A stretch of DNA of 64,000 bases from assembly GCA_947446645.1 (NCBI GenBank), contig CANFHA010000002.1:1-64000 (forward strand), read 5' to 3'. Shown here piece by piece: positions 1 to 64,000 of the stretch. The stretch is from Chitinophagaceae bacterium (GTDB taxonomy: Bacteria > Bacteroidota > Bacteroidia > Chitinophagales > Chitinophagaceae). The first letter of the stretch is position 1, and every line of letters begins with the position of its first letter. A model generated the notes under the pieces. That model saw nothing but the letters and a program-made list of their open reading frames with translations, did not search any database and had not been told where the DNA came from. A program made the position numbers and the translations under genes.

Positions 1-65
1 ATTCAAATAAGCTTAAGCGAGGTGTTGATTGACTCTACACAAGCAAATCGTTTCTTCTTTAAAAT

Positions 66-251
66 TCACAATGATAGCTTCTTCGCTACATTATAGATTT
101 TCACCAAATCATCCCATATTTGGTTCGACATTTCCCCTGTCGAGCCTACAATAACAAGGTTAAAGCCATCTTTTGCAAAGAGCCTGGCAAGTTCGCGGCC
201 AATGCCACTCGTGGCACCTGTGATGAGGGCATATTTCGAATTGTTTTTCAT
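66..251 (-). pseudogene. Truncated short-chain dehydrogenase (SDR) fragment
   Basis: The 61-residue reading frame starts MKNNSKYALITGATSGIG, which is the Rossmann beta1/glycine-rich TGxxxGxG nucleotide-binding motif of SDR oxidoreductases, followed by the first helix and beta2. After about residue 38 the sequence (GEMSNQIWDDLVKIYNVAKK) no longer resembles an SDR and the frame ends. SDRs are normally about 250 residues and need a YxxxK active site, which is absent. I read this as a remnant left by an internal deletion. The ATG at 251 is preferred over the upstream start at 302 because the motif begins directly after it. Confidence 0.6.
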
Positions 252-339
252 AGTATTTATTCTTTTGCCTTTGGGGTATGATAACTGTGCCAAGGCTGGC
301 ATGGTTATTTAGCCATTTCGGGCTAAACCAAAACAGTTT

Positions 340-588
340 ATGAAACACAATCATCACGAAGAAGCAGCAAAGCATCATACTGCAGCTGCAAAGCATCACA
401 CAGAGGCGCACAAGAGCCACCAGGAAGGAAATGACGAGAAGGCAGCATCTCATGCGCATGCAGCACGTGGACACGCAACACAGGCAAGGGAACACGCCAG
501 GGATGCATCTAGAAAGCATTCTGATGCAGCTGACAAGTCAAGCGACAAGTCATCTGAGAAGTCAGCAGACAAGACCAGCAAGAAATAG
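340..588 (+). CDS. Small His/Ala/Lys-rich hydrophilic protein
   Basis: This 82-residue protein has no signal peptide or membrane segment. Its N-terminal two thirds repeat a heptad-like pattern of Ala, His and Glu (AAKHHTAAAKHHTEAHKSH) that would form a very polar helix. The C-terminal third is Ser/Lys/Asp repeats (SSDKSSEKSADKTSKK). Composition resembles small stress-type or nucleic-acid-binding proteins, but I recognise no family with certainty. Many His residues could bind metal (inference). It is followed 17 bases later by a strong terminator, so it is probably monocistronic and expressed. Confidence 0.7.
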   Translation: MKHNHHEEAAKHHTAAAKHHTEAHKSHQEGNDEKAASHAHAARGHATQAREHARDASRKHSDAADKSSDKSSEKSADKTSKK

Positions 589-604
589 TACAAGTCAACA
601 GGAA

Positions 605-636
605 ATGGGAACGCAGAAATGTGTTCCCATTTTTTA
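605..636 (+). terminator. Rho-independent terminator of the His-rich gene
   Basis: A 10-bp stem (605-614 with 621-630, one G-T pair) around a six-base loop is followed by a run of T at 630-635. It lies just after the stop at 588. Confidence 0.85.
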
Positions 637-690
637 TTTATTCTAATCTCGCAACGGGCAAAGAGTACCACTGCGGTAAAAACAAACAAT

Positions 691-873
691 ATGAAAGACG
701 ACAAAAAGACATTGCCTAAAAACAAGACCAATGACAGTAAGCCTGTACAGGAAGATAAGCCATCGAGCCAGCAAAAGCCAATGGGTGATGAGCAGGACCT
801 GGAAAAGCGTGTTGAGCGGCTTGAAAACAGTAAAGATGGTAAAGACACAAACAGTGTAGGGATCAAAAAGTAG
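691..873 (+). CDS. Small charged hydrophilic protein
   Basis: The 60-residue protein is rich in Lys, Asp, Asn, Gln and Ser (MKDDKKTLPKNKTND at the start) with a short predicted coiled coil near residues 36-46 (DLEKRVERLEN). The frame is open upstream to 619, but that extension crosses the preceding terminator, so the ATG at 691 is preferred. No family recognised. It is followed by a terminator at 935-961. Confidence 0.6.
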   Translation: MKDDKKTLPKNKTNDSKPVQEDKPSSQQKPMGDEQDLEKRVERLENSKDGKDTNSVGIKK

Positions 874-934
874 CATGCATGGTTGGCAATCAGCCATATC
901 CTTTGTAAATTGCTAAAACACTTTACTACAAAAG

Positions 935-961
935 AAAAGAGGCGCCAGGAGCGCCTCTTTT
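935..961. terminator. Bidirectional terminator between convergent genes
   Basis: A perfect 11-bp stem (935-945 with 951-961), five-base loop, A-run on the left and T-run on the right. It can serve both the plus-strand gene ending at 873 and the minus-strand gene ending at 982. Confidence 0.85.
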
Positions 962-981
962 TATTATGCTTATTAAGTTGA

Positions 982-3228
982 TTATAGCTTGATGAACTTC
1001 TGAACTACGTTCAGGTTTTTACCAATAAACTGTATTTCGTATGCACCTGCAGGCAGTGAAGAAACGTTGATATTATCGCTAGCTGCGGATGTGAATACTC
1101 TGTTGCCGGTAACATCCATGATGTGAATGTTGTGTACATCGGCTGCATTTGACAGGTGCAGGGTAGAAGTAGCTGGGTTAGGATAGAAAGATACCTTGCC
1201 GTCATTACCCGCAACTGAAGCTACCGATGTAGTGCCAATAGCGTGATCCGTAACCATGAATGGGCTCAGTGAAGTAATGCCTGTCCTTGTCATATTATAC
1301 AAGCTGCCTGATGTACCTGCTGCAGATGGCATGTAAGCATCCCATGCGCCACTAGTATAGTGTGATATAAATGCGTGGCCGCGATCGAAGCCATTTACTT
1401 CCAGGGCTGCGGTCCACATAGCGGTCATATTATAGTTCACTGTGCTTGCTATGCTCGATACATACCATGTAGCATTTACCATAGACTCACTGCCGGAGAG
1501 CAATGTGCCTGTAGTGCCATTTGCCATTACGCCTGAGCCTACATTAACGCTTGCATCACCTGTAGTGGCACTTGCGTTTGCAGACAAAGCTAAAGGAGCA
1601 AAGCTTGACATTGTGCCTACCATGAAAGAATCAGTGGTGCTTGCAGCGAGACTCAAAGTAAGCGTTCCTGTGCCATCTGTTACCACATAGCTATTAAGAG
1701 AACCACCAGTAACTGTGCCTGTTGCACCAAGGCTAAGGTTGTTGCTGCCTAATTTAATTCTGCCTGACATAAGATTAAGCGCGCCGTCTATCATAAGATT
1801 TGAGCCTAATGATAAAGTACTGCCGCTACCCATGTTTACAGTTAAGTTATTTTGCATGTTGCCAACGGAAGCGAAATTCAGTGCGCCTGTGATGCTGCCT
1901 GTTGTATTCAATACCAGGTTAGAAGTAGCGCTACCCATGAGTGAGCCTGTACCAGATACGGCTATATCAGCGCTGCCGCTAAGAGTAAGCGTATGGCTGC
2001 CAAGCGTGAGTGAGCCTGATGTAAGAGAAAGCATACCGTTTAGGTTCAGGTTTGATCCTATTGTAGCGCCTCCACTTGTGGTGTTTATTGTAAGGTTGTT
2101 GAGTAAAGAGCTTCCTGATGAAAATTTCAGCATGCCGGTAACGCCACCAGTAGCGTTGATTACCAGGTTAGACATTGAGCTGCCGCTAAGTGTGCCGCTG
2201 CCTGTGATATCGCCTGATGATGCGATGGTAAGTGTGTGCCCGTTAAGAGAAAGCGCTCCGGAAGAAAGGTTGAGCACGCTATTGATGCTAAGATCTGTGC
2301 CCAACATAGCGTTGCCACTTGTTGTGTTCACCGTAAGGTTATTGAGCATGTCTGAAGAGCCGGTAGCGAAACGTAATGCGCCGGTAAGGCCAGATGTACT
2401 GTTGATAACGATGTCAGAAGATGAAGAACCGGAGAAAACACCGGCGCCTGATGCAGACAGGTCAGAAGAACCATTGAACGTAAACGTATGGCCATTCAAC
2501 GCCAGCGTTCCGTTTGTTAGCGTCAGCATGCCGTTCAGAGAAGCGTTGCCAGCCATTGTTACTGTACCTGATACGTTAATCATTATGTTGTTCAGCATGC
2601 TGCCACCGAGCTCAGCGCCGGTAGTAGCTGAAGATGACACATACATAACGTTGTAAACACTGTCTAGGTCCAATGCGCCGGAGCCACTGGTAGAAAGGTC
2701 TCCGCCGGAGCGCATAATTGTAGAATTGTTTCCCAATGTGAGGTCGCCTGAAGCCACATTCATCGTGCCTGATACAAGGTGCAGGCTTTGCGTTGCCAGA
2801 ATGTTAGCACCACCGGATATAGTGGTACCCGTAGATGTGAGCGCACGCGCTGTTAAGTCGCCCGTAAAAGAGAAACCTGTCGTAAGCCCGAGTGCGGCGC
2901 TATCTACGTCAATAGAGCCGATGCCCGCCAGTGTGCCGGATGTCATTATAAGTGTTCCGCCTGTGAGCATACCATCTACGGTAAGCGAAGAACTGCCGGA
3001 AAACTCTTCAATACCAGTGAGTGATACATTAATGCCAGCTGGTATAATAATAATGTCGCTGGATAATAAAGAACCGGGAATAATACCTCCCCACGTTGCT
3101 GCAGAGCTGAAACTGCCTGATAATACAGCGGTGTAAAGTGTTGCATTGGCCTTACCAGCTACACATAAAAATGCGAAGTAAAGTGCAATTAATCTCAATT
3201 TCCTGAGCCACAAGTTGATCTGGTTCAT
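982..3228 (-). CDS. Secreted beta-repeat protein with T9SS sorting domain
   Basis: The 748-residue protein begins with a signal peptide (about residues 1-29, ending GKANA) and is exceptionally rich in Ser, Gly, Thr, Leu and Asn. Residues about 190-500 contain four to five imperfect repeats of roughly 75 residues built on phrases such as LNNLTINTTSG, LNGMLSLTSGSLTLG and HTLTLSGS, consistent with a right-handed beta-helix or similar solenoid. The last 80 residues form a type A T9SS domain (FYPNPATSTLHL, then DVTGNRVF and SSLPAGAYEI, ending in KFIKL). Function is probably surface attachment or a released structural protein; the exact ligand is unknown. It is transcribed alone and shares a terminator with the gene at 691. 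Confidence 0.85.
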   Translation of the reverse strand: MNQINLWLRKLRLIALYFAFLCVAGKANATLYTAVLSGSFSSAATWGGIIPGSLLSSDIIIIPAGINVSLTGIEEFSGSSSLTVDGMLTGGTLIMTSGTLAGIGSIDVDSAALGLTTGFSFTGDLTARALTSTGTTISGGANILATQSLHLVSGTMNVASGDLTLGNNSTIMRSGGDLSTSGSGALDLDSVYNVMYVSSSATTGAELGGSMLNNIMINVSGTVTMAGNASLNGMLTLTNGTLALNGHTFTFNGSSDLSASGAGVFSGSSSSDIVINSTSGLTGALRFATGSSDMLNNLTVNTTSGNAMLGTDLSINSVLNLSSGALSLNGHTLTIASSGDITGSGTLSGSSMSNLVINATGGVTGMLKFSSGSSLLNNLTINTTSGGATIGSNLNLNGMLSLTSGSLTLGSHTLTLSGSADIAVSGTGSLMGSATSNLVLNTTGSITGALNFASVGNMQNNLTVNMGSGSTLSLGSNLMIDGALNLMSGRIKLGSNNLSLGATGTVTGGSLNSYVVTDGTGTLTLSLAASTTDSFMVGTMSSFAPLALSANASATTGDASVNVGSGVMANGTTGTLLSGSESMVNATWYVSSIASTVNYNMTAMWTAALEVNGFDRGHAFISHYTSGAWDAYMPSAAGTSGSLYNMTRTGITSLSPFMVTDHAIGTTSVASVAGNDGKVSFYPNPATSTLHLSNAADVHNIHIMDVTGNRVFTSAASDNINVSSLPAGAYEIQFIGKNLNVVQKFIKL

Positions 3229-3395
3229 GTTTTTCTTTTTTTAGTTTTTTGATTTTTTGTTCACTGGTTAGCAGGTAAAATCATGCCAGCTCCGGATGGA
3301 CCGGGATGACAATATTTTTACAAAGCCGAACGCTTGAAAGTCAGCCGTGTAGCGGCATTCGAGTCCTTAAAAAACCGTAAGTTGGATTGGATAGA

Positions 3396-4172
3396 TTAAT
3401 CGAAAAAGATATGCATGGCTCCGTTGTCTCTATGAATTACGGGGGTAAGCTGGTAGGCTGTACTTATATTTTGCGGGATAAGCACATGGTCCCTGGTGCC
3501 ACTGGCTAGTACGCGCCCGTGATGCAGCAAAGTTATCTGATCTGCGAACCGGGCGGCAAGATTAAGATCGTGTACGACGCCTACGATCACGATGTCCTGC
3601 TGCGATAATAATTTCACCATTTTGTGCATAAAGTCAAACTGGTAGTGCACATCGAGAAAGGTAAGCGGTTCGTCAAGAAACAGGTATCTGCAACCAGTGT
3701 GGTATGGTATCCATATTTGTGCTGCCACGCGGGCGAAATGCACCCGCTGTTTTTCACCTCCGCTCAGCGTTAGAAAATCCCTGTCGGCAAGTTCTGATAC
3801 ATCGAAAAACTGCATCGCTTCATCGCAGGCTGCCTGGTCTTTTTTTGTAGCAGTGCCGGTAAAATGCGGATAACGGCCCATCATCACAACTTCCCTGGCC
3901 TTGAGCGGAAAAGTTATATCTACGGACTGTGAAAGCACGGAACGAAAACGCGCCAGTTCTGAGATAGAAATCGCGGTTATATTTTTACCGGAATATAAGA
4001 CCGACCCGCTATGAGGGCGAAATTGGCTGCACAATACTTTTATGAGTGTGGATTTTCCTGCGCCATTGGGACCTATGATAAGGTTGAGCTTACCCGGTGC
4101 AAATACAACAGAGACATCGTCCAGCAGCATTTTGTTGCCGGCTCTAAAAGTGATATGTTCTGCAGTAAGCAT
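3396..4172 (-). CDS. hmuV: Heme ABC transporter ATP-binding protein
   Basis: This 258-residue ATPase has a Walker A motif (GPNGAGKST, about residue 36), the ABC signature LSGGEKQR, Walker B (YLFLDEP) followed by a D-loop, and the switch histidine in VVHDLNLAA. The overall pattern matches the HmuV/FecE/BtuD group that powers import of heme or iron chelates. It overlaps the permease gene by one base and is the last gene of the heme uptake set, after the binding protein and permease. Between Walker A and signature it carries the typical LSQ Q-loop. Assignment to heme rests mainly on the neighbouring binding protein. Confidence 0.88.
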   Translation of the reverse strand: MLTAEHITFRAGNKMLLDDVSVVFAPGKLNLIIGPNGAGKSTLIKVLCSQFRPHSGSVLYSGKNITAISISELARFRSVLSQSVDITFPLKAREVVMMGRYPHFTGTATKKDQAACDEAMQFFDVSELADRDFLTLSGGEKQRVHFARVAAQIWIPYHTGCRYLFLDEPLTFLDVHYQFDFMHKMVKLLSQQDIVIVGVVHDLNLAARFADQITLLHHGRVLASGTRDHVLIPQNISTAYQLTPVIHRDNGAMHIFFD

Positions 4173-5188
4173 CAGAAGAAATAGTTTTTACGGCGCAGCA
4201 GGTAAATAAAAACAGGTACCCCTACAAAGGAGGTTACAATGCCAATAGGTAATTCTGCGGGACGCAAAAGCACGCGTGCTAAAATATCGGCAATGCTTAG
4301 CAATGTGCCGCCAAGTATGGCGCTGGCTAGCAGGAGGAAACGGTTGTCAGCACCCTTCATAATTCTTAGTAAGTGAGGGCTGATAAGCCCGATGAAACTG
4401 ATGACACCTACGAAGGCCGTTGCTGTTGCAATCAGTATTACATTTATCAGCAGCACAACGAGTTTCAGGTTACGGACATTAACGCCAAGGAAACGGGCTT
4501 CGTCTTCACCCAGCATCAATGCATTAAGTTGCTTCGCGTAACGCAGCGAAGCGAACAGGCATAATGTAGTAGAAACAGATATAACCCTTACGGAATGCCA
4601 ATTGGCACCGGAGAGATTGCCCATGCCCCAAAAAGTTATTGATCTGGCCTGCGGGTCGCGGGCTATGTAAGACAAGAACCCTACACCGCTCATAAAAAGT
4701 GCGTTCACTGCCATGCCTGTTAGTAGCAATGAAACGACAGAACTTTTGCCTGTATCGCCGGATTGGGAAAAAAGAAAGACCAAGGTGGTAGACAGTACCG
4801 CGCCTGCTCCTGCAGCAATAGGCAGTGTCCACTCGCTTGCAGTAAGGTGCAATGAAGCTCCGAGTACAAAGTATAATGCAGCCCCAAATGCGGCCCCGCT
4901 AGATGTGCCGATCAAGCCAGGTTCTACTATAGGGTTACGGAACAGCGCCTGCATCAGTGTGCCGCCCACAGCGAGTGATGCGCCTACCAGCACACAAAGG
5001 ATAGCACGAGGCAGCCGTATGGTCATAAATATTCGCTCATTCAGCGTCATGGTATCGGGTGCCGAAAAATTCTTTTGCAGGGCAGACACAATTTCACCGG
5101 TGCTGATGCTCACGCCGCCAAACCTGATGGATAGTAGCAGGGCAATGGCAAGTGCTGCCACTAATATGAAATATATTCCGGTTCTCAT
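4172..5188 (-). CDS. hmuU: FecCD/HmuU-family permease
   Basis: The 338-residue integral membrane protein has about nine to ten hydrophobic segments and the hallmarks of the FecCD family: RLPRAILCVLVGASLAVGGTLMQALFRNPIVEPGLIG in the first third (GAxLAxxGxxMQ..rNPL), and GVISFIGLISPHLLRIMKG plus AELPIGIVTSFVGVPVFIYLL near the end, the coupling region that touches the ATPase. It forms the inner-membrane channel with the ATPase at 3396-4172. The gap to the binding-protein gene upstream is only three bases, so the two are co-translated. Confidence 0.9.
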   Translation of the reverse strand: MRTGIYFILVAALAIALLLSIRFGGVSISTGEIVSALQKNFSAPDTMTLNERIFMTIRLPRAILCVLVGASLAVGGTLMQALFRNPIVEPGLIGTSSGAAFGAALYFVLGASLHLTASEWTLPIAAGAGAVLSTTLVFLFSQSGDTGKSSVVSLLLTGMAVNALFMSGVGFLSYIARDPQARSITFWGMGNLSGANWHSVRVISVSTTLCLFASLRYAKQLNALMLGEDEARFLGVNVRNLKLVVLLINVILIATATAFVGVISFIGLISPHLLRIMKGADNRFLLLASAILGGTLLSIADILARVLLRPAELPIGIVTSFVGVPVFIYLLRRKNYFF

Positions 5189-5191
5189 TTT

Positions 5192-6070
5192 TTATTTTAC
5201 TGGTGCATCGCGGTGAATAAGTTCCTGCAGCTTTAGTGTGTTCTCTCCGGTACGCGGGCCTATATACACCATGTCGTGTTCCTCAACCCTGTATATGCGA
5301 TTGCTTTTTGCCGCCCTGGTGCCGGCTATGCCGGGCAATTCCTTTATTTTTTCATTGCTACCGAGTTTATCATACCCGAAGTCTGTAAGCAAAATAACAT
5401 CTGGGTCGGATGCCGCTATGGCTTCTGCCGACCATTGTTTCATTCCTTTTTCGTCATCAATGGCTATTTTTCCACCGGCCCATTCTATCATTTTCGCGGC
5501 CGTGCTTTTCTTTGTCATCAGCAGAAATACATTTGATGCTTGCCCGTAATGGATCACCAGTACCTTTACTGTGTCTTTATATTTCTTCCCGTTTTCAAGT
5601 GCCTGGCCTATTTCACTGTCCAGTTTCCTGCATATCGAATCAGCTTGTTTTTCGCGTTTGAAGTATGCACCCATTTCGCGGATGAGTGAGTCTGTGCCTG
5701 CGATATCTCCGTTATATCTCTTGAATACCTTCATGGGTATTTTGAGGTCTGATAATTGCTTTACCACATGCTCAGGCCCTATGTTGCTATCGTGTAGTAT
5801 AAGTGTGGGCTTTGCCGCGAGAATGCCTTCTGCGCTTAGCGCACGATGGTAGCCCACTGTTGGTAATTTCTTTATCTGGGGTGGATAAGTACTGGAAATA
5901 TCCACGGCAACAATGTCCTGCTCGGCACCTAGCGAATATATGATCTCACTGTATTGCTTAGCGATACAGACAATGCGTTCTTTGTGATCTTTTTTTTCGT
6001 CCTCGTTCCCGAAGCGGGAACAGCTGCCAAAGCAAATGACTATACAAGCAAGTGTAATTAGTGTTTTCAT
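5192..6070 (-). CDS. hmuT: Heme-binding periplasmic lipoprotein
   Basis: The 292-residue protein starts with a lipoprotein signal (MKTLITLACIVICFGSC, lipobox FGSC) and has the two-lobed class III binding-protein pattern. The segment VGYHRALSAEGILA matches the HmuT/ShuT/PhuT signature in which the Tyr is the axial heme ligand; this is the best evidence that the locus handles heme rather than cobalamin or a siderophore. It is anchored to the membrane and hands heme to the permease encoded three bases downstream. A terminator lies 14 bases before its start codon (6084-6120), so expression relative to the receptor is probably reduced or separately driven. Confidence 0.87.
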   Translation of the reverse strand: MKTLITLACIVICFGSCSRFGNEDEKKDHKERIVCIAKQYSEIIYSLGAEQDIVAVDISSTYPPQIKKLPTVGYHRALSAEGILAAKPTLILHDSNIGPEHVVKQLSDLKIPMKVFKRYNGDIAGTDSLIREMGAYFKREKQADSICRKLDSEIGQALENGKKYKDTVKVLVIHYGQASNVFLLMTKKSTAAKMIEWAGGKIAIDDEKGMKQWSAEAIAASDPDVILLTDFGYDKLGSNEKIKELPGIAGTRAAKSNRIYRVEEHDMVYIGPRTGENTLKLQELIHRDAPVK

Positions 6071-6083
6071 AAAGTAGTGTTTG

Positions 6084-6120
6084 AAAAAAGGAGAGGCAGC
6101 CGGTAACGACTGCCTCTCCT
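6084..6120 (-). terminator. Intrinsic terminator between receptor and transporter genes
   Basis: An 11-bp perfect stem (6089-6099 with 6110-6120) and ten-base loop are followed on the minus strand by a T-run (A-run at 6084-6089). It sits between the stop of the TonB receptor (6126) and the start of the binding protein (6070). Confidence 0.88.
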
Positions 6121-6125
6121 TGTAT

Positions 6126-8528
6126 TTAGAAAGTATATTTCAGATTGATACCGCCGAAGAAGTTAATCTCCTTTGGTGCAGGTAGGTAAGCATCTGGTAG
6201 CTGGTTGAGGAATACCATAGCTGGATATTGTGTGCCTGTAATGTTAACCGCACCGAAATAAGCATCAAGCCCCAGGTGCTTGAAGAAGGTGTGCCTGAAG
6301 CCCAGTTTGCCATTTACAAGGCTATAACTGGCTGTCTTATTCAGGTTGTCAGATGTAAAGTACATAGCGTCTCTATAGGAGTATGTAGCATTTGCATACA
6401 GTCCTACTTTCGTAAGCACATCCACACCTGCATTTGCAGTAATTGGCGGCACGCCGGCAACTACTTTACCGCTGTAGTAAGTCACTACAGCGCTCTTTTT
6501 GTCTGTGCTCAACTGCTGAAATTTGAAATCGTTGTATTTGAAATCAGAGTAAGTGAAATTAGCGAACGGAGCCACAGATGAGAAGAAGCCTGTGGATGAC
6601 CTGTAGACATTATATTTCACCAGCAATTCAAGTCCCATATTGGTCTGGTTGCCACCATTGGCAACATAGGTGTAGGATGTGGCTGTATTTGCAGCGTTTG
6701 GTACCGCTACCACCGTCATTTTGTTAGCGTAAACCGCATTAAACACGGCTACCTGGTAGAAGAGTTTTTCTTTCAGCAGGCTGCCTTTTGAGCCTACTTC
6801 TATTTGTGTGCCCATTTCCGGTTTCAGGCCTGTATTTACCTGGCCGGTAAGCGGGATGTAGAAGTATGAGCTTACCGGTGCTTTGTACCCGGTGCTGTAA
6901 GATGCATATACTGAAATTTCCTTGTTGATTACCTTATTCAAAGCAAAGTGAGGAGACACCATATCTCTGTAATTGGCTTTATACTGCCTTGGGTTATGCG
7001 TGCCGTTCGGGTTGCTAGGGTTGTTGTTTGTAGCTACGTAGAAACGGTCGTTCAGCTCTATAGCCATTGCGCTAAGCCCTGCACCTGCTGTTAGGCTGAT
7101 ATCATAAGGCATAGAAAGCGTCCACTCAGTAAATACAGAATAAGTTTTAGAGATGGTGTACTGGTTGCTTCTCATGGCACCCACAATGTTGTAGCCGGCA
7201 AGATTAGCGCTGTCTTTTACCATCCCGTATCCTAACGTCTGCGCATTCTGTATCTGTCCTTCGCCTCCTGTGATACCGGAGAGGCTGAACTTTTTATTAA
7301 GTGCATAGTTCATGTCCACTGTAGTACGGAAGCCATAGTTAAGCGGAAGTTTGTCTGTCCAGCCACCTGCTGAACTTGAGTTGTTGCTGATGCCTGTTCC
7401 GAATATGGAAGTGGTGTTAGAGATGTGCTGGTCAAATTTATAAGTATGGCCTATACCCGCACGATAGCTGATGATGTTAGAGTGCGCATCGTTGGCAATA
7501 TAAGCAGGGTTGCCGGAGTAGTTAAATGTGTCATACTGACCTATGGTTAACTCACCGTTGCGCTGGTCATAGCTATTGCTATAGCTTGCGTACGCAGTTA
7601 TAGATTGTTTCTCACTTGGCTGAAAATCTGCTATTACGCTCGCGAAATCTTTGTGCGATGCAGTGTGCGTCATAAATCCATCGTACAGTTGCTTGCCGTA
7701 GTTCACAAGCACCGAAGACTTTTCGCCACCTATCTGCACACGCGTAGTATAGCGTTGCAGGCCGTAGCTGCCAGCCATTATATCTTCTCCTATTGATATT
7801 TTGCCTTTCTCTGCTTTCATGGTTTTCAGATTTACCACACCAGCAACTGCCAGGCCATAAAGTGAGCCTGCAGGACCTTTTACGACCTCTACATTGTCTA
7901 CCGATCCGAAATCTATATCATCCATCAGTGTCACTCCTTCTGCATCTGTAATTGGAATGCCATTTAAGTATACTTTGTATCCCTGACCATCAAAGTTGCT
8001 GTTTACGCCATTTGTGCCACGCGTACCATTACCATATCCTCTTATGTTGAATTGCTGGCCTGCAGCTACCGTCCGGCTTTCCATCGTTACGCCGGGTACG
8101 TTGGTGTTTATCGCATCTGCCAGGTACAGTCCGGTTCCTCTTTTAAGTTCGGTATTACCCAGCTTATCTATAGACTGTGGCTGGTATAATAATTTTTTGT
8201 TTGAATTAGAGCTTGCGGTGATCTCTACTTCATCGAGGGTGCCGTTAGCCGGTGCCAGTTTTATCTCAAGTGCCTGGCCGCACTCTGTAATTTTTTTATG
8301 AACCGACTCATAGCCAACAAAGGACACTGTGATGTTTTTAGCTGCTTCACAATCGATGGAAAAATTTCCGTCTTTGTCTGTTGTTGCTTTATTACCGGCG
8401 AGGCTTATGCTGGCGCCTGCCAGCGGGTGGTTGTCTGCGTCTGATACTTTACCGGTTATTTTTCCTGCCTGTGCCTGGGCATTAAGTGATGCTGCAATTG
8501 TTGCTATATATAGGAAGATCTTCTTCAT
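6126..8528 (-). CDS. TonB-dependent outer-membrane receptor, probably for heme
   Basis: The 800-residue protein has a signal peptide (to about residue 20), a carboxypeptidase-regulatory-like Ig domain (GKVSDADNHPLAGASISL, to about 105), a plug domain (about 120-235, with GPAGSLYG as the conserved plug end) and a 22-strand type barrel ending in the aromatic C-terminus KYTF. It pulls its ligand through the outer membrane using the TonB-ExbBD energy source. Its place directly upstream of an HmuTUV set suggests heme, though no diagnostic FRAP/NPNL box was identified, so another iron complex is possible. No SusD partner is present, in line with metal rather than glycan uptake. Confidence 0.87.
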   Translation of the reverse strand: MKKIFLYIATIAASLNAQAQAGKITGKVSDADNHPLAGASISLAGNKATTDKDGNFSIDCEAAKNITVSFVGYESVHKKITECGQALEIKLAPANGTLDEVEITASSNSNKKLLYQPQSIDKLGNTELKRGTGLYLADAINTNVPGVTMESRTVAAGQQFNIRGYGNGTRGTNGVNSNFDGQGYKVYLNGIPITDAEGVTLMDDIDFGSVDNVEVVKGPAGSLYGLAVAGVVNLKTMKAEKGKISIGEDIMAGSYGLQRYTTRVQIGGEKSSVLVNYGKQLYDGFMTHTASHKDFASVIADFQPSEKQSITAYASYSNSYDQRNGELTIGQYDTFNYSGNPAYIANDAHSNIISYRAGIGHTYKFDQHISNTTSIFGTGISNNSSSAGGWTDKLPLNYGFRTTVDMNYALNKKFSLSGITGGEGQIQNAQTLGYGMVKDSANLAGYNIVGAMRSNQYTISKTYSVFTEWTLSMPYDISLTAGAGLSAMAIELNDRFYVATNNNPSNPNGTHNPRQYKANYRDMVSPHFALNKVINKEISVYASYSTGYKAPVSSYFYIPLTGQVNTGLKPEMGTQIEVGSKGSLLKEKLFYQVAVFNAVYANKMTVVAVPNAANTATSYTYVANGGNQTNMGLELLVKYNVYRSSTGFFSSVAPFANFTYSDFKYNDFKFQQLSTDKKSAVVTYYSGKVVAGVPPITANAGVDVLTKVGLYANATYSYRDAMYFTSDNLNKTASYSLVNGKLGFRHTFFKHLGLDAYFGAVNITGTQYPAMVFLNQLPDAYLPAPKEINFFGGINLKYTF

Positions 8529-8624
8529 TGTTGAGTTTTGAAAAATTAAATAATTACATAGTTATCTGCATACACGAGTGCAGCAGATAGCATGATCTGA
8601 AAATTTTAAAAAAGATAAAAATGA

Positions 8625-9167
8625 TCAGGCCTTCGGCGGAGGAGAGACAATGTCAGGCTGATGTGAAATGAGCCGGGGATGAAAGGATGTGTGTTTTACT
8701 TCACGCACATCTATTAACGCTATAAATGGTTCACTTACCGGGCAGATATATAGTTGGGTAAGCAAATCGAGTAAGTGTTGGATCAGGTTATCCTGGTCTG
8801 TATCGTTATTTTGTGCTAATCGCTTTATCTGTGTATTTATATGATCTTCTTCCGTGTCATTCACTACCTTCAAATAAACAGTATTGCCTTTGATGGTGTA
8901 TGATTTGATATCATACATTTTGCCCTGATACGAAATCTCTGATGTTTTACTTTGATTAAATGCCGAGAGTGGAATTTCAAGGTCAATGAAGCCTGATTCC
9001 TTGTTGCGGACCACCTGCTCCATTTTATATTCCTGCAGGCTTTTTTGTATTTCGCATACCAGCCACAATCCACCGGATTGCAGCACGATCAACAACAGTA
9101 AAAATATATTGCCAGTTTTCTTCAGGAGGAAATAGAATTGATGGCATAAAGATAATATTCTTTGCAC
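8625..9167 (-). CDS. Membrane-anchored hypothetical protein upstream of TonB receptor
   Basis: The 180-residue protein has one hydrophobic segment near residues 17-38 (GNIFLLLLIVLQSGGLWLV) and a polar remainder, ending in SPPPKA. Small proteins with this layout, a single N-terminal anchor and a short Pro-rich tail, are commonly encoded just before TonB receptors in Bacteroidota; their role is not known to me. The frame opens with GTG at 9167 and no ATG is available near the anchor. It lies 96 bases before the receptor on the same strand and is probably the first gene of that transcript. Confidence 0.65.
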   Translation of the reverse strand: MQRILSLCHQFYFLLKKTGNIFLLLLIVLQSGGLWLVCEIQKSLQEYKMEQVVRNKESGFIDLEIPLSAFNQSKTSEISYQGKMYDIKSYTIKGNTVYLKVVNDTEEDHINTQIKRLAQNNDTDQDNLIQHLLDLLTQLYICPVSEPFIALIDVREVKHTSFHPRLISHQPDIVSPPPKA

Positions 9168-9217
9168 AATCCTTCTGCATCACTCTTCCCGCTATTAGTG
9201 CGAAAAAAAATAAGAAA

Positions 9218-9249
9218 TTTGTGTAGTTAAATGACTACATGTATATTTG
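9218..9249 (+). promoter_or_regulatory. Bacteroidota-type promoter of the ArsR operon
   Basis: TTTG at 9218-9221 and TATATTTG at 9242-9249 are separated by 20 bases, matching the Bacteroidota consensus TTTG-N19/20-TAnnTTTG exactly. The predicted transcript would start around 9253-9256, giving a leader of only about 12-15 bases before the ATG at 9268. Confidence 0.8.
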
Positions 9250-9265
9250 TAGTCGAATAGCTACA
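9222..9265 (+). promoter_or_regulatory. Twin 18-bp operator palindromes, probable ArsR sites
   Basis: Two 18-bp inverted repeats of the form TGTAGT-N6-(A/G)CTACA occur at 9222-9239 and 9248-9265, spaced 26 bp centre to centre. The first fills the promoter spacer and the second runs from the -7 box to two bases before the start codon. This placement would block RNA polymerase, as expected for autorepression by the ArsR protein encoded just downstream. Confidence 0.75.
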
Positions 9266-9267
9266 TA

Positions 9268-9591
9268 ATGAATCTAAGAAGAGACGTGTTTCAGGCCATA
9301 GCAGACCCTACAAGAAGGGCAATACTAATGCTGGTGGCATCACAGGCAATGACTGCGGGGGCAATAGCCGCAAACTTTGATACGGCCAGGCCCACCGTTT
9401 CAAAACATCTGCAAATACTTACGGAGTGCGAGCTGCTAAACCAGGAGCAGAGTGGACGAGAGATATATTATCATTTAAATCCGCAGAAAATGAAAGACAT
9501 AGGAGATTTTATAGAGCCGTTCCGCCAGATGTGGGATGAGCGATTTAATAAACTTGAAACGATAATGAAACAATACAAATCAAAAAAGTAG
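9268..9591 (+). CDS. ArsR-family winged-helix transcriptional regulator
   Basis: The 107-residue protein has the ArsR layout: [13 protein letters not shown] (alpha1-2), then the recognition helix region [18 protein letters not shown] and the beta-wing [10 protein letters not shown]. The Cys-based metal site ELCVCDL of metal-sensing ArsR proteins is absent. It belongs instead to the subgroup paired with SRPBCC proteins, whose inducer is generally unknown. It probably represses its own operon through the palindromes at 9222-9265. The SRPBCC gene follows after three bases. The divergent small gene at 9167 shares the upstream region. Confidence 0.9.
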
Positions 9592-9594
9592 CGC

Positions 9595-10077
9595 ATGAAA
9601 CAGAAAACGAATATCGGCGCCGACGAAGGCAAGCAGGATCTGACGATCACCAGGGAATTCGATCTGCCACTGGAATTACTTTTCAGAGCGTATGCAGAGC
9701 CTGAGCTCGTAGAGCAATGGATGTCGAACCCTTACTCCACGACAAAACTATTGAAGTTTGAAGGTAAGAAACATGGAAGTTACAAATTGCAGTCGGCTGA
9801 TGCGAAGGGGCAGGTAGTATTCCGGGCAAACGGTGTGATGCACGAATTCATAACCAATCAAAAGATCACCAGGACATTTGAAATGGAAGGTACTCCATAT
9901 GGTGTGCAGCTTGAAGTCTACGAGTTTGAATACGTAAACGAGGATACGAGCAAGCTCACTATGCACGTGATCTATGAGTCGGCAGCGCAACGTGACCAGG
10001 TGTTGAAGCTGCCTTTTGCCCAAGGCATAAATATGGCGCACAACCGCATTGAAGAAATACTTGGTAACCGGAAATAA
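9595..10077 (+). CDS. SRPBCC / AHSA1-type domain protein
   Basis: The 160-residue protein has the START-like fold typical of the Aha1 C-terminal domain family: ITREFDLPLELLFRAYAEPELVEQWM at the N-terminus, where the EPELVEQWM phrase is the family signature, and a C-terminal helix over the ligand pocket. These proteins bind small hydrophobic ligands; in ArsR-SRPBCC pairs the ligand is not known. It is encoded three bases after the ArsR gene and two bases before a DoxX-like membrane protein, so all are co-transcribed. Confidence 0.85.
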   Translation: MKQKTNIGADEGKQDLTITREFDLPLELLFRAYAEPELVEQWMSNPYSTTKLLKFEGKKHGSYKLQSADAKGQVVFRANGVMHEFITNQKITRTFEMEGTPYGVQLEVYEFEYVNEDTSKLTMHVIYESAAQRDQVLKLPFAQGINMAHNRIEEILGNRK

Positions 10078-10079
10078 CT

Positions 10080-10466
10080 ATGGAAAAGAGAAATAAGATC
10101 ATTTACTGGATAGCCACGAGCCTGCTGGGTTTTGGCATGTTGCAGAGCGGCATATTCGCAGTACTCAAAACAAAACAATGGATAGACCTTGTAACCTCAT
10201 TGGGTTACCCTGTCTACTTTTTAACCATCCTTGGCATCTGGAAAATCCTTGGGGTGATAGCTATTCTGATACCGCGGTTTCCACTCTTGAAAGAATGGGC
10301 TTACGCAGGTTTCTTTTTCGCTATGACGGGTGCCCTTGCTTCTCACCTCGCTAGCGGCGATCATAGTATAAAGGGACTTGCCGGGCCATTTTTCCAGATC
10401 GTTTTCATCTTATTATCGTGGTATTTCAGGCCGGCGGATAGAAAAATAGTTGCCGGAGTTCGATAG
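10080..10466 (+). CDS. DoxX-like membrane protein
   Basis: The 128-residue protein has four hydrophobic segments and the DoxX-like pattern (IYWIATSLLGFGMLQSG, then LTILGIWKILGVIAILIPRFPLLKEWAYAGFFFAMTGALASH). Members sit in the inner membrane and are often linked to redox or thiol-stress operons, but a defined activity is lacking. It is the third gene of the ArsR-controlled operon. Confidence 0.82.
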   Translation: MEKRNKIIYWIATSLLGFGMLQSGIFAVLKTKQWIDLVTSLGYPVYFLTILGIWKILGVIAILIPRFPLLKEWAYAGFFFAMTGALASHLASGDHSIKGLAGPFFQIVFILLSWYFRPADRKIVAGVR

Positions 10467-10498
10467 TCCTTAATAACTTTATTTAAAGTATTTACTCA

Positions 10499-11086
10499 AT
10501 GGATAAAAAGAATCCTAAGGTTGATTGGTTCTTCGAAAAAGCCTCTGCATGGCAGGGGGAATATGCGCAGCTACGGGAGATACTGCTGGATTCTGTGCTG
10601 GAAGAAGACCTGAAGTGGGGCTGTCCCTGCTATACCTGCAATAAGAAAAATGTGGTGCTTATACATGGGTTTAAGGAGTATTGCGCCTTACTCTTTATGA
10701 AAGGTGCATTGCTCAAGGATCCGAAGGGGATACTTATACAGCAAACCGAAAATGTGCAGTCGGCCCGCCAGGTCAGGTTTGCAGAGGTAAAGGAGATAGT
10801 AAAGCTGAAGGCCACGCTCAAAGCTTATATTAAAGAGGCCATTGAAGTGGAAAAGGCAGGCCTGTCTGTAGAATTGAAGAAGACTGCAGAATACGAAGTG
10901 CCTGAAGAATTTCAGCAGCGACTGGTTAAAGACCCTGACCTGAAAGCAGCTTTTAAAGCATTGACACCGGGCAGGCAACGGGCCTACCTCTTTCATTTTT
11001 CTGGCGCAAAGCAGTCTAAGACCCGCGAGGCAAGGATAGACAAATACATACCGCAAATACTGGATGGTAAGGGGATAGACGATTAG
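10499..11086 (+). CDS. YdeI/OmpD-associated family protein (DUF1801 fold)
   Basis: The 195-residue soluble protein has an N-terminal DUF1801-like domain (KWGCPCYTCNKKNVVLIHGFKEYCALLFMKGA) and a C-terminal OmdA-type helical segment ending in GRQRAYLFHFSGAKQSKTREARIDKYIPQILDGKG, the combination seen in YdeI family proteins. Function is not established; members often travel with SRPBCC, DoxX and other small stress-type genes, as here. A cluster of three Cys (CPCYTC) near residue 42 is notable. Confidence 0.85.
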   Translation: MDKKNPKVDWFFEKASAWQGEYAQLREILLDSVLEEDLKWGCPCYTCNKKNVVLIHGFKEYCALLFMKGALLKDPKGILIQQTENVQSARQVRFAEVKEIVKLKATLKAYIKEAIEVEKAGLSVELKKTAEYEVPEEFQQRLVKDPDLKAAFKALTPGRQRAYLFHFSGAKQSKTREARIDKYIPQILDGKGIDD

Positions 11087-11120
11087 TACAGTTTTCATCG
11101 ATATTTAGCTAAAAACGCAA

Positions 11121-11492
11121 ATGAATACGGCCCTTTGGGTGATACAAATACTACTGGCAGCTTTTTTTGGCATGACGGGGTTTAACAAAGTCCGGAATAC
11201 AGTGCAGCAGCACCTTGATGACGGCCACTTGCAGCCCGGACAAAGCGTTTTGCCCATACGTATTCTTGGTGTGCTGGAACTGTTAGGTTGTGTAGGGATC
11301 TTACTGCCGTGGGCTATTGGGGTTTTACCGATACTTACTCCGTTGTCAGCTGCGTGTTTTTGCATGGTTATGGTGGCGGGTGCTGTAGTCCATTGCCGGA
11401 AGGGAGAGTATAACATGCTGCCCTTGCTAGGTGCGATATTCGTTTTGGCTGGCGGCGTGGCTTGTTACAGGTTCATTATGGCCTATAAATAA
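11121..11492 (+). CDS. DoxX family membrane protein
   Basis: The 123-residue protein has four membrane segments and the DoxX pattern AAFFGMTGFNKVRNT followed by ILGVLELLGCVGILLPWA. It is a second, sequence-divergent DoxX-like protein in the same operon (the first ends at 10466). It lies five bases before the DUF4256 gene. Confidence 0.82.
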   Translation: MNTALWVIQILLAAFFGMTGFNKVRNTVQQHLDDGHLQPGQSVLPIRILGVLELLGCVGILLPWAIGVLPILTPLSAACFCMVMVAGAVVHCRKGEYNMLPLLGAIFVLAGGVACYRFIMAYK

Positions 11493-11497
11493 ACAGC

Positions 11498-12055
11498 ATG
11501 AAGAAGAATTTGTCAGTGAAACAACGCGAAACATTGCTCAATACATTAAAAGAGCGTTTTGAGAGAAACATGGCTCGCCATAAGGGAATAGAGTGGGCGA
11601 GTGTGGCAGGTAAACTAGAGGATAATCCTGCTAAGGTATGGTCGCTTAATGAAATGGACGTTACCGTAGGTGAGCCAGATGTGGTTGGCTATGATAAAAC
11701 GACCGGAACGTATATTTTTTATGATTGCTCAACAGAGAGCCCAAAAGGACGCAGAAGCTTTTGCTATGACGAAGCTGCGCTGGACTCAAGAAAAGAAAAT
11801 AAGCCAGCCGATAGTGCCATGGGGGCAGCGGCGGCTATGGGCATTGATCTGTTGACTGAGCCGCAATACAGGGAGCTACAGCAGTTAGGTGAATTTGATT
11901 TGAAAACATCCAGCTGGGTAAAAACTCCGGCTGATATCAGGAAGCTGGGAGGCGCTCTTTTTTGCGACCGCCGGTACGACACCGTTTTCCTCTATAATAA
12001 TGGTGCCGAGTCCTACTATGCGGCCCGCGGGTTTCGTGGCTGCCTCCGGGTGTGA
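11498..12055 (+). CDS. DUF4256 domain-containing protein
   Basis: The 185-residue protein matches DUF4256 along its length: VWSLNEMDVTVGEPDVVGYD, YIFYDCSTESPKGRRSFCYDEAALDSRKE, and the conserved ending LGGALFCDRRYDTVFLYNNGAESYYAARGFRG. No enzymatic activity is known for the family. It is soluble, with no signal peptide. As last gene of the ArsR operon it ends only two bases from the convergent amidase gene, with no room for a terminator between them. Confidence 0.88.
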   Translation: MKKNLSVKQRETLLNTLKERFERNMARHKGIEWASVAGKLEDNPAKVWSLNEMDVTVGEPDVVGYDKTTGTYIFYDCSTESPKGRRSFCYDEAALDSRKENKPADSAMGAAAAMGIDLLTEPQYRELQQLGEFDLKTSSWVKTPADIRKLGGALFCDRRYDTVFLYNNGAESYYAARGFRGCLRV

Positions 12056-12057
12056 GT

Positions 12058-12873
12058 TTAGTTTTTGTACATCAGGTCATTGAGTACATCCATATCCATA
12101 GGCGACAGTTGGTGGCCGGTATCCTGCATATAGTGCCGCTTAAAGGCCCGTATCACAGCAGTGGTGTCGTGGGTATCGTAGCCAATCAAGCGAAGGGCAA
12201 GGCGAGGGTTAAAGCCCTCAGGTGCCGCCTTTAGCGTATCTGAATACCACAATCCAAATCCTTTTTCAGCCAGCATTTTCCATGGAAAATATATGCTCGG
12301 ATCTACCTTTCGGGTTGGGGCAAAGTCTGCATGCCCTATAAAGTTCGCTGTTGGTATATTGTAGGTTTGTTTCAGCCTGGCGAGCAGGCTCAGCAGGCTC
12401 GCGATCTGGGGCTCTGTGAACGGTTCTTTGCCATTATTGTCCAGTTCTATCCCCAGTGAGCAAGAGTTCATGTCGGTTACATTGCCCCACTTGCCAGCCC
12501 CGGCATGGTGCGCCCTCAGGTAGTCGCTGAGCAGGTGGTATATTGTTCCGTCTTTACTGATCAGGTAGTGAGAGCTTACTTCCGTGCGCGGCAGGGTGAA
12601 TGTGGTAAGTGTCTGGTCGCTGTTTTCCTGCGATGTATGGTGAATGACTATGAAATTCGGCTTTCGCATGGTAAAGTTGGTGGTGCCAACAAAATGGTCC
12701 GGTGCCTTAATACTGTCGTTTGCTTCAACATCGGGCTGTTCCTTTAGCCGCGCAGCATAATTTCTGGCCTGTTTCCTGTATATCTTGTTCGTTGCATTGT
12801 ACGGCGACCAATTACAGCCGTATGCGGACAAGATTAATATAATTGCCAGGATATAAATGGAAAAGAAACGCAT
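12058..12873 (-). CDS. N-acetylmuramoyl-L-alanine amidase lipoprotein (Amidase_2)
   Basis: The 271-residue protein begins with a lipoprotein signal (lipobox SAYGC, residues about 16-20). The amidase_2 domain shows the zinc ligands and surroundings of the AmpD/AmiD family: FIVIHHTS, the central SHYLISKDGTIYHLL, CSLGIELDN and the late FIGHADFAPTRKVDPS segment. It should cleave the amide between MurNAc and the stem peptide at the inner face of the outer membrane, in wall turnover or anhydromuropeptide recycling. A C-terminal extension of about 70 residues (GLWYSDTLKAAPEGFNPRLALRLIGYDT) resembles the peptidoglycan-binding tail of AmiD. Confidence 0.87.
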   Translation of the reverse strand: MRFFSIYILAIILILSAYGCNWSPYNATNKIYRKQARNYAARLKEQPDVEANDSIKAPDHFVGTTNFTMRKPNFIVIHHTSQENSDQTLTTFTLPRTEVSSHYLISKDGTIYHLLSDYLRAHHAGAGKWGNVTDMNSCSLGIELDNNGKEPFTEPQIASLLSLLARLKQTYNIPTANFIGHADFAPTRKVDPSIYFPWKMLAEKGFGLWYSDTLKAAPEGFNPRLALRLIGYDTHDTTAVIRAFKRHYMQDTGHQLSPMDMDVLNDLMYKN

Positions 12874-12987
12874 AGGGACAATTGCCTGATAAAGGTAAAT
12901 AATGAACAGGACCTATGCGTGAGGAGTCGAAAAAATTACGAAACTAAAAAGATAGCCACTAAGGAACGAATTGGAATAAAGGTGTAA

Positions 12988-13428
12988 CTATTTAGCTGAC
13001 GCAGCAGCTGCGGCACCGCTTTCTGTTTCAGCAGGCGGCGCGGCGGCCTTGGTAGATACCATAACCTTTGGTGGGGCATCTTCAAAATAAGACAAGATCA
13101 CTTTGTATGCCCTGCAGGTTTCGTGCATCAGCATATGATCGCAGCCGGCAGTACCTACATAGCGACGTTCATGCGGTCCGAGATTGCGAAATACCATTGT
13201 TCTCTTCTGGAGGTAGTTATCCACTTCAACCAATTCCTCAATGCGTACCGTAATGGTGCGCAAAGATTTGTTAAGCACGGCGCAGGGGCGCTTACTGTTT
13301 GTGGTATCTCCTTTTGCAGGAACCAGAGTTACTTCTTTGATCGCATTTTCTACCATTCGCTTTTGGGCATAGGCATGGCTAGCGCTCAAGGAGAAAATGG
13401 AAAGTAGAAAATAAAAAAAATGCTTCAT
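12988..13428 (-). CDS. Secreted hypothetical protein with two-cysteine core
   Basis: The 146-residue protein has a signal peptide ending near residue 21 (SASHAYA). The mature part contains a beta-rich segment (LRTITVRIEELVEVDNYLQKRTMVFRNLGPHERRYVG) and Cys residues in RPCAVL, AGCDHM and ETCRAY that may form disulfides. The C-terminus is low-complexity Ala/Pro/Ser. I recognise no named family. It is monocistronic; the 225 bases upstream presumably hold its promoter. Confidence 0.6.
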   Translation of the reverse strand: MKHFFYFLLSIFSLSASHAYAQKRMVENAIKEVTLVPAKGDTTNSKRPCAVLNKSLRTITVRIEELVEVDNYLQKRTMVFRNLGPHERRYVGTAGCDHMLMHETCRAYKVILSYFEDAPPKVMVSTKAAAPPAETESGAAAAASAK

Positions 13429-13653
13429 TTACAAAAAAACAAGTATAAAGTAACTCTACAAGTTACAAATTTAGGAAAGCTAAACAAATAAACCTCATCA
13501 TTAATATTGTGTTAACAAAATTTGAGAAAATTATTTATTCTTTTTCTCGCCTTTCTATCAATACAAGTAACAAATACGATGCCAAGCAGGTCTTGTTTTG
13601 AATATTTGTGATTTAATTTGTTTCGGCCTGGTATAATGGGTCTTCTAGGAGGA

Positions 13654-14031
13654 TTATTTCTTATTGTATGTGTCACCAAGAAAAGAAACCTTAGCGCCGT
13701 CGTCGCTGAGGGTAAGCGGGCTGAGGCCGGTTCCCAGGTCCACAGTTATCCGGTTGCCTTTTTCGTAGGTTACCACAAACCTGTTGCGATCACCAGCCTG
13801 TTTCAGTAGTGAGCCGCGCTGAACGATGATCAGTTCGCCGTCTTTATATATATCCAGGAAGCTATTGGGGTCGCGATCGCTTTTCCAATGGCCGAAAAAA
13901 GAATTTTTAATATTTATTGTGCTTTGGCCTGTTCCATCGGCGGTCTGCGCAAATGTGGTGCCGGTAGCGCCGAAAAGGAAAAGAGCAACAAAAAGGGAAA
14001 GATAAAGCCGGCCAAAAGATATTTTCATCAA
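13654..14031 (-). CDS. Small secreted protein, DUF3876-like
   Basis: The 125-residue protein (or 124 if the second ATG is used) has a signal peptide to about residue 28 (TTFAQ). The mature domain, FFGHWKSDRDPNSFLDIYKDGE followed by GNRITVDLG and a final LSDDGAKVSFLGDTYNK, has the small beta-barrel pattern of DUF3876-type proteins of Bacteroidota, which resemble lipocalin-like lids. Similarity is by pattern only. Function unknown. Confidence 0.55.
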   Translation of the reverse strand: MMKISFGRLYLSLFVALFLFGATGTTFAQTADGTGQSTINIKNSFFGHWKSDRDPNSFLDIYKDGELIIVQRGSLLKQAGDRNRFVVTYEKGNRITVDLGTGLSPLTLSDDGAKVSFLGDTYNKK

Positions 14032-14164
14032 AAGAAGTTTTTAAAGTCGCAACGCAAAAATACAGTTTTGAAGCGTATATCCGCAAACTTAAGTTGACCA
14101 AGGCGATGGGAGCGGAGAGGAACGTGGCTTTAGAGAGCGAAAAATAAGTTGCGGATTTTTTATA

Positions 14165-14497
14165 TTATACAACCCTGAAATGCTTTAGCGACTCAAGTAT
14201 GGCAATGATTGAGGCAAAACCTATAGGTATTCCAACGATCAGCGCAACGGCAATACGTCCAAAGGTGAAATGACTTAGTGTAAATTTATTATATATAATA
14301 TAGCAAAGTGCAATGGTAGGCGTGCAATAAATGAGCTAAACGGGAATGATCTCCCAATCAATGAGGTCGTATATGTTGTTTACGTCATCATCTAACGAGA
14401 AAAGTGCAAAGCAAGTGAGGATCACCGGAATAGCAATTTTAATGAGTGGGGTGATTCTCATTGATCTGAACCGGTTATAAAAATAAAACGTTAGCAT
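14165..14497 (-). pseudogene. Small membrane protein gene interrupted by an in-frame TAG
   Basis: Reading the minus strand from the ATG at 14497 gives 110 codons to a TAA at 14165, with a single in-frame TAG at codon 54 (14336-14338). Both halves look like one protein. The first has a hydrophobic helix (IKIAIPVILTCFALFSL) and a polar loop (DDDVNNIYDLIDWEIIPV). The second has two further helices (IYCTPTIALCYIIY and IAVALIVGIPIGFASIIAILESL) and a polar tail. No frameshift is needed. No family recognised. It is most simply a recent nonsense mutation. Confidence 0.6.
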
Positions 14498-14642
14498 TTT
14501 ACTCAACGCTAAAGTACTTTAGCCATAGTGCAAAAACGCTGCCTGCATTGAAATATTGCGTAGGGATAGAGGCGAAATCGAAACGCAGAGCCTGGTATTA
14601 TTTGAGGATAGCACCGAAAACCGGTGGCGAACAATGTACTCG

Positions 14643-14828
14643 CTACTTTTGACTCTTTAGGTTTTTTTCTATTTCTTTATCGTACCACTCTTTGCTGTTC
14701 TTCTCCTTTTCTTCCAGCTCTTTCAGCGCGCGGGCTTTGGCTGCTTTCAGGTCGTTGTCGTCATTTTCTTTATTCACAGTAAATTTTACGCCTAAAACCT
14801 TGCCGTTAGTGGGTTTCCTTTTTTTCAT
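14643..14828 (-). CDS. Small charged hypothetical protein
   Basis: The 61-residue protein is Lys/Glu-rich. After a basic start (MKKRKPTNGKVLGVKFTVNKE) residues about 26-60 form one charged helix with coiled-coil character (DLKAAKARALKELEEKEKN). No signal or membrane segment. No family recognised. Confidence 0.5.
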   Translation of the reverse strand: MKKRKPTNGKVLGVKFTVNKENDDNDLKAAKARALKELEEKEKNSKEWYDKEIEKNLKSQK

Positions 14829-14908
14829 GGATTTCTTTTAGAATTTGCCCTTCAAAATTACAGTAAAAACAAAGGCAAAATAGTACCACAAGGCAAGAGA
14901 AATAATAT

Positions 14909-16000
14909 TTAACTGGCCGTTTTCTTCATATGCTTACTTCTGAGCCGGTAAATAATATAGAGTGCTGCCAGGGAAATCACTGTGATCGTTAACAGTACAA
15001 TGTAGGGGCTCATATCCTGCAGGAGAAAAGCGGCGGCCATGAGAAGTATATTGATTCCAACGATTATTGTAACGGACCGGGTATGTGTGAAGCCTGCATC
15101 AAGCAGGTAGTAGTGCAGATGGGTACGGTCTGCTTTGAGTGGGGAAATACCGCGCGATGCCCTCAAAATAAACACCCTTATTGCATCAAAAACTGGTAGA
15201 TAAAGCATTGCGGCCAACATGATATCCGCTTCTTGAATGCCGTAAAAATAGTTTCGCAAAAGTCCAAACCCTGGATTTGTTATAATGCATATGAATAGTA
15301 AGGAAAGAATGAAAATTGTAAAGCCAAGGACCATGGAACCGGTATCGCCCATGTAAATTTTGGCTGGTGAAATGTTGTAACATAGCAGGCCAAACGTTGC
15401 ACCCATGAGTGAAAAAGAAATACCTGCTAGGGCAAAATGAAAGGTGGCCGCAAACATTAGCCCCAAGATACCAAGGTATAGAATAGCAAGGACGGCCGCA
15501 AGCCCGTCGATGCCATCAACAAAGTTGAATACATTGATGAAAAAGGTACAACAAAGGGTTGCAACTATGATACCCGGCCAAAATGGTATAACCTCTATAT
15601 CGAAAAGACCATGTTGCGACTCAAGTTTATTATCGATGAAATATATGGCAATAAAGGAAGCTACAAGTTGGGCGGCCAGTTTTTTCGATGGGCGCATATT
15701 CATAATATCATCGTAGATACCAGTAAAAAAAAGGATTACAGACGAAATGAGCACATACGGCATGTAGGAAAGCTGTTTTGGCCAGAGGAATGCTGATACA
15801 AGGACATAGCCAATAAAAATTCCTATGCCACCCAGCGTAGGTATTTCAGCACCATGTATTTTTCGCGTATCATCCGGCACATCATATATTTTATGATTGC
15901 GGGCGATGAATATGATCTTTTTAATGGAATATGCGCTTATAACCGCAGACAATACTATGGCGCCAAGGTAGTAGACATATGTAGGTATGGAGTGGATCAT
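14909..16000 (-). CDS. WecA/TagO-like undecaprenyl-phosphate sugar-1-phosphate transferase
   Basis: The 363-residue protein has about ten membrane segments and the MraY/WecA family motifs: DDTRKIHGAEIPTLGG near the start, GIYDDIMNMRPSKKLAAQ (the paired Asp that binds magnesium), NFVDGIDGLAA (catalytic region), IYMGDTGSM and the cytoplasmic RTHLHYYLLDAG. It loads a sugar-1-phosphate, usually GlcNAc-1-P, on undecaprenyl phosphate, the first step of O-antigen or capsule repeat assembly. MraY-specific signatures are lacking. It lies 27 bases after MeaB on the same strand, near an O-antigen ligase-like gene. Confidence 0.88.
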   Translation of the reverse strand: MIHSIPTYVYYLGAIVLSAVISAYSIKKIIFIARNHKIYDVPDDTRKIHGAEIPTLGGIGIFIGYVLVSAFLWPKQLSYMPYVLISSVILFFTGIYDDIMNMRPSKKLAAQLVASFIAIYFIDNKLESQHGLFDIEVIPFWPGIIVATLCCTFFINVFNFVDGIDGLAAVLAILYLGILGLMFAATFHFALAGISFSLMGATFGLLCYNISPAKIYMGDTGSMVLGFTIFILSLLFICIITNPGFGLLRNYFYGIQEADIMLAAMLYLPVFDAIRVFILRASRGISPLKADRTHLHYYLLDAGFTHTRSVTIIVGINILLMAAAFLLQDMSPYIVLLTITVISLAALYIIYRLRSKHMKKTAS

Positions 16001-16027
16001 TGGCGCTTTAACGTGCTCGTTGTTGTT

Positions 16028-16963
16028 TTATTTCTGCTCTCTGTCACTTCTTTGCAGGAAATCTTTTGTGAATGCGTACAAATTAAAATTATCCTGCTGC
16101 ATAGCAGCGGTCAGCTCCTCTTTTAGGCGGTTATGATCTATGTTGCTCATTCGTTGGGATATTATTAGTTGCCAGCATTTTTCAGTCATCAGGTGCAGCC
16201 GCTTTTCCGGCAGCTCGTTTTGGTGACTAAGAAAACTGGTGATCGCGTTAGCCAGTTCTTCTATGCCCGTGTTGGCGGTGGCCACTGTTTTTATTACCGG
16301 CGTTTCGCCATCTTCCGTGGCTTTTTCGTGGGCCAGAATGCGCAGGTTTCGGTACAGGCCTTCGGCATCGGCGCGGTCGGCTTTGTTTACAATAAATATA
16401 TTGGCAATTTCCATAATGCCCGCTTTCAGTGTCTGCACTTCGTCGCCGGCTTCTGGCACCAGCGCTACTATTGTGCAGTCGGCCAGGCCCGCTATTTCCA
16501 CTTCGCTCTGTCCTACGCCCACCGTCTCCACCAGTATATAGTCGAACGGCGCTTCCTTTACAAGGTCGGTGATCTCTATGATCTTGGCGCTGAGGCCACC
16601 CAGAGCACCACGCGTAGCCAGCGAGCGAATGAAGATATTGGGATTGGTATAATATTCGCTCATTCTTATACGATCACCCAGCAGAGCTCCATAATTGAAT
16701 GGCGAAGACGGATCTACCGCTATTACCGCTATCTTTTTATTTTCTTTAAGCCAGTAGTGCAACAATGCACTCACCAGCGTACTTTTGCCCGCGCCCGGAG
16801 GGCCGGTAATACCTATCACACGCGCATGGTGTCCTTCATGCAGGTTTTGCAGCAGAGTGGCGTAGCCGGGCAGCTCATTTTCTACAATGGTTATGCCCCG
16901 GGCAATGGCGAGAAACTCACCTGCTTTTACCTGTTGATGAAGTAGTTTAATATCGCGCTGCAC
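16028..16963 (-). CDS. meaB: MeaB/ArgK methylmalonyl-CoA mutase-associated GTPase
   Basis: The protein has the G3E-class P-loop GTPase signature of MeaB: GITGPPGAGKSTLV (Walker A), VIAVDPSSPF, GDRIRM, DYILVETVGVGQSEVEIA (switch region and Walker B) and NKADR for guanine. It protects and reloads methylmalonyl-CoA mutase. The frame extends upstream to an ATG at 17092, but that would overlap the divergent gene starting at 17028 and add unmatched residues. The GTG at 16963 gives 311 residues beginning VQRDIKLLHQQVKAGE, close to the usual 310-330. The mutase genes themselves are not in the window. Confidence 0.88.
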   Translation of the reverse strand: MQRDIKLLHQQVKAGEFLAIARGITIVENELPGYATLLQNLHEGHHARVIGITGPPGAGKSTLVSALLHYWLKENKKIAVIAVDPSSPFNYGALLGDRIRMSEYYTNPNIFIRSLATRGALGGLSAKIIEITDLVKEAPFDYILVETVGVGQSEVEIAGLADCTIVALVPEAGDEVQTLKAGIMEIANIFIVNKADRADAEGLYRNLRILAHEKATEDGETPVIKTVATANTGIEELANAITSFLSHQNELPEKRLHLMTEKCWQLIISQRMSNIDHNRLKEELTAAMQQDNFNLYAFTKDFLQRSDREQK

Positions 16964-17027
16964 TAAAAAAACCGTTTGTCCGTTATAAAAACCAGTAAAA
17001 ATTATCCGCCGTGGCGGTTCACTTCTG

Positions 17028-18272
17028 ATGAGCAAAAGTAGTTTTCTAAACAATAAGATTTTAGACAAATCCAATATTGCAATATTATGCATATTGGGTA
17101 TGTTCGTTGGTTACCTGTTTCCGCCTGCAGTGCTCTCCATTTCCATGATCCTGTTTGGTGTAAATGCATTGTGGGACGTGAATCCACGGCTTTGGTTCAA
17201 AGACAAATGGTGGCTGGTAGGTGTGGCCTGGGTGCTGATCTTTGCAGTTACCTGGTTCTGGAGCGTGAACAAAGGGGACTGGGAGGTTCGTTTTCAGCTG
17301 AAGCTGCCTTTCTTAATCCTGCCGCTGGCTTTTACATTTTTACCACAGTTCTCGCGCAGGCAGGTGCAGTTGCTCACGCTGGTAGTAGCAATAATGCTCG
17401 CCGGCAGCGCTTTTTACAGTCTATCCTTCCTCCTTCGGGATCCTGTGCATGCAATACGGGAGTATAAGCAGTCGCACATATTACCTACGCTGCCCAAAGG
17501 GGATCACATAAGCGCCAGCATGGGCGTGGCGGTATTTATTATGTTGGCTGTTTATGTCTGGCCCTTACTACTATCCAGGGCCGCAAAGTGGGTTATAGGT
17601 ATTTGTCTTGCCATACTGGTCATTCACCTGCACATTATAGCGGTGAAAAGCGGGCTCATAGCCTTCTACATATTTGTAATAGGATGGAGCATTTATTCAC
17701 TATTTTCCGGGAGAAGGGCCGTAGGGGTGCTCATCTTGTTATCGCTGCCGCTGGTATTTTTCCTGGTTGGCAGGTATGTGCCTACGCTGAGGGAGCGTGT
17801 TGCGTATACTTTTTATAGCTATATCATGTTCAAAACCGGCGACCATTCAGGTAAGTACGGAGATATCTCACGGCTAATGTCCTATTCCCTGGCAATAGAC
17901 CTGATCAAAAAGCATCCGCTGCTTGGTGTAGGTGCCGGCGATATAAAAGACCAGATGGACACATCTTATGCTCGGGTGTATCCAGAAGTGCAGCAGGTAG
18001 ACAGGCTATATCCGCACAACCAGTTCCTGGTAAATGCGCTTGGTTGTGGCATCCCGGCAATGCTGCTGTTTGTATTCTGGCTCTTTATGCCCCTTGCTAA
18101 ACTGAAGCGAAATCGTCAAAGTTTCTTTTTCTTCATGATCTGGTTTACCGGACTTTTTGAGCTAATGATAGAGCCGCACCTTGAAGGCCAGCTGGGGATT
18201 TTTGTATTCCTGTTTTTCCTTTTATTCCAAAAGCATGAATTAAACAGGCCTGAGGTCGCTATAGGCGAATAG
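17028..18272 (+). CDS. O-antigen ligase-like membrane protein (Wzy_C)
   Basis: The 414-residue protein has ten or more membrane segments and a large outside loop between about residues 270 and 335. That loop carries the Wzy_C/WaaL features: RLMSYSLAIDLIKKHPLLGVGAGDIKDQM and YPHNQFLVNALGCGIPAM, with the conserved HPLLGVGxG and PHNxFL phrases. Members transfer or polymerise lipid-linked glycan on the periplasmic face. Whether this one is a ligase or polymerase cannot be told. It is divergent from meaB. A second protein of the same type lies at 39469. Confidence 0.8.
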   Translation: MSKSSFLNNKILDKSNIAILCILGMFVGYLFPPAVLSISMILFGVNALWDVNPRLWFKDKWWLVGVAWVLIFAVTWFWSVNKGDWEVRFQLKLPFLILPLAFTFLPQFSRRQVQLLTLVVAIMLAGSAFYSLSFLLRDPVHAIREYKQSHILPTLPKGDHISASMGVAVFIMLAVYVWPLLLSRAAKWVIGICLAILVIHLHIIAVKSGLIAFYIFVIGWSIYSLFSGRRAVGVLILLSLPLVFFLVGRYVPTLRERVAYTFYSYIMFKTGDHSGKYGDISRLMSYSLAIDLIKKHPLLGVGAGDIKDQMDTSYARVYPEVQQVDRLYPHNQFLVNALGCGIPAMLLFVFWLFMPLAKLKRNRQSFFFFMIWFTGLFELMIEPHLEGQLGIFVFLFFLLFQKHELNRPEVAIGE

Positions 18273-18305
18273 ACGGTTCAGTTTTTCATTTCCAAACTTC
18301 TTCCT

Positions 18306-18313
18306 TATTTTTG
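18306..18313 (+). promoter_or_regulatory. TAnnTTTG -7 box immediately before clpS
   Basis: TATTTTTG at 18306-18313 ends four bases before the clpS ATG at 18318. It fits the Bacteroidota -7 consensus; no convincing TTTG -33 box was seen. If used, the mRNA would be leaderless or nearly so. Confidence 0.4.
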
Positions 18314-18317
18314 CTAT

Positions 18318-18620
18318 ATGAACAGTGCATTAGAACATCGTCCTGGTATACAATGGCAAACCGAGGAAAGCTTTGAAACAGATGTGATAGAAGAGGAACT
18401 GCACAATCTTATTGTGTGGAACGATGATGTGAATACGTTTGACTGGGTGATAGAATCACTTGTTGATATTTGTGGCCACGAAACTTTGCAGGCAGAGCAG
18501 TGCGCACTTATTATTCATCACAAAGGAAAATGCGGAGTTAAGAAGGGTAGTTTCGACGATCTGCGTCCGCAGGCAGAAGGCCTTATAGACAGGGGCATAC
18601 AGGCAACAATAGATTATTGA
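18318..18620 (+). CDS. clpS: ClpS, adaptor of the ClpAP protease
   Basis: The 100-residue protein has the ClpS core: LIVWNDDVNTFDWVIESL (the NDDxxT N-degron pocket motif), then CGHETLQAEQCALIIHHKGKC and a final helix AEGLIDRGI. It delivers substrates with destabilising N-terminal residues to ClpA or ClpC. The roughly 30-residue N-terminal extension is flexible and acidic, as expected for the part that enters the ATPase. It has no operon partner; the neighbouring gene downstream is convergent. Confidence 0.88.
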   Translation: MNSALEHRPGIQWQTEESFETDVIEEELHNLIVWNDDVNTFDWVIESLVDICGHETLQAEQCALIIHHKGKCGVKKGSFDDLRPQAEGLIDRGIQATIDY

Positions 18621-18678
18621 TCTTCATTGACTCTTATCGATCTGATTGGGGTAAGAAAATCTAGCTTGCCAGTTTAAT

Positions 18679-19170
18679 TTATTTCACCTGGCCAAGCAGG
18701 GTGTAGTCTACAAGTACGCGATCGCGGAAGAACAGGCGTAGTACACTATTCTGGTAAGCGTAATGCATTTCCTGTGTAGCTCCCTTTATTTTCATATCCA
18801 GCGGAGTGCCCAATAGTGTAAGTGCCTGTTTAATATCTGTGGCGCCTGAGCGGAGCTTGTGGGATAGCTTGCTGTCGAATACACTTTTTTCGGCTTGTAT
18901 GGAGGAGAATGAGAAATTTTCGAATGCGTCAGATTTTTTGTTCCAGCAAACAATAAGGTTGGTGTTCCCAAGTGTATAGTGCCACCATATCCTTTTTTTA
19001 TTCTCTTCCACTTTTTCAGGTTGGCCCAGCATATCGGTTACTTTTTGCCGGGTGGTAGCTTCAGTAGAAAGGTTGACGAGCGACAACAGTTTTTCAGAAT
19101 GGTCTATCCCAAGGCAGCGAATGCCGGCAGAAAGCGATAAAACAAACAGTAAAAACAATACTTTCTTCAT
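18679..19170 (-). CDS. Secreted protein with two BamE/SmpA-like repeats
   Basis: The 163-residue protein has a signal peptide (about 1-20) and two similar halves. Each carries the BamE/SmpA-like phrase of helix then Gly-x-Pro: TTRQKVTDMLGQPEKVEENKKRIWWHY and ATDIKQALTLLGTPLDMKIKGATQEMHYAY. This fold is used for protein-protein contact in envelope proteins. No lipobox is evident, so it may be periplasmic. Function unknown. Confidence 0.55.
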   Translation of the reverse strand: MKKVLFLLFVLSLSAGIRCLGIDHSEKLLSLVNLSTEATTRQKVTDMLGQPEKVEENKKRIWWHYTLGNTNLIVCWNKKSDAFENFSFSSIQAEKSVFDSKLSHKLRSGATDIKQALTLLGTPLDMKIKGATQEMHYAYQNSVLRLFFRDRVLVDYTLLGQVK

Positions 19171-19275
19171 ACCCTATTAGTTACTAATTTTATGCCAACT
19201 TTTTTTTACAACTGTTTTCTGTGCATTGTAGCTAAAGTTACTGTTTTTTGATGAAAGGCGATTTAGATTTCGATT

Positions 19276-19608
19276 ATGAAAAAGTCTCAAAAAGTTGTTC
19301 TGTCCGCAGTATTGCTTGGTGCAATATCGTCCTGCAATAATCACAAGGATGAATGGACTTACGGCAAGGATTCGGGCGGGCGTACGCGCGACACGTCAGT
19401 GTACCAGGATGGAGGCTATCATTACTATCGCTACTATGGAGGGGGCTGGTATCCACTGATGCGCAATAATATGATAAACACTACATCTTATGTGCCGGTC
19501 ACATCAGCTCAAATATCCAGGGGTGTCTTTTCATCGCGGACTACCTCGGGCAGTGTCCGGACCGGTGGTTTTGGAAGCTCCGCGCACGGATCATCAGGAG
19601 GAGAATAG
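19276..19608 (+). CDS. YgiB-like (DUF1190) lipoprotein
   Basis: The 110-residue lipoprotein (lipobox ISSC, Cys at residue 20) has a Tyr/Gly-rich middle (YQDGGYHYYRYYGGGWYPL) and a Ser/Gly-rich end (RTGGFGSSAHGSSGG). The closing GGFGSS phrase and its position directly upstream of a YgiC-like ligase match the E. coli ygiB-ygiC arrangement. It may display or anchor a modification carried out by the neighbouring enzyme, but this is not established. Confidence 0.65.
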   Translation: MKKSQKVVLSAVLLGAISSCNNHKDEWTYGKDSGGRTRDTSVYQDGGYHYYRYYGGGWYPLMRNNMINTTSYVPVTSAQISRGVFSSRTTSGSVRTGGFGSSAHGSSGGE

Positions 19609-19653
19609 AGGTTACGCACCAGGTTTAGTTTCTGAATATTAAATGCTCAACTT

Positions 19654-20796
19654 TTGAAAAGACATATAATCGCGCCAAGGAAGGACTGGGAGGAAAAAGT
19701 GAAGGAACAAGGTTTTTTGTTCTATAAAACCGAATCGTATTATACTGAAACTGCCGCTTATGAATTTACGGCGGCAGAAGTAGACCAGATAGAAGCAGCC
19801 ACGGCTGATATTTTTGAAAAATGTATGGCTGTTGTGGACTATGTAATAAAGGATGATCTATGGGATGAGTTTTTTATTCCAAAGGAATATGCAGATCTCA
19901 TAAAATGGTCGTGGCAGGAAGATATGCCCAGCTTTTATGGCCGCATGGATCTCGCCTTCAATGATGGAGAAATAAAATTGCTGGAGTTTAATGCAGACAC
20001 ACCCACATCGCTGCTTGAAGCCAGTGTGATCCAATGGTACTGGCTGCAGGATTATGACAGCACGCTGGACCAGTTCAATTCCATACACGAAAAACTGATG
20101 GCGCATATGCAGGTGTGCGCTCCATATCTCTATGATCCGCAGGTGCTCACATTTGCCTGCGCTGAGGATAATCTTGAAGACCTGATGACCACCAAGTACC
20201 TGCAGGATGTAGCCGACCAGGCAGGCATAAAAACAGATTTCCTATACATGGATGAGATAGGGATGGATGATAGAAATGAATTTTATAAGGCAGACGGCAC
20301 GCCTCTAAGCAATGTTTTTAAGCTTTATCCATACGAGTGGTTGCTTCACGAGGAGTTTGGGAAGTACCTGCCCGCTACCCGCAACACCACTATGTGGATA
20401 GAGCCGGCATATAAAGCCCTGTGGAGCAACAAAATGCTACTAGTGTACCTGCACAAGCTGTTCCCGGATTGCAAATACATACTGCCAGCCGAATACAGCG
20501 CGACAGAAGTACTGTACCGGCCAGGGAAATATGTACAAAAGCCGGTTTACTCCCGCGAAGGTGCGAACGTGAAAATCGTGAGTAATGCAGGACAGGTGCT
20601 GGAGCAGACAGGTGGCGAGTATGGCGAAGAAGGCTACGTGATACAGGATTACACTGAATTGCCGGACTTTGATGGCAACCACCCCGTTATTGGCAGCTGG
20701 CTTATAGGTGGCGTGCCGGCGGGAATGGGAATACGAGAGTCTACCGGATTAATAACCGGTAATACGAGTAAGTTTGTCCCACATTTTTTTAAATAA
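19654..20796 (+). CDS. Glutathionylspermidine synthase-like ATP-grasp ligase (YgiC family)
   Basis: The 380-residue protein matches the C-terminal ligase half of glutathionylspermidine synthase: SFYGRMDLAFNDGEIKLLEFNADTPTSLLEA, LWSNKMLLVYLHKLFPDCKYILPA, KPVYSREGANVKIV and GSWLIGGVPAGMGIRES (ATP- and magnesium-binding segments of an ATP-grasp fold). E. coli YgiC lacks proven glutathionylspermidine activity, so the real substrate is open. The start is TTG at 19654; the only nearby ATG (19643) is in another frame. It follows the YgiB-like gene by 45 bases. Confidence 0.85.
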   Translation: MKRHIIAPRKDWEEKVKEQGFLFYKTESYYTETAAYEFTAAEVDQIEAATADIFEKCMAVVDYVIKDDLWDEFFIPKEYADLIKWSWQEDMPSFYGRMDLAFNDGEIKLLEFNADTPTSLLEASVIQWYWLQDYDSTLDQFNSIHEKLMAHMQVCAPYLYDPQVLTFACAEDNLEDLMTTKYLQDVADQAGIKTDFLYMDEIGMDDRNEFYKADGTPLSNVFKLYPYEWLLHEEFGKYLPATRNTTMWIEPAYKALWSNKMLLVYLHKLFPDCKYILPAEYSATEVLYRPGKYVQKPVYSREGANVKIVSNAGQVLEQTGGEYGEEGYVIQDYTELPDFDGNHPVIGSWLIGGVPAGMGIRESTGLITGNTSKFVPHFFK

Positions 20797-20860
20797 GCAC
20801 TTAATTGAAACATCAGGCCATAAGTACTGATAGTTTATATAAGCAGTATACAATTCTCAC

Positions 20861-23035
20861 ATGCGCAAAAATTTCTGGCTCACGGTAGCCCTATTTTCAA
20901 CACAGCTGGTCCTAGCACAAGGCACAAAGCAGATAACCATAGACGACCTCTATAAAAACAATACATTTTCTGTAAAGAATGTACCCGGCTTTAACGCAAT
21001 GCGGGACGGCGATTATTATACCCAGATCGATAACGAGGAGGGGCGCCAGCTTATACGCGTATACAACCTGGAGACCGGCAAACAGGAACAGACCCTGTTT
21101 GACAACAGCACGCAAAAGGCCGGCAGCGCTATTGTGAACATTGACGAATACATACTTAGTAGAGATGAACAAAAGATGCTGCTGCTCTCAGACGCGGAAA
21201 ATATCTACCGCCGGTCTGTGCTTCACCATGTATACGTTTACGGTATTGAATCGGGTGTAGTAAAGCCGCTTGACAATGATAAAGTGCTGCATGCTACCTT
21301 TTCACCTGATGGTAAAAAAGTGGCCTTCGTGAAAAACAACAACCTGTATTATAAAGACCTGGCCACTGATAAAGTGGTGCAGGTGACAACAGACGGTGAA
21401 AAAAATAAAATAATAAACGGCAACTGCGACTGGGTGTACGAAGAGGAGTTTGGATTTTCTCGGGCTTTCGATTGGTCGAAAGACGGGAACTACCTGTCAT
21501 ATTACCGCTTTGACGAAAGTGCGGTGCCTGAATATACGATCGCAAAGTACACTGGGCTTTACCCTGAGCAGTACACTTACAAATATCCAAAAACAGGGGA
21601 GCGCAATTCAGTAGTTCAAATAAAGATCTATGATGTGAGAAATGGCAGTACGATAAATGCAAATACAGGCACTGAAACCGATCAGTACATACCACGCATA
21701 AAGTGGACCGAAGATCCTTCAAAACTGTGCGTATACAGGATGAACAGGCTACAGAATAACCTGGAGCTGCTGCTGACCAGCGCAGCCGATGGAAGCACTA
21801 CTACGATTTACTCTGACAACAACAAGTCGTACATAACCATTGATGATGAGATAACCTTTTTGCCTGATGGTCACTCCATGATAATTAGGAATGAAAAGGC
21901 AGCATACAGCCATTTATTTCACTGGGATTGGAAGATACCTAAGCTCATAGACCTCACCGAAGGCCTGTTTGACGTAGATGCATTGGTGGCGGTAGATGTA
22001 AAGCGTGAGCTGGTATACTATACTGCTGCGGAAAATTCGCCGCTGGAGCGAAATCTTTATGTGGTAAACTTTAAGGGTAAAAAAGATAGGTGCCTCACAC
22101 CTGAGCGAGGTACACATGCCATTACACCTTGCGAAGGCAACAATTTCTTTATAGATAAGTACTCGCAAATAAATAAAGTGCCGGTGTATTACCTGCGCAA
22201 TGCAAACGGAAAAATAATACGGACGCTGGAAGACAATAAGGCGCTTGATAATAAGCTGAAAGAATATGCGCTCGGAGATATTCGTATAATGAAGATAAAG
22301 GGCGCTGATGAAATGCTTAACGCATGGATGATAACACCTCCCGGTTTTGATAGTAGCAAGAAATACCCGGTACTCATGTACCAGTATAGCGGGCCTGGAT
22401 CGCAGGAGGTAGCAGATCGGTTTCCGTTGGGCAACTATTTCTGGCACCAGATGCTGGCGCAGAAAGGATATATAGTAGTCTGCGCGGATGGCACTGGCAC
22501 AGGTTTCAGAGGGGAAGAGTTCAGGAAGAAGACTTATCTGCAACTGGGTAAAGCCGAAAGTGATGACCAGATAGCCGTAGCGAAAGAACTGGGAAAGCTG
22601 TCTTATGTAGATAAAGCCCGGATTGGCATATGGGGGTGGAGCTATGGCGGATTCATGAGCAGCACCTGCATAATGAAGGGTAATGATGTTTTCAAAACTG
22701 CAATAGCCGTGGCCCCGGTGACCAACTGGCGCTACTACGACAACATTTACACCGAGCGATACATGCGAACCCCACAGGAAAACCCATCGGGCTATGACGA
22801 AAATGCTCCCGAGAAAATGGCAGATAAGCTTAAGGGCAATTTTCTGCTGATACATGGCACAGCAGATGATAATGTGCATTTTCAGAATGCCGTAATGCTC
22901 ACATCTGCACTTATTAGAGCGGATAAAGATTTTGAAAGCGAATATTACCCGGATAAGGCTCATGGCATATCTGGTGGGAATACCCGGCACCAGCTTTATA
23001 AACGTATGACCAATTTTATTTTAAAGAACCTTTAA
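20861..23035 (+). CDS. Dipeptidyl peptidase IV family serine protease (S9)
   Basis: The 724-residue secreted enzyme (signal peptide to about residue 19) has an N-terminal eight-bladed propeller with the DWVYEEEFGFSRAFDWS phrase, whose Glu pair binds the substrate N-terminus, and a C-terminal alpha/beta hydrolase domain. The catalytic triad is Ser594 in GWSYGGF, Asp669/670 in HGTADDN and His701 in KAHGI. It removes Xaa-Pro or Xaa-Ala dipeptides from peptide N-termini in the periplasm, feeding peptide uptake. Length and motifs are normal for the family. Confidence 0.92.
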   Translation: MRKNFWLTVALFSTQLVLAQGTKQITIDDLYKNNTFSVKNVPGFNAMRDGDYYTQIDNEEGRQLIRVYNLETGKQEQTLFDNSTQKAGSAIVNIDEYILSRDEQKMLLLSDAENIYRRSVLHHVYVYGIESGVVKPLDNDKVLHATFSPDGKKVAFVKNNNLYYKDLATDKVVQVTTDGEKNKIINGNCDWVYEEEFGFSRAFDWSKDGNYLSYYRFDESAVPEYTIAKYTGLYPEQYTYKYPKTGERNSVVQIKIYDVRNGSTINANTGTETDQYIPRIKWTEDPSKLCVYRMNRLQNNLELLLTSAADGSTTTIYSDNNKSYITIDDEITFLPDGHSMIIRNEKAAYSHLFHWDWKIPKLIDLTEGLFDVDALVAVDVKRELVYYTAAENSPLERNLYVVNFKGKKDRCLTPERGTHAITPCEGNNFFIDKYSQINKVPVYYLRNANGKIIRTLEDNKALDNKLKEYALGDIRIMKIKGADEMLNAWMITPPGFDSSKKYPVLMYQYSGPGSQEVADRFPLGNYFWHQMLAQKGYIVVCADGTGTGFRGEEFRKKTYLQLGKAESDDQIAVAKELGKLSYVDKARIGIWGWSYGGFMSSTCIMKGNDVFKTAIAVAPVTNWRYYDNIYTERYMRTPQENPSGYDENAPEKMADKLKGNFLLIHGTADDNVHFQNAVMLTSALIRADKDFESEYYPDKAHGISGGNTRHQLYKRMTNFILKNL

Positions 23036-23105
23036 GTTTCCGGCATTACGCGGCCGAACGGCTTCAGCCGCAGAATAGTACCTTTGCCAGCACCAGATAG
23101 TATTA

Positions 23106-24038
23106 ATGAATAAAATAGAAGTAAATGCCTACAAAAAGCAACCTGCACGCTACTTTTTCAGAAAGGCGCAAGGGGTTATAATGCCCGGGCTTAAGGGGGC
23201 TTCTTTGTACGATGTAGGGCGGTTTTTTGTGTGGGAAATACGAACGCTGAAACTGCAGGAACGGGCAGCCGCAGTTACCTATAACTTTCTAATGGCATTG
23301 CCGCCTACGTTCCTGTTCCTGTTTTCATTGCTTCCCTATCTGCCGGTGAAGAATGTGGAGCAGGCTATACTAAACACGATAAAGCTGATAACGCCTAACC
23401 ATAATATTTACGTAAGCGTGCGGGATGTGATCAAAGACTTTATGGCTAAGCCACATCATAATGTCTTGTCTTTTGGTATCATATTGGTGCTTTTCTTTTC
23501 TTCGAACGGGGTTATGGGCCTTATGCGCAGCTTTGACAAAAGCAGGTCGCTCTACAAGAAGAGAAACGGGCTACAGCGCAGATGGACGGCCATAAAGCTT
23601 ACCATTATGCTTATAGGCGTGAGTATAATGGCGCTTACAATATTGGTTTTCCAGAGCAAGAATCTCAATCCCATTATTTTAAAGACTTTTCACAGTATTA
23701 CGCTGCTTAAATTCGTCAGTTTTGTCATTCTTATGTTTTTGGTGTTCATTGCCATATCGCTCATTTACTTCTATGGCTCATCATTAACTGTGCGTGTCAA
23801 ATTTGTTTCTGCCGGTTCTGTGTTCGCAACAGTAGCATCTGTCGTTGCTACGTCTATTTTCTTTTTCCTGGTCAATAATTTTCTTAACTATAACAAGGTA
23901 TATGGCTCCATAGGCTCTTTGATAGCCTTTATGGCTTGGGTATGGCTCAACACTATTATTATTTTGCTGGGCTATGAGCTGAATGTGAGCATACTACTTG
24001 GTAAACTTTCGCGGGAGGAAAATGATGAGGAAGAATAA
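23106..24038 (+). CDS. YihY/BrkB family inner-membrane protein
   Basis: The 310-residue protein has about six membrane segments and the YihY pattern: ERAAAVTYNFLMALPPTFLFLFSLLP, FSSNGVMGLMRSFDKS, and the end YGSIGSLIAFMAWVWLNTIIILLGYELN. The family (once called virulence factor BrkB or RNase BN) has no settled function. Its 3' end overlaps the next gene by 17 bases, so the two are translationally linked. Confidence 0.87.
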   Translation: MNKIEVNAYKKQPARYFFRKAQGVIMPGLKGASLYDVGRFFVWEIRTLKLQERAAAVTYNFLMALPPTFLFLFSLLPYLPVKNVEQAILNTIKLITPNHNIYVSVRDVIKDFMAKPHHNVLSFGIILVLFFSSNGVMGLMRSFDKSRSLYKKRNGLQRRWTAIKLTIMLIGVSIMALTILVFQSKNLNPIILKTFHSITLLKFVSFVILMFLVFIAISLIYFYGSSLTVRVKFVSAGSVFATVASVVATSIFFFLVNNFLNYNKVYGSIGSLIAFMAWVWLNTIIILLGYELNVSILLGKLSREENDEEE

Positions 24039-25449
24039 GGCGCACTCACTTTTGCGTAAAGCGCGTACAGTTTTGTCAAGCCTCAGAAGTTTGGCTCCGC
24101 TGGTCGTTTTATCTGCGCTACTGCACTCGTGTAAAAATAAAGACAGCATCCCGGAAACAGTAACTTTTACAGAACATGTGGCTCCTATATTGTTCGGCAA
24201 CTGTACTATTTGCCATAGGCCAGGGGGCAACGCGCATTTTTCGCTGGTTACTTATGAAGATGCCCGCAAAAATGCTGGCGCATCGGCCTTTGTTACAAAA
24301 GAGCGCATGATGCCGCCATGGCCTGCCGACCCGCATTACACTTCCTTTATCGGCCAGCGGGTATTGAGCGACAGGGAAATAAAAATATTAGAAAAATGGC
24401 AGGCGGAGGGAGCGCCGCAAGGCCCGGCAGAAAAGCTACCAAAGTTGCCTGCCTATCCTGATGGGTCTGATGTGCGCACACCGGATATGAGAATAGCTGT
24501 ATCACCATATCTTTTGAAAGCAAACAGCAGCGACCAGTTCCTGCTCGTAAAGGTGCCCTTCCAGCTTCCGCAGGATACATTTGCCAGCCTCATAGAGTTT
24601 ATCCCCGGCAGGCACAATGTGGTCCACCACGTGAACGGAGACATGATCTCCTATGACTATGATAAAAAGGGGGACGTAAATGCAGGCGAGCGTGCGCTGG
24701 ATATGCAAAATGATACCTCGAAATTACTGGAGGCGTATCGGCGGCTGGGATTACCTAATGATGACGGGTCATACCCGGTGCTGCAAAAGTCGGTGGTAAA
24801 CTACCTGCCCGGAGCAATGGGGCAGAATTATTCTGATGGCATTGGGGGGTACAAACTAACACGAAAAGGCGTCTTTCTGTTAAATGATCTGCACTACGGA
24901 TTTACAAAGAGTGAGGATATTTCTGATAGTTCCTACATCAATATTTTTTTTTCAAAGACACCTCCTAAGCGCCCGGTTCAGGAATTTCAGCTCGGCACAT
25001 TAAGTTCCTTTGGCAATGCACCTGTGCTGCCAGATCTTATCATACAGCCTAATACGGTGAAGCAGGTGTATAGTAAGTATACCGTACCGGATGATATTTC
25101 CATACTAACAGTGAACCCGCATATGCACCTGCTGGGCAAAAGCTTTAAAGCCTATGCGCTTAAGCCTAATGGCGATACCATACGGCTTGTGTCTATACCG
25201 CGTTGGGATTTTAACTGGCAATACTTTTACACCTTTAAGACAATGGTGAAAATACCCAAGGGAAGCACCATCGTAGCCGAGGGCGTTTATGACAATACGA
25301 AGCAAAATCTGAATAACCCTTTTAGTCCGCCACGGCTGGTGCGCGACAACAATGGCAGCATGAAGGCTACAGACGAGATGTTCCAGTTTATCGTTACCTA
25401 CCTGCCATACCAGCCAGGAGATGAACACGTGAGCCTTGAACGCAAGTAG
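24022..25449 (+). CDS. Lipoprotein with cytochrome c and copper type II monooxygenase-like domain
   Basis: The 475-residue protein has an N-terminal lipoprotein signal (SALLHSC), a single c-type heme site (FGNCTICH, followed by MPPWPAD where a Met may be the axial ligand) and a C-terminal half resembling copper type II ascorbate-dependent monooxygenases. That half shows an HH pair in HNVVHHVNGD and an HxH in NPHMHLLGKSF, the positions expected for the CuA and CuB ligands. It may hydroxylate a substrate in the periplasm with electrons passed by its own heme (inference). The ATG at 24022 follows a good GGGAGGA ribosome site; 24025 is nearly equivalent. Confidence 0.7.
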   Translation: MMRKNKAHSLLRKARTVLSSLRSLAPLVVLSALLHSCKNKDSIPETVTFTEHVAPILFGNCTICHRPGGNAHFSLVTYEDARKNAGASAFVTKERMMPPWPADPHYTSFIGQRVLSDREIKILEKWQAEGAPQGPAEKLPKLPAYPDGSDVRTPDMRIAVSPYLLKANSSDQFLLVKVPFQLPQDTFASLIEFIPGRHNVVHHVNGDMISYDYDKKGDVNAGERALDMQNDTSKLLEAYRRLGLPNDDGSYPVLQKSVVNYLPGAMGQNYSDGIGGYKLTRKGVFLLNDLHYGFTKSEDISDSSYINIFFSKTPPKRPVQEFQLGTLSSFGNAPVLPDLIIQPNTVKQVYSKYTVPDDISILTVNPHMHLLGKSFKAYALKPNGDTIRLVSIPRWDFNWQYFYTFKTMVKIPKGSTIVAEGVYDNTKQNLNNPFSPPRLVRDNNGSMKATDEMFQFIVTYLPYQPGDEHVSLERK

Positions 25450-25500
25450 CTGCAATTGTTGAGGTCAAGTTAATATTAGCTTAGCCACAGAGTTAGAATA

Positions 25501-25529
25501 TTGATTTTATACCGAAAGTTCTATTTTTA
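25501..25529 (+). promoter_or_regulatory. Possible promoter of the thioredoxin-like gene
   Basis: TTG at 25501-25503, an 18-base spacer and TATTTTTA at 25522-25529 (one mismatch to TAnnTTTG) lie 15 bases before the ATG at 25544. Confidence 0.4.
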
Positions 25530-25543
25530 CAAAAACACCAAAC

Positions 25544-26158
25544 ATGAAAACATTCCTATTATCTGCGGCAACGCTGCTTGCTTCAGTAGCATTAATGCCA
25601 GTTTCTTCCTTTGCGCAGGATAAAATGAAACCGGGAGATGCCTTACCTGCATTGGAAACAACATTGCGAAACGCAAATGGCAGCAACACCACTTTGAAAG
25701 GTGCAGAAAAGGAAAACGGTCTCCTGATAATGTTCTCCTGCAACACTTGCCCGTTTGTAGTAAAGAATGAGGCCATTACGAAGAAGGCTATGGAATATGC
25801 CACAGCCCATAAAATAGGTATGATGATCATAAATTCGAATGAAGCTAAGCGTGGTGACGACGACTCCTATGATGCAATGAAAAAATTTGCGAAAGAGCAG
25901 GGGTACACCGTGCCTTACGTAGTAGATGAAAACTCAAAGCTCGCCGATATGTTTGGTGCAAACCATACTCCCGAGGTATTCCTGTTCAACAATAAGCATA
26001 AGCTGGTCTATATGGGCGCTATGAACGACAATCCGTCTGACCCTACAGGATATAAGAAAATGTACGTTAACGATGCCATGGATGCGGTGGTAGCAGGGAA
26101 AGAAGTGAACCCTAAAACTACTAAATCGATTGGCTGCAGTATAAAGAGAAAAGCATAA
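25544..26158 (+). CDS. Secreted thioredoxin-like/redoxin protein
   Basis: The 204-residue protein has a signal peptide ending at SSFAQ (about residue 25) and a redoxin fold: GDALPALETTLRNANG, then LIMFSCNTCPFVVKNEA (a CxxC-containing variant of the active-site WCxxC, with Ser before Cys), a cis-Pro region NHTPEVFLF and KLVYMGAMNDNP. It probably acts as a periplasmic thiol reductase or peroxiredoxin-like protein. It ends at a strong terminator. Confidence 0.82.
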   Translation: MKTFLLSAATLLASVALMPVSSFAQDKMKPGDALPALETTLRNANGSNTTLKGAEKENGLLIMFSCNTCPFVVKNEAITKKAMEYATAHKIGMMIINSNEAKRGDDDSYDAMKKFAKEQGYTVPYVVDENSKLADMFGANHTPEVFLFNNKHKLVYMGAMNDNPSDPTGYKKMYVNDAMDAVVAGKEVNPKTTKSIGCSIKRKA

Positions 26159-26181
26159 GCCGGATTATTTAACGTTATCCC

Positions 26182-26204
26182 AGCCCCTTATCGGGGCTTT
26201 TTTT
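26182..26204 (+). terminator. Intrinsic terminator of the thioredoxin-like gene
   Basis: A 6-bp GC-rich stem (26182-26187 with 26193-26198), five-base loop and a run of seven T. Confidence 0.85.
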
Positions 26205-26276
26205 ATAGGGCAGATTTATGCAGGCGCAATAAGATTTCAATTAGCGGAGTGTGCTATGTAATCTTCATTATTACTC

Positions 26277-26284
26277 TATTTTTG
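26277..26284 (+). promoter_or_regulatory. TAnnTTTG -7 box before miaE
   Basis: TATTTTTG at 26277-26284 matches the Bacteroidota -7 consensus and lies 17 bases before the ATG. No clear -33 TTTG was found. Confidence 0.45.
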
Positions 26285-26301
26285 ACCTTTGATTTTCAAA
26301 A

Positions 26302-26904
26302 ATGAGCACATCTGAAAATACAATACTGGGCTTAAAGCTACCCACAGATCCGCGCTGGGCCGACCTCGCATCTGTCTCACTGGAAGAGATACTGACTGAC
26401 CATGCTTTTTGCGAACAGAAAGCTGCTACTCAATGTATATCGCTGATACAGGCATATCCCGCAAAAACAGAATTGGTAAATGCACTCGCTCCCATAGTTA
26501 CTGAAGAGTGGGGGCATTTCAGGATGGTGTGGGCAGAGCTCAAAAAGCGCGGCTACAGCCTGGGCCGCCAGCGTAAGGATGGTTATGTGAACCTGCTGAT
26601 ACAACATGCCCCCAAGCATGTTCCTGTTGAGGAAAAACTACTTCATAAACTGATGCTCTGTGCGCTGATAGAAGCGCGAAGCTGTGAGCGCTTCCGTATA
26701 CTCTCAGAGGAGCTGGGGGAAGAAGCGCTGCGCAGTTTTTATTATAAATTCATGGTTTCGGAGGCCGGGCACTACCGCCTGTTCATGGATCTTGCTACTG
26801 AGTACTATTCTGAAGAGCAGGTGCGCCAGGCATGGCGGCAATGGCTGGAGATAGAGACGCAGGTATTGCAGCTATTAGTGCCGCGAGGAGACAGGATGCA
26901 CTAA
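26302..26904 (+). CDS. miaE: tRNA-(ms2io6A)-hydroxylase MiaE
   Basis: The 200-residue protein has the MiaE diiron four-helix pattern: DHAFCEQKAATQCISL (first Glu ligand), EEWGHFRMVWAELKKRGY (ExxH), LLHKLMLCALIEARSCERFRILSE and FMVSEAGHYRLFMDLA (second ExxH). It hydroxylates the isopentenyl group of ms2i6A37 in tRNAs that read U-starting codons. It requires MiaA and MiaB, which are not in the window. Monocistronic; the next gene is convergent seven bases away. Confidence 0.9.
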   Translation: MSTSENTILGLKLPTDPRWADLASVSLEEILTDHAFCEQKAATQCISLIQAYPAKTELVNALAPIVTEEWGHFRMVWAELKKRGYSLGRQRKDGYVNLLIQHAPKHVPVEEKLLHKLMLCALIEARSCERFRILSEELGEEALRSFYYKFMVSEAGHYRLFMDLATEYYSEEQVRQAWRQWLEIETQVLQLLVPRGDRMH

Positions 26905-26911
26905 GATCTGG

Positions 26912-27889
26912 CTAGGGTGTGATACGGTAAAGTGCACCCTGGTCGCCGGCTACCATCAGGTCTCCATTCGGACAAAGTGCTATGCTGCGGAGCGTGCTAG
27001 TGGTAAATTGTTTGTACTCCGCCCAGTGCTGGCCCCCATCGTCTGAGTGGATTACCTTTCCATCTTCACCCACAGCCCATCCATTTTGTTCATCGGTAAA
27101 CAGTATGCTGTACAGGTGATACCTGGCTTGTGTTACATCGTTGCCATTACGATATCTTGTCCATGAGGCGCCACCGTTTGAAGTATAGAATACGCTGCCA
27201 TTATATCCGCACATCCATATTTCTTCTCCGTGAATATCCATACAGGTGAAGTTGTCGCCAACTACATTTTGAAAATTCCATGTATTTCCTCCGTCAATTG
27301 TTTTTTGCACAGCCCCGTAGCCGCATATATAACCAACCAATGCTGAGGTCATTACTATTTTATTGGGTTGAAAGCCAAGTGAATCACTTGCAATAACATT
27401 TCCGCTACTATCTATCGTCTGGCGTGTACCATTATTGAAACTTACACCCCCTAATACAATTGCATGGGATGCATCAGTAAACGCAATGCCGCTAAAAGCT
27501 GAGAATTGCATTTGAGTAAAAAGCCAGGTGCTACCGGTGTCATATGAGCGGAGCAATTTTCCATCAAAACCGCATGTATAAACGGTTCCTGCTGGCGATA
27601 CCACTAGATCGTAAAGCGCTTTTCCCGCAACAGGGTGAGACTGTTTTTGCCACGAGTAGCCACCATCGTGGGTCACAAGTATTGTTGCATCGTAAAACCT
27701 CTGCCCACCAACTATAAAGCCGGAACTACCGTCAACGAACAATATTTTATTGAGGCGATCTGAGTCTGAGTAGCTATTTATTTTTTGTACTCTTTGGAAA
27801 TTGAGCATGTCTTTCTTACAGGCGCTAAGAAAAAGCACTGCTGACAGTATAATAATATATGGCCTTCCCATTTTGCGTTTCCTGTGCAT
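26912..27889 (-). CDS. Ycf48-like beta-propeller lipoprotein
   Basis: The 325-residue lipoprotein (lipobox LSAC, with start at 27889 or the second ATG at 27871) contains repeated propeller blades of the Ycf48/BNR type: GGYSWQKQS, GNTWNF, GGASWTRY, GWAVGEDGKVIHSDDGGQHW. Such proteins serve as assembly scaffolds or cell-surface binding proteins; here the role is unknown. It lies downstream of a T9SS protein on the same strand but a terminator at 27927-27957 lies between that gene's end and this gene's start. Confidence 0.78.
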   Translation of the reverse strand: MHRKRKMGRPYIIILSAVLFLSACKKDMLNFQRVQKINSYSDSDRLNKILFVDGSSGFIVGGQRFYDATILVTHDGGYSWQKQSHPVAGKALYDLVVSPAGTVYTCGFDGKLLRSYDTGSTWLFTQMQFSAFSGIAFTDASHAIVLGGVSFNNGTRQTIDSSGNVIASDSLGFQPNKIVMTSALVGYICGYGAVQKTIDGGNTWNFQNVVGDNFTCMDIHGEEIWMCGYNGSVFYTSNGGASWTRYRNGNDVTQARYHLYSILFTDEQNGWAVGEDGKVIHSDDGGQHWAEYKQFTTSTLRSIALCPNGDLMVAGDQGALYRITP

Positions 27890-27926
27890 TACATCGCAAT
27901 TTAAATAAGTAAAGCAAATGACACAT

Positions 27927-27957
27927 AAAAAAGCCTGTATTTTTAAAATACAGGCTT
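27927..27957 (-). terminator. Intrinsic terminator of the T9SS gene at 27980
   Basis: A perfect 10-bp stem (27931-27940 with 27948-27957) followed on the minus strand by a T-run (A-run at 27927-27930). Confidence 0.82.
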
Positions 27958-27979
27958 AGCTAAGGTGCGTTTGTAGTAC

Positions 27980-29650
27980 CTAATTCTTAATAAACGACAT
28001 TCCTCTTTGAATATTTCCACTCCTGTAAAGTAGGTAATACGCACCCGGCACTAGTTTACTGATGTCAATCTTGTCTTTTGTCTGTGCTTTGTCTATCGCG
28101 ACGGCTATCGTTTGCCCGATCGAATTGTACACAGTGATAAAGGCCTCATTTTGCGGTTCGTATACATGCTCTATATATGGCAGGTCGTGAGCGGGGTTAG
28201 GGTAGATGCTTATTGCCGCAGCCAGTTCAATGTTATTAACCGAATTTGGTGGCGGCGGATTATGATACACAGCCCATGCTGTGTCGGCGACGATTTTGAT
28301 GCTGTCAAAAGTTACACTTCCACATCCGTTCATCGTATCTGGATCAGTGGTGACGAGGGCCAATACAAAATGCTGGCTGCCACCTGCGCTGAGACTGAAA
28401 TCTCCGGTTGTTAGTATAAATCTCCGGTCACCGGGGTTGTCCCTTTTGCTGCATTCAGACCATTGGTTAGTATCTCCGGGGTCACCGGTAAAGACAAAAT
28501 CCACATCGGGACCAGAGGGAATGCCCATGAAGTCAATGTCTGTTGTATCATGAATGTAATGTCTTCCATCTTTAGACTTTGCATGCAAATAGTTATTGTA
28601 TTCCGTGTCAACTGTAGGTGGATCATAGCCGTTCGTGTAGTTAATGAAACTTCCAGCCGGAGCATAACTTGTCCCTACGTCTCCAGGCGCCACAATCATC
28701 GTCATTCCTACAACAGGGATATTTTTCCCGTAAGAATTGTGAGGATGTGATGGGGATGCCAGTAAGCCGTCATCACTTGTGCCGTTGTACGCCACTCCCA
28801 TTCTATGTGTCGAATCATAACCAATGTAATCATCGTTATAGTATCCCAGGTCCACGTCGTCCCATAGACCGATTCTCATACCGGAATATGAATTAGTTGA
28901 GCGGTTAATTATTTTATAGTCGTAGTAGACAACGTTATCAATGAGGGTGCCCCTGTTGTACGCATAGGCCATTGATTGAACTTCTACACCCAATGGCCTC
29001 CCATTGGTTTCATTATGTGTTGATCCTTTGTCGCTGAATACCCACCAAAGCGCCTGGTCGCCTTTTATATCAGGATATTCACCTGCCAGCGGTTCATAAG
29101 TGCCGTTCCCATTAAGGTCTATAAAAGGTGCCATATCCGTTGTTATGGTCAATGACGCCCCCGAGTTGCCCGCAGCATGTGTATTGCCTTTAGCGGGCCA
29201 ATTGAGAATTGTCTGCGGCGTATTTGCAATCGTATGTGTTGATAACGACAGGAAATTGGAAATATCGTTTCTGCTTACTTTCCATATTTTAGCCCAGTCT
29301 TGCGAAGTGGCATAGGAAAGTGTATCGCTTACTCCAAGAGGACCAGGCCAGTAATCATTGCCGTGTTGGCGATAGGTCTGAGCCGCTATATGGAGTTGTC
29401 CACCAGCATCGTAACCCGACATCCACAAAGAGCTAGCAAAATTGATATGCTTTCCTGAGCCTTTTGGGAATTCACATGCGGCTATTTGAGACACAGGGTC
29501 CCATGACATGTCACCATGAACTAATATTCTTGCATTGATATTGTTGATATCAACAGAGTCGCTGGTTGAGAAAGGGGATTGCGCAAATGATTTGTCTGCA
29601 ATGAAGCAAAATAATAAAATGAAAAGGTATGGTTTAGGCATGGGGTTCAC
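27980..29650 (-). CDS. Secreted protein with T9SS sorting domain
   Basis: The 556-residue protein has a signal peptide to about residue 23 (DKSFAQ). The body is a conserved Bacteroidota secreted module with no assigned function (INARILVHGDMSWDP, FASSLWMSGYDAGGQLH, GDQALWWVFSDKG, EVQSMAYAYNRGT, YDYKIINRSTNSY). The last 75 residues form the T9SS domain (SIYPNPAHDLPYIEH, VYNSIGQTIAV, SKLVPGAYYLLYRSG). It is secreted across the outer membrane and probably attached to the surface. Acidic runs (DDVDLGYYNDDYIGYD) could bind calcium. Confidence 0.8.
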   Translation of the reverse strand: MNPMPKPYLFILLFCFIADKSFAQSPFSTSDSVDINNINARILVHGDMSWDPVSQIAACEFPKGSGKHINFASSLWMSGYDAGGQLHIAAQTYRQHGNDYWPGPLGVSDTLSYATSQDWAKIWKVSRNDISNFLSLSTHTIANTPQTILNWPAKGNTHAAGNSGASLTITTDMAPFIDLNGNGTYEPLAGEYPDIKGDQALWWVFSDKGSTHNETNGRPLGVEVQSMAYAYNRGTLIDNVVYYDYKIINRSTNSYSGMRIGLWDDVDLGYYNDDYIGYDSTHRMGVAYNGTSDDGLLASPSHPHNSYGKNIPVVGMTMIVAPGDVGTSYAPAGSFINYTNGYDPPTVDTEYNNYLHAKSKDGRHYIHDTTDIDFMGIPSGPDVDFVFTGDPGDTNQWSECSKRDNPGDRRFILTTGDFSLSAGGSQHFVLALVTTDPDTMNGCGSVTFDSIKIVADTAWAVYHNPPPPNSVNNIELAAAISIYPNPAHDLPYIEHVYEPQNEAFITVYNSIGQTIAVAIDKAQTKDKIDISKLVPGAYYLLYRSGNIQRGMSFIKN

Positions 29651-29732
29651 ATTGGTTAATTATAACGACGTATATTTTTTCGCGAATCTTGGGTAACGGC
29701 AGAATCTTTTGAAAAAATAATTTTCGAGCAGC

Positions 29733-31076
29733 CTACACCATCTGCCGGGCCTTAAGCTCCAGGTACTTATTAATCACATCCACTGATAGGTTTTGTGGGG
29801 TGGTGAGAATGGATAATACTCCATGTCGGCGGAGCTCCTTAACAATCAGTCGTTTCTCCAGATCAAACTGGTCGGCGATGGTCTTTATGTAGATACCTTC
29901 AATATTGTCCGGGCTGGTTTCATGCAACTCTTTCAGCAGGGTGTTCTGAAAGAAAACCACACACACCAGGTGTCGCTGGGTTAATCTTTTAAGGAACGGC
30001 AACTGCCGCTCGAGGGAAGAGTAAGTTTCAAAATTCGTGAACAGCAATAGCAGGCTGCGCTGGGTAATGCTGCGTTGTACCACACTCCAAACGGCTTCAT
30101 AATCACTCTCTTTAAACTCGGTCTGTTGCTTGTATAAAGTTTCAAGAATACGCAGCAGCTGGTCGCTGCGTCGGTCAGCGGCTATTATATCGCCTACCTT
30201 ATTTGAAAATGTTATCAGCCCGGCCCTATCCTGTTTTATAAGGGTCACATTCAGCAAGGCCAGGCAGGCGTTTATGGAGTGGTCGAGTAGTGTCATGCCT
30301 TCAAAAGGCATTTTCATATTGCGCCCTTTATCAATTATACAGTATATCTGCTGCTGGCGCGCATCGCTAAATGTGTTTACCATCAGGTTGCTGCTACGTG
30401 CTGTTGCTTTCCAGTTTATGGTTCGCACATCATCACCCAGCACATAGTCCTTTATTTTCTCAAATTCAAGACTATGGCCAAGCCTGCGCACCTTCCGCGC
30501 GCCGACTGCGGTATTGCCACTTATCGCCAGCAGTTGGTATTTTCTTAGCTGCTGGTAAGAGGGGTATACTTTAATTGTGGCGGGCGCCGCAAGATTGAAA
30601 CGCCTGCGCAGCAACCCTATGGGGCTGGATACATAGCAAACTACATGGCCGAAAGAAAATTCGCCACGCGAAAGTGGCCTCAGATTGTACGTAACAGTAC
30701 TGGCTGATTGATAGCCAACGACAATTTTCCTTTGAAAATCTCTTACCTGGAACTGGAATGGAAGTTCATCTATAAGGACCCCGTTAATCTTAAAAGGATA
30801 GGAATTGGTGATCGTAATTTTTACGAGGTTTTCATCACCAATACTGAACCTCGCCGACATCTCGCGAATGGCTGTAACCGATTCTTTAGTGAAAAAAAGT
30901 AACGTATAATCAATGAACGTAAGCAGAAAAATAACCCCGATAATGGCTGCCGCAGGTGCCAGCAGCAGCTTGAAATAAAACGCCAGCAGCAACAAAATGA
31001 CACAGCCACCCAGCAGGAAAAACCATCTCCTGTTGATATATAGTGCGCGTATGTATCCTTTTTTACCAGCCATCAT
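29733..31076 (-). CDS. DUF58 domain-containing protein
   Basis: The 447-residue protein has two membrane segments near the N-terminus (about residues 14-53) and a C-terminal DUF58/von Willebrand A-like domain: YPSYQQLRKYQLLAISG, DYVLGDDVRTINWKATAR (the DUF58 signature) and IIDKGRNMKMPFEG, a degenerate MIDAS motif. It is encoded 96 bases after its MoxR ATPase partner. MoxR-DUF58 pairs act as chaperone-like systems in envelope or stress maturation; the client is not known. Confidence 0.87.
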   Translation of the reverse strand: MMAGKKGYIRALYINRRWFFLLGGCVILLLLAFYFKLLLAPAAAIIGVIFLLTFIDYTLLFFTKESVTAIREMSARFSIGDENLVKITITNSYPFKINGVLIDELPFQFQVRDFQRKIVVGYQSASTVTYNLRPLSRGEFSFGHVVCYVSSPIGLLRRRFNLAAPATIKVYPSYQQLRKYQLLAISGNTAVGARKVRRLGHSLEFEKIKDYVLGDDVRTINWKATARSSNLMVNTFSDARQQQIYCIIDKGRNMKMPFEGMTLLDHSINACLALLNVTLIKQDRAGLITFSNKVGDIIAADRRSDQLLRILETLYKQQTEFKESDYEAVWSVVQRSITQRSLLLLFTNFETYSSLERQLPFLKRLTQRHLVCVVFFQNTLLKELHETSPDNIEGIYIKTIADQFDLEKRLIVKELRRHGVLSILTTPQNLSVDVINKYLELKARQMV

Positions 31077-31172
31077 TTATTACAACCTATCAACAAAATA
31101 AACTAATCACCAAACAAACCATTTAACCAATAAGCTACTCAACAAATAAATCAATCAGCTACTCCACCAAAA

Positions 31173-32156
31173 CTACCTTGGTATTTCCATCTTGGCTATT
31201 ATCTCTTTTATTACATCATCTGCTGTGGCCCCTTCCATTTCCCGTTCGGGTGTTAGCCCTATTCTGTGGCGTAGCACGGCAGGTGCAGCCTGCAGTATAT
31301 CTTCAGGTATCACAAAGTTTCTGCCACGCAGCACACTATATGCCTTGGCTATCTGTAGCAAGGCTATAGAAGCACGTGGAGATGCGCCGAGATAGAGTGA
31401 ACGGTTGTTGCGGGTTTCCCACACTATTTTGGCCACAAATTCCAGTAGCTTGGGTTCTATATGCGTTTCACGCACCAGCATACGGGCATTTTGTAGTGCC
31501 TCTGGTGTTATTACAGGCTCAATATTGTTTAGCAGATCCGTAATCGCCTGCTGGTTATGCCGCTCCAATATTTTTATTTCTTCTTCCAGGGTAGGGTAGC
31601 CCACTGTTATCTTCAGTAGAAAGCGGTCCAGCTGTGCCTCCGGCAGCCTATAAGTGCCCTCATGCTCTATGGGGTTCTGTGTGGCAATGACCATAAATGG
31701 CGATTGCATTTTATGCGTAAGACCATCTACAGTTACCTGGCGCTCCTCCATTACTTCAAAAAGTGCTGCCTGTGTTTTAGCCGGTGCCCGGTTTATCTCG
31801 TCAATAAGAACAATATTGCTGAACACCGGTCCGGCCTTAAATTGGAAACTGGAAGTTTGAGGGTTAAAGACACTGGTGCCTAATACATCACTTGGCATTA
31901 GGTCCGGCGTGAACTGTATGCGGGAGAACCGGGTATTTATCAGCTTTGATAAAAGCTTCGCGGTAAGTGTCTTTGCCACGCCAGGTACTCCTTCTATAAG
32001 TATATGTCCATCGGCCAGTAGCCCTGCAAGCAGCTGATCTACCATGCCTGCCTGGCCTACTATCACCGTGTGTATGCGCTCCTGCACCTGCTCCACCAGC
32101 TGGGTCAGCGGGTGGGCATCATTTTGTGGTATGTATTCCTGCTCTGTTGTTTCCAT
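31173..32156 (-). CDS. MoxR-family AAA+ ATPase
   Basis: The 327-residue protein has Walker A GVPGVAKT, Walker B VLIDEINRAP, sensor 1 MVIATQNPIEHEGTYRLPEAQLDRFLL, and the AAA_lid typical of MoxR (GASPRASIALLQIAKAYS). It probably remodels or activates client proteins together with the DUF58 protein. The start overlaps the stop of the DUF4350 gene by one base, showing translational coupling within the operon running from SpoIIM to DUF58. Confidence 0.92.
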   Translation of the reverse strand: METTEQEYIPQNDAHPLTQLVEQVQERIHTVIVGQAGMVDQLLAGLLADGHILIEGVPGVAKTLTAKLLSKLINTRFSRIQFTPDLMPSDVLGTSVFNPQTSSFQFKAGPVFSNIVLIDEINRAPAKTQAALFEVMEERQVTVDGLTHKMQSPFMVIATQNPIEHEGTYRLPEAQLDRFLLKITVGYPTLEEEIKILERHNQQAITDLLNNIEPVITPEALQNARMLVRETHIEPKLLEFVAKIVWETRNNRSLYLGASPRASIALLQIAKAYSVLRGRNFVIPEDILQAAPAVLRHRIGLTPEREMEGATADDVIKEIIAKMEIPR

Positions 32157-33439
32157 TATTTACCGTGGTTTTTATAGAATAGCTGAATAGTGTTGTAAAG
32201 TTTGTAAAGATAAGGGTCATCAATTTTTACTGACCGCAGCCTGGTCTCATGGATCATTTCCAGTAATTCGCGCACCGCATTTTCAGGCTGGCCTGACTTG
32301 ATCGTGAGCTGGTGTATGAACGTGTCATTAAGCAGGTTGGTATTGAGGAAATAATGGGTGCGTACCCACTGCAGGAATTGCTGTGTCATTTTGTCGGCGA
32401 GGTTTGCATGGTCGCCTTTGTTGTAATACAACCGCCCCACCGTTTCTACAAACGATACCGACTCGTTCTTCAGTGGTGCTATTATGGGTATTACGCGCTG
32501 CTTCCGCTTGCCTTCAAACAACACATACATCAGCAGTGCGAATATGGCCAGCAGCAGCGCCCATTTTGTAGCCGGGTATTTCCATAGTACGGACAAACCT
32601 GATTTTGATGCGCTCCTTTTATAGTAGTTGTGTGTGTAGATTTTATGAATGTTGCGGGGGAGCGATTGCAGCACCGCCGTCACGTATTCCAGGTTGCCCG
32701 GCTGCAGCAGGAAATAGTTGCTGAGTACAAGAGGGGCTGCATGCAGCGTAATGTGGCCCTCACCAACGCGATATCTCAGCAGGTTGGGCATTTGGTAGGC
32801 ATACCCAAGCGTGTCCGGCGCGAAAATATTCGACTCGTTATAATCACGGTTTCCTTCGCTGTTTGCCGCAGAAGAAATATTCGACGTGTCTATATCTACA
32901 GAAAAATATCCTTTCAGTGAACGGCCGTGATAGCCATATCTTTTTCCAAATATTGGTGTGCTTTGAATGCTCAGCACATTCATATTGTTGAGATCAGGCG
33001 ATGTGTTTCCAAACCCGGTTTGCATTTCATCGCCCGGTTCTTTGGAGCAGGCCAGGTCTTTTTCTATTTTTTCATCCAGGCTGCTGCAAAAAATAAGGAG
33101 CTCATTTCCATCATTTGCAAACTGCTTTAGATTGGTCCATTCCTCGTCCGACAGTTTGAAATCAAGCCCGCAAAACACGATCAGTGCTGGTCCATCGCTT
33201 TCCTCGCGCTTCAGTTTGCTGTCTATCTGATCATATCTGAAGCCCTTGGATAATGGTTCCAGCGCCGCATTTGGAAATGACTGCCTGATAAGATTCGATG
33301 CCAGGTATGCGCCATATGGCCGCTTATCCCCGGGGTCAAGCGTTATCTGCCATTTGGCCCTTTCATCTGCTTTTTTGTTCGAACATCCGAATAGAATAAG
33401 CAAGAGCATGGCCAGAAAAAAATAGTGTCTCCTGCTCAT
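32156..33439 (-). CDS. DUF4350 domain-containing lipoprotein
   Basis: The 427-residue protein has an N-terminal lipoprotein-like signal (LILFGC), a periplasmic DUF4350 region with a glutamine amidotransferase-like fold (GPALIVFCGLDFKLSDEEWTNLKQFAND), and one membrane helix near residue 290 (WALLLAIFALLMYVLFEG) followed by a cytoplasmic helical domain (FVETVGRLYYNKGDHANLADKM). The combination is standard for MoxR loci. Having both a lipobox and a later helix is odd; the Cys may not be lipidated. Confidence 0.8.
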   Translation of the reverse strand: MSRRHYFFLAMLLLILFGCSNKKADERAKWQITLDPGDKRPYGAYLASNLIRQSFPNAALEPLSKGFRYDQIDSKLKREESDGPALIVFCGLDFKLSDEEWTNLKQFANDGNELLIFCSSLDEKIEKDLACSKEPGDEMQTGFGNTSPDLNNMNVLSIQSTPIFGKRYGYHGRSLKGYFSVDIDTSNISSAANSEGNRDYNESNIFAPDTLGYAYQMPNLLRYRVGEGHITLHAAPLVLSNYFLLQPGNLEYVTAVLQSLPRNIHKIYTHNYYKRSASKSGLSVLWKYPATKWALLLAIFALLMYVLFEGKRKQRVIPIIAPLKNESVSFVETVGRLYYNKGDHANLADKMTQQFLQWVRTHYFLNTNLLNDTFIHQLTIKSGQPENAVRELLEMIHETRLRSVKIDDPYLYKLYNTIQLFYKNHGK

Positions 33440-34131
33440 GCTCCAAGTTGTTTTCTTATGTTATCAAACACCTGGCCATATTCTGCAAACGCATCAGGCG
33501 ACATCGAAAAGTTACCGTACCATACGTACTCGTATTGGCGGGATAGTTGCCGGAACGTCTGCTTGTATTTTGCCTCTTTTAACTCTGTATAGTACTCGCA
33601 ATTGGTTTTGTCGCTACTGTACTGTATTTGTTCGTTGCGTTGCAGTATCTGCAGTAGCCACATATACCTGTAGCGTACTGCCAAGCGAAGATCTTGACTG
33701 CTTAGCGCCTTTTGTAGCAAAGCCTCCCAGTTAGTGGCGTCAATAGCTTCTTCCCCGGCTTGCATGGGTTCGCTTTCCCCCATCACCTTCTTGTTTTTAC
33801 TAAACATGAAGCTGCCGCTGTTCACAAAGATCTTATAGATCACAAACAGGATTCCGCAGATTACTATTGGCCAAAGCAGGAATTTAGCCCCCATGAAAAA
33901 GCTATAGATGGCCTGGAGCACCCGCAGTAAAAGGCCAGAATCGGTATTTTCTACGGGCCGGGTTGCGCTTTCTAGATCATCCACATAATTGAATGCCTTG
34001 TCATTAGTAAGTTTATGCCACTGTGCCTGTGTCACAGTCTCTGCTGCCGCCAGGTAGCATCCGGCAAGTTTCGTACCTGTTACAAACAGGCAAATAATGA
34101 TCAGCAAACTTCTTTTTATAAAAAGGGGCAT
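33436..34131 (-). CDS. DUF4129 domain-containing membrane protein
   Basis: The 231-residue protein has a signal-like N-terminus, a membrane helix near residues 85-105 (FLLWPIVICGILFVIYKIF) and a C-terminal DUF4129 helical domain (LRLAVRYRYMWLLQILQRN, then FRQLSRQYEYVWYGNF). It overlaps the DUF4350 gene by four bases (ATGA). It belongs to the MoxR operon and is thought to be an accessory envelope subunit. Confidence 0.8.
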   Translation of the reverse strand: MPLFIKRSLLIIICLFVTGTKLAGCYLAAAETVTQAQWHKLTNDKAFNYVDDLESATRPVENTDSGLLLRVLQAIYSFFMGAKFLLWPIVICGILFVIYKIFVNSGSFMFSKNKKVMGESEPMQAGEEAIDATNWEALLQKALSSQDLRLAVRYRYMWLLQILQRNEQIQYSSDKTNCEYYTELKEAKYKQTFRQLSRQYEYVWYGNFSMSPDAFAEYGQVFDNIRKQLGA

Positions 34132-34182
34132 ATCTGTTTTAACTCATTTATACTGCTCGCATCTACGCATTTTGCTTGCTTG

Positions 34183-35139
34183 TTATTCTGTCACCTTGCC
34201 ACCATGCTTACGGCTCACCCTGATAGGGTATACAATAAAGTACCACACAATAAAGAATGCCGAGCATGCCAGGATAGTGAGGCTTAGCCACAACGGCATG
34301 CCCGTGTGGCGGGTAACAAAACCTTCAAAAAAGGCGGCAACAATAAATATAGGCACCAGGCTCACTATGATCTTTATACTGTCCTTTGTTGCAGATTTAA
34401 GTGACTGTATACGCGTATAGGTGCCGGGAAACAACATGGAGCTGCCAATGGTGAGCCCGGCAAATCCCGCGATTACAATTGCCGAAAGTTCCAGTGTGCC
34501 ATGCACCATTATTACCAGCAGCGATTGGAAACCCATATTGTGGTGGAAGAACATAAACTCAAATACTCCCACCATCAATGCATTTTGGAACAGGAAGTAC
34601 AATGTGCCAATGCCCGCAAAGATCCCTGTGGAATAACAGATAAATGCGACCCTGATATTATTGAACGCAATATATAGGAACATGGCCAACTCATTCCCTT
34701 GCTTATATACGCCAAATGGGTCGCCTTCTGCAATATTGCGCTCGGTCATGTCTACATAACTATCTCCTAAAACAGAGCGCACGAAGGTGGGATCCATGTA
34801 AGCGGAGAATGCGCCAATAATAACAAAAGATATAAAAAACAGGAAGGTAAACAGCAGCAGCTTATGCCATTTCCGTATTACCAGTGGCAGCTCGGTTGTC
34901 CAGAATGTGGTAAGCCTGTTTTTTTTCTCCTTCTTGTTTTTATAAATGGAGAGATAGATATTGGCAGCCAGGCCATTTATGTAACGGGAAGTATTGCCGT
35001 AAGGGAAAAAGGTCTGTGCATAAGATAGATCATCCACCAGGTAGGTAAATCTTTTTGCTACTTCATCGGGGTCTTCAGTAGGCTGCTGGTATTTTTCCCA
35101 GCGGTCAATATTTTGTTTTATGAACTGGCCTTCGCGCAT
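34183..35139 (-). CDS. SpoIIM-like stage II sporulation M family membrane protein
   Basis: The protein has the Bacteroidota SpoIIM pattern: a cytoplasmic start MREGQFIKQNIDRWEKYQQ, then about six membrane segments including NNIRVAFICYSTGIFAGIGTLYFLF, and HGTLELSAIVIAGFAGLTIG. The start at 35139 is chosen because it gives the family's usual N-terminus; the frame continues upstream to 35187. It is the first gene of the SpoIIM-DUF4129-DUF4350-MoxR-DUF58 operon. The RDD family gene that often neighbours it in related genomes is absent here. Confidence 0.85.
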   Translation of the reverse strand: MREGQFIKQNIDRWEKYQQPTEDPDEVAKRFTYLVDDLSYAQTFFPYGNTSRYINGLAANIYLSIYKNKKEKKNRLTTFWTTELPLVIRKWHKLLLFTFLFFISFVIIGAFSAYMDPTFVRSVLGDSYVDMTERNIAEGDPFGVYKQGNELAMFLYIAFNNIRVAFICYSTGIFAGIGTLYFLFQNALMVGVFEFMFFHHNMGFQSLLVIMVHGTLELSAIVIAGFAGLTIGSSMLFPGTYTRIQSLKSATKDSIKIIVSLVPIFIVAAFFEGFVTRHTGMPLWLSLTILACSAFFIVWYFIVYPIRVSRKHGGKVTE

Positions 35140-35341
35140 ATAGGGTGCAAATCTTATTGGAGATACAATATACATATTCGCAGTCATTCAAAAAATCGAA
35201 TAACTAAGGCGAAATTGTTATATCTGCTGATTTCGCCGTTACTTCATTCGATACCTGCCTTTTTTCGGCGTTAATTTCGTCTTCTCCCTTCAGTCATTGA
35301 GCAATCAAGCCATTGAGCAATTTGGTTTACCTTTGCCCGCT

Positions 35342-36430
35342 ATGACACAGGAACACCTGAAAGAAATGCGGGAGCGCGTCACTCACCTGCATCGCTTTCT
35401 TCGTATAGATGACCGGTCTGCTAAACTGGACAACGATCGTCAGCTAACCCTTTCACCCGGTTTTTGGGATGATAATGCCCGTGCCACAGGCATACTGAAG
35501 CAAATTAAAATTGATAAATACTGGGTTGATTTTTATGACCGCGTAAAGTCGTCAGTAGAGGACTTTGCGATCCTCCACGATTTCTGGAAGGAAGGAGAGG
35601 CTAATGAGGAAGAAGTAAAAGAAGCGTATGATAAAGCCATAAAGGAGCTAGATGAGCTTGAATTTAAGTCAACCCTTAATGAGCCGGAAGATGAAATGCC
35701 GGCAATGCTGGTTATAAACAGCGGCGCAGGTGGCACAGAAAGCCAGGACTGGGCAGAAATGCTGCTGAGAATGTATCGCATGTATGGCGAGAAGCAGGGC
35801 TGGAAGGTAAGCGAGATAGATGTGCAGTATGGCGACGGTGCAGGCATAAAGCAGGCAACGCTTGAGTTCGATGGGGAATTTGCATACGGTCTCTTAAAGG
35901 CGGAGAGTGGGGTGCACCGCCTGGTGCGTATATCTCCGTTCGACTCCAATGCCCGCAGGCATACTTCTTTTGCGTCCGTATTTGTTTACCCCCTTATTGA
36001 TGATACTATAGATATACAGGTTAGCCCTTCCGATGTGGAGTGGGCATTCTTCAGGTCAGGTGGCTCAGGCGGGCAGAATGTGAACAAGGTAGAAACAGCA
36101 GTACGGCTGAAACACATACCCTCAGGTATAATAGTAGAGTGTCAGATAGCGCGTACACAGGGAGAGAACCGGGAGAAAGCACTGACCATGCTTAAAAGCC
36201 GGCTCTACGAAGAGGAACTGCGCAAACGGCAGGAGGTATTGAATGCTACTAACTCCAATAAAAAGAAGATAGAGTGGGGCTCACAGATACGGTCGTATGT
36301 ATTCCACCCTTATAAAATGATAAAAGACCACCGCACCGACCATGAAGTAGGCAATGTGCAGCCCGTAATGGATGGTGAGCTGGACGACTTTATTAAGGCT
36401 TACCTGATGAGCATAAAAGACGAGCAGTAA
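35342..36430 (+). CDS. prfB: Peptide chain release factor 2
   Basis: The 362-residue protein has the class I release factor domains: [11 protein letters not shown] (the SPF anticodon-like motif of RF2, reading UGA/UAA) and [21 protein letters not shown] (GGQ hydrolysis motif). The N-terminus [27 protein letters not shown] aligns with other RF2 proteins in one uninterrupted frame. The autoregulatory CTT TGA C frameshift site is not present; the equivalent codons read CTT CGT. The frame is open back to a TTG at 35297 but the ATG at 35342 gives the usual length. The ABC exporter gene follows after three bases. Confidence 0.93.
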
Positions 36431-36433
36431 AAA

Positions 36434-38206
36434 TTGGCAAAAGACAAAACGATAAAGAAGGTATTTGACCTTAAGCTGCTGCGGCGTATATTTTCCTTTA
36501 CAGGGCTGTATAAGCGCACACTATACCTGGCCATGTCGCTGGCTATCGTGTTAGCGGTTATTTCTCCCGTTCGTCCGTTCCTTATGATGAGGTCTGTAGA
36601 CAAATACGTTGTCAGCAAATCAATTCATGGGCTCATCATGATAAGCATCATCCAGTTGGGCATGCTCATCATAGAAAGCTTGTTACGCTTTTGGTTTACC
36701 TATCGTACCAACTGGCTGGGCCAAACAGTAGTGAATGATGTGCGCAATACCGTTTTCAAAAAAGTACTTTTTCAAAACATCTCGTTTTACGATCGCACAC
36801 CTATAGGCACCCTCACCACCCGAACCATAAACGATATTGAGGCTATCAATGATGTATTCTCTGAAGGTATCATATCTATAGTGGCTGATGTGCTCACCAT
36901 TGTTTCTATCATAATAGTCATGGCTGTAACCGATTGGCATCTCACCCTGGTTTGTCTTGCCACATTTCCTCTGCTCATGCTGGCCACCTGGTGGTTCAAG
37001 GAGGCCGTGAACAAATCCTTTCAGCGGGTAAGAAATGCTGTTGCGGCCCTGAATGCGTATGCACAGGAGCATCTTACCGGTATGTACATAGTTCAGGCCT
37101 TCGCCGCCGAAAAGCGCGAGGCCGGTAAGTTTAACGAGATCAATACCGAACACCGCGATGCTAACATTAAGGGCATCTTCGCTTATTCTGTTTTCTTCCC
37201 CATAGTTGAGATAATACTGGCATCATCGCTCGGCCTGCTTGTATGGTATGGTGTCACCCGTATTCTTCATTACGACTGTTCTATAGGCGTTATCATCTCG
37301 TTTTACATGTATCTGAACCTGTTGTTCCGTCCGCTTAGGATGATGGCCGATAAGTTCAATGTGCTACAAATGGGCATAATTGCCGCCGATCGAGTTTTTG
37401 CCGTGCTGGACAGTGCTGAATTTCTCGACGATAACGGCATCGTTCAAGCTGATATTATAAGTGGCGATGTCGAATTTAAGGATGTGCATTTCAGCTACAA
37501 GCCCGGTGTGCCAGTACTGAAGGGTATATCTTTTAAGCTGGAAGCAGGGAAAACCATGGCGGTAGTGGGGCACACAGGCGCAGGTAAAACCTCGCTCATA
37601 AGTATCCTGAACAGATTGTACGAAATTGAAAGTGGCAGAATATTAATTGACGGCAGGGAACTGCACGAATACGATATTTATAGTCTACGTACTCACATTG
37701 GTATTGTACTGCAGGATGTTTTCCTTTTCTCTGGTACCATAGCGGATAACATCACTTTGCGCAATCCTGATATACCTATTGCTAAGGTAAAAGAGGTTGC
37801 AGAAATGCTGGGCATTCACGAGTTTATTATGCGCCTGCCCGGCGGCTACGACTTCGATGTAATGGAGCGAGGTAATACCTTGTCGCAGGGTCAGCGCCAG
37901 CTGTTATCGTTTGCAAGAGCCTTACTCTACAACCCACGTATACTCATACTAGACGAGGCAACCTCCTCCGTCGATAGCGAAAGCGAACAGCTGATCCAGC
38001 ACGCTATTGATACATTAATCAAAGGCAGAACCTCAATAGTTATCGCCCACCGTTTATCCACCATTCGCAAGGCTGATGAGATCATTGTAATGGATCATGG
38101 AAATATTGTTGAGCGGGGTAACCACAAATCGCTTATTGCGGACAGGGGAGCTTACTACGATCTCTATACAGCGGTAGAGCAAATGAGGGAGAAAGAAGTG
38201 TTGTAG
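36434..38206 (+). CDS. ABC transporter, fused permease and ATPase (MsbA/MdlB type)
   Basis: The 590-residue half-transporter has six membrane segments in the first 310 residues and an ATPase domain with Walker A GHTGAGKTSL, signature LSQGQRQLLSFARAL, Walker B ILILDEATSSVD and switch His in IVIAHRLST. It works as a homo- or heterodimer in exporting lipids, drugs or peptides; the substrate cannot be assigned. Start is TTG at 36434, three bases after prfB, so it is probably co-transcribed with it. Confidence 0.9.
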   Translation: MAKDKTIKKVFDLKLLRRIFSFTGLYKRTLYLAMSLAIVLAVISPVRPFLMMRSVDKYVVSKSIHGLIMISIIQLGMLIIESLLRFWFTYRTNWLGQTVVNDVRNTVFKKVLFQNISFYDRTPIGTLTTRTINDIEAINDVFSEGIISIVADVLTIVSIIIVMAVTDWHLTLVCLATFPLLMLATWWFKEAVNKSFQRVRNAVAALNAYAQEHLTGMYIVQAFAAEKREAGKFNEINTEHRDANIKGIFAYSVFFPIVEIILASSLGLLVWYGVTRILHYDCSIGVIISFYMYLNLLFRPLRMMADKFNVLQMGIIAADRVFAVLDSAEFLDDNGIVQADIISGDVEFKDVHFSYKPGVPVLKGISFKLEAGKTMAVVGHTGAGKTSLISILNRLYEIESGRILIDGRELHEYDIYSLRTHIGIVLQDVFLFSGTIADNITLRNPDIPIAKVKEVAEMLGIHEFIMRLPGGYDFDVMERGNTLSQGQRQLLSFARALLYNPRILILDEATSSVDSESEQLIQHAIDTLIKGRTSIVIAHRLSTIRKADEIIVMDHGNIVERGNHKSLIADRGAYYDLYTAVEQMREKEVL

Positions 38207-38319
38207 ATTACGATGGGACGTACAATTTGCGATCTTAATTACGTCACAAGTATAATTGCACCTCAGGGCCTCTGCGGGAAATTAATTTTCACACGAAAAA
38301 CCAATAAATTGTGCCTGCA

Positions 38320-39444
38320 ATGAAAGTAGCTTTCGTACAAGACTGGTTTAATGCTAATGGCGGGGCAGAAAAGGTTGCAGGTAGCATACTAGATATCTAT
38401 GAAGGTGAGGACGTCAATATATATGCGCTTTTCAATAAATTTTCGCCGTCAGCAAAGCAGGAGATTCTGAATAATCGACCGGTAAGAACTTCCATACTTC
38501 AGCACGTTCCGTTCATTTCAAAGACATACCGCTATTTTCTGCCGGTAATGCCTTGGCTTATGCGGCGTTTCAATCTCCGTGGATATGATTTGATCCTTTC
38601 TACTTCCCATGCTGTAGCAAAAGGGTTTCGCAGCGACCCAAACACGCTTAATGTATGTTACTGCCACACCCCCCTGCGGCCGATATGGGATATGTATGAT
38701 GATTACGCATCTGGTCATAAGTTGGGTAAGTTGTTTTTGTACAGGCGCTTTGTGGCGTGGCTGCGCAAGTGGGATGTAGCGACCTCGAAAAACGTGCACT
38801 ACTTTATTGCCAATTCAAAACATATTCAGCAGCGCATCCAAAGTAGTTACGGCAGGTCTTCTATTGTTATTTACCCTCCTGTTCGCGTGGGTAAGTTTGC
38901 ATTGAATGATTCGTCGCGGAAGGACTACTATTTGTGCATGGGACGGTTTGTACCCTACAAAAAGATAGATATGGTTATCAAGGCGTTTCAGCAAATGCCT
39001 GATAAAAAATTGATACTGATAGGCGAAGGGTGGGGTACTGCGGAGTTTCAGGAAATGCTTAGGCATCATACCAATATAGAGTGGCTGGGCTATCAAAATG
39101 ATGAATCGCTGATAAGGCACATGCAGGAGGCCAAAGCATGCATTTTCGCTGCAAAGGAAGATTTTGGTATCATGTGTGTGGAGGCGCAGGCATGTGGCAC
39201 CCCGGTGCTTGCGCTCGACTATGGTGGCTACCAAGAGACAGTTGTAGATGGTAAGACCGGATACCTGTTCCCCGAGCAAACAGAGCAGAGTGTCATAGAA
39301 GCGGTAGCACGGTTTGAACACCAGCCGCTCACTGACCATTCTGCGATCCGTGAAAATGCCCTTCGTTTTTCCGAAGAGCGGTTTAAAGATGAATTCAATG
39401 CTTTTGTAGAAAAATGCACCATCCTCCACAAAGGGAATCACTAA
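38320..39444 (+). CDS. Glycosyltransferase family 4
   Basis: The 374-residue GT-B enzyme has the N-terminal acceptor domain with NANGGAEKVAGSI, the linker, and a C-terminal GT1 domain with LCMGRFVPYKKIDMVIKAF and the nucleotide-sugar motif EDFGIMCVEAQACGTPVLALDYGG (EX7E). It probably adds a hexose during envelope polysaccharide synthesis. The ATG at 38320 is preferred; a GTG at 38311 is three codons upstream. It is followed 24 bases later by an O-antigen ligase-like gene. Confidence 0.88.
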   Translation: MKVAFVQDWFNANGGAEKVAGSILDIYEGEDVNIYALFNKFSPSAKQEILNNRPVRTSILQHVPFISKTYRYFLPVMPWLMRRFNLRGYDLILSTSHAVAKGFRSDPNTLNVCYCHTPLRPIWDMYDDYASGHKLGKLFLYRRFVAWLRKWDVATSKNVHYFIANSKHIQQRIQSSYGRSSIVIYPPVRVGKFALNDSSRKDYYLCMGRFVPYKKIDMVIKAFQQMPDKKLILIGEGWGTAEFQEMLRHHTNIEWLGYQNDESLIRHMQEAKACIFAAKEDFGIMCVEAQACGTPVLALDYGGYQETVVDGKTGYLFPEQTEQSVIEAVARFEHQPLTDHSAIRENALRFSEERFKDEFNAFVEKCTILHKGNH

Positions 39445-39468
39445 TTTAGCCCCGCAGATAATTAGCTA

Positions 39469-40743
39469 TTGGATACCCTGGATAAATATGATCGTACGAA
39501 CAGCGAAGCCTTCCAAAGGGTTTCGGTGCTTGATGTCTATGCTGCCCGCCTGCTGATGTTCTCTTTTTTTCTTCCCGAAAAATTGCAGTCATTCGTCACC
39601 ATACTTGTGGGTGTATACTTTGTTTTTCGTTCCTTCAGGGCAAAATTCTCTGTTCCCCGCAGCAACTATTTGTGGGCAGCATTGCTGGGTAGCCTTTACT
39701 TTCTTTATCTGTTCTCCATACCATTTACGCCCCCCGAATACAAGCATTTTTTATCGCTGCTCTGCGAGCGCAAGCTTTCGCTGCTGCTTTTGCCTTTAGT
39801 GTTTGCGCTCACCGGGCAGCCGTTCCGGCTGGCGATCATAAATGAGCTGCGTTTTTTCGTTTACGGCTGTCTTGTCAGCTGCATGGTAGGCAATGCCGAC
39901 TTTGTTTATCATTCCTGGCTGGCCCACGATAGCATCCATGCGCTCTCTCATGTGCGTTACCGCATTATTTTCGAGTCCTGTACCGGCATTCATCCCACCT
40001 ATATGGGCGTTTTCCTGGGCTTCTCTATTTGTATTACATTATTGTCCACCGCCTTTGTTGGGCGGCGTGGGCAGGTGATGCAGTATGCCATTGTATATGT
40101 CTTGCTAGTGCTACTTCTGGCACTATTGGCAAAGTCTCCCATTATCGCTTTAATATTTATCGGGGGCCACTATGCATACAGGCGCCGCCAGGCCTTGCTG
40201 CGTTATAAAATGGCATTGGCTGGCTTTTTTGCATCTGTGATCGCAGCCTGTTTTTTCATTCCATTTATTGGCCAGCGTCTGCGAGAGGTATTGCAGTTCG
40301 CCGGTATAGGTAAGTCCGGCAATGTGGCAGATAATTCAGTGTATGTAAGAAAGCTGTTGTGGACTGTAGATACTGATCTCATCAAGCAATATTGGCTAAC
40401 AGGTGTAGGCGCCGGCCGGCTGCTGCACATCCTTCGTGAGCGCTACTTTTTCTATTCTATAGCCAATCATTTCCCTGTAGGCTATTTCGACCCACACAAC
40501 GAATATTTTTCTGAATGGCTTTCGTTCGGGCTGTTGGGAATTGCCGTATTCGTTACTATGCTCACCGTTCATTTTGTTCGGGCCATCCGTATGCGCCACT
40601 ACCTGTATCTCTATATGCTCATCATTTTGTACATAACCTTCTCTACCGAAACATTGCTGTCCCGGCAGGAAGGTGTATTGTTTTATTCGGTGTTTACTTC
40701 GTTGTTTTTCTTCAGCGCAAGGCGCTTGGAAGATCGTCGCTAA
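39469..40743 (+). CDS. O-antigen ligase-like membrane protein (Wzy_C)
   Basis: The 424-residue protein has about eleven membrane segments and a large loop at about 275-350 with the family phrases VRKLLWTVDTDLIKQYWLTGVGAGRLLHIL and YFDPHNEYFSEWLSFGLLGI (PHNEYF). It is related in design to the protein at 17028. It likely moves or polymerises lipid-linked sugars. The TTG at 39469 is the most plausible start; no ATG occurs before the first membrane segment. Confidence 0.8.
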   Translation: MDTLDKYDRTNSEAFQRVSVLDVYAARLLMFSFFLPEKLQSFVTILVGVYFVFRSFRAKFSVPRSNYLWAALLGSLYFLYLFSIPFTPPEYKHFLSLLCERKLSLLLLPLVFALTGQPFRLAIINELRFFVYGCLVSCMVGNADFVYHSWLAHDSIHALSHVRYRIIFESCTGIHPTYMGVFLGFSICITLLSTAFVGRRGQVMQYAIVYVLLVLLLALLAKSPIIALIFIGGHYAYRRRQALLRYKMALAGFFASVIAACFFIPFIGQRLREVLQFAGIGKSGNVADNSVYVRKLLWTVDTDLIKQYWLTGVGAGRLLHILRERYFFYSIANHFPVGYFDPHNEYFSEWLSFGLLGIAVFVTMLTVHFVRAIRMRHYLYLYMLIILYITFSTETLLSRQEGVLFYSVFTSLFFFSARRLEDRR

Positions 40744-40816
40744 CGCAGCTATGAATTGTATGTTGCAGAGACGTGGTGCTTCATATTTACGCTTGTCATA
40801 ATGATAGCCTTACAGA

Positions 40817-41362
40817 TCAGTCCTTCCCGCTCGCACCCTTAAACTGGTGGATAGGTTCCTTAAACAACACATTGAAAGTAGTTAGCGAACCATAAATAGC
40901 AGTGATATACTGCTGCAGGTCCACCTTTTCATCGTCTGTCATTACTTTATGGGCGTTTATCTTTTGCTCCATTACGCGTATGCGGTCACGCACCATCACT
41001 ATTTTGTGGAAGAATGTTTCTATAGGCACTTCTTTGCTGGCTAGTGTGGCATCCCCCGGTTTTAGTATCATATTTCCCCGTCTCCAGCGTGGCCCTATCG
41101 GCACCATTTGCGTATCGTGCAGGCGCAGGTCCAGCACATTGCTTAGTGCCTGCTCTATATCCGCCAGGCTTATGTTGTCGTTCCCTGGTGTGCTTTCTAC
41201 TTCTTCCAGCGTTTTCAGGTCCGCATATTCTTTGCTTATGCTTCTCGTCCCTTGCTGAGACTTGAACCAGATTATATATGACTCCAGCGCTGTATCTACT
41301 ATTACTCCTTTGCCAAAGCTGGGGTGGTCTACCCGCGATCCTATGCCTAATTGTGTGCTCAT
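40817..41362 (-). CDS. Soluble hypothetical protein with tudor-like N-terminal domain
   Basis: The 181-residue protein opens with STQLGIGSRVDHPSFGKGVIVDT, a small beta-barrel signature (GxRVxHPxFGxGxV) shared with CarD-like and UvrD C-terminal domains that contact RNA polymerase or nucleic acid. The remainder is helical, with a coiled coil around VRDRIRVMEQKINAHKV. Start at 41362 is chosen over 41404 because the upstream 14 residues are hydrophobic and overlap the divergent gene. No exact family known to me. Confidence 0.65.
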   Translation of the reverse strand: MSTQLGIGSRVDHPSFGKGVIVDTALESYIIWFKSQQGTRSISKEYADLKTLEEVESTPGNDNISLADIEQALSNVLDLRLHDTQMVPIGPRWRRGNMILKPGDATLASKEVPIETFFHKIVMVRDRIRVMEQKINAHKVMTDDEKVDLQQYITAIYGSLTTFNVLFKEPIHQFKGASGKD

Positions 41363-41445
41363 AAGGTAAAATAAGGCTCCGAAAATAAAGAAAAATATGC
41401 TCATTGCATTTTTGCCGGAGCTACTTGCCTAAATTTATCATCATT

Positions 41446-42132
41446 ATGAAACCTTTATTACTCCTTCACGGCGCGATTGGATCATCAAACCAGCTGCAAC
41501 CACTTGCTGGTAAGCTCGCCAATAGCTATCAGATTCATTTGCTTGATATTAGTGGTCATGGTGGTAATTCATCGTCGGCTGATGCTTTTTCTATTGAGCT
41601 TTTTGCTGCTGATGTGCTTACATACATGGACTCGAAAGGTTTAGATAAAGTATCCATCTTTGGCTATAGCATGGGCGGCTATGTGGGCATGTATCTGGCG
41701 AAACATCATCCTGAAAGGGTAGAGCGGCTGGCCACACTGGCCACAAAGTATCATTGGGACCCCGCGATTGCGGCCCGCGAAATCCAGATGCTTAACCCGG
41801 AAAAAATCGAACAAAAGCTTCCCGCGTTTGCAGAAACGCTAAAGCAACGGCATGCCCCTGCCGACTGGAAAGCAGTTTTAGCTAAGACAGTTGAAATGAT
41901 GATCGCCATGGGAAATAACAATCCGCTAAGCTCATCCGATTTCGCAGGGATTAATACACCCTCATTAATTATGCTTGGTGACCGGGATAAAATGGTAAGT
42001 CTCGAAGAAACGGTTAATGTGTATAAAGCATTGCCTGCTGCCGAACTGTGCATCTTGCCAGCTACGTCACACCCTATAGAACAGGTAAATATTGACTTAC
42101 TTGCCTTCCTCCTAAGTCGTGTTATGGTATAG
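41446..42132 (+). CDS. Alpha/beta hydrolase
   Basis: The 228-residue hydrolase begins MKPLLLLHGAIGSSNQLQPL (HG oxyanion motif) and has the nucleophile elbow GYSMGGY, an acid in LGDRDKMV and a late His in TSHPIEQV. The family includes esterases, thioesterases and C-C hydrolases; the substrate is unknown. The start is taken at 41446 because upstream residues are unmatched and overlap the divergent gene region. Confidence 0.85.
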   Translation: MKPLLLLHGAIGSSNQLQPLAGKLANSYQIHLLDISGHGGNSSSADAFSIELFAADVLTYMDSKGLDKVSIFGYSMGGYVGMYLAKHHPERVERLATLATKYHWDPAIAAREIQMLNPEKIEQKLPAFAETLKQRHAPADWKAVLAKTVEMMIAMGNNNPLSSSDFAGINTPSLIMLGDRDKMVSLEETVNVYKALPAAELCILPATSHPIEQVNIDLLAFLLSRVMV

Positions 42133-42189
42133 TTTTTGCTACAATATAAACAGCCTAATCTTTTCAATTTCAACCCTAATATCAGTTCA

Positions 42190-44589
42190 ATGTTCAGGAA
42201 AATACAGTTGTTCGTTTCCTTCGTCCTTGTTACATCATTTGCCAGCGCTAGTGTTCACATACCAATATTCAGTGGCGGGCACAGCCAGGCCCTTGGTGTA
42301 TGTGAAAACTCCGGTGCCGTGTCAATTAATGCCCTTATGTCGGTCATTGATTCTGCCACCGGTGTCACGGATACCTGGAGTATTATTGCAGACCCCTTAC
42401 ACGGTATAGCTGCAGCCAGTTATACCACTACTGCCGCCGGCGGCTTGCTTACTCCCTCTGGGCTCTCGTATTCGCCCGCAGTGGGCTATATCGGAAGTGA
42501 TTCCTTCAAAGTCAGGGTGTCAAATAGCTTTGGGGCAGACACCACTACCGTGCATGTCACAGTAAATCCGCTGCCATCCGCTATTTACGGCACCATGCAC
42601 ATGTGCCCTGGCTTTACCACTTCCATCACAGATACTACCGTAGGCGGCACATGGGGCAGTTCAGATATTGCTGTTGCTACAGTCGGTCTGGGCACCGGTA
42701 TTGTCACCGGGCACTCTTCAGGCACTGCCAATATCACCTATACTATATATGCCAGCGGCTGCAGCACAGTGGCTACAGTTACCGTTGATGCTGCACCGGG
42801 GGGCATAGGCGGACATCTTAGTGTGTGTAAGGGCTTGACAAATACACTGATTGATACCCCACTGGGTGGCCGCTGGACCAGCTTCGATACGTCCATTGCA
42901 AGTGTGGACACATTTACCGGCGTCTATTTTGGAAACGCCTTGGGCACTACCACAATTACCTATACTCTGCCTGATGGTTGCCTTACCACCACCATCGTTT
43001 CCGTTCAGGTTTCGCCTACGCCAATAGATGGCGACCTCATGTTGTGTGCAGGCTCTGGTACCAACCTCTCCGATGCATTGCCCGGAGGTACATGGACAAG
43101 CTCTGATATAACTATCGCCACAATCGACTCAGTAGGCGGTCTGGTAAGTGCCATTTCCGGGGGTACTGCTGTTATCACATACGCCACACCCGCCTGTTTC
43201 GTTTCTGCTCTGCTTACGGTCAATCCACTGCCATCTCCGATTACAGGAGGCCTGGTCGTCCACATAGGAAATACCACCTCATTAGCCGATCTTACCTCTG
43301 GCGGTACCTGGTCTGGTTCTGATCCCTCAGTTGCCTCGGTTGACGGCGTTGGTTTGGTTACAGGGCTGGCCGCTGGCACCACTGCCATTACTTATGCGCT
43401 TGGCTCCGGTTGTATAGCTGCCGTGATTGTATCTGTTGTATCTACACCCACACCCATAGGCGGGCTCCTTCGTGTATGCCAGGGTACCACTACAGCCCTT
43501 ACAGATGCTACTCCCGGTGGCTTTTGGTATAGCTCACACCCGTCTGTAGCCGTTGTAGATTCGGTAACAGGTATTGTCAGTGGCGTTTCCATAGGTACAG
43601 CCTATATTACCTACGCCATCGGCACGTCTCTAACAGCCAGCATCGTTACGGTGAATTCAAATCCCGCAGCTATCACAGGTACACTGTCTGTGTGCCAGGG
43701 GCAATCTACATCACTTTCTGATGCCTCTGCCGGCGGCTCTTGGTCCAGTTCCGATGCCACAGTAGCTGAAATAGGCTCTGGTAGCGGGATCTATACCGGT
43801 ATCTCCGCAGGTTCAGCTACTATTACCTATACGGTCAGCACCTCCTGTTTTACCACGCAGGCTGTAACCATTATACCATCGCCCGCGGCTATAAGCGGTA
43901 CCGCACTTATCTGCCTGGGGCTTACTACATCGTTATCCGACTTGTTAGCAGGAGGTACATGGCTAAGTGCTAATACCGCCATAGCCACTATCGGTTCAGC
44001 ATCCGGGCTTGTTTCCGCAATATCATCCGGCACGTCAACCATCGATTATACATCTGCCGGTGGCTGCATAGCTTCCGTAGTAGTTACTGTGAATCCGCCC
44101 GCTTCCGCTGGCGTTATTATCGGCGCGTCGTCGGTATGTAGTGATTCTGTGATCTCGCTAACCAGCACAGCTCCCGGTGGTACATGGAGTAGTGTCAGCG
44201 GCCTTGCCAGTGTTAGCGCCAGTGGATTAGTCACCGGTATTTCGTTGGGAGTCGATACTATCTTATATACGGTTACTAACTTTTGCGGCGCTGCAAGTTC
44301 AATTCATGTAGTTACTATCTTAAATTGCATAGGAGATGCTGTTCCTGTTACCGGAGTAGCCAGCTATTCCTTCAGGGTTTATCCTAATCCTGCCAGCACC
44401 GTTTTGTATATAGATGCGCCTGAAAATGTCACATACGCTTTGTTAGCTATGGACGGCCATACTGTGCTCCATGGGCTATTGATAGGCCAGATAGACATCA
44501 GCCAGATACCTGGTGGTATGTATTTTGTACAGCTTTTCGACGAAAGTGACCGTCTGTTGTGTACAAAGAAAATAATTAAGGAAAGATAA
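42190..44589 (+). CDS. Secreted Ig-like (BIG2) repeat protein with T9SS sorting domain
   Basis: The 799-residue protein has a signal peptide (residues about 1-21) and one divergent N-terminal Ig-like domain. It then has eight BIG2-like repeats of about 72 residues, each built as GxLxVCxGxTTxLxD, GGTWxSSDxxVAxV, GxVxGxSxGTAxITY and a final CxxxxxVTV. A T9SS domain (FRVYPNPASTVLYID, ending KKIIKER) closes it. Conserved Cys pairs at the two ends of most repeats could form disulfides. It is probably a surface adhesin or extracellular matrix protein. The ATG at 42190 is chosen because it directly precedes the signal peptide; the frame is open to a TTG at 42136. Confidence 0.87.
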   Translation: MFRKIQLFVSFVLVTSFASASVHIPIFSGGHSQALGVCENSGAVSINALMSVIDSATGVTDTWSIIADPLHGIAAASYTTTAAGGLLTPSGLSYSPAVGYIGSDSFKVRVSNSFGADTTTVHVTVNPLPSAIYGTMHMCPGFTTSITDTTVGGTWGSSDIAVATVGLGTGIVTGHSSGTANITYTIYASGCSTVATVTVDAAPGGIGGHLSVCKGLTNTLIDTPLGGRWTSFDTSIASVDTFTGVYFGNALGTTTITYTLPDGCLTTTIVSVQVSPTPIDGDLMLCAGSGTNLSDALPGGTWTSSDITIATIDSVGGLVSAISGGTAVITYATPACFVSALLTVNPLPSPITGGLVVHIGNTTSLADLTSGGTWSGSDPSVASVDGVGLVTGLAAGTTAITYALGSGCIAAVIVSVVSTPTPIGGLLRVCQGTTTALTDATPGGFWYSSHPSVAVVDSVTGIVSGVSIGTAYITYAIGTSLTASIVTVNSNPAAITGTLSVCQGQSTSLSDASAGGSWSSSDATVAEIGSGSGIYTGISAGSATITYTVSTSCFTTQAVTIIPSPAAISGTALICLGLTTSLSDLLAGGTWLSANTAIATIGSASGLVSAISSGTSTIDYTSAGGCIASVVVTVNPPASAGVIIGASSVCSDSVISLTSTAPGGTWSSVSGLASVSASGLVTGISLGVDTILYTVTNFCGAASSIHVVTILNCIGDAVPVTGVASYSFRVYPNPASTVLYIDAPENVTYALLAMDGHTVLHGLLIGQIDISQIPGGMYFVQLFDESDRLLCTKKIIKER

Positions 44590-44692
44590 GCGCTCCGCTG
44601 TGATGGCGTACGTGCTACTAATATTGATTTCATAGCTTTTGGGAATAGATATTGGCAATGAAGCCATAGCCGGGGAGGAATATAAAAGACAG

Positions 44693-44700
44693 TATTTTTG
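44693..44700 (+). promoter_or_regulatory. TAnnTTTG -7 box upstream of egtB
   Basis: TATTTTTG at 44693-44700 matches the Bacteroidota -7 consensus, giving a leader of about 60 bases before the ATG at 44767. No clear -33 box. Confidence 0.4.
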
Positions 44701-44766
44701 TACACTCACTGGTTGGCATTTTCAGGGCCAATAGGTTTCAAAATAGAGTTGCAATACCCGTAAAAA

Positions 44767-45921
44767 ATGAACCTGGCAAAAAAATACAAAGAGGTACGCA
44801 GCCATACGGAGGAGATCTGCAGGCCGCTGAAAACAGAAGATTATGTCGTACAGCCTGTTGTAGATGTGAGCCCTCCTAAGTGGCACATAGGGCATACCAC
44901 ATGGTTTTTTGAAACCTTTGTGCTCAAGCCATTTGTGGAAAATTACTTGGAGTTTGACCCTAATTATAATTTCGTATTCAATAGTTATTATGAAACTATC
45001 GGTGCCCGGGTTATCCGCACAGATCGTGGTAATCTCAGTCGGCCCTCGGTAGAAGATATCTATGCTTACCGCTGGTATGTTGATGATGCCATGAATGCCT
45101 TGCTTGGCAGAGGAGGATCCGCATCTCTGCAGGAAACTATTCTGCTCGGGCTAAACCATGAGCAGCAGCACCAGGAGCTGCTGCTCACGGATATAAAATA
45201 TATACTGGGCCACAACCCGCTTTTCCCTGCTTACCACGAATCCGGAAAAGTGGAGCACCGCAATTATAAAACTCCTGATCGGCAGATGCTCGCAATAGAA
45301 GAAGGCATTTACGAGATCGGTCATACGGGCGATGGGTTTTGTTTCGACAATGAACTAGGTCGGCATAAAGTATACCTTGGCTCCTTTAAAATTGCTCATG
45401 ACCTTGTTACTAACCAGGAGTATCTTGATTTCATAAACGAGGGCGGATACCACAATCATAAACTCTGGCACGCCGAAGGCTTGGATTGGGTGCGGACAAA
45501 CCATATTAACGCCCCCATGTACTGGCATAATATTAATGGAGTGTGGCACAACTACACTATGCACGGTCTAAAAGAAATTGATATGGATGAGGCGCTTTGC
45601 CACATAAGCTTTTATGAGGCTGCTGCATTTGCAGAATGGCGGGGTATGAGACTACCAACAGAATTTGAATGGGAGGTAGCATCTGCACGTTTTCAGTGGG
45701 GCAAGCGTTGGGAATGGACAAACAGCGCATACCTGCCATATCCCGGTTTCAAAAAGGCCGAAGGGGCAATAGGGGAGTATAATGGTAAGTTCATGGTGAA
45801 CCAGATGGCGCTGCGCGGTGGCTCTGAAGCCACACCGCAGGGCCACAGCAGAGCCACCTACCGCAATTTTTTTCATCCTCATCTCCGCTGGCAATACACA
45901 GGTATTCGCCTGGTCAGCTAA
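44767..45921 (+). CDS. egtB: EgtB-type ergothioneine (hercynine) sulfoxide synthase
   Basis: The 384-residue enzyme has an N-terminal DinB-like domain with iron ligands: His40/His43 in WHIGHTTWFFETF and His131/His135 in NHEQQHQELL. A C-terminal formylglycine-generating (FGE) domain follows, with YEIGHTGDGFCFDNELGRHKVYL, RLPTEFEWEVAS and LRGGSEATPQGHSRATYRNFFHP. It couples a thiol to hercynine oxidatively, on the route to ergothioneine. It is followed after 16 bases by egtD, which makes hercynine, so the two form an operon. Confidence 0.9.
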   Translation: MNLAKKYKEVRSHTEEICRPLKTEDYVVQPVVDVSPPKWHIGHTTWFFETFVLKPFVENYLEFDPNYNFVFNSYYETIGARVIRTDRGNLSRPSVEDIYAYRWYVDDAMNALLGRGGSASLQETILLGLNHEQQHQELLLTDIKYILGHNPLFPAYHESGKVEHRNYKTPDRQMLAIEEGIYEIGHTGDGFCFDNELGRHKVYLGSFKIAHDLVTNQEYLDFINEGGYHNHKLWHAEGLDWVRTNHINAPMYWHNINGVWHNYTMHGLKEIDMDEALCHISFYEAAAFAEWRGMRLPTEFEWEVASARFQWGKRWEWTNSAYLPYPGFKKAEGAIGEYNGKFMVNQMALRGGSEATPQGHSRATYRNFFHPHLRWQYTGIRLVS

Positions 45922-45937
45922 TTTTTCAACCAACACT

Positions 45938-46876
45938 ATGAGTAACTTTCTTGACGATGTATGGCGCGGCCTGAGCACATCTCCCAAACAGCTTGATTCC
46001 CGCTATTTTTACGACGAAACAGGTGATGAGATATTCCAGGAGATAATGGCCTGCCCTGAATATTACCTCACCAATTGTGAGCTCGAAATATTTTCTGATC
46101 AGTCTGGTAAACTGGCTGAAGATCTGCTGGCAGATCTTCATGACTTCGATGTAGTAGAGCTGGGTGCCGGCGATTGCACAAAGTCCATTTATCTCCTACG
46201 TGCGTTATTAGAACGTAAGGCGCTCTTCACCTATTACCCCATAGATATATCTGCGCATGTCATTTCACAGTTGAGCATAGATCTGCCCGCGAAATTACCT
46301 GGCCTGGGGATGCAGGGGCTTAATGGCGATCATTTTGAGATGCTCGAGAAGCTGCGGAAAATATCGCAGAAGCCTAAGCTAGTATTGTTCCTGGGCTCAA
46401 GTATAGGCAATCTGCCCATAGCCGATGCTCCCGGTTTTTATAAAAAGATGAAGGAATACCTTGCCCCCGGCGATCTCGTACTTACTGGCTTTGACCTGAA
46501 AAAAGAACCGGCTATCATACTTGCCGCCTACAACGACAAGGCAGGCATTACCAGGCGTTTCAACCTAAACCTCCTCACCCGCATTAACAGGGAACTGGGG
46601 GCTGATTTTGATATTACTCAGTTTGCACACAAGCCTGCCTACAATGAGCAAACCGGTTCCTGCGAAAGCTACCTCGAAAGTCTAAACGAACAGCAGGTGC
46701 ACATTGAAGCAAAAGGGGATGTTTCATTTAAAGCAGGGGAGCGCATTCGTATGGAAGTATCTCAAAAATATACCGTCCCTCAAACAGATGAGATCGCTGC
46801 TAATGCCGGCTTTAGACCGGTAAGGAAGTACTACGATACCCGGCAGTGGTTTATGGACGCACTATGGCGCTGTTAA
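45938..46876 (+). CDS. egtD: L-histidine N-alpha-methyltransferase EgtD
   Basis: The 312-residue methyltransferase has YFYDETGDEIFQEIMACPEYYLTNCELEIF (EgtD N-terminal signature), VVELGAGDCTKSIYLLRAL (SAM-binding glycine loop) and LVLFLGSSIGNLPIADAPGFYKKMKEYLAPGDLVLTGFDLKK. It trimethylates histidine to hercynine with three SAM, the first step of ergothioneine synthesis. The frame extends upstream inside egtB to 45818, but ATG 45938 yields the family's N-terminus and length. No egtA, egtC or egtE is near. Confidence 0.92.
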   Translation: MSNFLDDVWRGLSTSPKQLDSRYFYDETGDEIFQEIMACPEYYLTNCELEIFSDQSGKLAEDLLADLHDFDVVELGAGDCTKSIYLLRALLERKALFTYYPIDISAHVISQLSIDLPAKLPGLGMQGLNGDHFEMLEKLRKISQKPKLVLFLGSSIGNLPIADAPGFYKKMKEYLAPGDLVLTGFDLKKEPAIILAAYNDKAGITRRFNLNLLTRINRELGADFDITQFAHKPAYNEQTGSCESYLESLNEQQVHIEAKGDVSFKAGERIRMEVSQKYTVPQTDEIAANAGFRPVRKYYDTRQWFMDALWRC

Positions 46877-46949
46877 TCGCGTGTTGAACGTCAGAAGCCA
46901 ATCCCTGTTTGGCATCCCACGACTTGTCACCTATCACTTATCACCTATC

Positions 46950-47987
46950 CTACCAGATTATTGGCAGCTTATGTTCCTTGTGGTAATCTACTATCGGTTT
47001 GTATGGCCCGAATTTATGCTGTAGTTCTGAAAATGTATCTGAATACGGCCCACGATCATAGTCTATAGCTTTCGTGGCCACATTAGGGTAATCAGGGATC
47101 TTCCTGTTTTTCTTTTCCGGCCTAGGGTGTATCCGGTCATCGTTAATGTATGCCGCCACGTCAAGTGCCTGCTCATCAGTAAGGAAAGGTTTATGCCACG
47201 TCGCTTTTTTATCGGGCATATTTGCTTTTATAAACCTCGCCAGTTTCACCACTCTCGATGGGCTTGATCCATGCTGGTAGGCCCACTTGCCCCATAGCGG
47301 AGGATATATGTATGTGGCTGAGTCTGGCGTCCATTGCCCCTCGCCATCTTTGCCATGGCAGCTCACACAATTTTCGGCATAGACCAAAGCACCTTTCTCC
47401 GGATCGGCTGCCCTGTTGGGGTATTCGATCTCCAGGCTTTCATCACCCTTCACATGTTGGTTCACGGGTACATTGGCCCCAAGCCATTTGATATATGATA
47501 CTATGGCCACCATCTCCTTGCAGTCCAGTGGCATTGGCGTGCCGCTGTGCGGGCGCTCTATACAGTTGTTTACCCGCTCCGAAAGCGTCAATATCTTATT
47601 CTCGCGGCCACGGTATTGAGGATAGCGGGCATGTGCGCTAAAATAATTAAAGGCGAATGGGCGAGTGCCAGCGTCTACATGGCAATGCGCGCAGTTCATT
47701 TTATTGCCCAGGTATTTACCTACAGTTCCTTCAGGTCCTATATAGTAAGCCGTATTCACTACAAGTTCTCTCCCGTAGCGCACCATATCGCCGAATGGAT
47801 CATGTGGTATGGTGCTGGTATCGGGGGGCACAAATACGCCGACGGTATCCTTGGCCGCCGTTTTGTTTGCCTCTGTGCTGGTTGGGGTGTTGCCCGTACA
47901 CGCTACTATGGTAAGTGCAATGACGAAAATAACGCAAAGAGCTGTTTTTGATCTGTATTTGCCCCGCCTTTTCCTAAGTTTATCCAT
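46950..47987 (-). CDS. Diheme cytochrome c lipoprotein, TsdA-like
   Basis: The 345-residue protein has an N-terminal anchor with a possible lipobox (IVAC) and two cytochrome c domains, hemes bound at NCAHCH and NCVSCH. The first domain has the TsdA-type surroundings: GNKMNCAHCHVDAGTRPF, YPQYRGREN, LSERVNNCIER and MPLDCKEMVAIVSYIKWLG. That family oxidises thiosulfate to tetrathionate (or the reverse); the Cys after the second motif (NNCIER) is at the expected axial/catalytic position. A thiosulfate role is likely but not proven. Monocistronic. Confidence 0.8.
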   Translation of the reverse strand: MDKLRKRRGKYRSKTALCVIFVIALTIVACTGNTPTSTEANKTAAKDTVGVFVPPDTSTIPHDPFGDMVRYGRELVVNTAYYIGPEGTVGKYLGNKMNCAHCHVDAGTRPFAFNYFSAHARYPQYRGRENKILTLSERVNNCIERPHSGTPMPLDCKEMVAIVSYIKWLGANVPVNQHVKGDESLEIEYPNRAADPEKGALVYAENCVSCHGKDGEGQWTPDSATYIYPPLWGKWAYQHGSSPSRVVKLARFIKANMPDKKATWHKPFLTDEQALDVAAYINDDRIHPRPEKKNRKIPDYPNVATKAIDYDRGPYSDTFSELQHKFGPYKPIVDYHKEHKLPIIW

Positions 47988-48359
47988 GCCTGAATTCTTG
48001 CCCTTTTATGTATCCTTAGTTGTCGGCTTTTCCACTACCTGCAGCTCGCCCAAAAAGTAGATTAAGGAATGAATTACAGGTTGATAAATTTTCCTTTCAC
48101 TACAGGTAGCTTGCTAGTAAGGTACAAAATTGAAATACCGTCTTGGGCACTACATTTCAGCTGATCTCCTGGGGGAGAAAAAGAATGTAGATATCCTGTA
48201 GCAAAGATACCAAAATAATAAAAGAAGACCGCTTCTGTACGATGTACGGGTGCCGCGTGACGGGGGAAGTGGTTAGGGAAGGCTTCCTTACATTGCAATG
48301 CTAGGGGGGCGTAGCAAGTTACCTGGCCTGCAAAAGTGTTTGGAAGGTGCTTTTAAGCA
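47988..48359. other. Non-coding stretch between cytochrome and small-protein genes
   Basis: About 370 bases precede the minus-strand terminator at 48360. I see no convincing gene. One minus-strand frame (48074-48298) encodes a peptide with no recognisable pattern. The promoter of the cytochrome gene must lie here, but no match to TAnnTTTG with a -33 box was found. Confidence 0.5.
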
Positions 48360-48390
48360 CAAAAAAATAAGTCCCGCGTGGCAGGACTTA
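48360..48390 (-). terminator. Intrinsic terminator of the Lys/Thr-rich protein gene
   Basis: A 7-bp stem (48368-48374 with 48384-48390) followed on the minus strand by a long T-run (A-run at 48360-48367). T bases at 48392-48397 also give it the shape of a bidirectional terminator. Confidence 0.8.
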
Positions 48391-48414
48391 CTTTTTTGAA
48401 CCGAAGTGAAATAA

Positions 48415-48660
48415 TTATTTCGCTTTAGTTTCTGTTTTAGTTTCAGTCTTCTTAGTAGACTTAGTTTTAGCACCGCCGTCTTTTGAAGACATTTTGGTAG
48501 TTTCTTCTTTTTTGGTAGTTTTAGCGCTACCGTCTTTTGATTCTGTTGTAGTTTCTGTTTTCTTCTTAGTTTTCTTAGTCTCAGTTTTCTTAGCATCCTG
48601 AGCGAAACTTACTGAACCCATAACCATAAGGGCAACTACTGAAGTAATGATTTTTTTCAT
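48415..48660 (-). CDS. Small secreted Lys/Thr-rich protein
   Basis: The 81-residue protein has a signal peptide (MKKIITSVVALMVMGSVSFAQD, cleavage near residue 20). The mature part is almost entirely Lys, Thr, Glu and Ser (KKTETKKTKKKTETTTESKD), with two copies of a SKDGSAKT/SKDGGAKT phrase. It would be highly basic and disordered in the periplasm. No family function known. It has a consensus promoter (48678-48708) and a strong terminator, suggesting high expression. Confidence 0.75.
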   Translation of the reverse strand: MKKIITSVVALMVMGSVSFAQDAKKTETKKTKKKTETTTESKDGSAKTTKKEETTKMSSKDGGAKTKSTKKTETKTETKAK

Positions 48661-48677
48661 TTTGTGTGATTTTTTTG

Positions 48678-48708
48678 CAAATGTAGTTATGAATTAATGA
48701 ATTGCAAA
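48678..48708 (-). promoter_or_regulatory. Consensus Bacteroidota promoter of the Lys/Thr-rich protein gene
   Basis: On the minus strand TTTG (48705-48708) and TACATTTG (48678-48685) are separated by 19 bases, a full match to the TTTG-N19-TAnnTTTG pattern. The ATG follows 17 bases after the -7 box. Confidence 0.78.
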
Positions 48709-48834
48709 AAGTAATTGCATCTTTTTTAAACTATTTTATTTCGCTTACGCCTGTTAAATTGATTTAATATCATGTTTTGATCAAACTTATATATCTTCGA
48801 TGCTCATTTTTCTTTCACTGTTAAAAATTATATT

Positions 48835-51800
48835 ATGTCTATTTCTTTCGGCAGAATGGCGGGGAAAGCCTTTCTGGTTGCATCGCTTTTAGCCTGTTTG
48901 CCGGGTAAAACCCTCCTGGCGCAACAAAAAGCTGATAGCAAAATAAGCTCTATCGAGAAAAATAAGCGCGATAATACGCCGAAATCAGTGGTGTTTTCCG
49001 CCTCCGCTTCCTATCATCCTGATGATGCACCCATGCTGTTCAGCAAATACCTGGGCATTAAGGGTAGCGAAAACAAAATGGTGCTCGCAAGTACTACAAA
49101 AACGAAAACCAAGCTTGCGCATTATAAGTATGATCAATGGTTCAAAGGGTTGAAAGTGTCTTTCGCCAGCTATACCCTTACATCCAAAGACAATATTGTG
49201 CATTTTATGACCGGTAATGTCTACAAAACGAACAGCGCCGCATCTACTACTCCTTGCCTTTCCGAAAGGGATGCGTTTAATAAAGCACTTGATTATGTAG
49301 GTGCTAAAAAGTACATGTGGCAGGATGCTGCTGCAGAACAGCAGATAAAAGCTAAATATCATAATCCGGATACCAGCTACATGCCCAAGGGCCAGCTTAC
49401 ATGGATCGAGAACTTTAATGACAACACTGATGACCGTACTTTACACCTTGCATACAGTTTCGATATTTATGCAAGGGCGCCGCTTAGCCGCCAGGTGGTG
49501 TATATAGATGCTGCAACCGGTGCTGTATTATTGTCAAATTCGCTGATAAAGCATACGGCCGCTCACGGTAATTCAATGTATAGCGGTGATGTTGCTTTTG
49601 GTACTTCTCATATTGGTGCTAACTATATTTTGTTCGACTCATCGCGTGGCGATGGTGTTCATACCCTGAACATGCACAACGGTACGGACTATGGAGCTGC
49701 TACCGAATTCAGCAGTGCCACAAACACCTGGCCTACGTCAGCTGCGGACTCGCAGTCGATTGATGCTCAGTGGGCAGGTACAAAGGTGTATGACTACTGG
49801 GACTCTGTGCAGGGCCGCCTTAGCTGGGACAATCTGAATGGAATACTCGTTCAGTACGTACATTATAATACGGCCTACGACAATGCCTTTTGGGATGGTT
49901 CTGAAATGACCTATGGCGATGGCTCCGGCTGTGGTGCCGGTGGTTTTACCGCCCTGGTTAGTCTTGATGTTACAGCCCACGAAATAGGCCACGGCGTATG
50001 CCAGGCCACAGCTAATCTTATTTCAGGCGGTGAGCCGGGCGCGCTTAACGAAGGCCTCAGCGACTGCTGGGGGGCATCGGTAGAAAACTTTGCCAATCCT
50101 CATGAAACAGATGCAGTTCCAAAGCAGATCTGGAAAATGGGTGAAGAGCTCGGCTGCGGCACTCCGCTGCGCAGCCTCGATTTTCCTAAGCTGCAAGGTC
50201 TCCCGGATACTTATCACGGTACAAACTGGGTAAATACTACAGGCTGCACCCCATCTCCTTTTAATGATGAATGCGGCGTGCATACCAACCTGGGCATTAT
50301 TACGAAATGGTATTACTTGCTTACTGTAGGTGGCTCCGGAACAAATGACCTTGGCAACGCCTACTCGGTTACGGGTATTGGTTTTGCTGAAGCAGAAAAT
50401 ATTCTTTACCAGACTGAGCTGGTGATGCCCAGCAATGCAGACTATCCGGCTACGCGTGCCGCATCTATTAATGTTGTCAATACGCTTTATGGTCCGTGTT
50501 CACCAGAGGCCGAGGCGGTGGCTAGTGCCTGGTACGCTGTGGGTGTAGGTACTGTATTCGATCCCTGTGTACCAAAGATCGCTTTTGTAAATACGGCTTC
50601 AATGGTTACGGAAAATGCGAATGCCAACTCTTGTACTGGCAGCCACATCGTTATGATACCTATTAAGGAAACCGGAACTCCGGTAATAGGCGGCGTACCT
50701 ACTGTTACCATCGTTGCGACAAACGGAACCGCAATCAGCGGGGTAAACTACATGGTGCCTGCGACCACATTTTCATTTGCGCCCGGCGACACCAGCACAA
50801 AGTTTATTCCGGTTACTATTTACGACAATGGTGCTTTAGGCGCTAATAAAACCTTCACCCTAAGTTTCATACTGGATAGCGCAGGCACCAGTACTATTAC
50901 TTCTCCGGTTGCGGGTACTGATCTCGTAACTATTGTTAACGATGATTTTGCTCCTGTTGCAGGTGGTGCTGCTTATCACACCGTTGGCGATTCATCTGCA
51001 CTTTCAAACAATACTTCGCCTTTCTATTCCAACGGCAGAATGGCACATTCCCAGTTCCTTATTTATGCCAGCGAGTTAACAGCAGCAGGTGTTGTTCCCA
51101 ATATTCCTATTACCCAGGTGGCATTTAAGGTGGCTACCAAGAATTCGACTGTGCCTTTCTCTAACTATAACATGAGTCTTGCGCATACAACGATCGCAGA
51201 TATGGATGGCGGTTTTGTTACCACCGGATTCACTACTGTTTTCACAGGGGAGTACACTACACACCTCGGAATGGATACCATACCGTTTTCTACATCCTTT
51301 ACCTGGGACGGGGCAAGTAATGTTGTAATGGATGTTTGTTATACTAACACGGCTTTGGGCACGTCAAATGATCGCGTTGTTGGTCATTTCGATGGGGGGG
51401 GCAATGATGTATGTGCTTATACCAAATCCTCTGCTTCTTCGGGTACCGGTTGCGCGCTTCCTTACAGCCCCACCCAGGTTTCTGCGGCTAAGCCTGTTAT
51501 GCGTTTTCAGCAGTCAGTACAGCCTACCAATGTAGAAACTACTGCCACAGTAAATCGTTCGTGGGATGTGAAAGCCGGCCAGGAAGTATACTTCTATGGT
51601 CTTGCCGATACCGGAGTGATCATGGGGCTGAAGAATCCTTCGGCAGATCTCGGCTGCGTAAATACTACGTTGAGGTCAGAGGGTAATGGTTTTGGACCTT
51701 TCAGCTATTCTCCGGGTGTAAACAGGTCAATAAAGGAATTCGCTATGACGCCTACTATCAATGGTTCTACTACTAACTATAAAGCAACATTGTATTTTAC

Positions 51801-52275
51801 TAATACAGAGCTCGCCGGAGTAGATCCTGCCACGCTCTACATCTTCAAAACCGATGCTGCTACCGATGCAGATATTACGCCGTCAAATTCTATGTACATC
51901 ACACCTACATTGGTTGTTGGTGAAAATTATACGGGCTTCGCTGCTAACTTTACGGGCTTCTCACGTTTCTTCTTAACCGATGCTCCACTGACTGCTGTTG
52001 CAAACGTAGCAAACGAAGAAAACACCATCAGGATAGAAAACAATCCTTTCCACGACAACATATACGTAAGCTATAGCGTGCCTGCAAACATGACGGCAAC
52101 CATCAGGCTTTATGATGTTACCGGCCGTGCTGTTTATACTGTGGTAAATGATCTGACTCGTGGCAACCATAAATTCACTGTAGATTGCTCCGGCCTCGAT
52201 CTGCCTACAGGCACTTATATAATGCAGGTGGTTACACCCACCGGCGTCTATACAAGGAAATTGCTTAAGGCTTAG
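48835..52275 (+). CDS. M4 thermolysin-like metalloprotease with T9SS sorting domain
   Basis: The 1146-residue protein has a signal peptide (to about residue 29; an internal ATG at 48856 is also possible), an FTP-type propeptide (to about 230), and an M4 catalytic domain with zinc ligands His382/His386 in VTAHEIGHGVCQ and Glu406 in GALNEGLSD. A Calx-beta-like domain (about 590-705), a domain with SPFYSNGRMAHSQFLIYASEL, and a variant T9SS sorting domain (ENNPFHDNIYVSY, YDVTGRAVY, PTGTYIMQVV, RKLLKA) follow. It is a secreted endopeptidase for extracellular protein degradation, kept inactive by its propeptide. It ends at a terminator at 52300. Confidence 0.9.
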   Translation: MSISFGRMAGKAFLVASLLACLPGKTLLAQQKADSKISSIEKNKRDNTPKSVVFSASASYHPDDAPMLFSKYLGIKGSENKMVLASTTKTKTKLAHYKYDQWFKGLKVSFASYTLTSKDNIVHFMTGNVYKTNSAASTTPCLSERDAFNKALDYVGAKKYMWQDAAAEQQIKAKYHNPDTSYMPKGQLTWIENFNDNTDDRTLHLAYSFDIYARAPLSRQVVYIDAATGAVLLSNSLIKHTAAHGNSMYSGDVAFGTSHIGANYILFDSSRGDGVHTLNMHNGTDYGAATEFSSATNTWPTSAADSQSIDAQWAGTKVYDYWDSVQGRLSWDNLNGILVQYVHYNTAYDNAFWDGSEMTYGDGSGCGAGGFTALVSLDVTAHEIGHGVCQATANLISGGEPGALNEGLSDCWGASVENFANPHETDAVPKQIWKMGEELGCGTPLRSLDFPKLQGLPDTYHGTNWVNTTGCTPSPFNDECGVHTNLGIITKWYYLLTVGGSGTNDLGNAYSVTGIGFAEAENILYQTELVMPSNADYPATRAASINVVNTLYGPCSPEAEAVASAWYAVGVGTVFDPCVPKIAFVNTASMVTENANANSCTGSHIVMIPIKETGTPVIGGVPTVTIVATNGTAISGVNYMVPATTFSFAPGDTSTKFIPVTIYDNGALGANKTFTLSFILDSAGTSTITSPVAGTDLVTIVNDDFAPVAGGAAYHTVGDSSALSNNTSPFYSNGRMAHSQFLIYASELTAAGVVPNIPITQVAFKVATKNSTVPFSNYNMSLAHTTIADMDGGFVTTGFTTVFTGEYTTHLGMDTIPFSTSFTWDGASNVVMDVCYTNTALGTSNDRVVGHFDGGGNDVCAYTKSSASSGTGCALPYSPTQVSAAKPVMRFQQSVQPTNVETTATVNRSWDVKAGQEVYFYGLADTGVIMGLKNPSADLGCVNTTLRSEGNGFGPFSYSPGVNRSIKEFAMTPTINGSTTNYKATLYFTNTELAGVDPATLYIFKTDAATDADITPSNSMYITPTLVVGENYTGFAANFTGFSRFFLTDAPLTAVANVANEENTIRIENNPFHDNIYVSYSVPANMTATIRLYDVTGRAVYTVVNDLTRGNHKFTVDCSGLDLPTGTYIMQVVTPTGVYTRKLLKA

Positions 52276-52299
52276 TTTTTCCGCAAATGTTACTGATAG

Positions 52300-52331
52300 A
52301 AAATGGCTGCTGTGAGGCGGCCATTTTTTTT
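52300..52331 (+). terminator. Intrinsic terminator of the M4 protease gene
   Basis: A 7-bp stem (52301-52307 with 52320-52326) and a run of eight T. Confidence 0.8.
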
Positions 52332-52375
52332 GTTAAGGGTTATAATATTGCCCACGTTTGGTAATTCAACTTCAC

Positions 52376-52456
52376 AATAAAACTCATCGCGTCATAGTTC
52401 GGCGGGGCTCACTATGACAACCTCTAATCGGCTGATTTGAATTTTTTATCTGCCGA
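52376..52456 (+). repeat. 80-bp direct repeat, copy A, with hairpin
   Basis: About 80 bases that recur at 53764-53846, offset 1388. The core is a hairpin with 8-bp arms GTCATAGT (52391-52398) and ACTATGAC (52411-52418) around a 12-base loop, followed by a shared tail containing CCTCTAATC. About 10 bases differ, mostly outside the stem. Confidence 0.8.
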
Positions 52457-52606
52457 AGGACGATCGCTGAGCATTTATCCGTAGCAAAATAGAAAGCTGC
52501 ACATTACAGGAATCTACTTTTTACCCCGTGAAAAAAAATGTGCAGTTTTTGGGGCATTTTAAAAGCTAATTTGTCTGATAATCAGTTGGTTGTGTTGTTT
52601 TGGAAA

Positions 52607-52658
52607 TGCCCCATTATGCCCCATTCATGCCCCGCTTATGCCTCATTCATACCCCACT
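52607..52658 (+). repeat. Short tandem repeat of about 11 bases
   Basis: Five imperfect copies of TGCCCCATTCA-like units in a row (with variations such as TGCCCCGCTTA). Non-coding, in the repeat-rich region after the M4 protease. Confidence 0.6.
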
Positions 52659-52709
52659 GCCTCGTCCTGAAATAGTTTTACATGTTGGTTAGCTAATCCT
52701 GTTTTTTGT

Positions 52710-52916
52710 TTACATACCTCCCGTTGCGTCGTAGATTTTTTTCTTGTGCTTTTCCCACCGTTTCATTGCGGCTTCGTTGGTGTTTTCTTCGTCATCGGGT
52801 TCTCAACATGCTTTTCTCATGGCTTCTTCTGATAATCCTTTGCTTAGCAGGCTGGCTATCATTTCTTCGGGTAAGCCAAATTCTTCGGCGAGTTTGGATA
52901 ATTTTTCTTTGTCCAT
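52710..52916 (-). pseudogene. Small helical protein gene interrupted by an in-frame TGA
   Basis: The minus strand from ATG 52916 reads 68 codons to TAA 52710, broken once by TGA at codon 38 (52803-52805). The first part is MDKEKLSKLAEEFGLPEEMI then ASLLSKGLSEEAMRKAC, a helical, acidic module; after the TGA, PDDEENTNEAAMKRWEKHKKKIYDATGGM continues in the same frame with matching polar, helical composition. Both halves look coding, so it was one 68-residue protein. No family recognised. A nonsense mutation is the simple reading; an alternative recoding of UGA is not supported by any visible element. Confidence 0.55.
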
Positions 52917-53231
52917 GCGGATAGGATTTTTAAGGGTTACAAAATGCGCGTAAGAGACACACCCCTAGCCCCTCTCCCCTTCGACTGTCACTCAGGGCAG
53001 GCTCCGGGGAAGTGTTACGTACGCGCGAGACAATGTGATTATACACGGCACAAAGTTGAGGTGAGGAAATGGTTTTTGCAAAACGAGCTTTTATGATAGC
53101 GCACTTTTTGCTCTATCATATTCACGTACGTGATTATCATGTAACTTTTTTTCGCTGTAAGTGATTGAGCTAGTGGAGGGTTATATGTTAGATGTACCTG
53201 AAGATTTTGGGAAGTGGGTTTTTGGGGGTGA

Positions 53232-53725
53232 AAACGGGTGGAAAATGGGTGTGTTATGAATTTTCTGAATAGGTGAAAGTATATGCAAGCGGGACGCTTG
53301 TTGAAATTAGGACGAAGCGAGACGCTTCGACCAGAGAGGGGAGGTGTTGCGTAATTGGCAAGCGGAGGCCTGCATAACTTTGACGAAGCGAGGTTTGGTT
53401 TAGTGCGTAATATTGTTTTTGCCCTGCGCGAGTATCGCAGAGTCCCGCTGAAAAAGCGGAGACTCTGCGAGGACAAGGAAACGGGTGGAAAATGGGTGTG
53501 TTATGAATTTTCTGAATAGATGAAAGTATATGCAAACGGGACGCTTGTTGAAATCAGGACTAAGCGAGACGCTTCGACCAGAGAGGTGAGGTGTTGCGTA
53601 ATTGGCAAGCGGAGGTCTGCATAACCTTGACTAAGCGAGGTTTGGTTTAGTGCGTAAGATTGTTTTTGCCCTGCGCGAGTATCGCAGAGTCCCGCTGAAA
53701 AAGCGGAGACTCTGCGAGGACAAGG
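53232..53725 (+). repeat. 247-bp tandem duplication containing multiple hairpins
   Basis: Two adjacent copies, 53232-53478 and 53479-53725, match with a constant offset of 247 and about a dozen differences. Each carries a 15-bp-paired hairpin with a bulge (53435-53470 and 53682-53717: TCGCAGAGTC, CCGCT, loop, AGCGG, A, GACTCTGCGA). In the first copy two shorter perfect hairpins, CAAGCG-GGA-CGCTTG and CGAAGCG-AGA-CGCTTCG, are also present; in the second copy each has lost pairing by point changes. It is non-coding. Confidence 0.85.
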
Positions 53726-53763
53726 TGTTGTTCAAAAAAATCACTTTTAGTCACTAAGCTTCG

Positions 53764-53846
53764 GAATAAAACGTATCATGTCATAGTTCAGCGGGGCTCA
53801 CTATGACACCCTCTAATCAGCTCGATTTAAAATTTCTATGCGAGTT
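53764..53846 (+). repeat. 80-bp direct repeat, copy B, with hairpin
   Basis: Partner of the copy at 52376-52456 in the same orientation. The hairpin arms are GTCATAGT (53779-53786) and ACTATGAC (53799-53806), identical to copy A. The loop differs by one base (A versus G). Confidence 0.8.
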
Positions 53847-54023
53847 ACGAAGTTGACATTTAGTGCAGCAACATTTTGTCGATAAATCGTTCGATATTTT
53901 ATGCATTGCATTTAATTTCGGCTATTTTTTGCTATAGATATACGACCATTTTTTGGGCATGGCCCTTAACTTATAGATTTGCTCAAAGGGCTTAGAGATG
54001 CCGCTAACTACTGGGAAGTTATA

Positions 54024-54106
54024 GCGCCCTTACAGGGCTGTGTGTTGTGTGTATTTTTTACCGTGGGCTACACCGACGGCTAATATATTACGCTCCTTCA
54101 GAGCTA
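54024..54106 (+). repeat. Triple-hairpin extragenic element
   Basis: Three small hairpins in a row: GCCCT-TAC-AGGGC (54026-54038), CCGTGGG-CTACA-CCGACGG (54061-54079, one mismatch) and GCTC-CTTCA-GAGC (54092-54104), joined by AT-rich spacers. From general knowledge, elements of this type (GGGCT, ACCGTGGG, CACGGCTAATATATT phrases) recur between genes in many Bacteroidota genomes. Confidence 0.6.
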
Positions 54107-54166
54107 TTTGTATTTTTCGTTGGTCCTTAATTTAATGAAGTGTTCTCTTTCTGACTTGCAGGTACG

Positions 54167-54958
54167 TCAGGTATTCGGAGCGTGTTTTGCAGCAAGCTTC
54201 GCGGCATTCTTATTATACTGCCTTATCTTAGAGTACTTTATGAACGCAGAATAGGCAGACAACCTGCATATCACAAACCCATAAAATCCGTCGAGAAAAC
54301 CTAGCTGGATAATGTAGTCGTTGAAGAAACGCCACTTAGGGTATAGTATCACCTTCAGCATACTGGCCTCTTTTCCGGCTTGTGCAGCCTCTTCAGCACC
54401 CAGCTCACTATATTTTTCTATTTTCTTCAGGTGTTCGCTTACAGAGGTAAAGCTGTAATGGAGCAGGTCGCCCTTAAGTACACCTTTTTGATGAGTTTCA
54501 TTGTCCAGCCGCCAGTATTCGTGTACCTTCTTTTCCTCCCATTTTCCCTTAGTGCGGTTATACAGCCTTGTTTGCGAGTCCGGGTACCAGCCACAGTATT
54601 TTATCCATTTACCGCAGTAGTTGGTTATGCGGTGCATTTCATACACATCCAGTGCGGGATTATTCTTAATTTCCTGTATGCTTTTTTTCAGTTCGGGTGT
54701 AAGTGCTTCGTCTGCATCCAGCGATAAAATCCAGTTGTTTGCCGCATGCTCTGTTGCAAAGTTCTTCTGTTCGCCGTAGCCAATAAATTCGTGCTGTATT
54801 ACCCGCGCATTGTAGCTTTCTGCTATAGCTACAGTATTATCAACTGAATAACTGTCAATAACCAGTATTTCATCTGCGAGGCCCTTTACTGAGTCAAGAC
54901 ACCTCGCAAGGTTTCTTCCTTCATTAAAAGTAATAATAACAACACTGAGACGGACCAT
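54167..54958 (-). CDS. Glycosyltransferase family 2, WaaE/KdtX-like
   Basis: The 263-residue GT-A enzyme has the N-terminal nucleotide-sugar fold SVVIITFNEGRNLARCLDSVKGLADEILVIDSYSVDNT, the DxD-type motif in LSLDADEAL and the WaaE-like ending of basic helices (KVILYPKWRFFNDYIIQLGFLDGFYGFVICRLSA). Relatives add glucose to the LPS core or act in capsule synthesis. Monocistronic, near the repeat-rich region. A possible -7 box (TACTTTTG, minus strand) lies at 54991-54998. Confidence 0.87.
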   Translation of the reverse strand: MVRLSVVIITFNEGRNLARCLDSVKGLADEILVIDSYSVDNTVAIAESYNARVIQHEFIGYGEQKNFATEHAANNWILSLDADEALTPELKKSIQEIKNNPALDVYEMHRITNYCGKWIKYCGWYPDSQTRLYNRTKGKWEEKKVHEYWRLDNETHQKGVLKGDLLHYSFTSVSEHLKKIEKYSELGAEEAAQAGKEASMLKVILYPKWRFFNDYIIQLGFLDGFYGFVICRLSAYSAFIKYSKIRQYNKNAAKLAAKHAPNT

Positions 54959-55140
54959 TAATACGATTGGTAATTGACTTAAAAAGCACGCAAAAGTAAA
55001 GACTAATGGTGAGATTATCAGTTGGGGTGGAGGCGCACGGGCTAAGTGAGCGAAAAGGCCGCCCGCAAAGGCACAGTTTTCCGTAGGGTGTTTTTAAGGC
55101 CGGAGGAAGTGTCCACTCCCCGGTTTGTGCACCGTGTTGA

Positions 55141-55608
55141 TTACGACAGCAATTTTTGCCTGAGCAGGAATTCAAGCTGGTCATTAGAAAGACTCAGTTT
55201 GTAAGTCATTTCCTTTTCATCCATTTTCTGCTTATAAACATCAAAAGCCCTGGTTATGGTCATATCCAGTTCTTCTTCATTCCATGGTTTACTCAGGTAG
55301 TGAAATATTTTGCCTTTGTTAACGGCGTCTATCACGGCATTCATATCGGCATAGCCGGTAAGCAGAATTCTTATAGGATCAGGAAATTCGTCAAGTATAG
55401 ACTCCAGAAATTCAACCCCGGTCATATGGGGCATTCTCTGGTCAGTAATAATAATATTTACATCATTGTTACGCAGTATCTTAATGGCCTCTTCGCCGCT
55501 TATAGCGGTATATACTTTATATTTTACCCTGAATACGGCCTTGAACGAAACAAGATTGTTTGATTCATCATCAACATATAATATATTGATTCCATCCTGT
55601 TTCGCCAT
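55141..55608 (-). CDS. Single-domain response regulator (receiver)
   Basis: The 155-residue protein is a CheY-like receiver: acidic pair in YVDDES (Asp13/14), phosphorylation site Asp56 in ITDQRMPHMTG, and the conserved Lys in SKPWNEEEL. A helical tail of about 30 residues follows. There is no output domain. It is closely related in wording to the receiver at 60970 (VLYIDDEQNNL, CDQRMPEKTG). It is divergent from the E1-nitroreductase gene and probably belongs to the same phosphorelay as the kinases downstream. Confidence 0.9.
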   Translation of the reverse strand: MAKQDGINILYVDDESNNLVSFKAVFRVKYKVYTAISGEEAIKILRNNDVNIIITDQRMPHMTGVEFLESILDEFPDPIRILLTGYADMNAVIDAVNKGKIFHYLSKPWNEEELDMTITRAFDVYKQKMDEKEMTYKLSLSNDQLEFLLRQKLLS

Positions 55609-55743
55609 AACTCAGATAACATTACTATGATTAATATTATTTGCAAGGTAGTAAAAATATTGAGAAAATAACTGGTAATTGCAGTACATTTAACCACCTG
55701 TTTAGGAAAAACACGTTGTTTTACAGTAAAAATACTTAATGTT

Positions 55744-58026
55744 ATGTTAAGCGAAAAAGTAAATCAGATGAAGAAATTAAATGACGTTTTTCTGCCATAT
55801 TTTTATCGTATAGGTAATATTGATGATAAATCCGCGTTCGAAAAGCTGATGACGGAAAATAATTTATTCGTATATGACGAAATTTATGATCATCTCAAAG
55901 AGCTGGTAAAAAGTAAACATCCTGCAAAGAAATTAAAAGATGCCGATTATGAAAGGCTGATACCGGAACATATTGGTGAAATAAAAATGGAAGACTACGG
56001 GGTTTGGGTCTATTATCCATGGTCGCGCAGGGTAGTACATATGCTGGATAAGGAAGAATTTATCGAAGTACGCACTAACAGGAACAAATACAAAATTACA
56101 GGTGCCGAGCAGGCCGAGTTGTCGGAAAAGATAATAGGCGTTATTGGTTTATCGGTTGGTCAATCCATTGCGCTTACCATTGCTATGGAGCGCGTATGCG
56201 GCCAGCTTCGGCTCGCCGATTTTGATACGGCAGAGTTAAGCAACCTCAACAGGCTGCGCACCGGCATACATAATCTTGGCCTGCGGAAAACGGTTATCGC
56301 TGCCCGGGAGATCGTAGAGATCGATCCCTACCTAGATGTGAAAATATTCAACGACGGAATTACGGATGCCAACATGAATGATTTTTTCACGGGGGATGGT
56401 AAGCTGGATCTGCTGGTAGAAGTTTGTGATGGCCTGGATATCAAAATAACCAGCCGCTTTAAAGCCCGTGAGTTGGGTATACCCGTAGTTATGGATACTA
56501 ACGACAAAGGCATGCTGGACATTGAGCGGTTCGACCTCGAGCCTGCCAGGCCCATTTTGCACGGGCTGGCGGGTGATCTTGATCCAAGTAAAATAAAAGG
56601 CCTTACTAACGAGCAAAAGATTCCCTACATACTCAAAATGATAGGGGCAGAAACGATCTCTACCCGATTAAAGGCATCTATGATGGAGGTGGAGCAGTCA
56701 GTTAACACCTGGCCACAGCTGGCATCGTCAGTTGTTTTAGGTGGCGCGCTCACTACCGATGTTTGCCGGAAAATACTTTTAGGCCAAAATTCGGTATCCG
56801 GCAGGTTTTACCTCGATTTTGATGAGATAATAAAGTACGAGAATAACGCGGGTATAGATACTTCGTCGTTCGATGGGCCTCCTGAGCTCACAGAAGATGT
56901 GATGCAGGCTATTTCAGAGACGAGCAAGCCAACAGCTGGCTTCCACACTATTCCGCAGGATAAAATAGAAACAATTGTAAAGGCAGCCAGCCTGGCACCA
57001 TCGGGCGGTAACGCTCAGCCCTGGAAATTTCTATATAGAGGCGGCAGTCTTTATATTTTCCACGACGAGCACTATTCTTTTTCTCTGCTCGACTATGAGC
57101 ATTCAGGCTCCTACCTTGGCTTTGGGGCTATGCTGGAGAACATAGAGATAACGGCTTCGTCCCTTGGGCTTTCTGCAGCAGCAAATGTTTTTCCGCTAAA
57201 AGAGGATAAACGGCTTATTGCAGTTGTTACATTTAAAGAGCTGGTTGCGCATAGTGCGTTGAAATATCTTTCATCTTCCATACCGTTAAGGCTTACCAAC
57301 AGGAATGAAGGAGACAGAAAGTTATTACCTGAAAAGGATAAAGCAGATTTGATCAGTATTGCTGCCACAGTGCCCAGCGCCCGGTTGCAGCTGTTTGAAG
57401 GCGAGGAGACTATCCACACTTTTGCCGAGATACTTACGAATACGGAGCGGATACGCTTCCTGCATCCCCGTGGGCACTACGACACATTTGTCAAAGAGCT
57501 AAGGTTTACACAGGAAGAGATTTTAAGCACTGCCGACGGCCTTGATATTGCTACGCTTAATATGAGCGAGAGCGACAAAGCTGCATTGCGCATAGCACGC
57601 GATCCTTCTGCAATTAATTTTCTCCATAAGCTGGCAAAGGGCGAAGGCTTCAAAAAGATTTCGCGAAAAGCGGTTGTCAGCGCATCGGCTATAGCTGTTG
57701 TGAGCATGAACGGGCATGAGGCGGAGCATTTTCTTGCGGGTGGCCGCGCTGTGCAGCGTGTATGGCTGGAGGCTACGCACAGGAATATATCCTGCCAGCC
57801 CGTGTCGCAGGCTGTGTTTATGCTGGAGCGCTACCTGGGTAAGGGCGCGGCAGACTTTAATAATTACGAGAAAGAGCAGCTGAAAGCAATACATAATGTA
57901 TTGTCGGGTCTGCTTAATCTTGAAGCGGGTCGGTACCCTATATTTATTTTCAGGCTGTTTCATGGCGAAGTGCCTAAAGAAAGGTCGCTGAGAAGGCCTA
58001 TTGATAAAGTATTATTTGTAAATTAG
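55744..58026 (+). CDS. E1/ThiF-nitroreductase fusion, Rv1355c family
   Basis: The 760-residue protein has an N-terminal region of about 120 residues of unknown fold. A ThiF/E1-like adenylation domain (about 128-330) follows with GVIGLSVGQSIA (Rossmann loop, normally GxGGxG), DFDTAELSNLNRLR (ATP-contact motif) and NDKGMLDIERFD. A nitroreductase-like region (about 395-760) has AASLAPSGGNAQPWKF and AMLENIEITASSLGL, and a second flavin-fold half AGGRAVQRVWLEATHRNISC. This matches mycobacterial Rv1355c (MoeY). E1 plus flavin dehydrogenase is the enzyme pair used in azole peptide maturation, but no YcaO or peptide is nearby. The substrate is unknown. Next gene starts 63 bases on. Confidence 0.75.
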   Translation: MLSEKVNQMKKLNDVFLPYFYRIGNIDDKSAFEKLMTENNLFVYDEIYDHLKELVKSKHPAKKLKDADYERLIPEHIGEIKMEDYGVWVYYPWSRRVVHMLDKEEFIEVRTNRNKYKITGAEQAELSEKIIGVIGLSVGQSIALTIAMERVCGQLRLADFDTAELSNLNRLRTGIHNLGLRKTVIAAREIVEIDPYLDVKIFNDGITDANMNDFFTGDGKLDLLVEVCDGLDIKITSRFKARELGIPVVMDTNDKGMLDIERFDLEPARPILHGLAGDLDPSKIKGLTNEQKIPYILKMIGAETISTRLKASMMEVEQSVNTWPQLASSVVLGGALTTDVCRKILLGQNSVSGRFYLDFDEIIKYENNAGIDTSSFDGPPELTEDVMQAISETSKPTAGFHTIPQDKIETIVKAASLAPSGGNAQPWKFLYRGGSLYIFHDEHYSFSLLDYEHSGSYLGFGAMLENIEITASSLGLSAAANVFPLKEDKRLIAVVTFKELVAHSALKYLSSSIPLRLTNRNEGDRKLLPEKDKADLISIAATVPSARLQLFEGEETIHTFAEILTNTERIRFLHPRGHYDTFVKELRFTQEEILSTADGLDIATLNMSESDKAALRIARDPSAINFLHKLAKGEGFKKISRKAVVSASAIAVVSMNGHEAEHFLAGGRAVQRVWLEATHRNISCQPVSQAVFMLERYLGKGAADFNNYEKEQLKAIHNVLSGLLNLEAGRYPIFIFRLFHGEVPKERSLRRPIDKVLFVN

Positions 58027-58089
58027 CTTTAGTTATAAACGGGGGGATCATTTGCATAAAAGATTTTTTGCAAAACTTTTGCCAGATAA

Positions 58090-58800
58090 ATGATAAGTAT
58101 ACGAGCATTCAGAGCAATTGAAGATATAGATTCCTGCAAATCGTTCGCGGAAGGACATGCTAATGTCTTGCGAGACTACGGAGTGAGTAAGGTTACCTCA
58201 TCAAGCAATGATTGGTTTTACAATCCCTCTGCTTATGTTATGATCGCCGAAAACACCGAAACCGGTGAAACCGTTGGCGGCATCAGGATACATATTGCAG
58301 ATGGTATTACCCGCCTCCCAATGGAGGATGCCATTGCTATAGTAGATACCCGTGTTTACGATCTTATTGCAAAGTACATTCCCATAGGTACCGGTGAGCT
58401 GTGTGGCCTTTGGAATGCCAAGTCAGTGGCAGGTTACGGCCTTGGCAGCTACTTTCTTATGAGGGTGGGTATCAGTGTCACCCAACAGCTTAAGTTGCCT
58501 ACACTGTTCGCGCTCTGTGCGCCGCATACGCTACAGATCAGTGTTGAAAAAGGCTTTGAAAAGGAAACCTCTATAGGCAATGAAGGCACATTCATTTATC
58601 CCAAACTTGACCTCGTAGCTACGAGCATCATCGTTAAAGACACGCTTCATTTACCTTATGCCCAGCCGGAAGAAAAGAGGCTCATTTTTGAATTGCGCGA
58701 TAATCCCCAGATCAAAAGGATGGAGTATGGGCCTAAAGGGAGCCTGGAAATGACCTATAGCCTGGACTTTAGCCGTAATAATAAATCAGTAGTAGCTTAA
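58090..58800 (+). CDS. GNAT-fold acyltransferase-like protein
   Basis: The 236-residue protein has a GNAT-like core: AYVMIAENTETGETVGGIRIH (beta strands leading to the acceptor site), TGELCGLWNAKSVAGYGLGSYFLMRVG (the acyl-CoA loop QxxGxG/A in variant form, near residues 107-120) and LPTLFALCAPHTLQISVEKGFEKE. The N-terminal LuxI-type signature is not visible. It may transfer an acyl group to an amino acid, peptide or the product of the upstream fusion (inference). It lies between that fusion and the sensor kinase, 19 bases before it, so co-transcription is very likely. Confidence 0.6.
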   Translation: MISIRAFRAIEDIDSCKSFAEGHANVLRDYGVSKVTSSSNDWFYNPSAYVMIAENTETGETVGGIRIHIADGITRLPMEDAIAIVDTRVYDLIAKYIPIGTGELCGLWNAKSVAGYGLGSYFLMRVGISVTQQLKLPTLFALCAPHTLQISVEKGFEKETSIGNEGTFIYPKLDLVATSIIVKDTLHLPYAQPEEKRLIFELRDNPQIKRMEYGPKGSLEMTYSLDFSRNNKSVVA

Positions 58801-58819
58801 ATAAAATCTTTAGCTGAAA

Positions 58820-60961
58820 ATGAAGAAATACTTCTGCCTTTACCTGTTATTATGCCTTTCCCATTTTGCGAGTGCAATTGACAAAGTAGTTATAGATGAA
58901 AAATTCGCGCCTCGACTTATTGGGGAAAATATTTCTGTTATTGAAGACAAGACTAACCAGCTCCAGTTTAAGGACATCGTTGGCCGTACTGATTTTAAGC
59001 AAAACACGCAGCAGATCGCTAATTTCCAGGTTACAGAGTCATCATTCTGGCTGAAGTTTACAGTAAACAATATCAACAATGCCCGGAAGAACTACATAGA
59101 GGTGGTGCAGCCCATACTGGAAGAAGTAGACCTCTATTATCCCGATAGTAGCAACACATACCAGGTAGTTCATTCTGGCCTCAAATACCCGTTCGGTCAG
59201 CGCAAATATTCCAGTACAAACTTCCTGTTCGATCTCAATCTGAAGCCCGGAGAGGAAAAGACATACTACATGCTCATTAGGGGCAAAGAGCAGGTACTGG
59301 CGCCAGTTCGCATTGTAGACCAGGACTCTTACTACACCGATGCTACCAACCGCAATATATGGTTCGGTATCTATTGCGGTATTATCCTCGTCATGTTCCT
59401 GTACAATGTATTTGTGTACATAAGCATCAGGGAGAAAAGTTACATCTACTACGTGCTGCATACGCTGTTTGTGGGGCTCACGCAGGCTTCATTAACCGGT
59501 TTTACTTTCAAATATCTCTGGCCCAATTCGCCGTGGTTTGCTAACTATAGTATCTTCCTTTTTACATCACTGGTAAGCATAGTAGGTGTGCAGTTCCTTA
59601 TTGAGTTCATGCGTCTCCGGAAGACCTCTCCCCGGTTATTTATGGTGCTCAAGGTGTTTCAATCGATCTACCTCATTTACATGATCACAAGCCTTATGGG
59701 CTTTTACTCCTTCACCTATAAAGCCATATTACCTACACAGTCCACTATAGCATTGGTTATCCTGGGCATATCGGTTTACTTATACAGGCAGGGCTTCCAG
59801 GAGGCGAAGTACTACCTTATAGGCTGGTCTTCGCTGATGCTTGGTATCATAGTATATGTTTCTAAAGACTTTGGTGCTATACCTTACAATAACTTCACGG
59901 TTTATTCACTCCTGTTCGGGTCCGCTGCAGAGGTTACCCTGCTGTCTTTCGCCCTTGCAGATAAAATAAACATCTACCGCAGGGAAAAGGAACATTCGCA
60001 GGAGCAGGCGCTTTTGGCGTTGCAGGAGAATGAGCGCATTATACGTGAGCAGAATGTGATACTGGAATCGAAAGTAGAGGAGCGCACCTATGAGCTGCAG
60101 CTTTCAAACGATGGCCTTAATAAGGCAATGAAGGAGCTTAAAGATGCGGAAACGCAGCTGGTAGAATCAGAGAAGATGGCATCCCTCGGTCAGCTTACAG
60201 CAGGCATAGCCCATGAGATCAATAACCCGATCAACTTCGTTACCTCTAACGTAAAGCCGCTCAACAGGGACGTGCGTATATTGCTCGATGCAATAGGAAC
60301 AATGACTGAAATAGCAACGACAGAAGGACCTGTTTCTGATAAAAAGAAGAAGATCGCTGAGTTCATGGAGGAATTGGATTTCGACTACCTGAAGGAGGAA
60401 ATAGACCAGTTGCTGAGTGGAATAGGGGAGGGTGCGTCGCGCACCGCCGAGATCGTAAAGGGGCTGCGTATTTTCTCCCGTCTCGATGAGGATGACCTCA
60501 AAAAAGCCAATATTAACGAGGGTCTGGAGTCAACATTGGTTATCACCAACAACTTGCTGGGCAATACAGTAAAAATTGAAAAGAACTATGCCGACCTGCC
60601 GCTTATTGAGTGCTATCCCGGGAAGCTCAACCAGGTGTTCCTGAATATCATTTCCAATGGCGTCTATGCCGTGAAGAAGCAGTTTGGTGAGGCCGAGGGT
60701 GGTAAACTTATAATCTCAACGAGCTTTGACGATACTAATGTTTTCATTAAACTTGCAGATAATGGTATAGGCATGGATGAGAACACGAAAAAGAAGCTGT
60801 TCGAACCCTTCTTTACCACAAAGGATGTAGGTGAGGGAACCGGTTTGGGATTGTCTATTGCGTACAACACTATTAATAAACATAATGGGCAGATACAGGT
60901 GAATTCCGAAATTGGAAAAGGGACGGAATTTATACTTATATTGCCTCTAATTCAGAAATAA
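58820..60961 (+). CDS. 7TMR-DISM sensor histidine kinase
   Basis: The 713-residue protein has a signal peptide (to about residue 20), a periplasmic 7TMR-DISMED2 beta-sandwich (NFQVTESSFWLKFTVNN, about 40-170), seven membrane segments (about 180-390), a coiled coil (EHSQEQALLALQENERIIREQ to KAMKELKDAETQLVE), a dimerisation domain with phospho-His465 in LTAGIAHEINNPINFV, and an ATPase domain (DNGIGMD, TKDVGEGTGLGLSIAYNTINKHNGQIQV). The periplasmic sandwich usually binds a carbohydrate-like or small ligand. The next gene, a receiver-kinase, begins eight bases later. Confidence 0.92.
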   Translation: MKKYFCLYLLLCLSHFASAIDKVVIDEKFAPRLIGENISVIEDKTNQLQFKDIVGRTDFKQNTQQIANFQVTESSFWLKFTVNNINNARKNYIEVVQPILEEVDLYYPDSSNTYQVVHSGLKYPFGQRKYSSTNFLFDLNLKPGEEKTYYMLIRGKEQVLAPVRIVDQDSYYTDATNRNIWFGIYCGIILVMFLYNVFVYISIREKSYIYYVLHTLFVGLTQASLTGFTFKYLWPNSPWFANYSIFLFTSLVSIVGVQFLIEFMRLRKTSPRLFMVLKVFQSIYLIYMITSLMGFYSFTYKAILPTQSTIALVILGISVYLYRQGFQEAKYYLIGWSSLMLGIIVYVSKDFGAIPYNNFTVYSLLFGSAAEVTLLSFALADKINIYRREKEHSQEQALLALQENERIIREQNVILESKVEERTYELQLSNDGLNKAMKELKDAETQLVESEKMASLGQLTAGIAHEINNPINFVTSNVKPLNRDVRILLDAIGTMTEIATTEGPVSDKKKKIAEFMEELDFDYLKEEIDQLLSGIGEGASRTAEIVKGLRIFSRLDEDDLKKANINEGLESTLVITNNLLGNTVKIEKNYADLPLIECYPGKLNQVFLNIISNGVYAVKKQFGEAEGGKLIISTSFDDTNVFIKLADNGIGMDENTKKKLFEPFFTTKDVGEGTGLGLSIAYNTINKHNGQIQVNSEIGKGTEFILILPLIQK

Positions 60962-60969
60962 ACACACAC

Positions 60970-62076
60970 TTGGATACACCAAAGAAAATAAAGGTTCTAT
61001 ACATCGATGATGAACAGAACAATCTGAATGGATTCAAAGCTACGTTCAGGTTTGACTATACAGTGTTGATCGCGGCTAATGTTACCCAGGCTTATGCTCA
61101 CCTGAATAGCCACCCTGATATCAGTGTAATACTTTGTGACCAGAGAATGCCGGAGAAAACGGGTGTCCAGTTTTTTGAAGAAATGCGTGATTCGTTTCCG
61201 GAGCCGGTACGAATGCTCATCACTGGCTACACCGATATTGAGTCAGTTATTGACGCAGTAAACAGGGGGCATATTTTCAGGTACATCAAGAAACCGTGGA
61301 CGGACGCAGATATCCGTTCTGCTATAGAGGAAGCAAACAAGTTTTATCTCACCAATACCATGCTGGTAGCGAAGAACAAAGAGCTGCAGTCGGCATATGA
61401 TGAGCTGGGTAAGTTTGCTTATAGTGTCACTCATGATGTCAGGGGGCCGCTGCTGAGCATTCTTGGTGCACTTGATCTCGCAAAGAATATGGAAGACCCC
61501 GCTGAGCTCAGGGATATACTGGAGATGATGGAAGACGCCATCCACAAGCTGGATGAATACATAAAAAATACGCACGAGTACTACAAGCTAAAAAGGGGAC
61601 TGCTGCAGTTTGAAGTGATCGACTTCAACAATGTTGTCAAAGATATAGCAGCGCTCTTCCGTATTGCCGGCAGGATGGACAATATAAAGTTCATTTCAAA
61701 TGTTGTGCAAAACGATGAGTTTCTCTCTGATGAGATATCTATAAAGATGATCCTCAACAACCTGCTCTCTAATGCATTCAACTATCAGCGGAAAGATGCT
61801 GCGGAGAAGTATGTAAGCGTAGAAATAGTTGTGGCAGACAATGTGGCAACAATAAAGGTGAAAGACAACGGCATAGGCATACATGAAAGCCATATAAACA
61901 ATATCTTTACCATGTTTTACAGGGCCACATCTGAAGAAACGGGGTCTGGATTAGGACTATATAATGTAAAAGACGCGCTCGCTAAACTGAGCGGTGAAAT
62001 TGAGGTAGCCTCGGTAGTAAATGAGGGCACAACTTTTAACGTAATGATCCCCGGCAAGGCAAATGGTACAAACTAA
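60970..62076 (+). CDS. Receiver-histidine kinase hybrid
   Basis: The 368-residue protein has an N-terminal receiver (Asp57 in LCDQRMPEKTG), then a HisKA domain with phospho-His155 in SVTHDVRGPLLSILG and an ATPase domain (DNGIGIHESHINNIF, GSGLGLYNVKDALAKLSG). It has no membrane segment, so it is a cytoplasmic relay kinase that may be controlled by phosphorylation of its own receiver. Start is TTG at 60970. It overlaps the next gene by 14 bases and follows the 7TMR-DISM kinase by eight. Confidence 0.9.
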   Translation: MDTPKKIKVLYIDDEQNNLNGFKATFRFDYTVLIAANVTQAYAHLNSHPDISVILCDQRMPEKTGVQFFEEMRDSFPEPVRMLITGYTDIESVIDAVNRGHIFRYIKKPWTDADIRSAIEEANKFYLTNTMLVAKNKELQSAYDELGKFAYSVTHDVRGPLLSILGALDLAKNMEDPAELRDILEMMEDAIHKLDEYIKNTHEYYKLKRGLLQFEVIDFNNVVKDIAALFRIAGRMDNIKFISNVVQNDEFLSDEISIKMILNNLLSNAFNYQRKDAAEKYVSVEIVVADNVATIKVKDNGIGIHESHINNIFTMFYRATSEETGSGLGLYNVKDALAKLSGEIEVASVVNEGTTFNVMIPGKANGTN

Positions 62077-62455
62077 ACTTAATTTTATAGTCGTTGATGA
62101 CAGTAAGCTCGATTGCTTCATTGCTGAGAAGATCATCAAGAACACGGGCATAAGTGAGTCGATCAAGTCGTTCCTTCATGCGCCGGAAGCGCTTGAGTAC
62201 ATCAAATCACTCCCTGGTGATGACAGCATTCGCACAATAATGCTTGTGGATATACAGATGCCAGTGATGAATGGGTTTGAATTTGTAGAGGCTTTCGAAA
62301 AATTGCCCGATGAGATTACGCGTAATTATACCATCTACATCATCTCATCGTCTATCAACGAGAATGACCTCAGCAGGGTGCACAACTACGCCACGGTAAA
62401 GCAGTTTCTGAACAAGCCACTTACCAGCAACAACCTGGCTGTTTTGCTTGCTTAG
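62063..62455 (+). CDS. Stand-alone receiver (response regulator)
   Basis: The 130-residue protein is a CheY-like receiver with acidic pair in VVDDSKLDC, Asp63 in LVDIQMPVMNG and the Lys in FLNKPLTSNN. No output domain. Its start overlaps the end of the hybrid kinase by 14 bases, so the two are translationally coupled and likely cognate. It may act through protein contact or relay to another kinase. Confidence 0.9.
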   Translation: MVQTKLNFIVVDDSKLDCFIAEKIIKNTGISESIKSFLHAPEALEYIKSLPGDDSIRTIMLVDIQMPVMNGFEFVEAFEKLPDEITRNYTIYIISSSINENDLSRVHNYATVKQFLNKPLTSNNLAVLLA

Positions 62456-62561
62456 CTCGTTGGGCCGCATCATCTGCAGCCTTCATCAAAAAGTTTGATC
62501 GTTCTATTGTTGTATTTTTGCAATTCATAACTCTTATTTCTGGCTTTTTGAATTTTGAATT

Positions 62562-63413
62562 TTGGCTTTTGAATTAGTAGAATGTCCGCGGGATGCAATG
62601 CAGGGATGGTCCCATTTTATTCCTACAGCTGATAAAATTGACTACCTCAATGCCCTCCTGAAGGTCGGCTTCGATGTCCTTGATTTTGGATCGTTTGTTT
62701 CGGCAAAAGCCATACCACAGCTGGCGGATACAAAGGACGTAATTCCAAAGCTGGATATGACCAATACGCGCAGCAAACTGCTAGCCATTATTGCCAATAC
62801 ACGTGGGGCAGAGGAAGCGGTGCAGTATGATGAGATCACCTATCTTGGCTTTCCTTTCTCCATTTCAGAAACATTTCAGCTCCGCAATACCAATAAAACA
62901 ATCGCGCAATCACTGGCACAGGTAGAGGAGATGCAGAACCTTTGTGTGCGCGCAAACAAACAGCTGGTTATCTACATATCCATGGGTTTTGGTAACCCCT
63001 ATGGCGACGACTACAATGCGGAAGTAGCTATAAGCTGGGTGCGCAAGCTAAGCCAGCTAGGCATTAAGACCATTGCTATGGCCGATACAGTGGGCGTTGC
63101 AGAGCCCGCAAACATCACCTATATCTATAACCACCTTATCCCTGAGTTTAAAGATATCAGTATTGGCGCGCACTTTCATTCTGCCCCGGATAAATGGGAG
63201 GAGAAGATACAGGCTGCGTATAATGCAGGCTGCCTGCGCTATGATAGCGCCATTAAAGGTATTGGCGGCTGCCCCATGGCAGAAGATGTACTGGTAGGCA
63301 ACATAGCCACAGAAAACATCATCGACTGGTGCGATCGCAACAACATACCGCTACAGCTCAACAAGGCGGCTTTCGCCGAAGCATGGGAAATGGCCGGCAG
63401 AATATTTATCTGA
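62562..63413 (+). CDS. HMG-CoA lyase-like TIM-barrel protein
   Basis: The 283-residue protein has the HMGL-like pattern: ELVECPRDAMQGWSHFIPTADKI (PRDxxQ active-site segment), GAHFHSAPDKWEEKIQAAYNAG (HxH metal ligands) and GIGGCPMAEDVLVGNIATE (catalytic Cys loop). It probably cleaves HMG-CoA or a related 3-hydroxy acyl-CoA in leucine breakdown. The start is taken as TTG at 62562 since no ATG precedes the conserved PRD segment; it could begin at another codon nearby. The upstream sequence repeats TTTTGAA-like units. A 106-base gap from the receiver suggests a separate transcript. Confidence 0.83.
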   Translation: MAFELVECPRDAMQGWSHFIPTADKIDYLNALLKVGFDVLDFGSFVSAKAIPQLADTKDVIPKLDMTNTRSKLLAIIANTRGAEEAVQYDEITYLGFPFSISETFQLRNTNKTIAQSLAQVEEMQNLCVRANKQLVIYISMGFGNPYGDDYNAEVAISWVRKLSQLGIKTIAMADTVGVAEPANITYIYNHLIPEFKDISIGAHFHSAPDKWEEKIQAAYNAGCLRYDSAIKGIGGCPMAEDVLVGNIATENIIDWCDRNNIPLQLNKAAFAEAWEMAGRIFI

Positions 63414-63461
63414 TGTCTTATACCGATTAGACTGTTAAAGTATACTAATAGCGAAATTGAG

Positions 63462-63524
63462 GTTCGTGAGATTGCTTTGCCACGGCCAGCGCACATGGCT
63501 AAACTTCGTGGCGCGCAATGACGC
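63462..63524 (+). repeat. REP-like imperfect palindrome between convergent genes
   Basis: The element forms nested stems: ATTGC (63471-63475) with GCAAT (63515-63519), GCCACG (63479-63484) with CGTGGC (63507-63512) and an inner GCCA (63485-63488) with TGGC (63496-63499). Outer phrases CGTGAGATTGC and GCAATGACG match a class of repetitive extragenic palindromes widespread in bacteria. It may also serve as a transcription stop between the two convergent genes. Confidence 0.55.
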
Positions 63525-63558
63525 GGTTTATTAGTGTAGATTTAAAGTTCAACCGGTG

Positions 63559-64000
63559 TTATACTGCTGGTACGCGTTGCGGGCTGTCCTGCGCGTGCAG
63601 CGGAAATTCAATGGTAAATTCTGTGCCTTTATTTAGCTCGCTGTGCACATGTATTTTGCCCCCCAGGGTTTCCACATGCGCCTTTACCATAAATAGCCCT
63701 ATGCCCCTGTCTTCGCCTGCGCCTTTGTGAAATTTTTTGTACAAATCAAACACCTGGTTGCCTGCTTTCTTCAGATCCATTCCCATGCCGTTATCTTTAA
63801 ACGAAAGTTGGAAACTATCGTCGTTTTTTTTGCTGCTGATAGCACAGGTGAGCGGCACTCCCGTTCGCTTAACTTTAAGGCAGTTCGTTATGAGGTTATA
63901 AAAGATACTATGCATATGGCTGCCCACGGTTTCAAAAGAATCTATTTCACTGAAGTCCGTGGTTATATGAATGTCTTTTTCGTTTGTGTGGTCTTTTATA
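63559..64000 (-). CDS. Sensor histidine kinase, C-terminal part (runs off window)
   Basis: At least 147 residues of an HATPase_c domain are encoded: DFSEIDSFETVGSHMHSIFYNLITN (N-box region), FKDNGMGMDL (G1 box) and GEDRGIGLFMVKAHVETLGGKIHVHSELNKGTEFTIEFPL (G2 box). The frame stays open to the window edge on the minus strand, so the dimerisation and sensor domains lie beyond 64000. The internal ATG at 63927 is not a true start. The C-terminal tail (HAQDSPQRVPAV) is short. Confidence 0.88.
   Translation of the reverse strand, partial: IKDHTNEKDIHITTDFSEIDSFETVGSHMHSIFYNLITNCLKVKRTGVPLTCAISSKKNDDSFQLSFKDNGMGMDLKKAGNQVFDLYKKFHKGAGEDRGIGLFMVKAHVETLGGKIHVHSELNKGTEFTIEFPLHAQDSPQRVPAV

Follow-up and report, generated by a model that had tools for sequence, protein, structure and literature searches.

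Positions 55141 to 62455 of the window (the 64,000-nucleotide stretch of Chitinophagaceae DNA analyzed here) probably hold a polymorphic "pherotype" signaling cassette that uses an N-acyl amino-acid-derived oxazolone, as judged from sequence comparisons. What is new is the wiring of the enzymes to a sensor kinase; the enzyme pair itself is of known type. Among the enzyme parts, the nitroreductase (NR) domain is the one whose identity follows the sensor domain of the kinase most closely.

The ORF list of the 64-kb window contains the six ORFs of the cassette in the order given in the preliminary description, and the ORF coordinates agree with its plus-strand spacings of 63, 19 and 8 bases followed by a 14-base overlap. 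The domain types proposed there for the receivers, the fusion, the 7TMR-DISM kinase and the hybrid were likewise matched by Pfam and NCBIfam. REC1, a divergent single-domain receiver with phospho-acceptor D56 (55141 to 55608, ORF and Pfam Response_reg), lies on the minus strand. The divergent intergenic region beside it (55609 to 55743) is a probable promoter region with alignment blocks common to the genomes G015, G004, G020 and G001; conservation of these blocks is perhaps explicable by relatedness alone. The remaining genes are on the plus strand and comprise the E1/nitroreductase fusion (55744 to 58026), a 236-aa GNAT-like putative amino-acid N-acyltransferase that a profile match relates distantly to TrzA (58090 to 58800), the 7TMR-DISM kinase (58820 to 60961), a receiver-histidine kinase hybrid with a TTG start (60970 to 62076), and the single-domain receiver REC2 (62063 to 62455), the last two recognized from ORFs and Pfam.

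The fusion belongs to the NCBIfam family NF005901 ("Rv1355c family protein"), scoring 792.5 bits (cut-off 476) in an alignment of near full length (residues 9-758 on profile positions 4-719 of 722), and carries the Pfam domains ThiF and Nitroreductase. The E1/ThiF-like domain of this TrzS-like fusion (aa 1-370; 55744 to 56853; Pfam, NCBIfam) is predicted to cyclize an N-acyl amino acid in an ATP-dependent manner. The nitroreductase/flavin-dependent oxidase domain (aa 381-760; 56884 to 58026; Pfam, NCBIfam), a predicted desaturase, matched the Acg nitroreductase 2ymv in the PDB (E 4e-7). Alignment of 22 Bacteroidota fusions with two actinobacterial Rv1355c-family proteins gave 85 invariant columns, 68 of which fall in the E1 half, D229 among them. 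The ATP-site aspartate and FMN-site residues of M. smegmatis TrzS are D217, R540 and Q651 (PMC12856293), and D229 probably matches D217. The label "undescribed" in the preliminary description does not fit the enzyme type, as the relatives TrzAS, TyzACB and OxzAB are already known producers of N-acyl oxazolones (PMC12856293, PMC10404671).

Searches with the GNAT-like protein found nothing in Pfam or NCBIfam at E 1, nor among PDB sequences at E 10. When its family profile was compared with the PDB, serotonin N-acetyltransferases (GNAT) were best, at E 0.47 and over a GxG-containing stretch. A distant relationship was suggested by hhalign (E 3e-5, probability 73.5, 171 columns) to the product of the gene that neighbors TrzS-like genes in Rhodococcus and Nocardia. 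The target was a 4-row alignment and the controls were single ORFs, of which the best among 27 others from the window gave E 0.018 over 29 columns and reversed sequences gave 0.63; with a single Rhodococcus sequence as the target, E was 4.3e-5. These TrzA-like neighbors are themselves annotated as hypothetical or carry no annotation, and in the six records from Rhodococcus the TrzA-like and TrzS-like genes diverge and do not form an operon, which, like the distance of the relationship, weighs against the best explanation. At locus L174, acyltransferase and E1-NR are joined in one ORF. Two other candidates were set aside: a Streptomyces ThiF protein (L269) with an N-terminal GNAT/FeeM-like part gave no profile match to the window acyltransferase, and a Mycolicibacterium neighbor (L267:8151-9065) gave no match either.

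The 7TMR-DISM kinase scored above the Pfam gathering thresholds for 7TMR-DISMED2 (113.5 bits), 7TMR-DISM_7TM (171.3 bits) and HATPase (76.9 bits), and its HisKA score of 24.9 bits lies just below the cut-off of 26.9. Its sensor region (58820 to 60019, Pfam) consists of a periplasmic DISMED2 domain (aa 36-166) and a 7TM part (aa 179-382), and is followed by the histidine kinase part with H465 (60020 to 60961; Pfam, alignment). The hybrid, the next relay step, contains Response_reg, HisKA and HATPase domains (Pfam) with D57 and H155, and REC2 carries D63. The kinase histidine and the hybrid aspartate and histidine were invariant in the alignment of all 79 loci. In a smaller set the receiver aspartates were invariant in 30/30 and 26/26 rows, a few of the 30 rows (e.g., G008) being the hybrid's own receiver where the divergent receiver fell outside the sequence covered. 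Of the phospho-acceptors proposed in advance, His465 and Asp63 stand as named, and Asp56 and Asp57 fit if taken without order, D56 belonging to the divergent receiver and D57 to the hybrid. A Pfam scan found no DNA-binding domain in either receiver or in the hybrid, so that output of the relay through protein contact is plausible.

The fusion, acyltransferase and 7TMR-DISM kinase occurred together at 73 of 80 loci, these being the best 80 of 539 relatives and a set biased to window-like fusions. Four of the seven loci without all three end at contig ends, and the kinase is absent from three complete loci (L113, L142 and L164). In the same 80 loci, a receiver like REC1 was found near the fusion at 66 and a similar hybrid at 63, some of the remaining loci being incomplete. 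Across 395 Bacteroidota genomes, with a capped number of candidates scored in each, the acyltransferase-positive ones found, at least 13 in number, all have the kinase inside the cassette. The trio was found in Chitinophagaceae, Sphingobacteriaceae, Cryomorphaceae, Dyadobacter and others, and the three genes were co-stranded in 79/79 analyzed loci. The gaps have medians of 6.5 and 2 bases where the genes stand in the more frequent order (56/79 loci). The neighborhood of enzyme and kinase genes across genera, which had been put forward as a check on their linkage, was thereby confirmed, and chance adjacency is ruled out by its recurrence across genera and families. The slot of the fusion, in 13 listed genomes of the phylum, was occupied by E1 alone in six and by an ICMT-type methyltransferase in two; elsewhere, a SAM methyltransferase (G035) and an FAD-binding oxidase (G028) were found there. 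These substitutes are other carboxylate-acting or oxidizing enzymes.

Comparisons among near relatives revealed replacement of individual domains. Between the window and G004, identity is 30% in NR and 32-33% in the sensor, and 76% in E1, 86% in GNAT, 87% in the kinase and 92% in the hybrid; between the window and G015 it is 75-76% in NR, 79% in the sensor, 87% in the kinase and 91% in the hybrid. More generally, the window or G015 compared with G001, G004 and G020 gave kinases 87-92% identical and sensors 32-34% identical. The natural boundary for exchange of the sensor domain lies near residue 335 of the kinase. Fast evolution of the sensor in the window group was ruled out, since G015 and G004 are equidistant from the window in kinase and hybrid and not in sensor and NR. 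In AU tests, run on 27 hand-picked rows with quick LG+G4 trees and with groups chosen after the identities were known, the sensor and NR data rejected a species clade that is present in the trees of GNAT, hybrid and kinase. Sensor and NR have a history distinct from that of the kinase and hybrid and, within the window group, from that of E1 and the acyltransferase. Sensor types are common to different families: the window and Pedobacter sp. MC2016-24 share identities of 56% in the sensor, 57% in NR, 40% in the hybrid and 53% in the kinase. The window NR resembles the G008 one more than it does the Pedobacter MC2016-24 one, yet G008 is unlike the window in the sensor (38% identity) and in GNAT (45%), a point against the best explanation.

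The same association was measured across genomes. For 22 genomes, comprising all rows with E1, NR, GNAT, sensor, kinase, hybrid and HMGL after exclusion of fragments and two extra G010 loci, sensor identity correlated with NR (r 0.78) and GNAT (r 0.75) at p 0.0002 once kinase, hybrid and HMGL had been allowed for. The G012 kinase row in this set is a partial piece with a split frame. A wider set held 92 loci with the four enzyme and sensor domains plus the kinase, 85 of them with the hybrid, and 79 after duplicate removal; given kinase and hybrid, the partial r of sensor identity was 0.70 with NR and 0.50 with GNAT (p 0.0005), and after thinning to 67 loci it was 0.585 and 0.451 (p 0.0005). 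In the wide set GNAT added an r of only 0.20 given NR and E1, and the residual correlation of E1 with the sensor was 0.18, as against -0.12 in the 22-genome set. Pairs of loci in the wide set were classed at thresholds of 60% (GNAT), 50% (NR) and 50% (sensor), set after the identities were known, other thresholds giving the same picture. Sensors were at least 50% identical in 86/100 pairs with both enzyme types in common, in 15/49 pairs alike in NR only (unlike in 34/49), in 11/115 alike in GNAT only (unlike in 104/115) and in 4/2817 alike in neither. One common enzyme type is thus often insufficient for a like sensor, and in four pairs like sensors occur despite unlike enzymes, observations that weigh against the best explanation. 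Co-variation as a general property of 7TMR-DISM kinases was not borne out in six genomes, where an unlinked paralogue is about equally diverged in its two parts (percent identity of sensor/kinase to the window's copy 56/59, 55/59, 55/55 and 54/56, and 79/73 between G001 and G004), a 445-aa piece with an in-frame stop (solo_G015, 42/58 to the window's copy) having been set aside.

The pathway that these data suggest would begin with coupling of an acyl-CoA to an amino acid by the 236-aa acyltransferase, as its distant homology indicates. By analogy with the TrzS/OxzB family, the E1/ThiF domain would then use ATP to activate the carboxylate and form the ring of a 5(4H)-oxazolone, which the flavin nitroreductase domain would desaturate. 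From the co-diversification, we infer that the product or an immediate derivative would be the cognate ligand of the neighboring 7TMR-DISM kinase, after which, according to domain anatomy, phosphate would pass from H465 to the conserved REC-kinase hybrid as well as to REC1 and REC2. The proposed specificity parts, namely the NR and sensor domains and, for other pairs, also the acyltransferase, are swapped between close relatives and occur in common in distant genera, against a constant relay; pherotype loci such as comQXPA have this pattern. The earlier suggestion of a make-and-sense system is strengthened in its conserved linkage and in the co-diversification of sensor and enzyme domains, two features that mark synthase-receptor (quorum or pheromone) systems, and the sensing of the product itself stays inferred.

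Other readings of the locus differ in what the kinase senses and in how the co-variation arose. The relay could be a production switch. The kinase would then sense something else, such as envelope state or substrate supply, the enzymes would be under the control of the receivers through contact or expression, and the oxazolone would serve as a bioactive or envelope compound, not as a signal. The receivers without DNA-binding domains would suit this, as would the greater abundance of known tryptazolones in cells, the induction by sub-inhibitory antibiotics in proteobacteria and the stress role discussed with it (PMC12856293); such a switch does not predict that the sensor changes with the NR and acyltransferase domains, or that it varies when the remainder of the kinase is constant, and we consider such a switch improbable. 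Still less probable is that the co-variation reflects linkage only, with whole or partial cassettes moving as blocks without functional matching. The genes are adjacent, transfer does occur, as sensor types span families, and in the wide set there is also a weak correlation of the kinase half with GNAT (r 0.19) and NR (r 0.11). Against this, in the G000/G004 pair NR and sensor were replaced and the intervening GNAT gene was unchanged, and the sensor correlates strongly with NR, in another gene, and weakly (partial r 0.12 to 0.19) with the kinase half of its own gene.

A signaling version that overlaps the best explanation takes as the final ligand either the N-acyl (dehydro)amino acid or a product of its hydrolysis, with E1 acting otherwise; we rate this account of the chemistry as less likely than the oxazolone, but plausible. 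According to the accessible part of PMC12479983, the stieleriacines, thalassotalic acids and kyonggic acids come from ThiF and nitroreductase clusters with no oxazolone observed; tryptazolones hydrolyse and alcoholyse, with destruction by acid, methanol and ethanol (PMC12856293), and methyltransferases replace E1 in some cassettes. On the other side, TrzS, the characterized member of the same fusion family, yields oxazolones in vitro (PMC12856293). It also weighs against the best explanation that the open acyl amino acid may be what acts as ligand outside the cell, because tryptazolones were more abundant in cells and acyl-tryptophan intermediates mainly in the supernatant (PMC12856293).

The 7TMR-DISM receptors RetS, LadS and SagS have the same sensor domains as the window kinase. 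Acyl-homoserine lactones of the LuxI/LuxM type resemble the proposed signal in being acyl-amino-acid-derived rings made by an acyltransferase and read by a dedicated receptor, whereas the window has an oxazolone route with an ATP-dependent cyclase and a flavin oxidase, and a 7TMR-DISM receptor. ComQXPA of Bacillus differs from the window cassette in its modified peptide signal, its unrelated enzymes and its DNA-binding regulator. The likeness lies in where variation falls: in the accessible part of the source, the signal, the modifying enzyme and the N-terminal ligand domain of the kinase are variable, and the response regulator is least so (PMC4008528). In TrzAS (Rv1356c-Rv1355c type) and OxzAB, as in the window, an acyltransferase gene adjoins a ThiF cyclase-flavin oxidase fusion of the NF005901 family, but the window genes sit with a 7TMR-DISM kinase, a hybrid and receivers, and their acyltransferase is only distantly similar. 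Actinobacterial TrzAS loci, by contrast, have c-di-GMP genes nearby (PMC12856293; GGDEF genes in L268, L270 and L272). The tyrazolone pathway TyzACB has the same three activities, with cyclase and oxidase as separate genes and no adjoining sensor kinase mentioned in the accessible part of its description. In the open-access literature, no title or abstract beginning among the matches listed paired a 7TMR-DISM receptor with a synthase, tied oxazolones to a sensor kinase or described such a synthase-receptor cassette.

Altogether, we lean towards an undescribed pheromone system of Bacteroidota, in which N-acyl-amino-acid oxazolones, with methyl esters and other carboxylate-masked derivatives as variants, would serve as private autoinducers for 7TMR-DISM kinases; types would be exchanged by domain-bounded recombination, and solo receptors, kept by some genomes, may listen to another type. 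The 2025 TrzAS paper calls the role of oxazolones a major unresolved question and raises signaling only as a possibility (PMC12856293). Since the locus supplies a candidate oxazolone receptor, natural specificity types and matched pairs, the matter is now open to direct testing in cultured soil bacteria, Pedobacter for instance; cultured carriers include Pedobacter sp. MC2016-24 and Mucilaginibacter arboris. If true, signaling would be the first established physiological role for bacterial oxazolones.

Six genes lie in the window at the positions of the preliminary description, with the gaps of 63, 19, 8 and -14 bases that it reported, and the domains it assigned agree with Pfam and NCBIfam matches. 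The E1-nitroreductase (NR) fusion (55744-58026) scores 792.5 bits against the NCBIfam model NF005901, 'Rv1355c family protein', and is a member of that family. The 236-aa GNAT-like acyltransferase (58090-58800) had no match in Pfam, NCBIfam or PDB sequences. Phospho-acceptor residues of the locus proteins, among them the 7TMR-DISM sensor kinase (58820-60961) and the receiver-kinase hybrid (60970-62076), are intact and invariant among aligned relatives. An HMG-CoA lyase-like gene (62562-63413), below the NCBIfam cut-off, follows the cassette; most loci of the same genus have it at that place too, with 66-92% identity, and among the best 80 of 539 relatives of the fusion it is confined to records that are same-genus loci.

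The linkage would have been accidental, according to the preliminary description, if enzyme and kinase genes were not neighbours in related genomes. The acyltransferase was found in 31 of 60 relatives (the window's genome, 26 of the other 34 in its genus and 4 of the 25 outside it), and the fusion was matched at E <= 0.001 in 33 of the 60, some matches being weak. The 7TMR-DISM kinase lies within the cassette in 29 of the 30 other acyltransferase genomes, and the contig of the remaining one ends first. Across the phylum, at least 13 of 395 genomes, the window's included, carry the acyltransferase, and in all 13 listed the cassette also contains the kinase and a REC-type partner; fusion-type E1 proteins (146 bits or more to NF005901) occur in at least 11 of the 395, and all those listed fall among these 13. 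Amongst the best 80 of 539 fusion relatives, 78 have the acyltransferase and 73 the kinase as well, the two lying at most a few genes off; 63 have a like hybrid and 66 a like single receiver. The kinase is missing from seven of these 80, four being cut by contig ends (L103, L165, L175, L179) and three lacking it (L113, L142, L164). By this test accidental linkage is not upheld. Genera with the cassette include Pedobacter, Mucilaginibacter, Daejeonella, Parapedobacter, Arcticibacter, Dyadobacter, Arachidicoccus and Cryomorpha. A record titled Azovibrio restrictus MAG (L146) holds a full Bacteroidota-type cassette and is probably a misbinned contig; another, L149, has two adjacent acyltransferase genes ahead of the sensor kinase.

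The enzymes are most likely an N-acyl amino acid synthase and an oxazolone-forming cyclase/desaturase, as judged from the chemistry of family relatives, invariant columns, a TrzA-like profile match and a single-ORF form. TrzS, a characterised fusion of the same family with an acyltransferase partner, makes N-acyl oxazolones in vitro, and products of TyzACB and OxzAB are related tyrazolones and phenazolones (PMC12856293, PMC10404671). When 22 fusions from Bacteroidota were aligned with two plasmid-encoded actinobacterial members of the family, 85 columns proved invariant, including D229, which probably corresponds to Asp217, the ATP-site residue tested in the TrzAS paper (PMC12856293). In profile-profile comparison, the acyltransferase matched the protein adjoining TrzS-like genes at E 3e-5, with 171 columns aligned; of 27 other window ORFs the best reached 0.018, over 29 columns, and reversed sequences gave 0.63. 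This TrzA-like protein is encoded beside the TrzS-like gene in 7/7 plasmid records where it was found, divergently in six Rhodococcus records and on the same strand in one Nocardia, and in one genome (L174) E1-nitroreductase and acyltransferase share one ORF. On three Rhodococcus plasmids (L268, L270, L272) a GGDEF-domain gene adjoins the pair, and c-di-GMP genes are likewise named as neighbours in the TrzAS paper (PMC12856293). A Streptomyces plasmid has a ThiF-family gene (L269:5128-6996) beside one for ketoacyl-ACP synthase 3; the N-terminal part of the ThiF-family protein is weakly GNAT/FeeM-like (E 0.004, 0.036), and this is possibly another acyl-amino-acid cyclase arrangement.

The second enzyme slot varies, and acyltransferase and kinase are constant. 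In the 13 phylum genomes listed it holds a fused E1-NR (4), E1 alone (6), an ICMT-type carboxyl methyltransferase (2) or an E1 cut by a contig end (1); G035 has a SAM methyltransferase and G028 an FAD-binding oxidase. A carboxylate is the target of E1 as well as of ICMT enzymes, so what the variants share may be an N-acyl amino acid with its acid group closed or capped. Methyltransferase, GT2 and NAD-dependent epimerase genes separate fusion from acyltransferase in G018 (L071:9971-13078). G010 has two more E1/nitroreductase loci (L083, L084), the fetched stretches of which contained no acyltransferase or locus-type sensor kinase; L083 lies near beta-eliminating lyase and PTPS genes. In G031, the first ~141 E1 residues and the hybrid kinase form one ORF (L094:186-1715); the locus lacks NR, acyltransferase and sensor kinase and retains hybrid, second single receiver (REC2) and HMG-CoA lyase-like gene, reflecting either natural loss of a signal-specific module or misassembly.

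Sensor and enzymes diversify together. Across the loci of the relatives, pairwise identity had a median of 72 for the kinase part, 67 for the hybrid, 75 and 70 for the single receivers REC1 and REC2 and 71 for the HMG-CoA lyase-like protein, compared with 33 for NR, 36.5 for the sensor, 42 for the acyltransferase and 56 for E1. In the 22 genomes with all parts, with kinase, hybrid and HMG-CoA lyase-like identities as covariates, sensor identity correlated with NR (r 0.78; 0.74 given the acyltransferase) and acyltransferase (r 0.75; 0.70 given NR); for E1 it was 0.64, but -0.12 once both were given. Across 79 deduplicated phylum loci, given kinase and hybrid, the values were 0.70 (NR), 0.50 (acyltransferase) and 0.55 (E1) (p 0.0005, 2000 permutations), and, given all others, 0.54, 0.20 and 0.18, the hybrid adding nothing (0.008). 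The kinase half follows acyltransferase (0.19) and NR (0.11) weakly, and thinning to 67 loci left 0.585 for NR and 0.451 for acyltransferase. Sensors at least 50% identical were found in 86/100 pairs of the 79 loci with both enzyme types in common, 15/49 with NR only, 11/115 with acyltransferase only and 4/2817 with neither (22 genomes: 19/19, 0/12, 7/13 and 0/187), and the picture was unchanged at other thresholds. Within the sensor, NR was tracked most by the periplasmic domain and transmembrane residues 251-320 (partial r 0.49, 0.52; values without permutation).

Identity between the window and G004 was scanned in 40-residue stretches. It was 72-95% in fusion stretches starting at 81-321 and 10-50% from 341 on, 52-100% across the acyltransferase, and 15-50% in kinase-gene stretches starting at 1-321 and 50-100% beyond. 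Low identity being confined to NR and sensor, these sequences indicate that both were replaced and the acyltransferase gene between them was kept; in the comparison with G015, whose kinase and hybrid are no closer to the window's than those of G004, the only dip is the E1-NR linker. In trees of 27 rows, with tested groups picked after identities were known, the window, G015, G001, G004 and G020 group by kinase (99), hybrid (100) and acyltransferase (99), compatibly with E1 data (p 0.44), and sensor and NR data reject the group (AU p 7e-4, 4e-31). By sensor, G001, G004 and G020 instead join loci of Mucilaginibacter, Arcticibacter and Pedobacter (100), and this grouping is rejected by the data for kinase (p 2e-7), hybrid (3e-9), E1 (2e-8) and acyltransferase (3e-104); in the NR tree the same rows also come together, but unsupported (55), as part of a larger clade (100) that takes in L109 and L122. 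The sensor tree places the window's protein with that of Pedobacter sp. MC2016-24 (100), to which NR is 57%, acyltransferase 68% and hybrid only 40% identical; hybrid data reject this group (p 1e-101), and kinase and E1 data are compatible (p 0.14, 0.10), with L101 a long kinase branch. In the NR tree, G008 is nearest to the window and G015, then MC2016-24 (100 together), despite G008 having another sensor and acyltransferase type.

Only two proteins of the window's genome score above the Pfam cut-off for 7TMR-DISM_7TM, and the second, unlinked kinase (L236:4679-6847; contig C3, about 216681-218846, minus strand) served as a control. Its close relatives in G004, G001, G005 and G006 have sensor/kinase identities to it of 56/59, 55/59, 55/55 and 54/56, with a fragment in G015 at 42/58, and G001 against G004 gave 79/73; in contrast, the locus kinase gave 32-33/87 between the window and G004. 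Among the locus sensors compared with the unlinked one, those of G027, G009 and G018 are similar to it (52, 51, 46%) and the other 19 are not (36% or less); the unlinked kinase is possibly a solo or eavesdropping receptor for that type.

The sequences show gene content, linkage, joint diversification, replacement at domain boundaries and the contrast with the unlinked paralogue. Tryptazolones were more abundant in cells in the TrzAS paper (PMC12856293), which counts against a signalling reading. A pattern like that of the cassette is seen in ComQXPA pherotypes, in which the signal varies together with its modifying enzyme and the N-terminus of the kinase (PMC4008528). The enzyme pair would make an oxazolone-type product that the 7TMR-DISM kinase would sense, with phosphorelay steps following in an order that we infer, and the cassette may thereby serve cell-to-cell communication.
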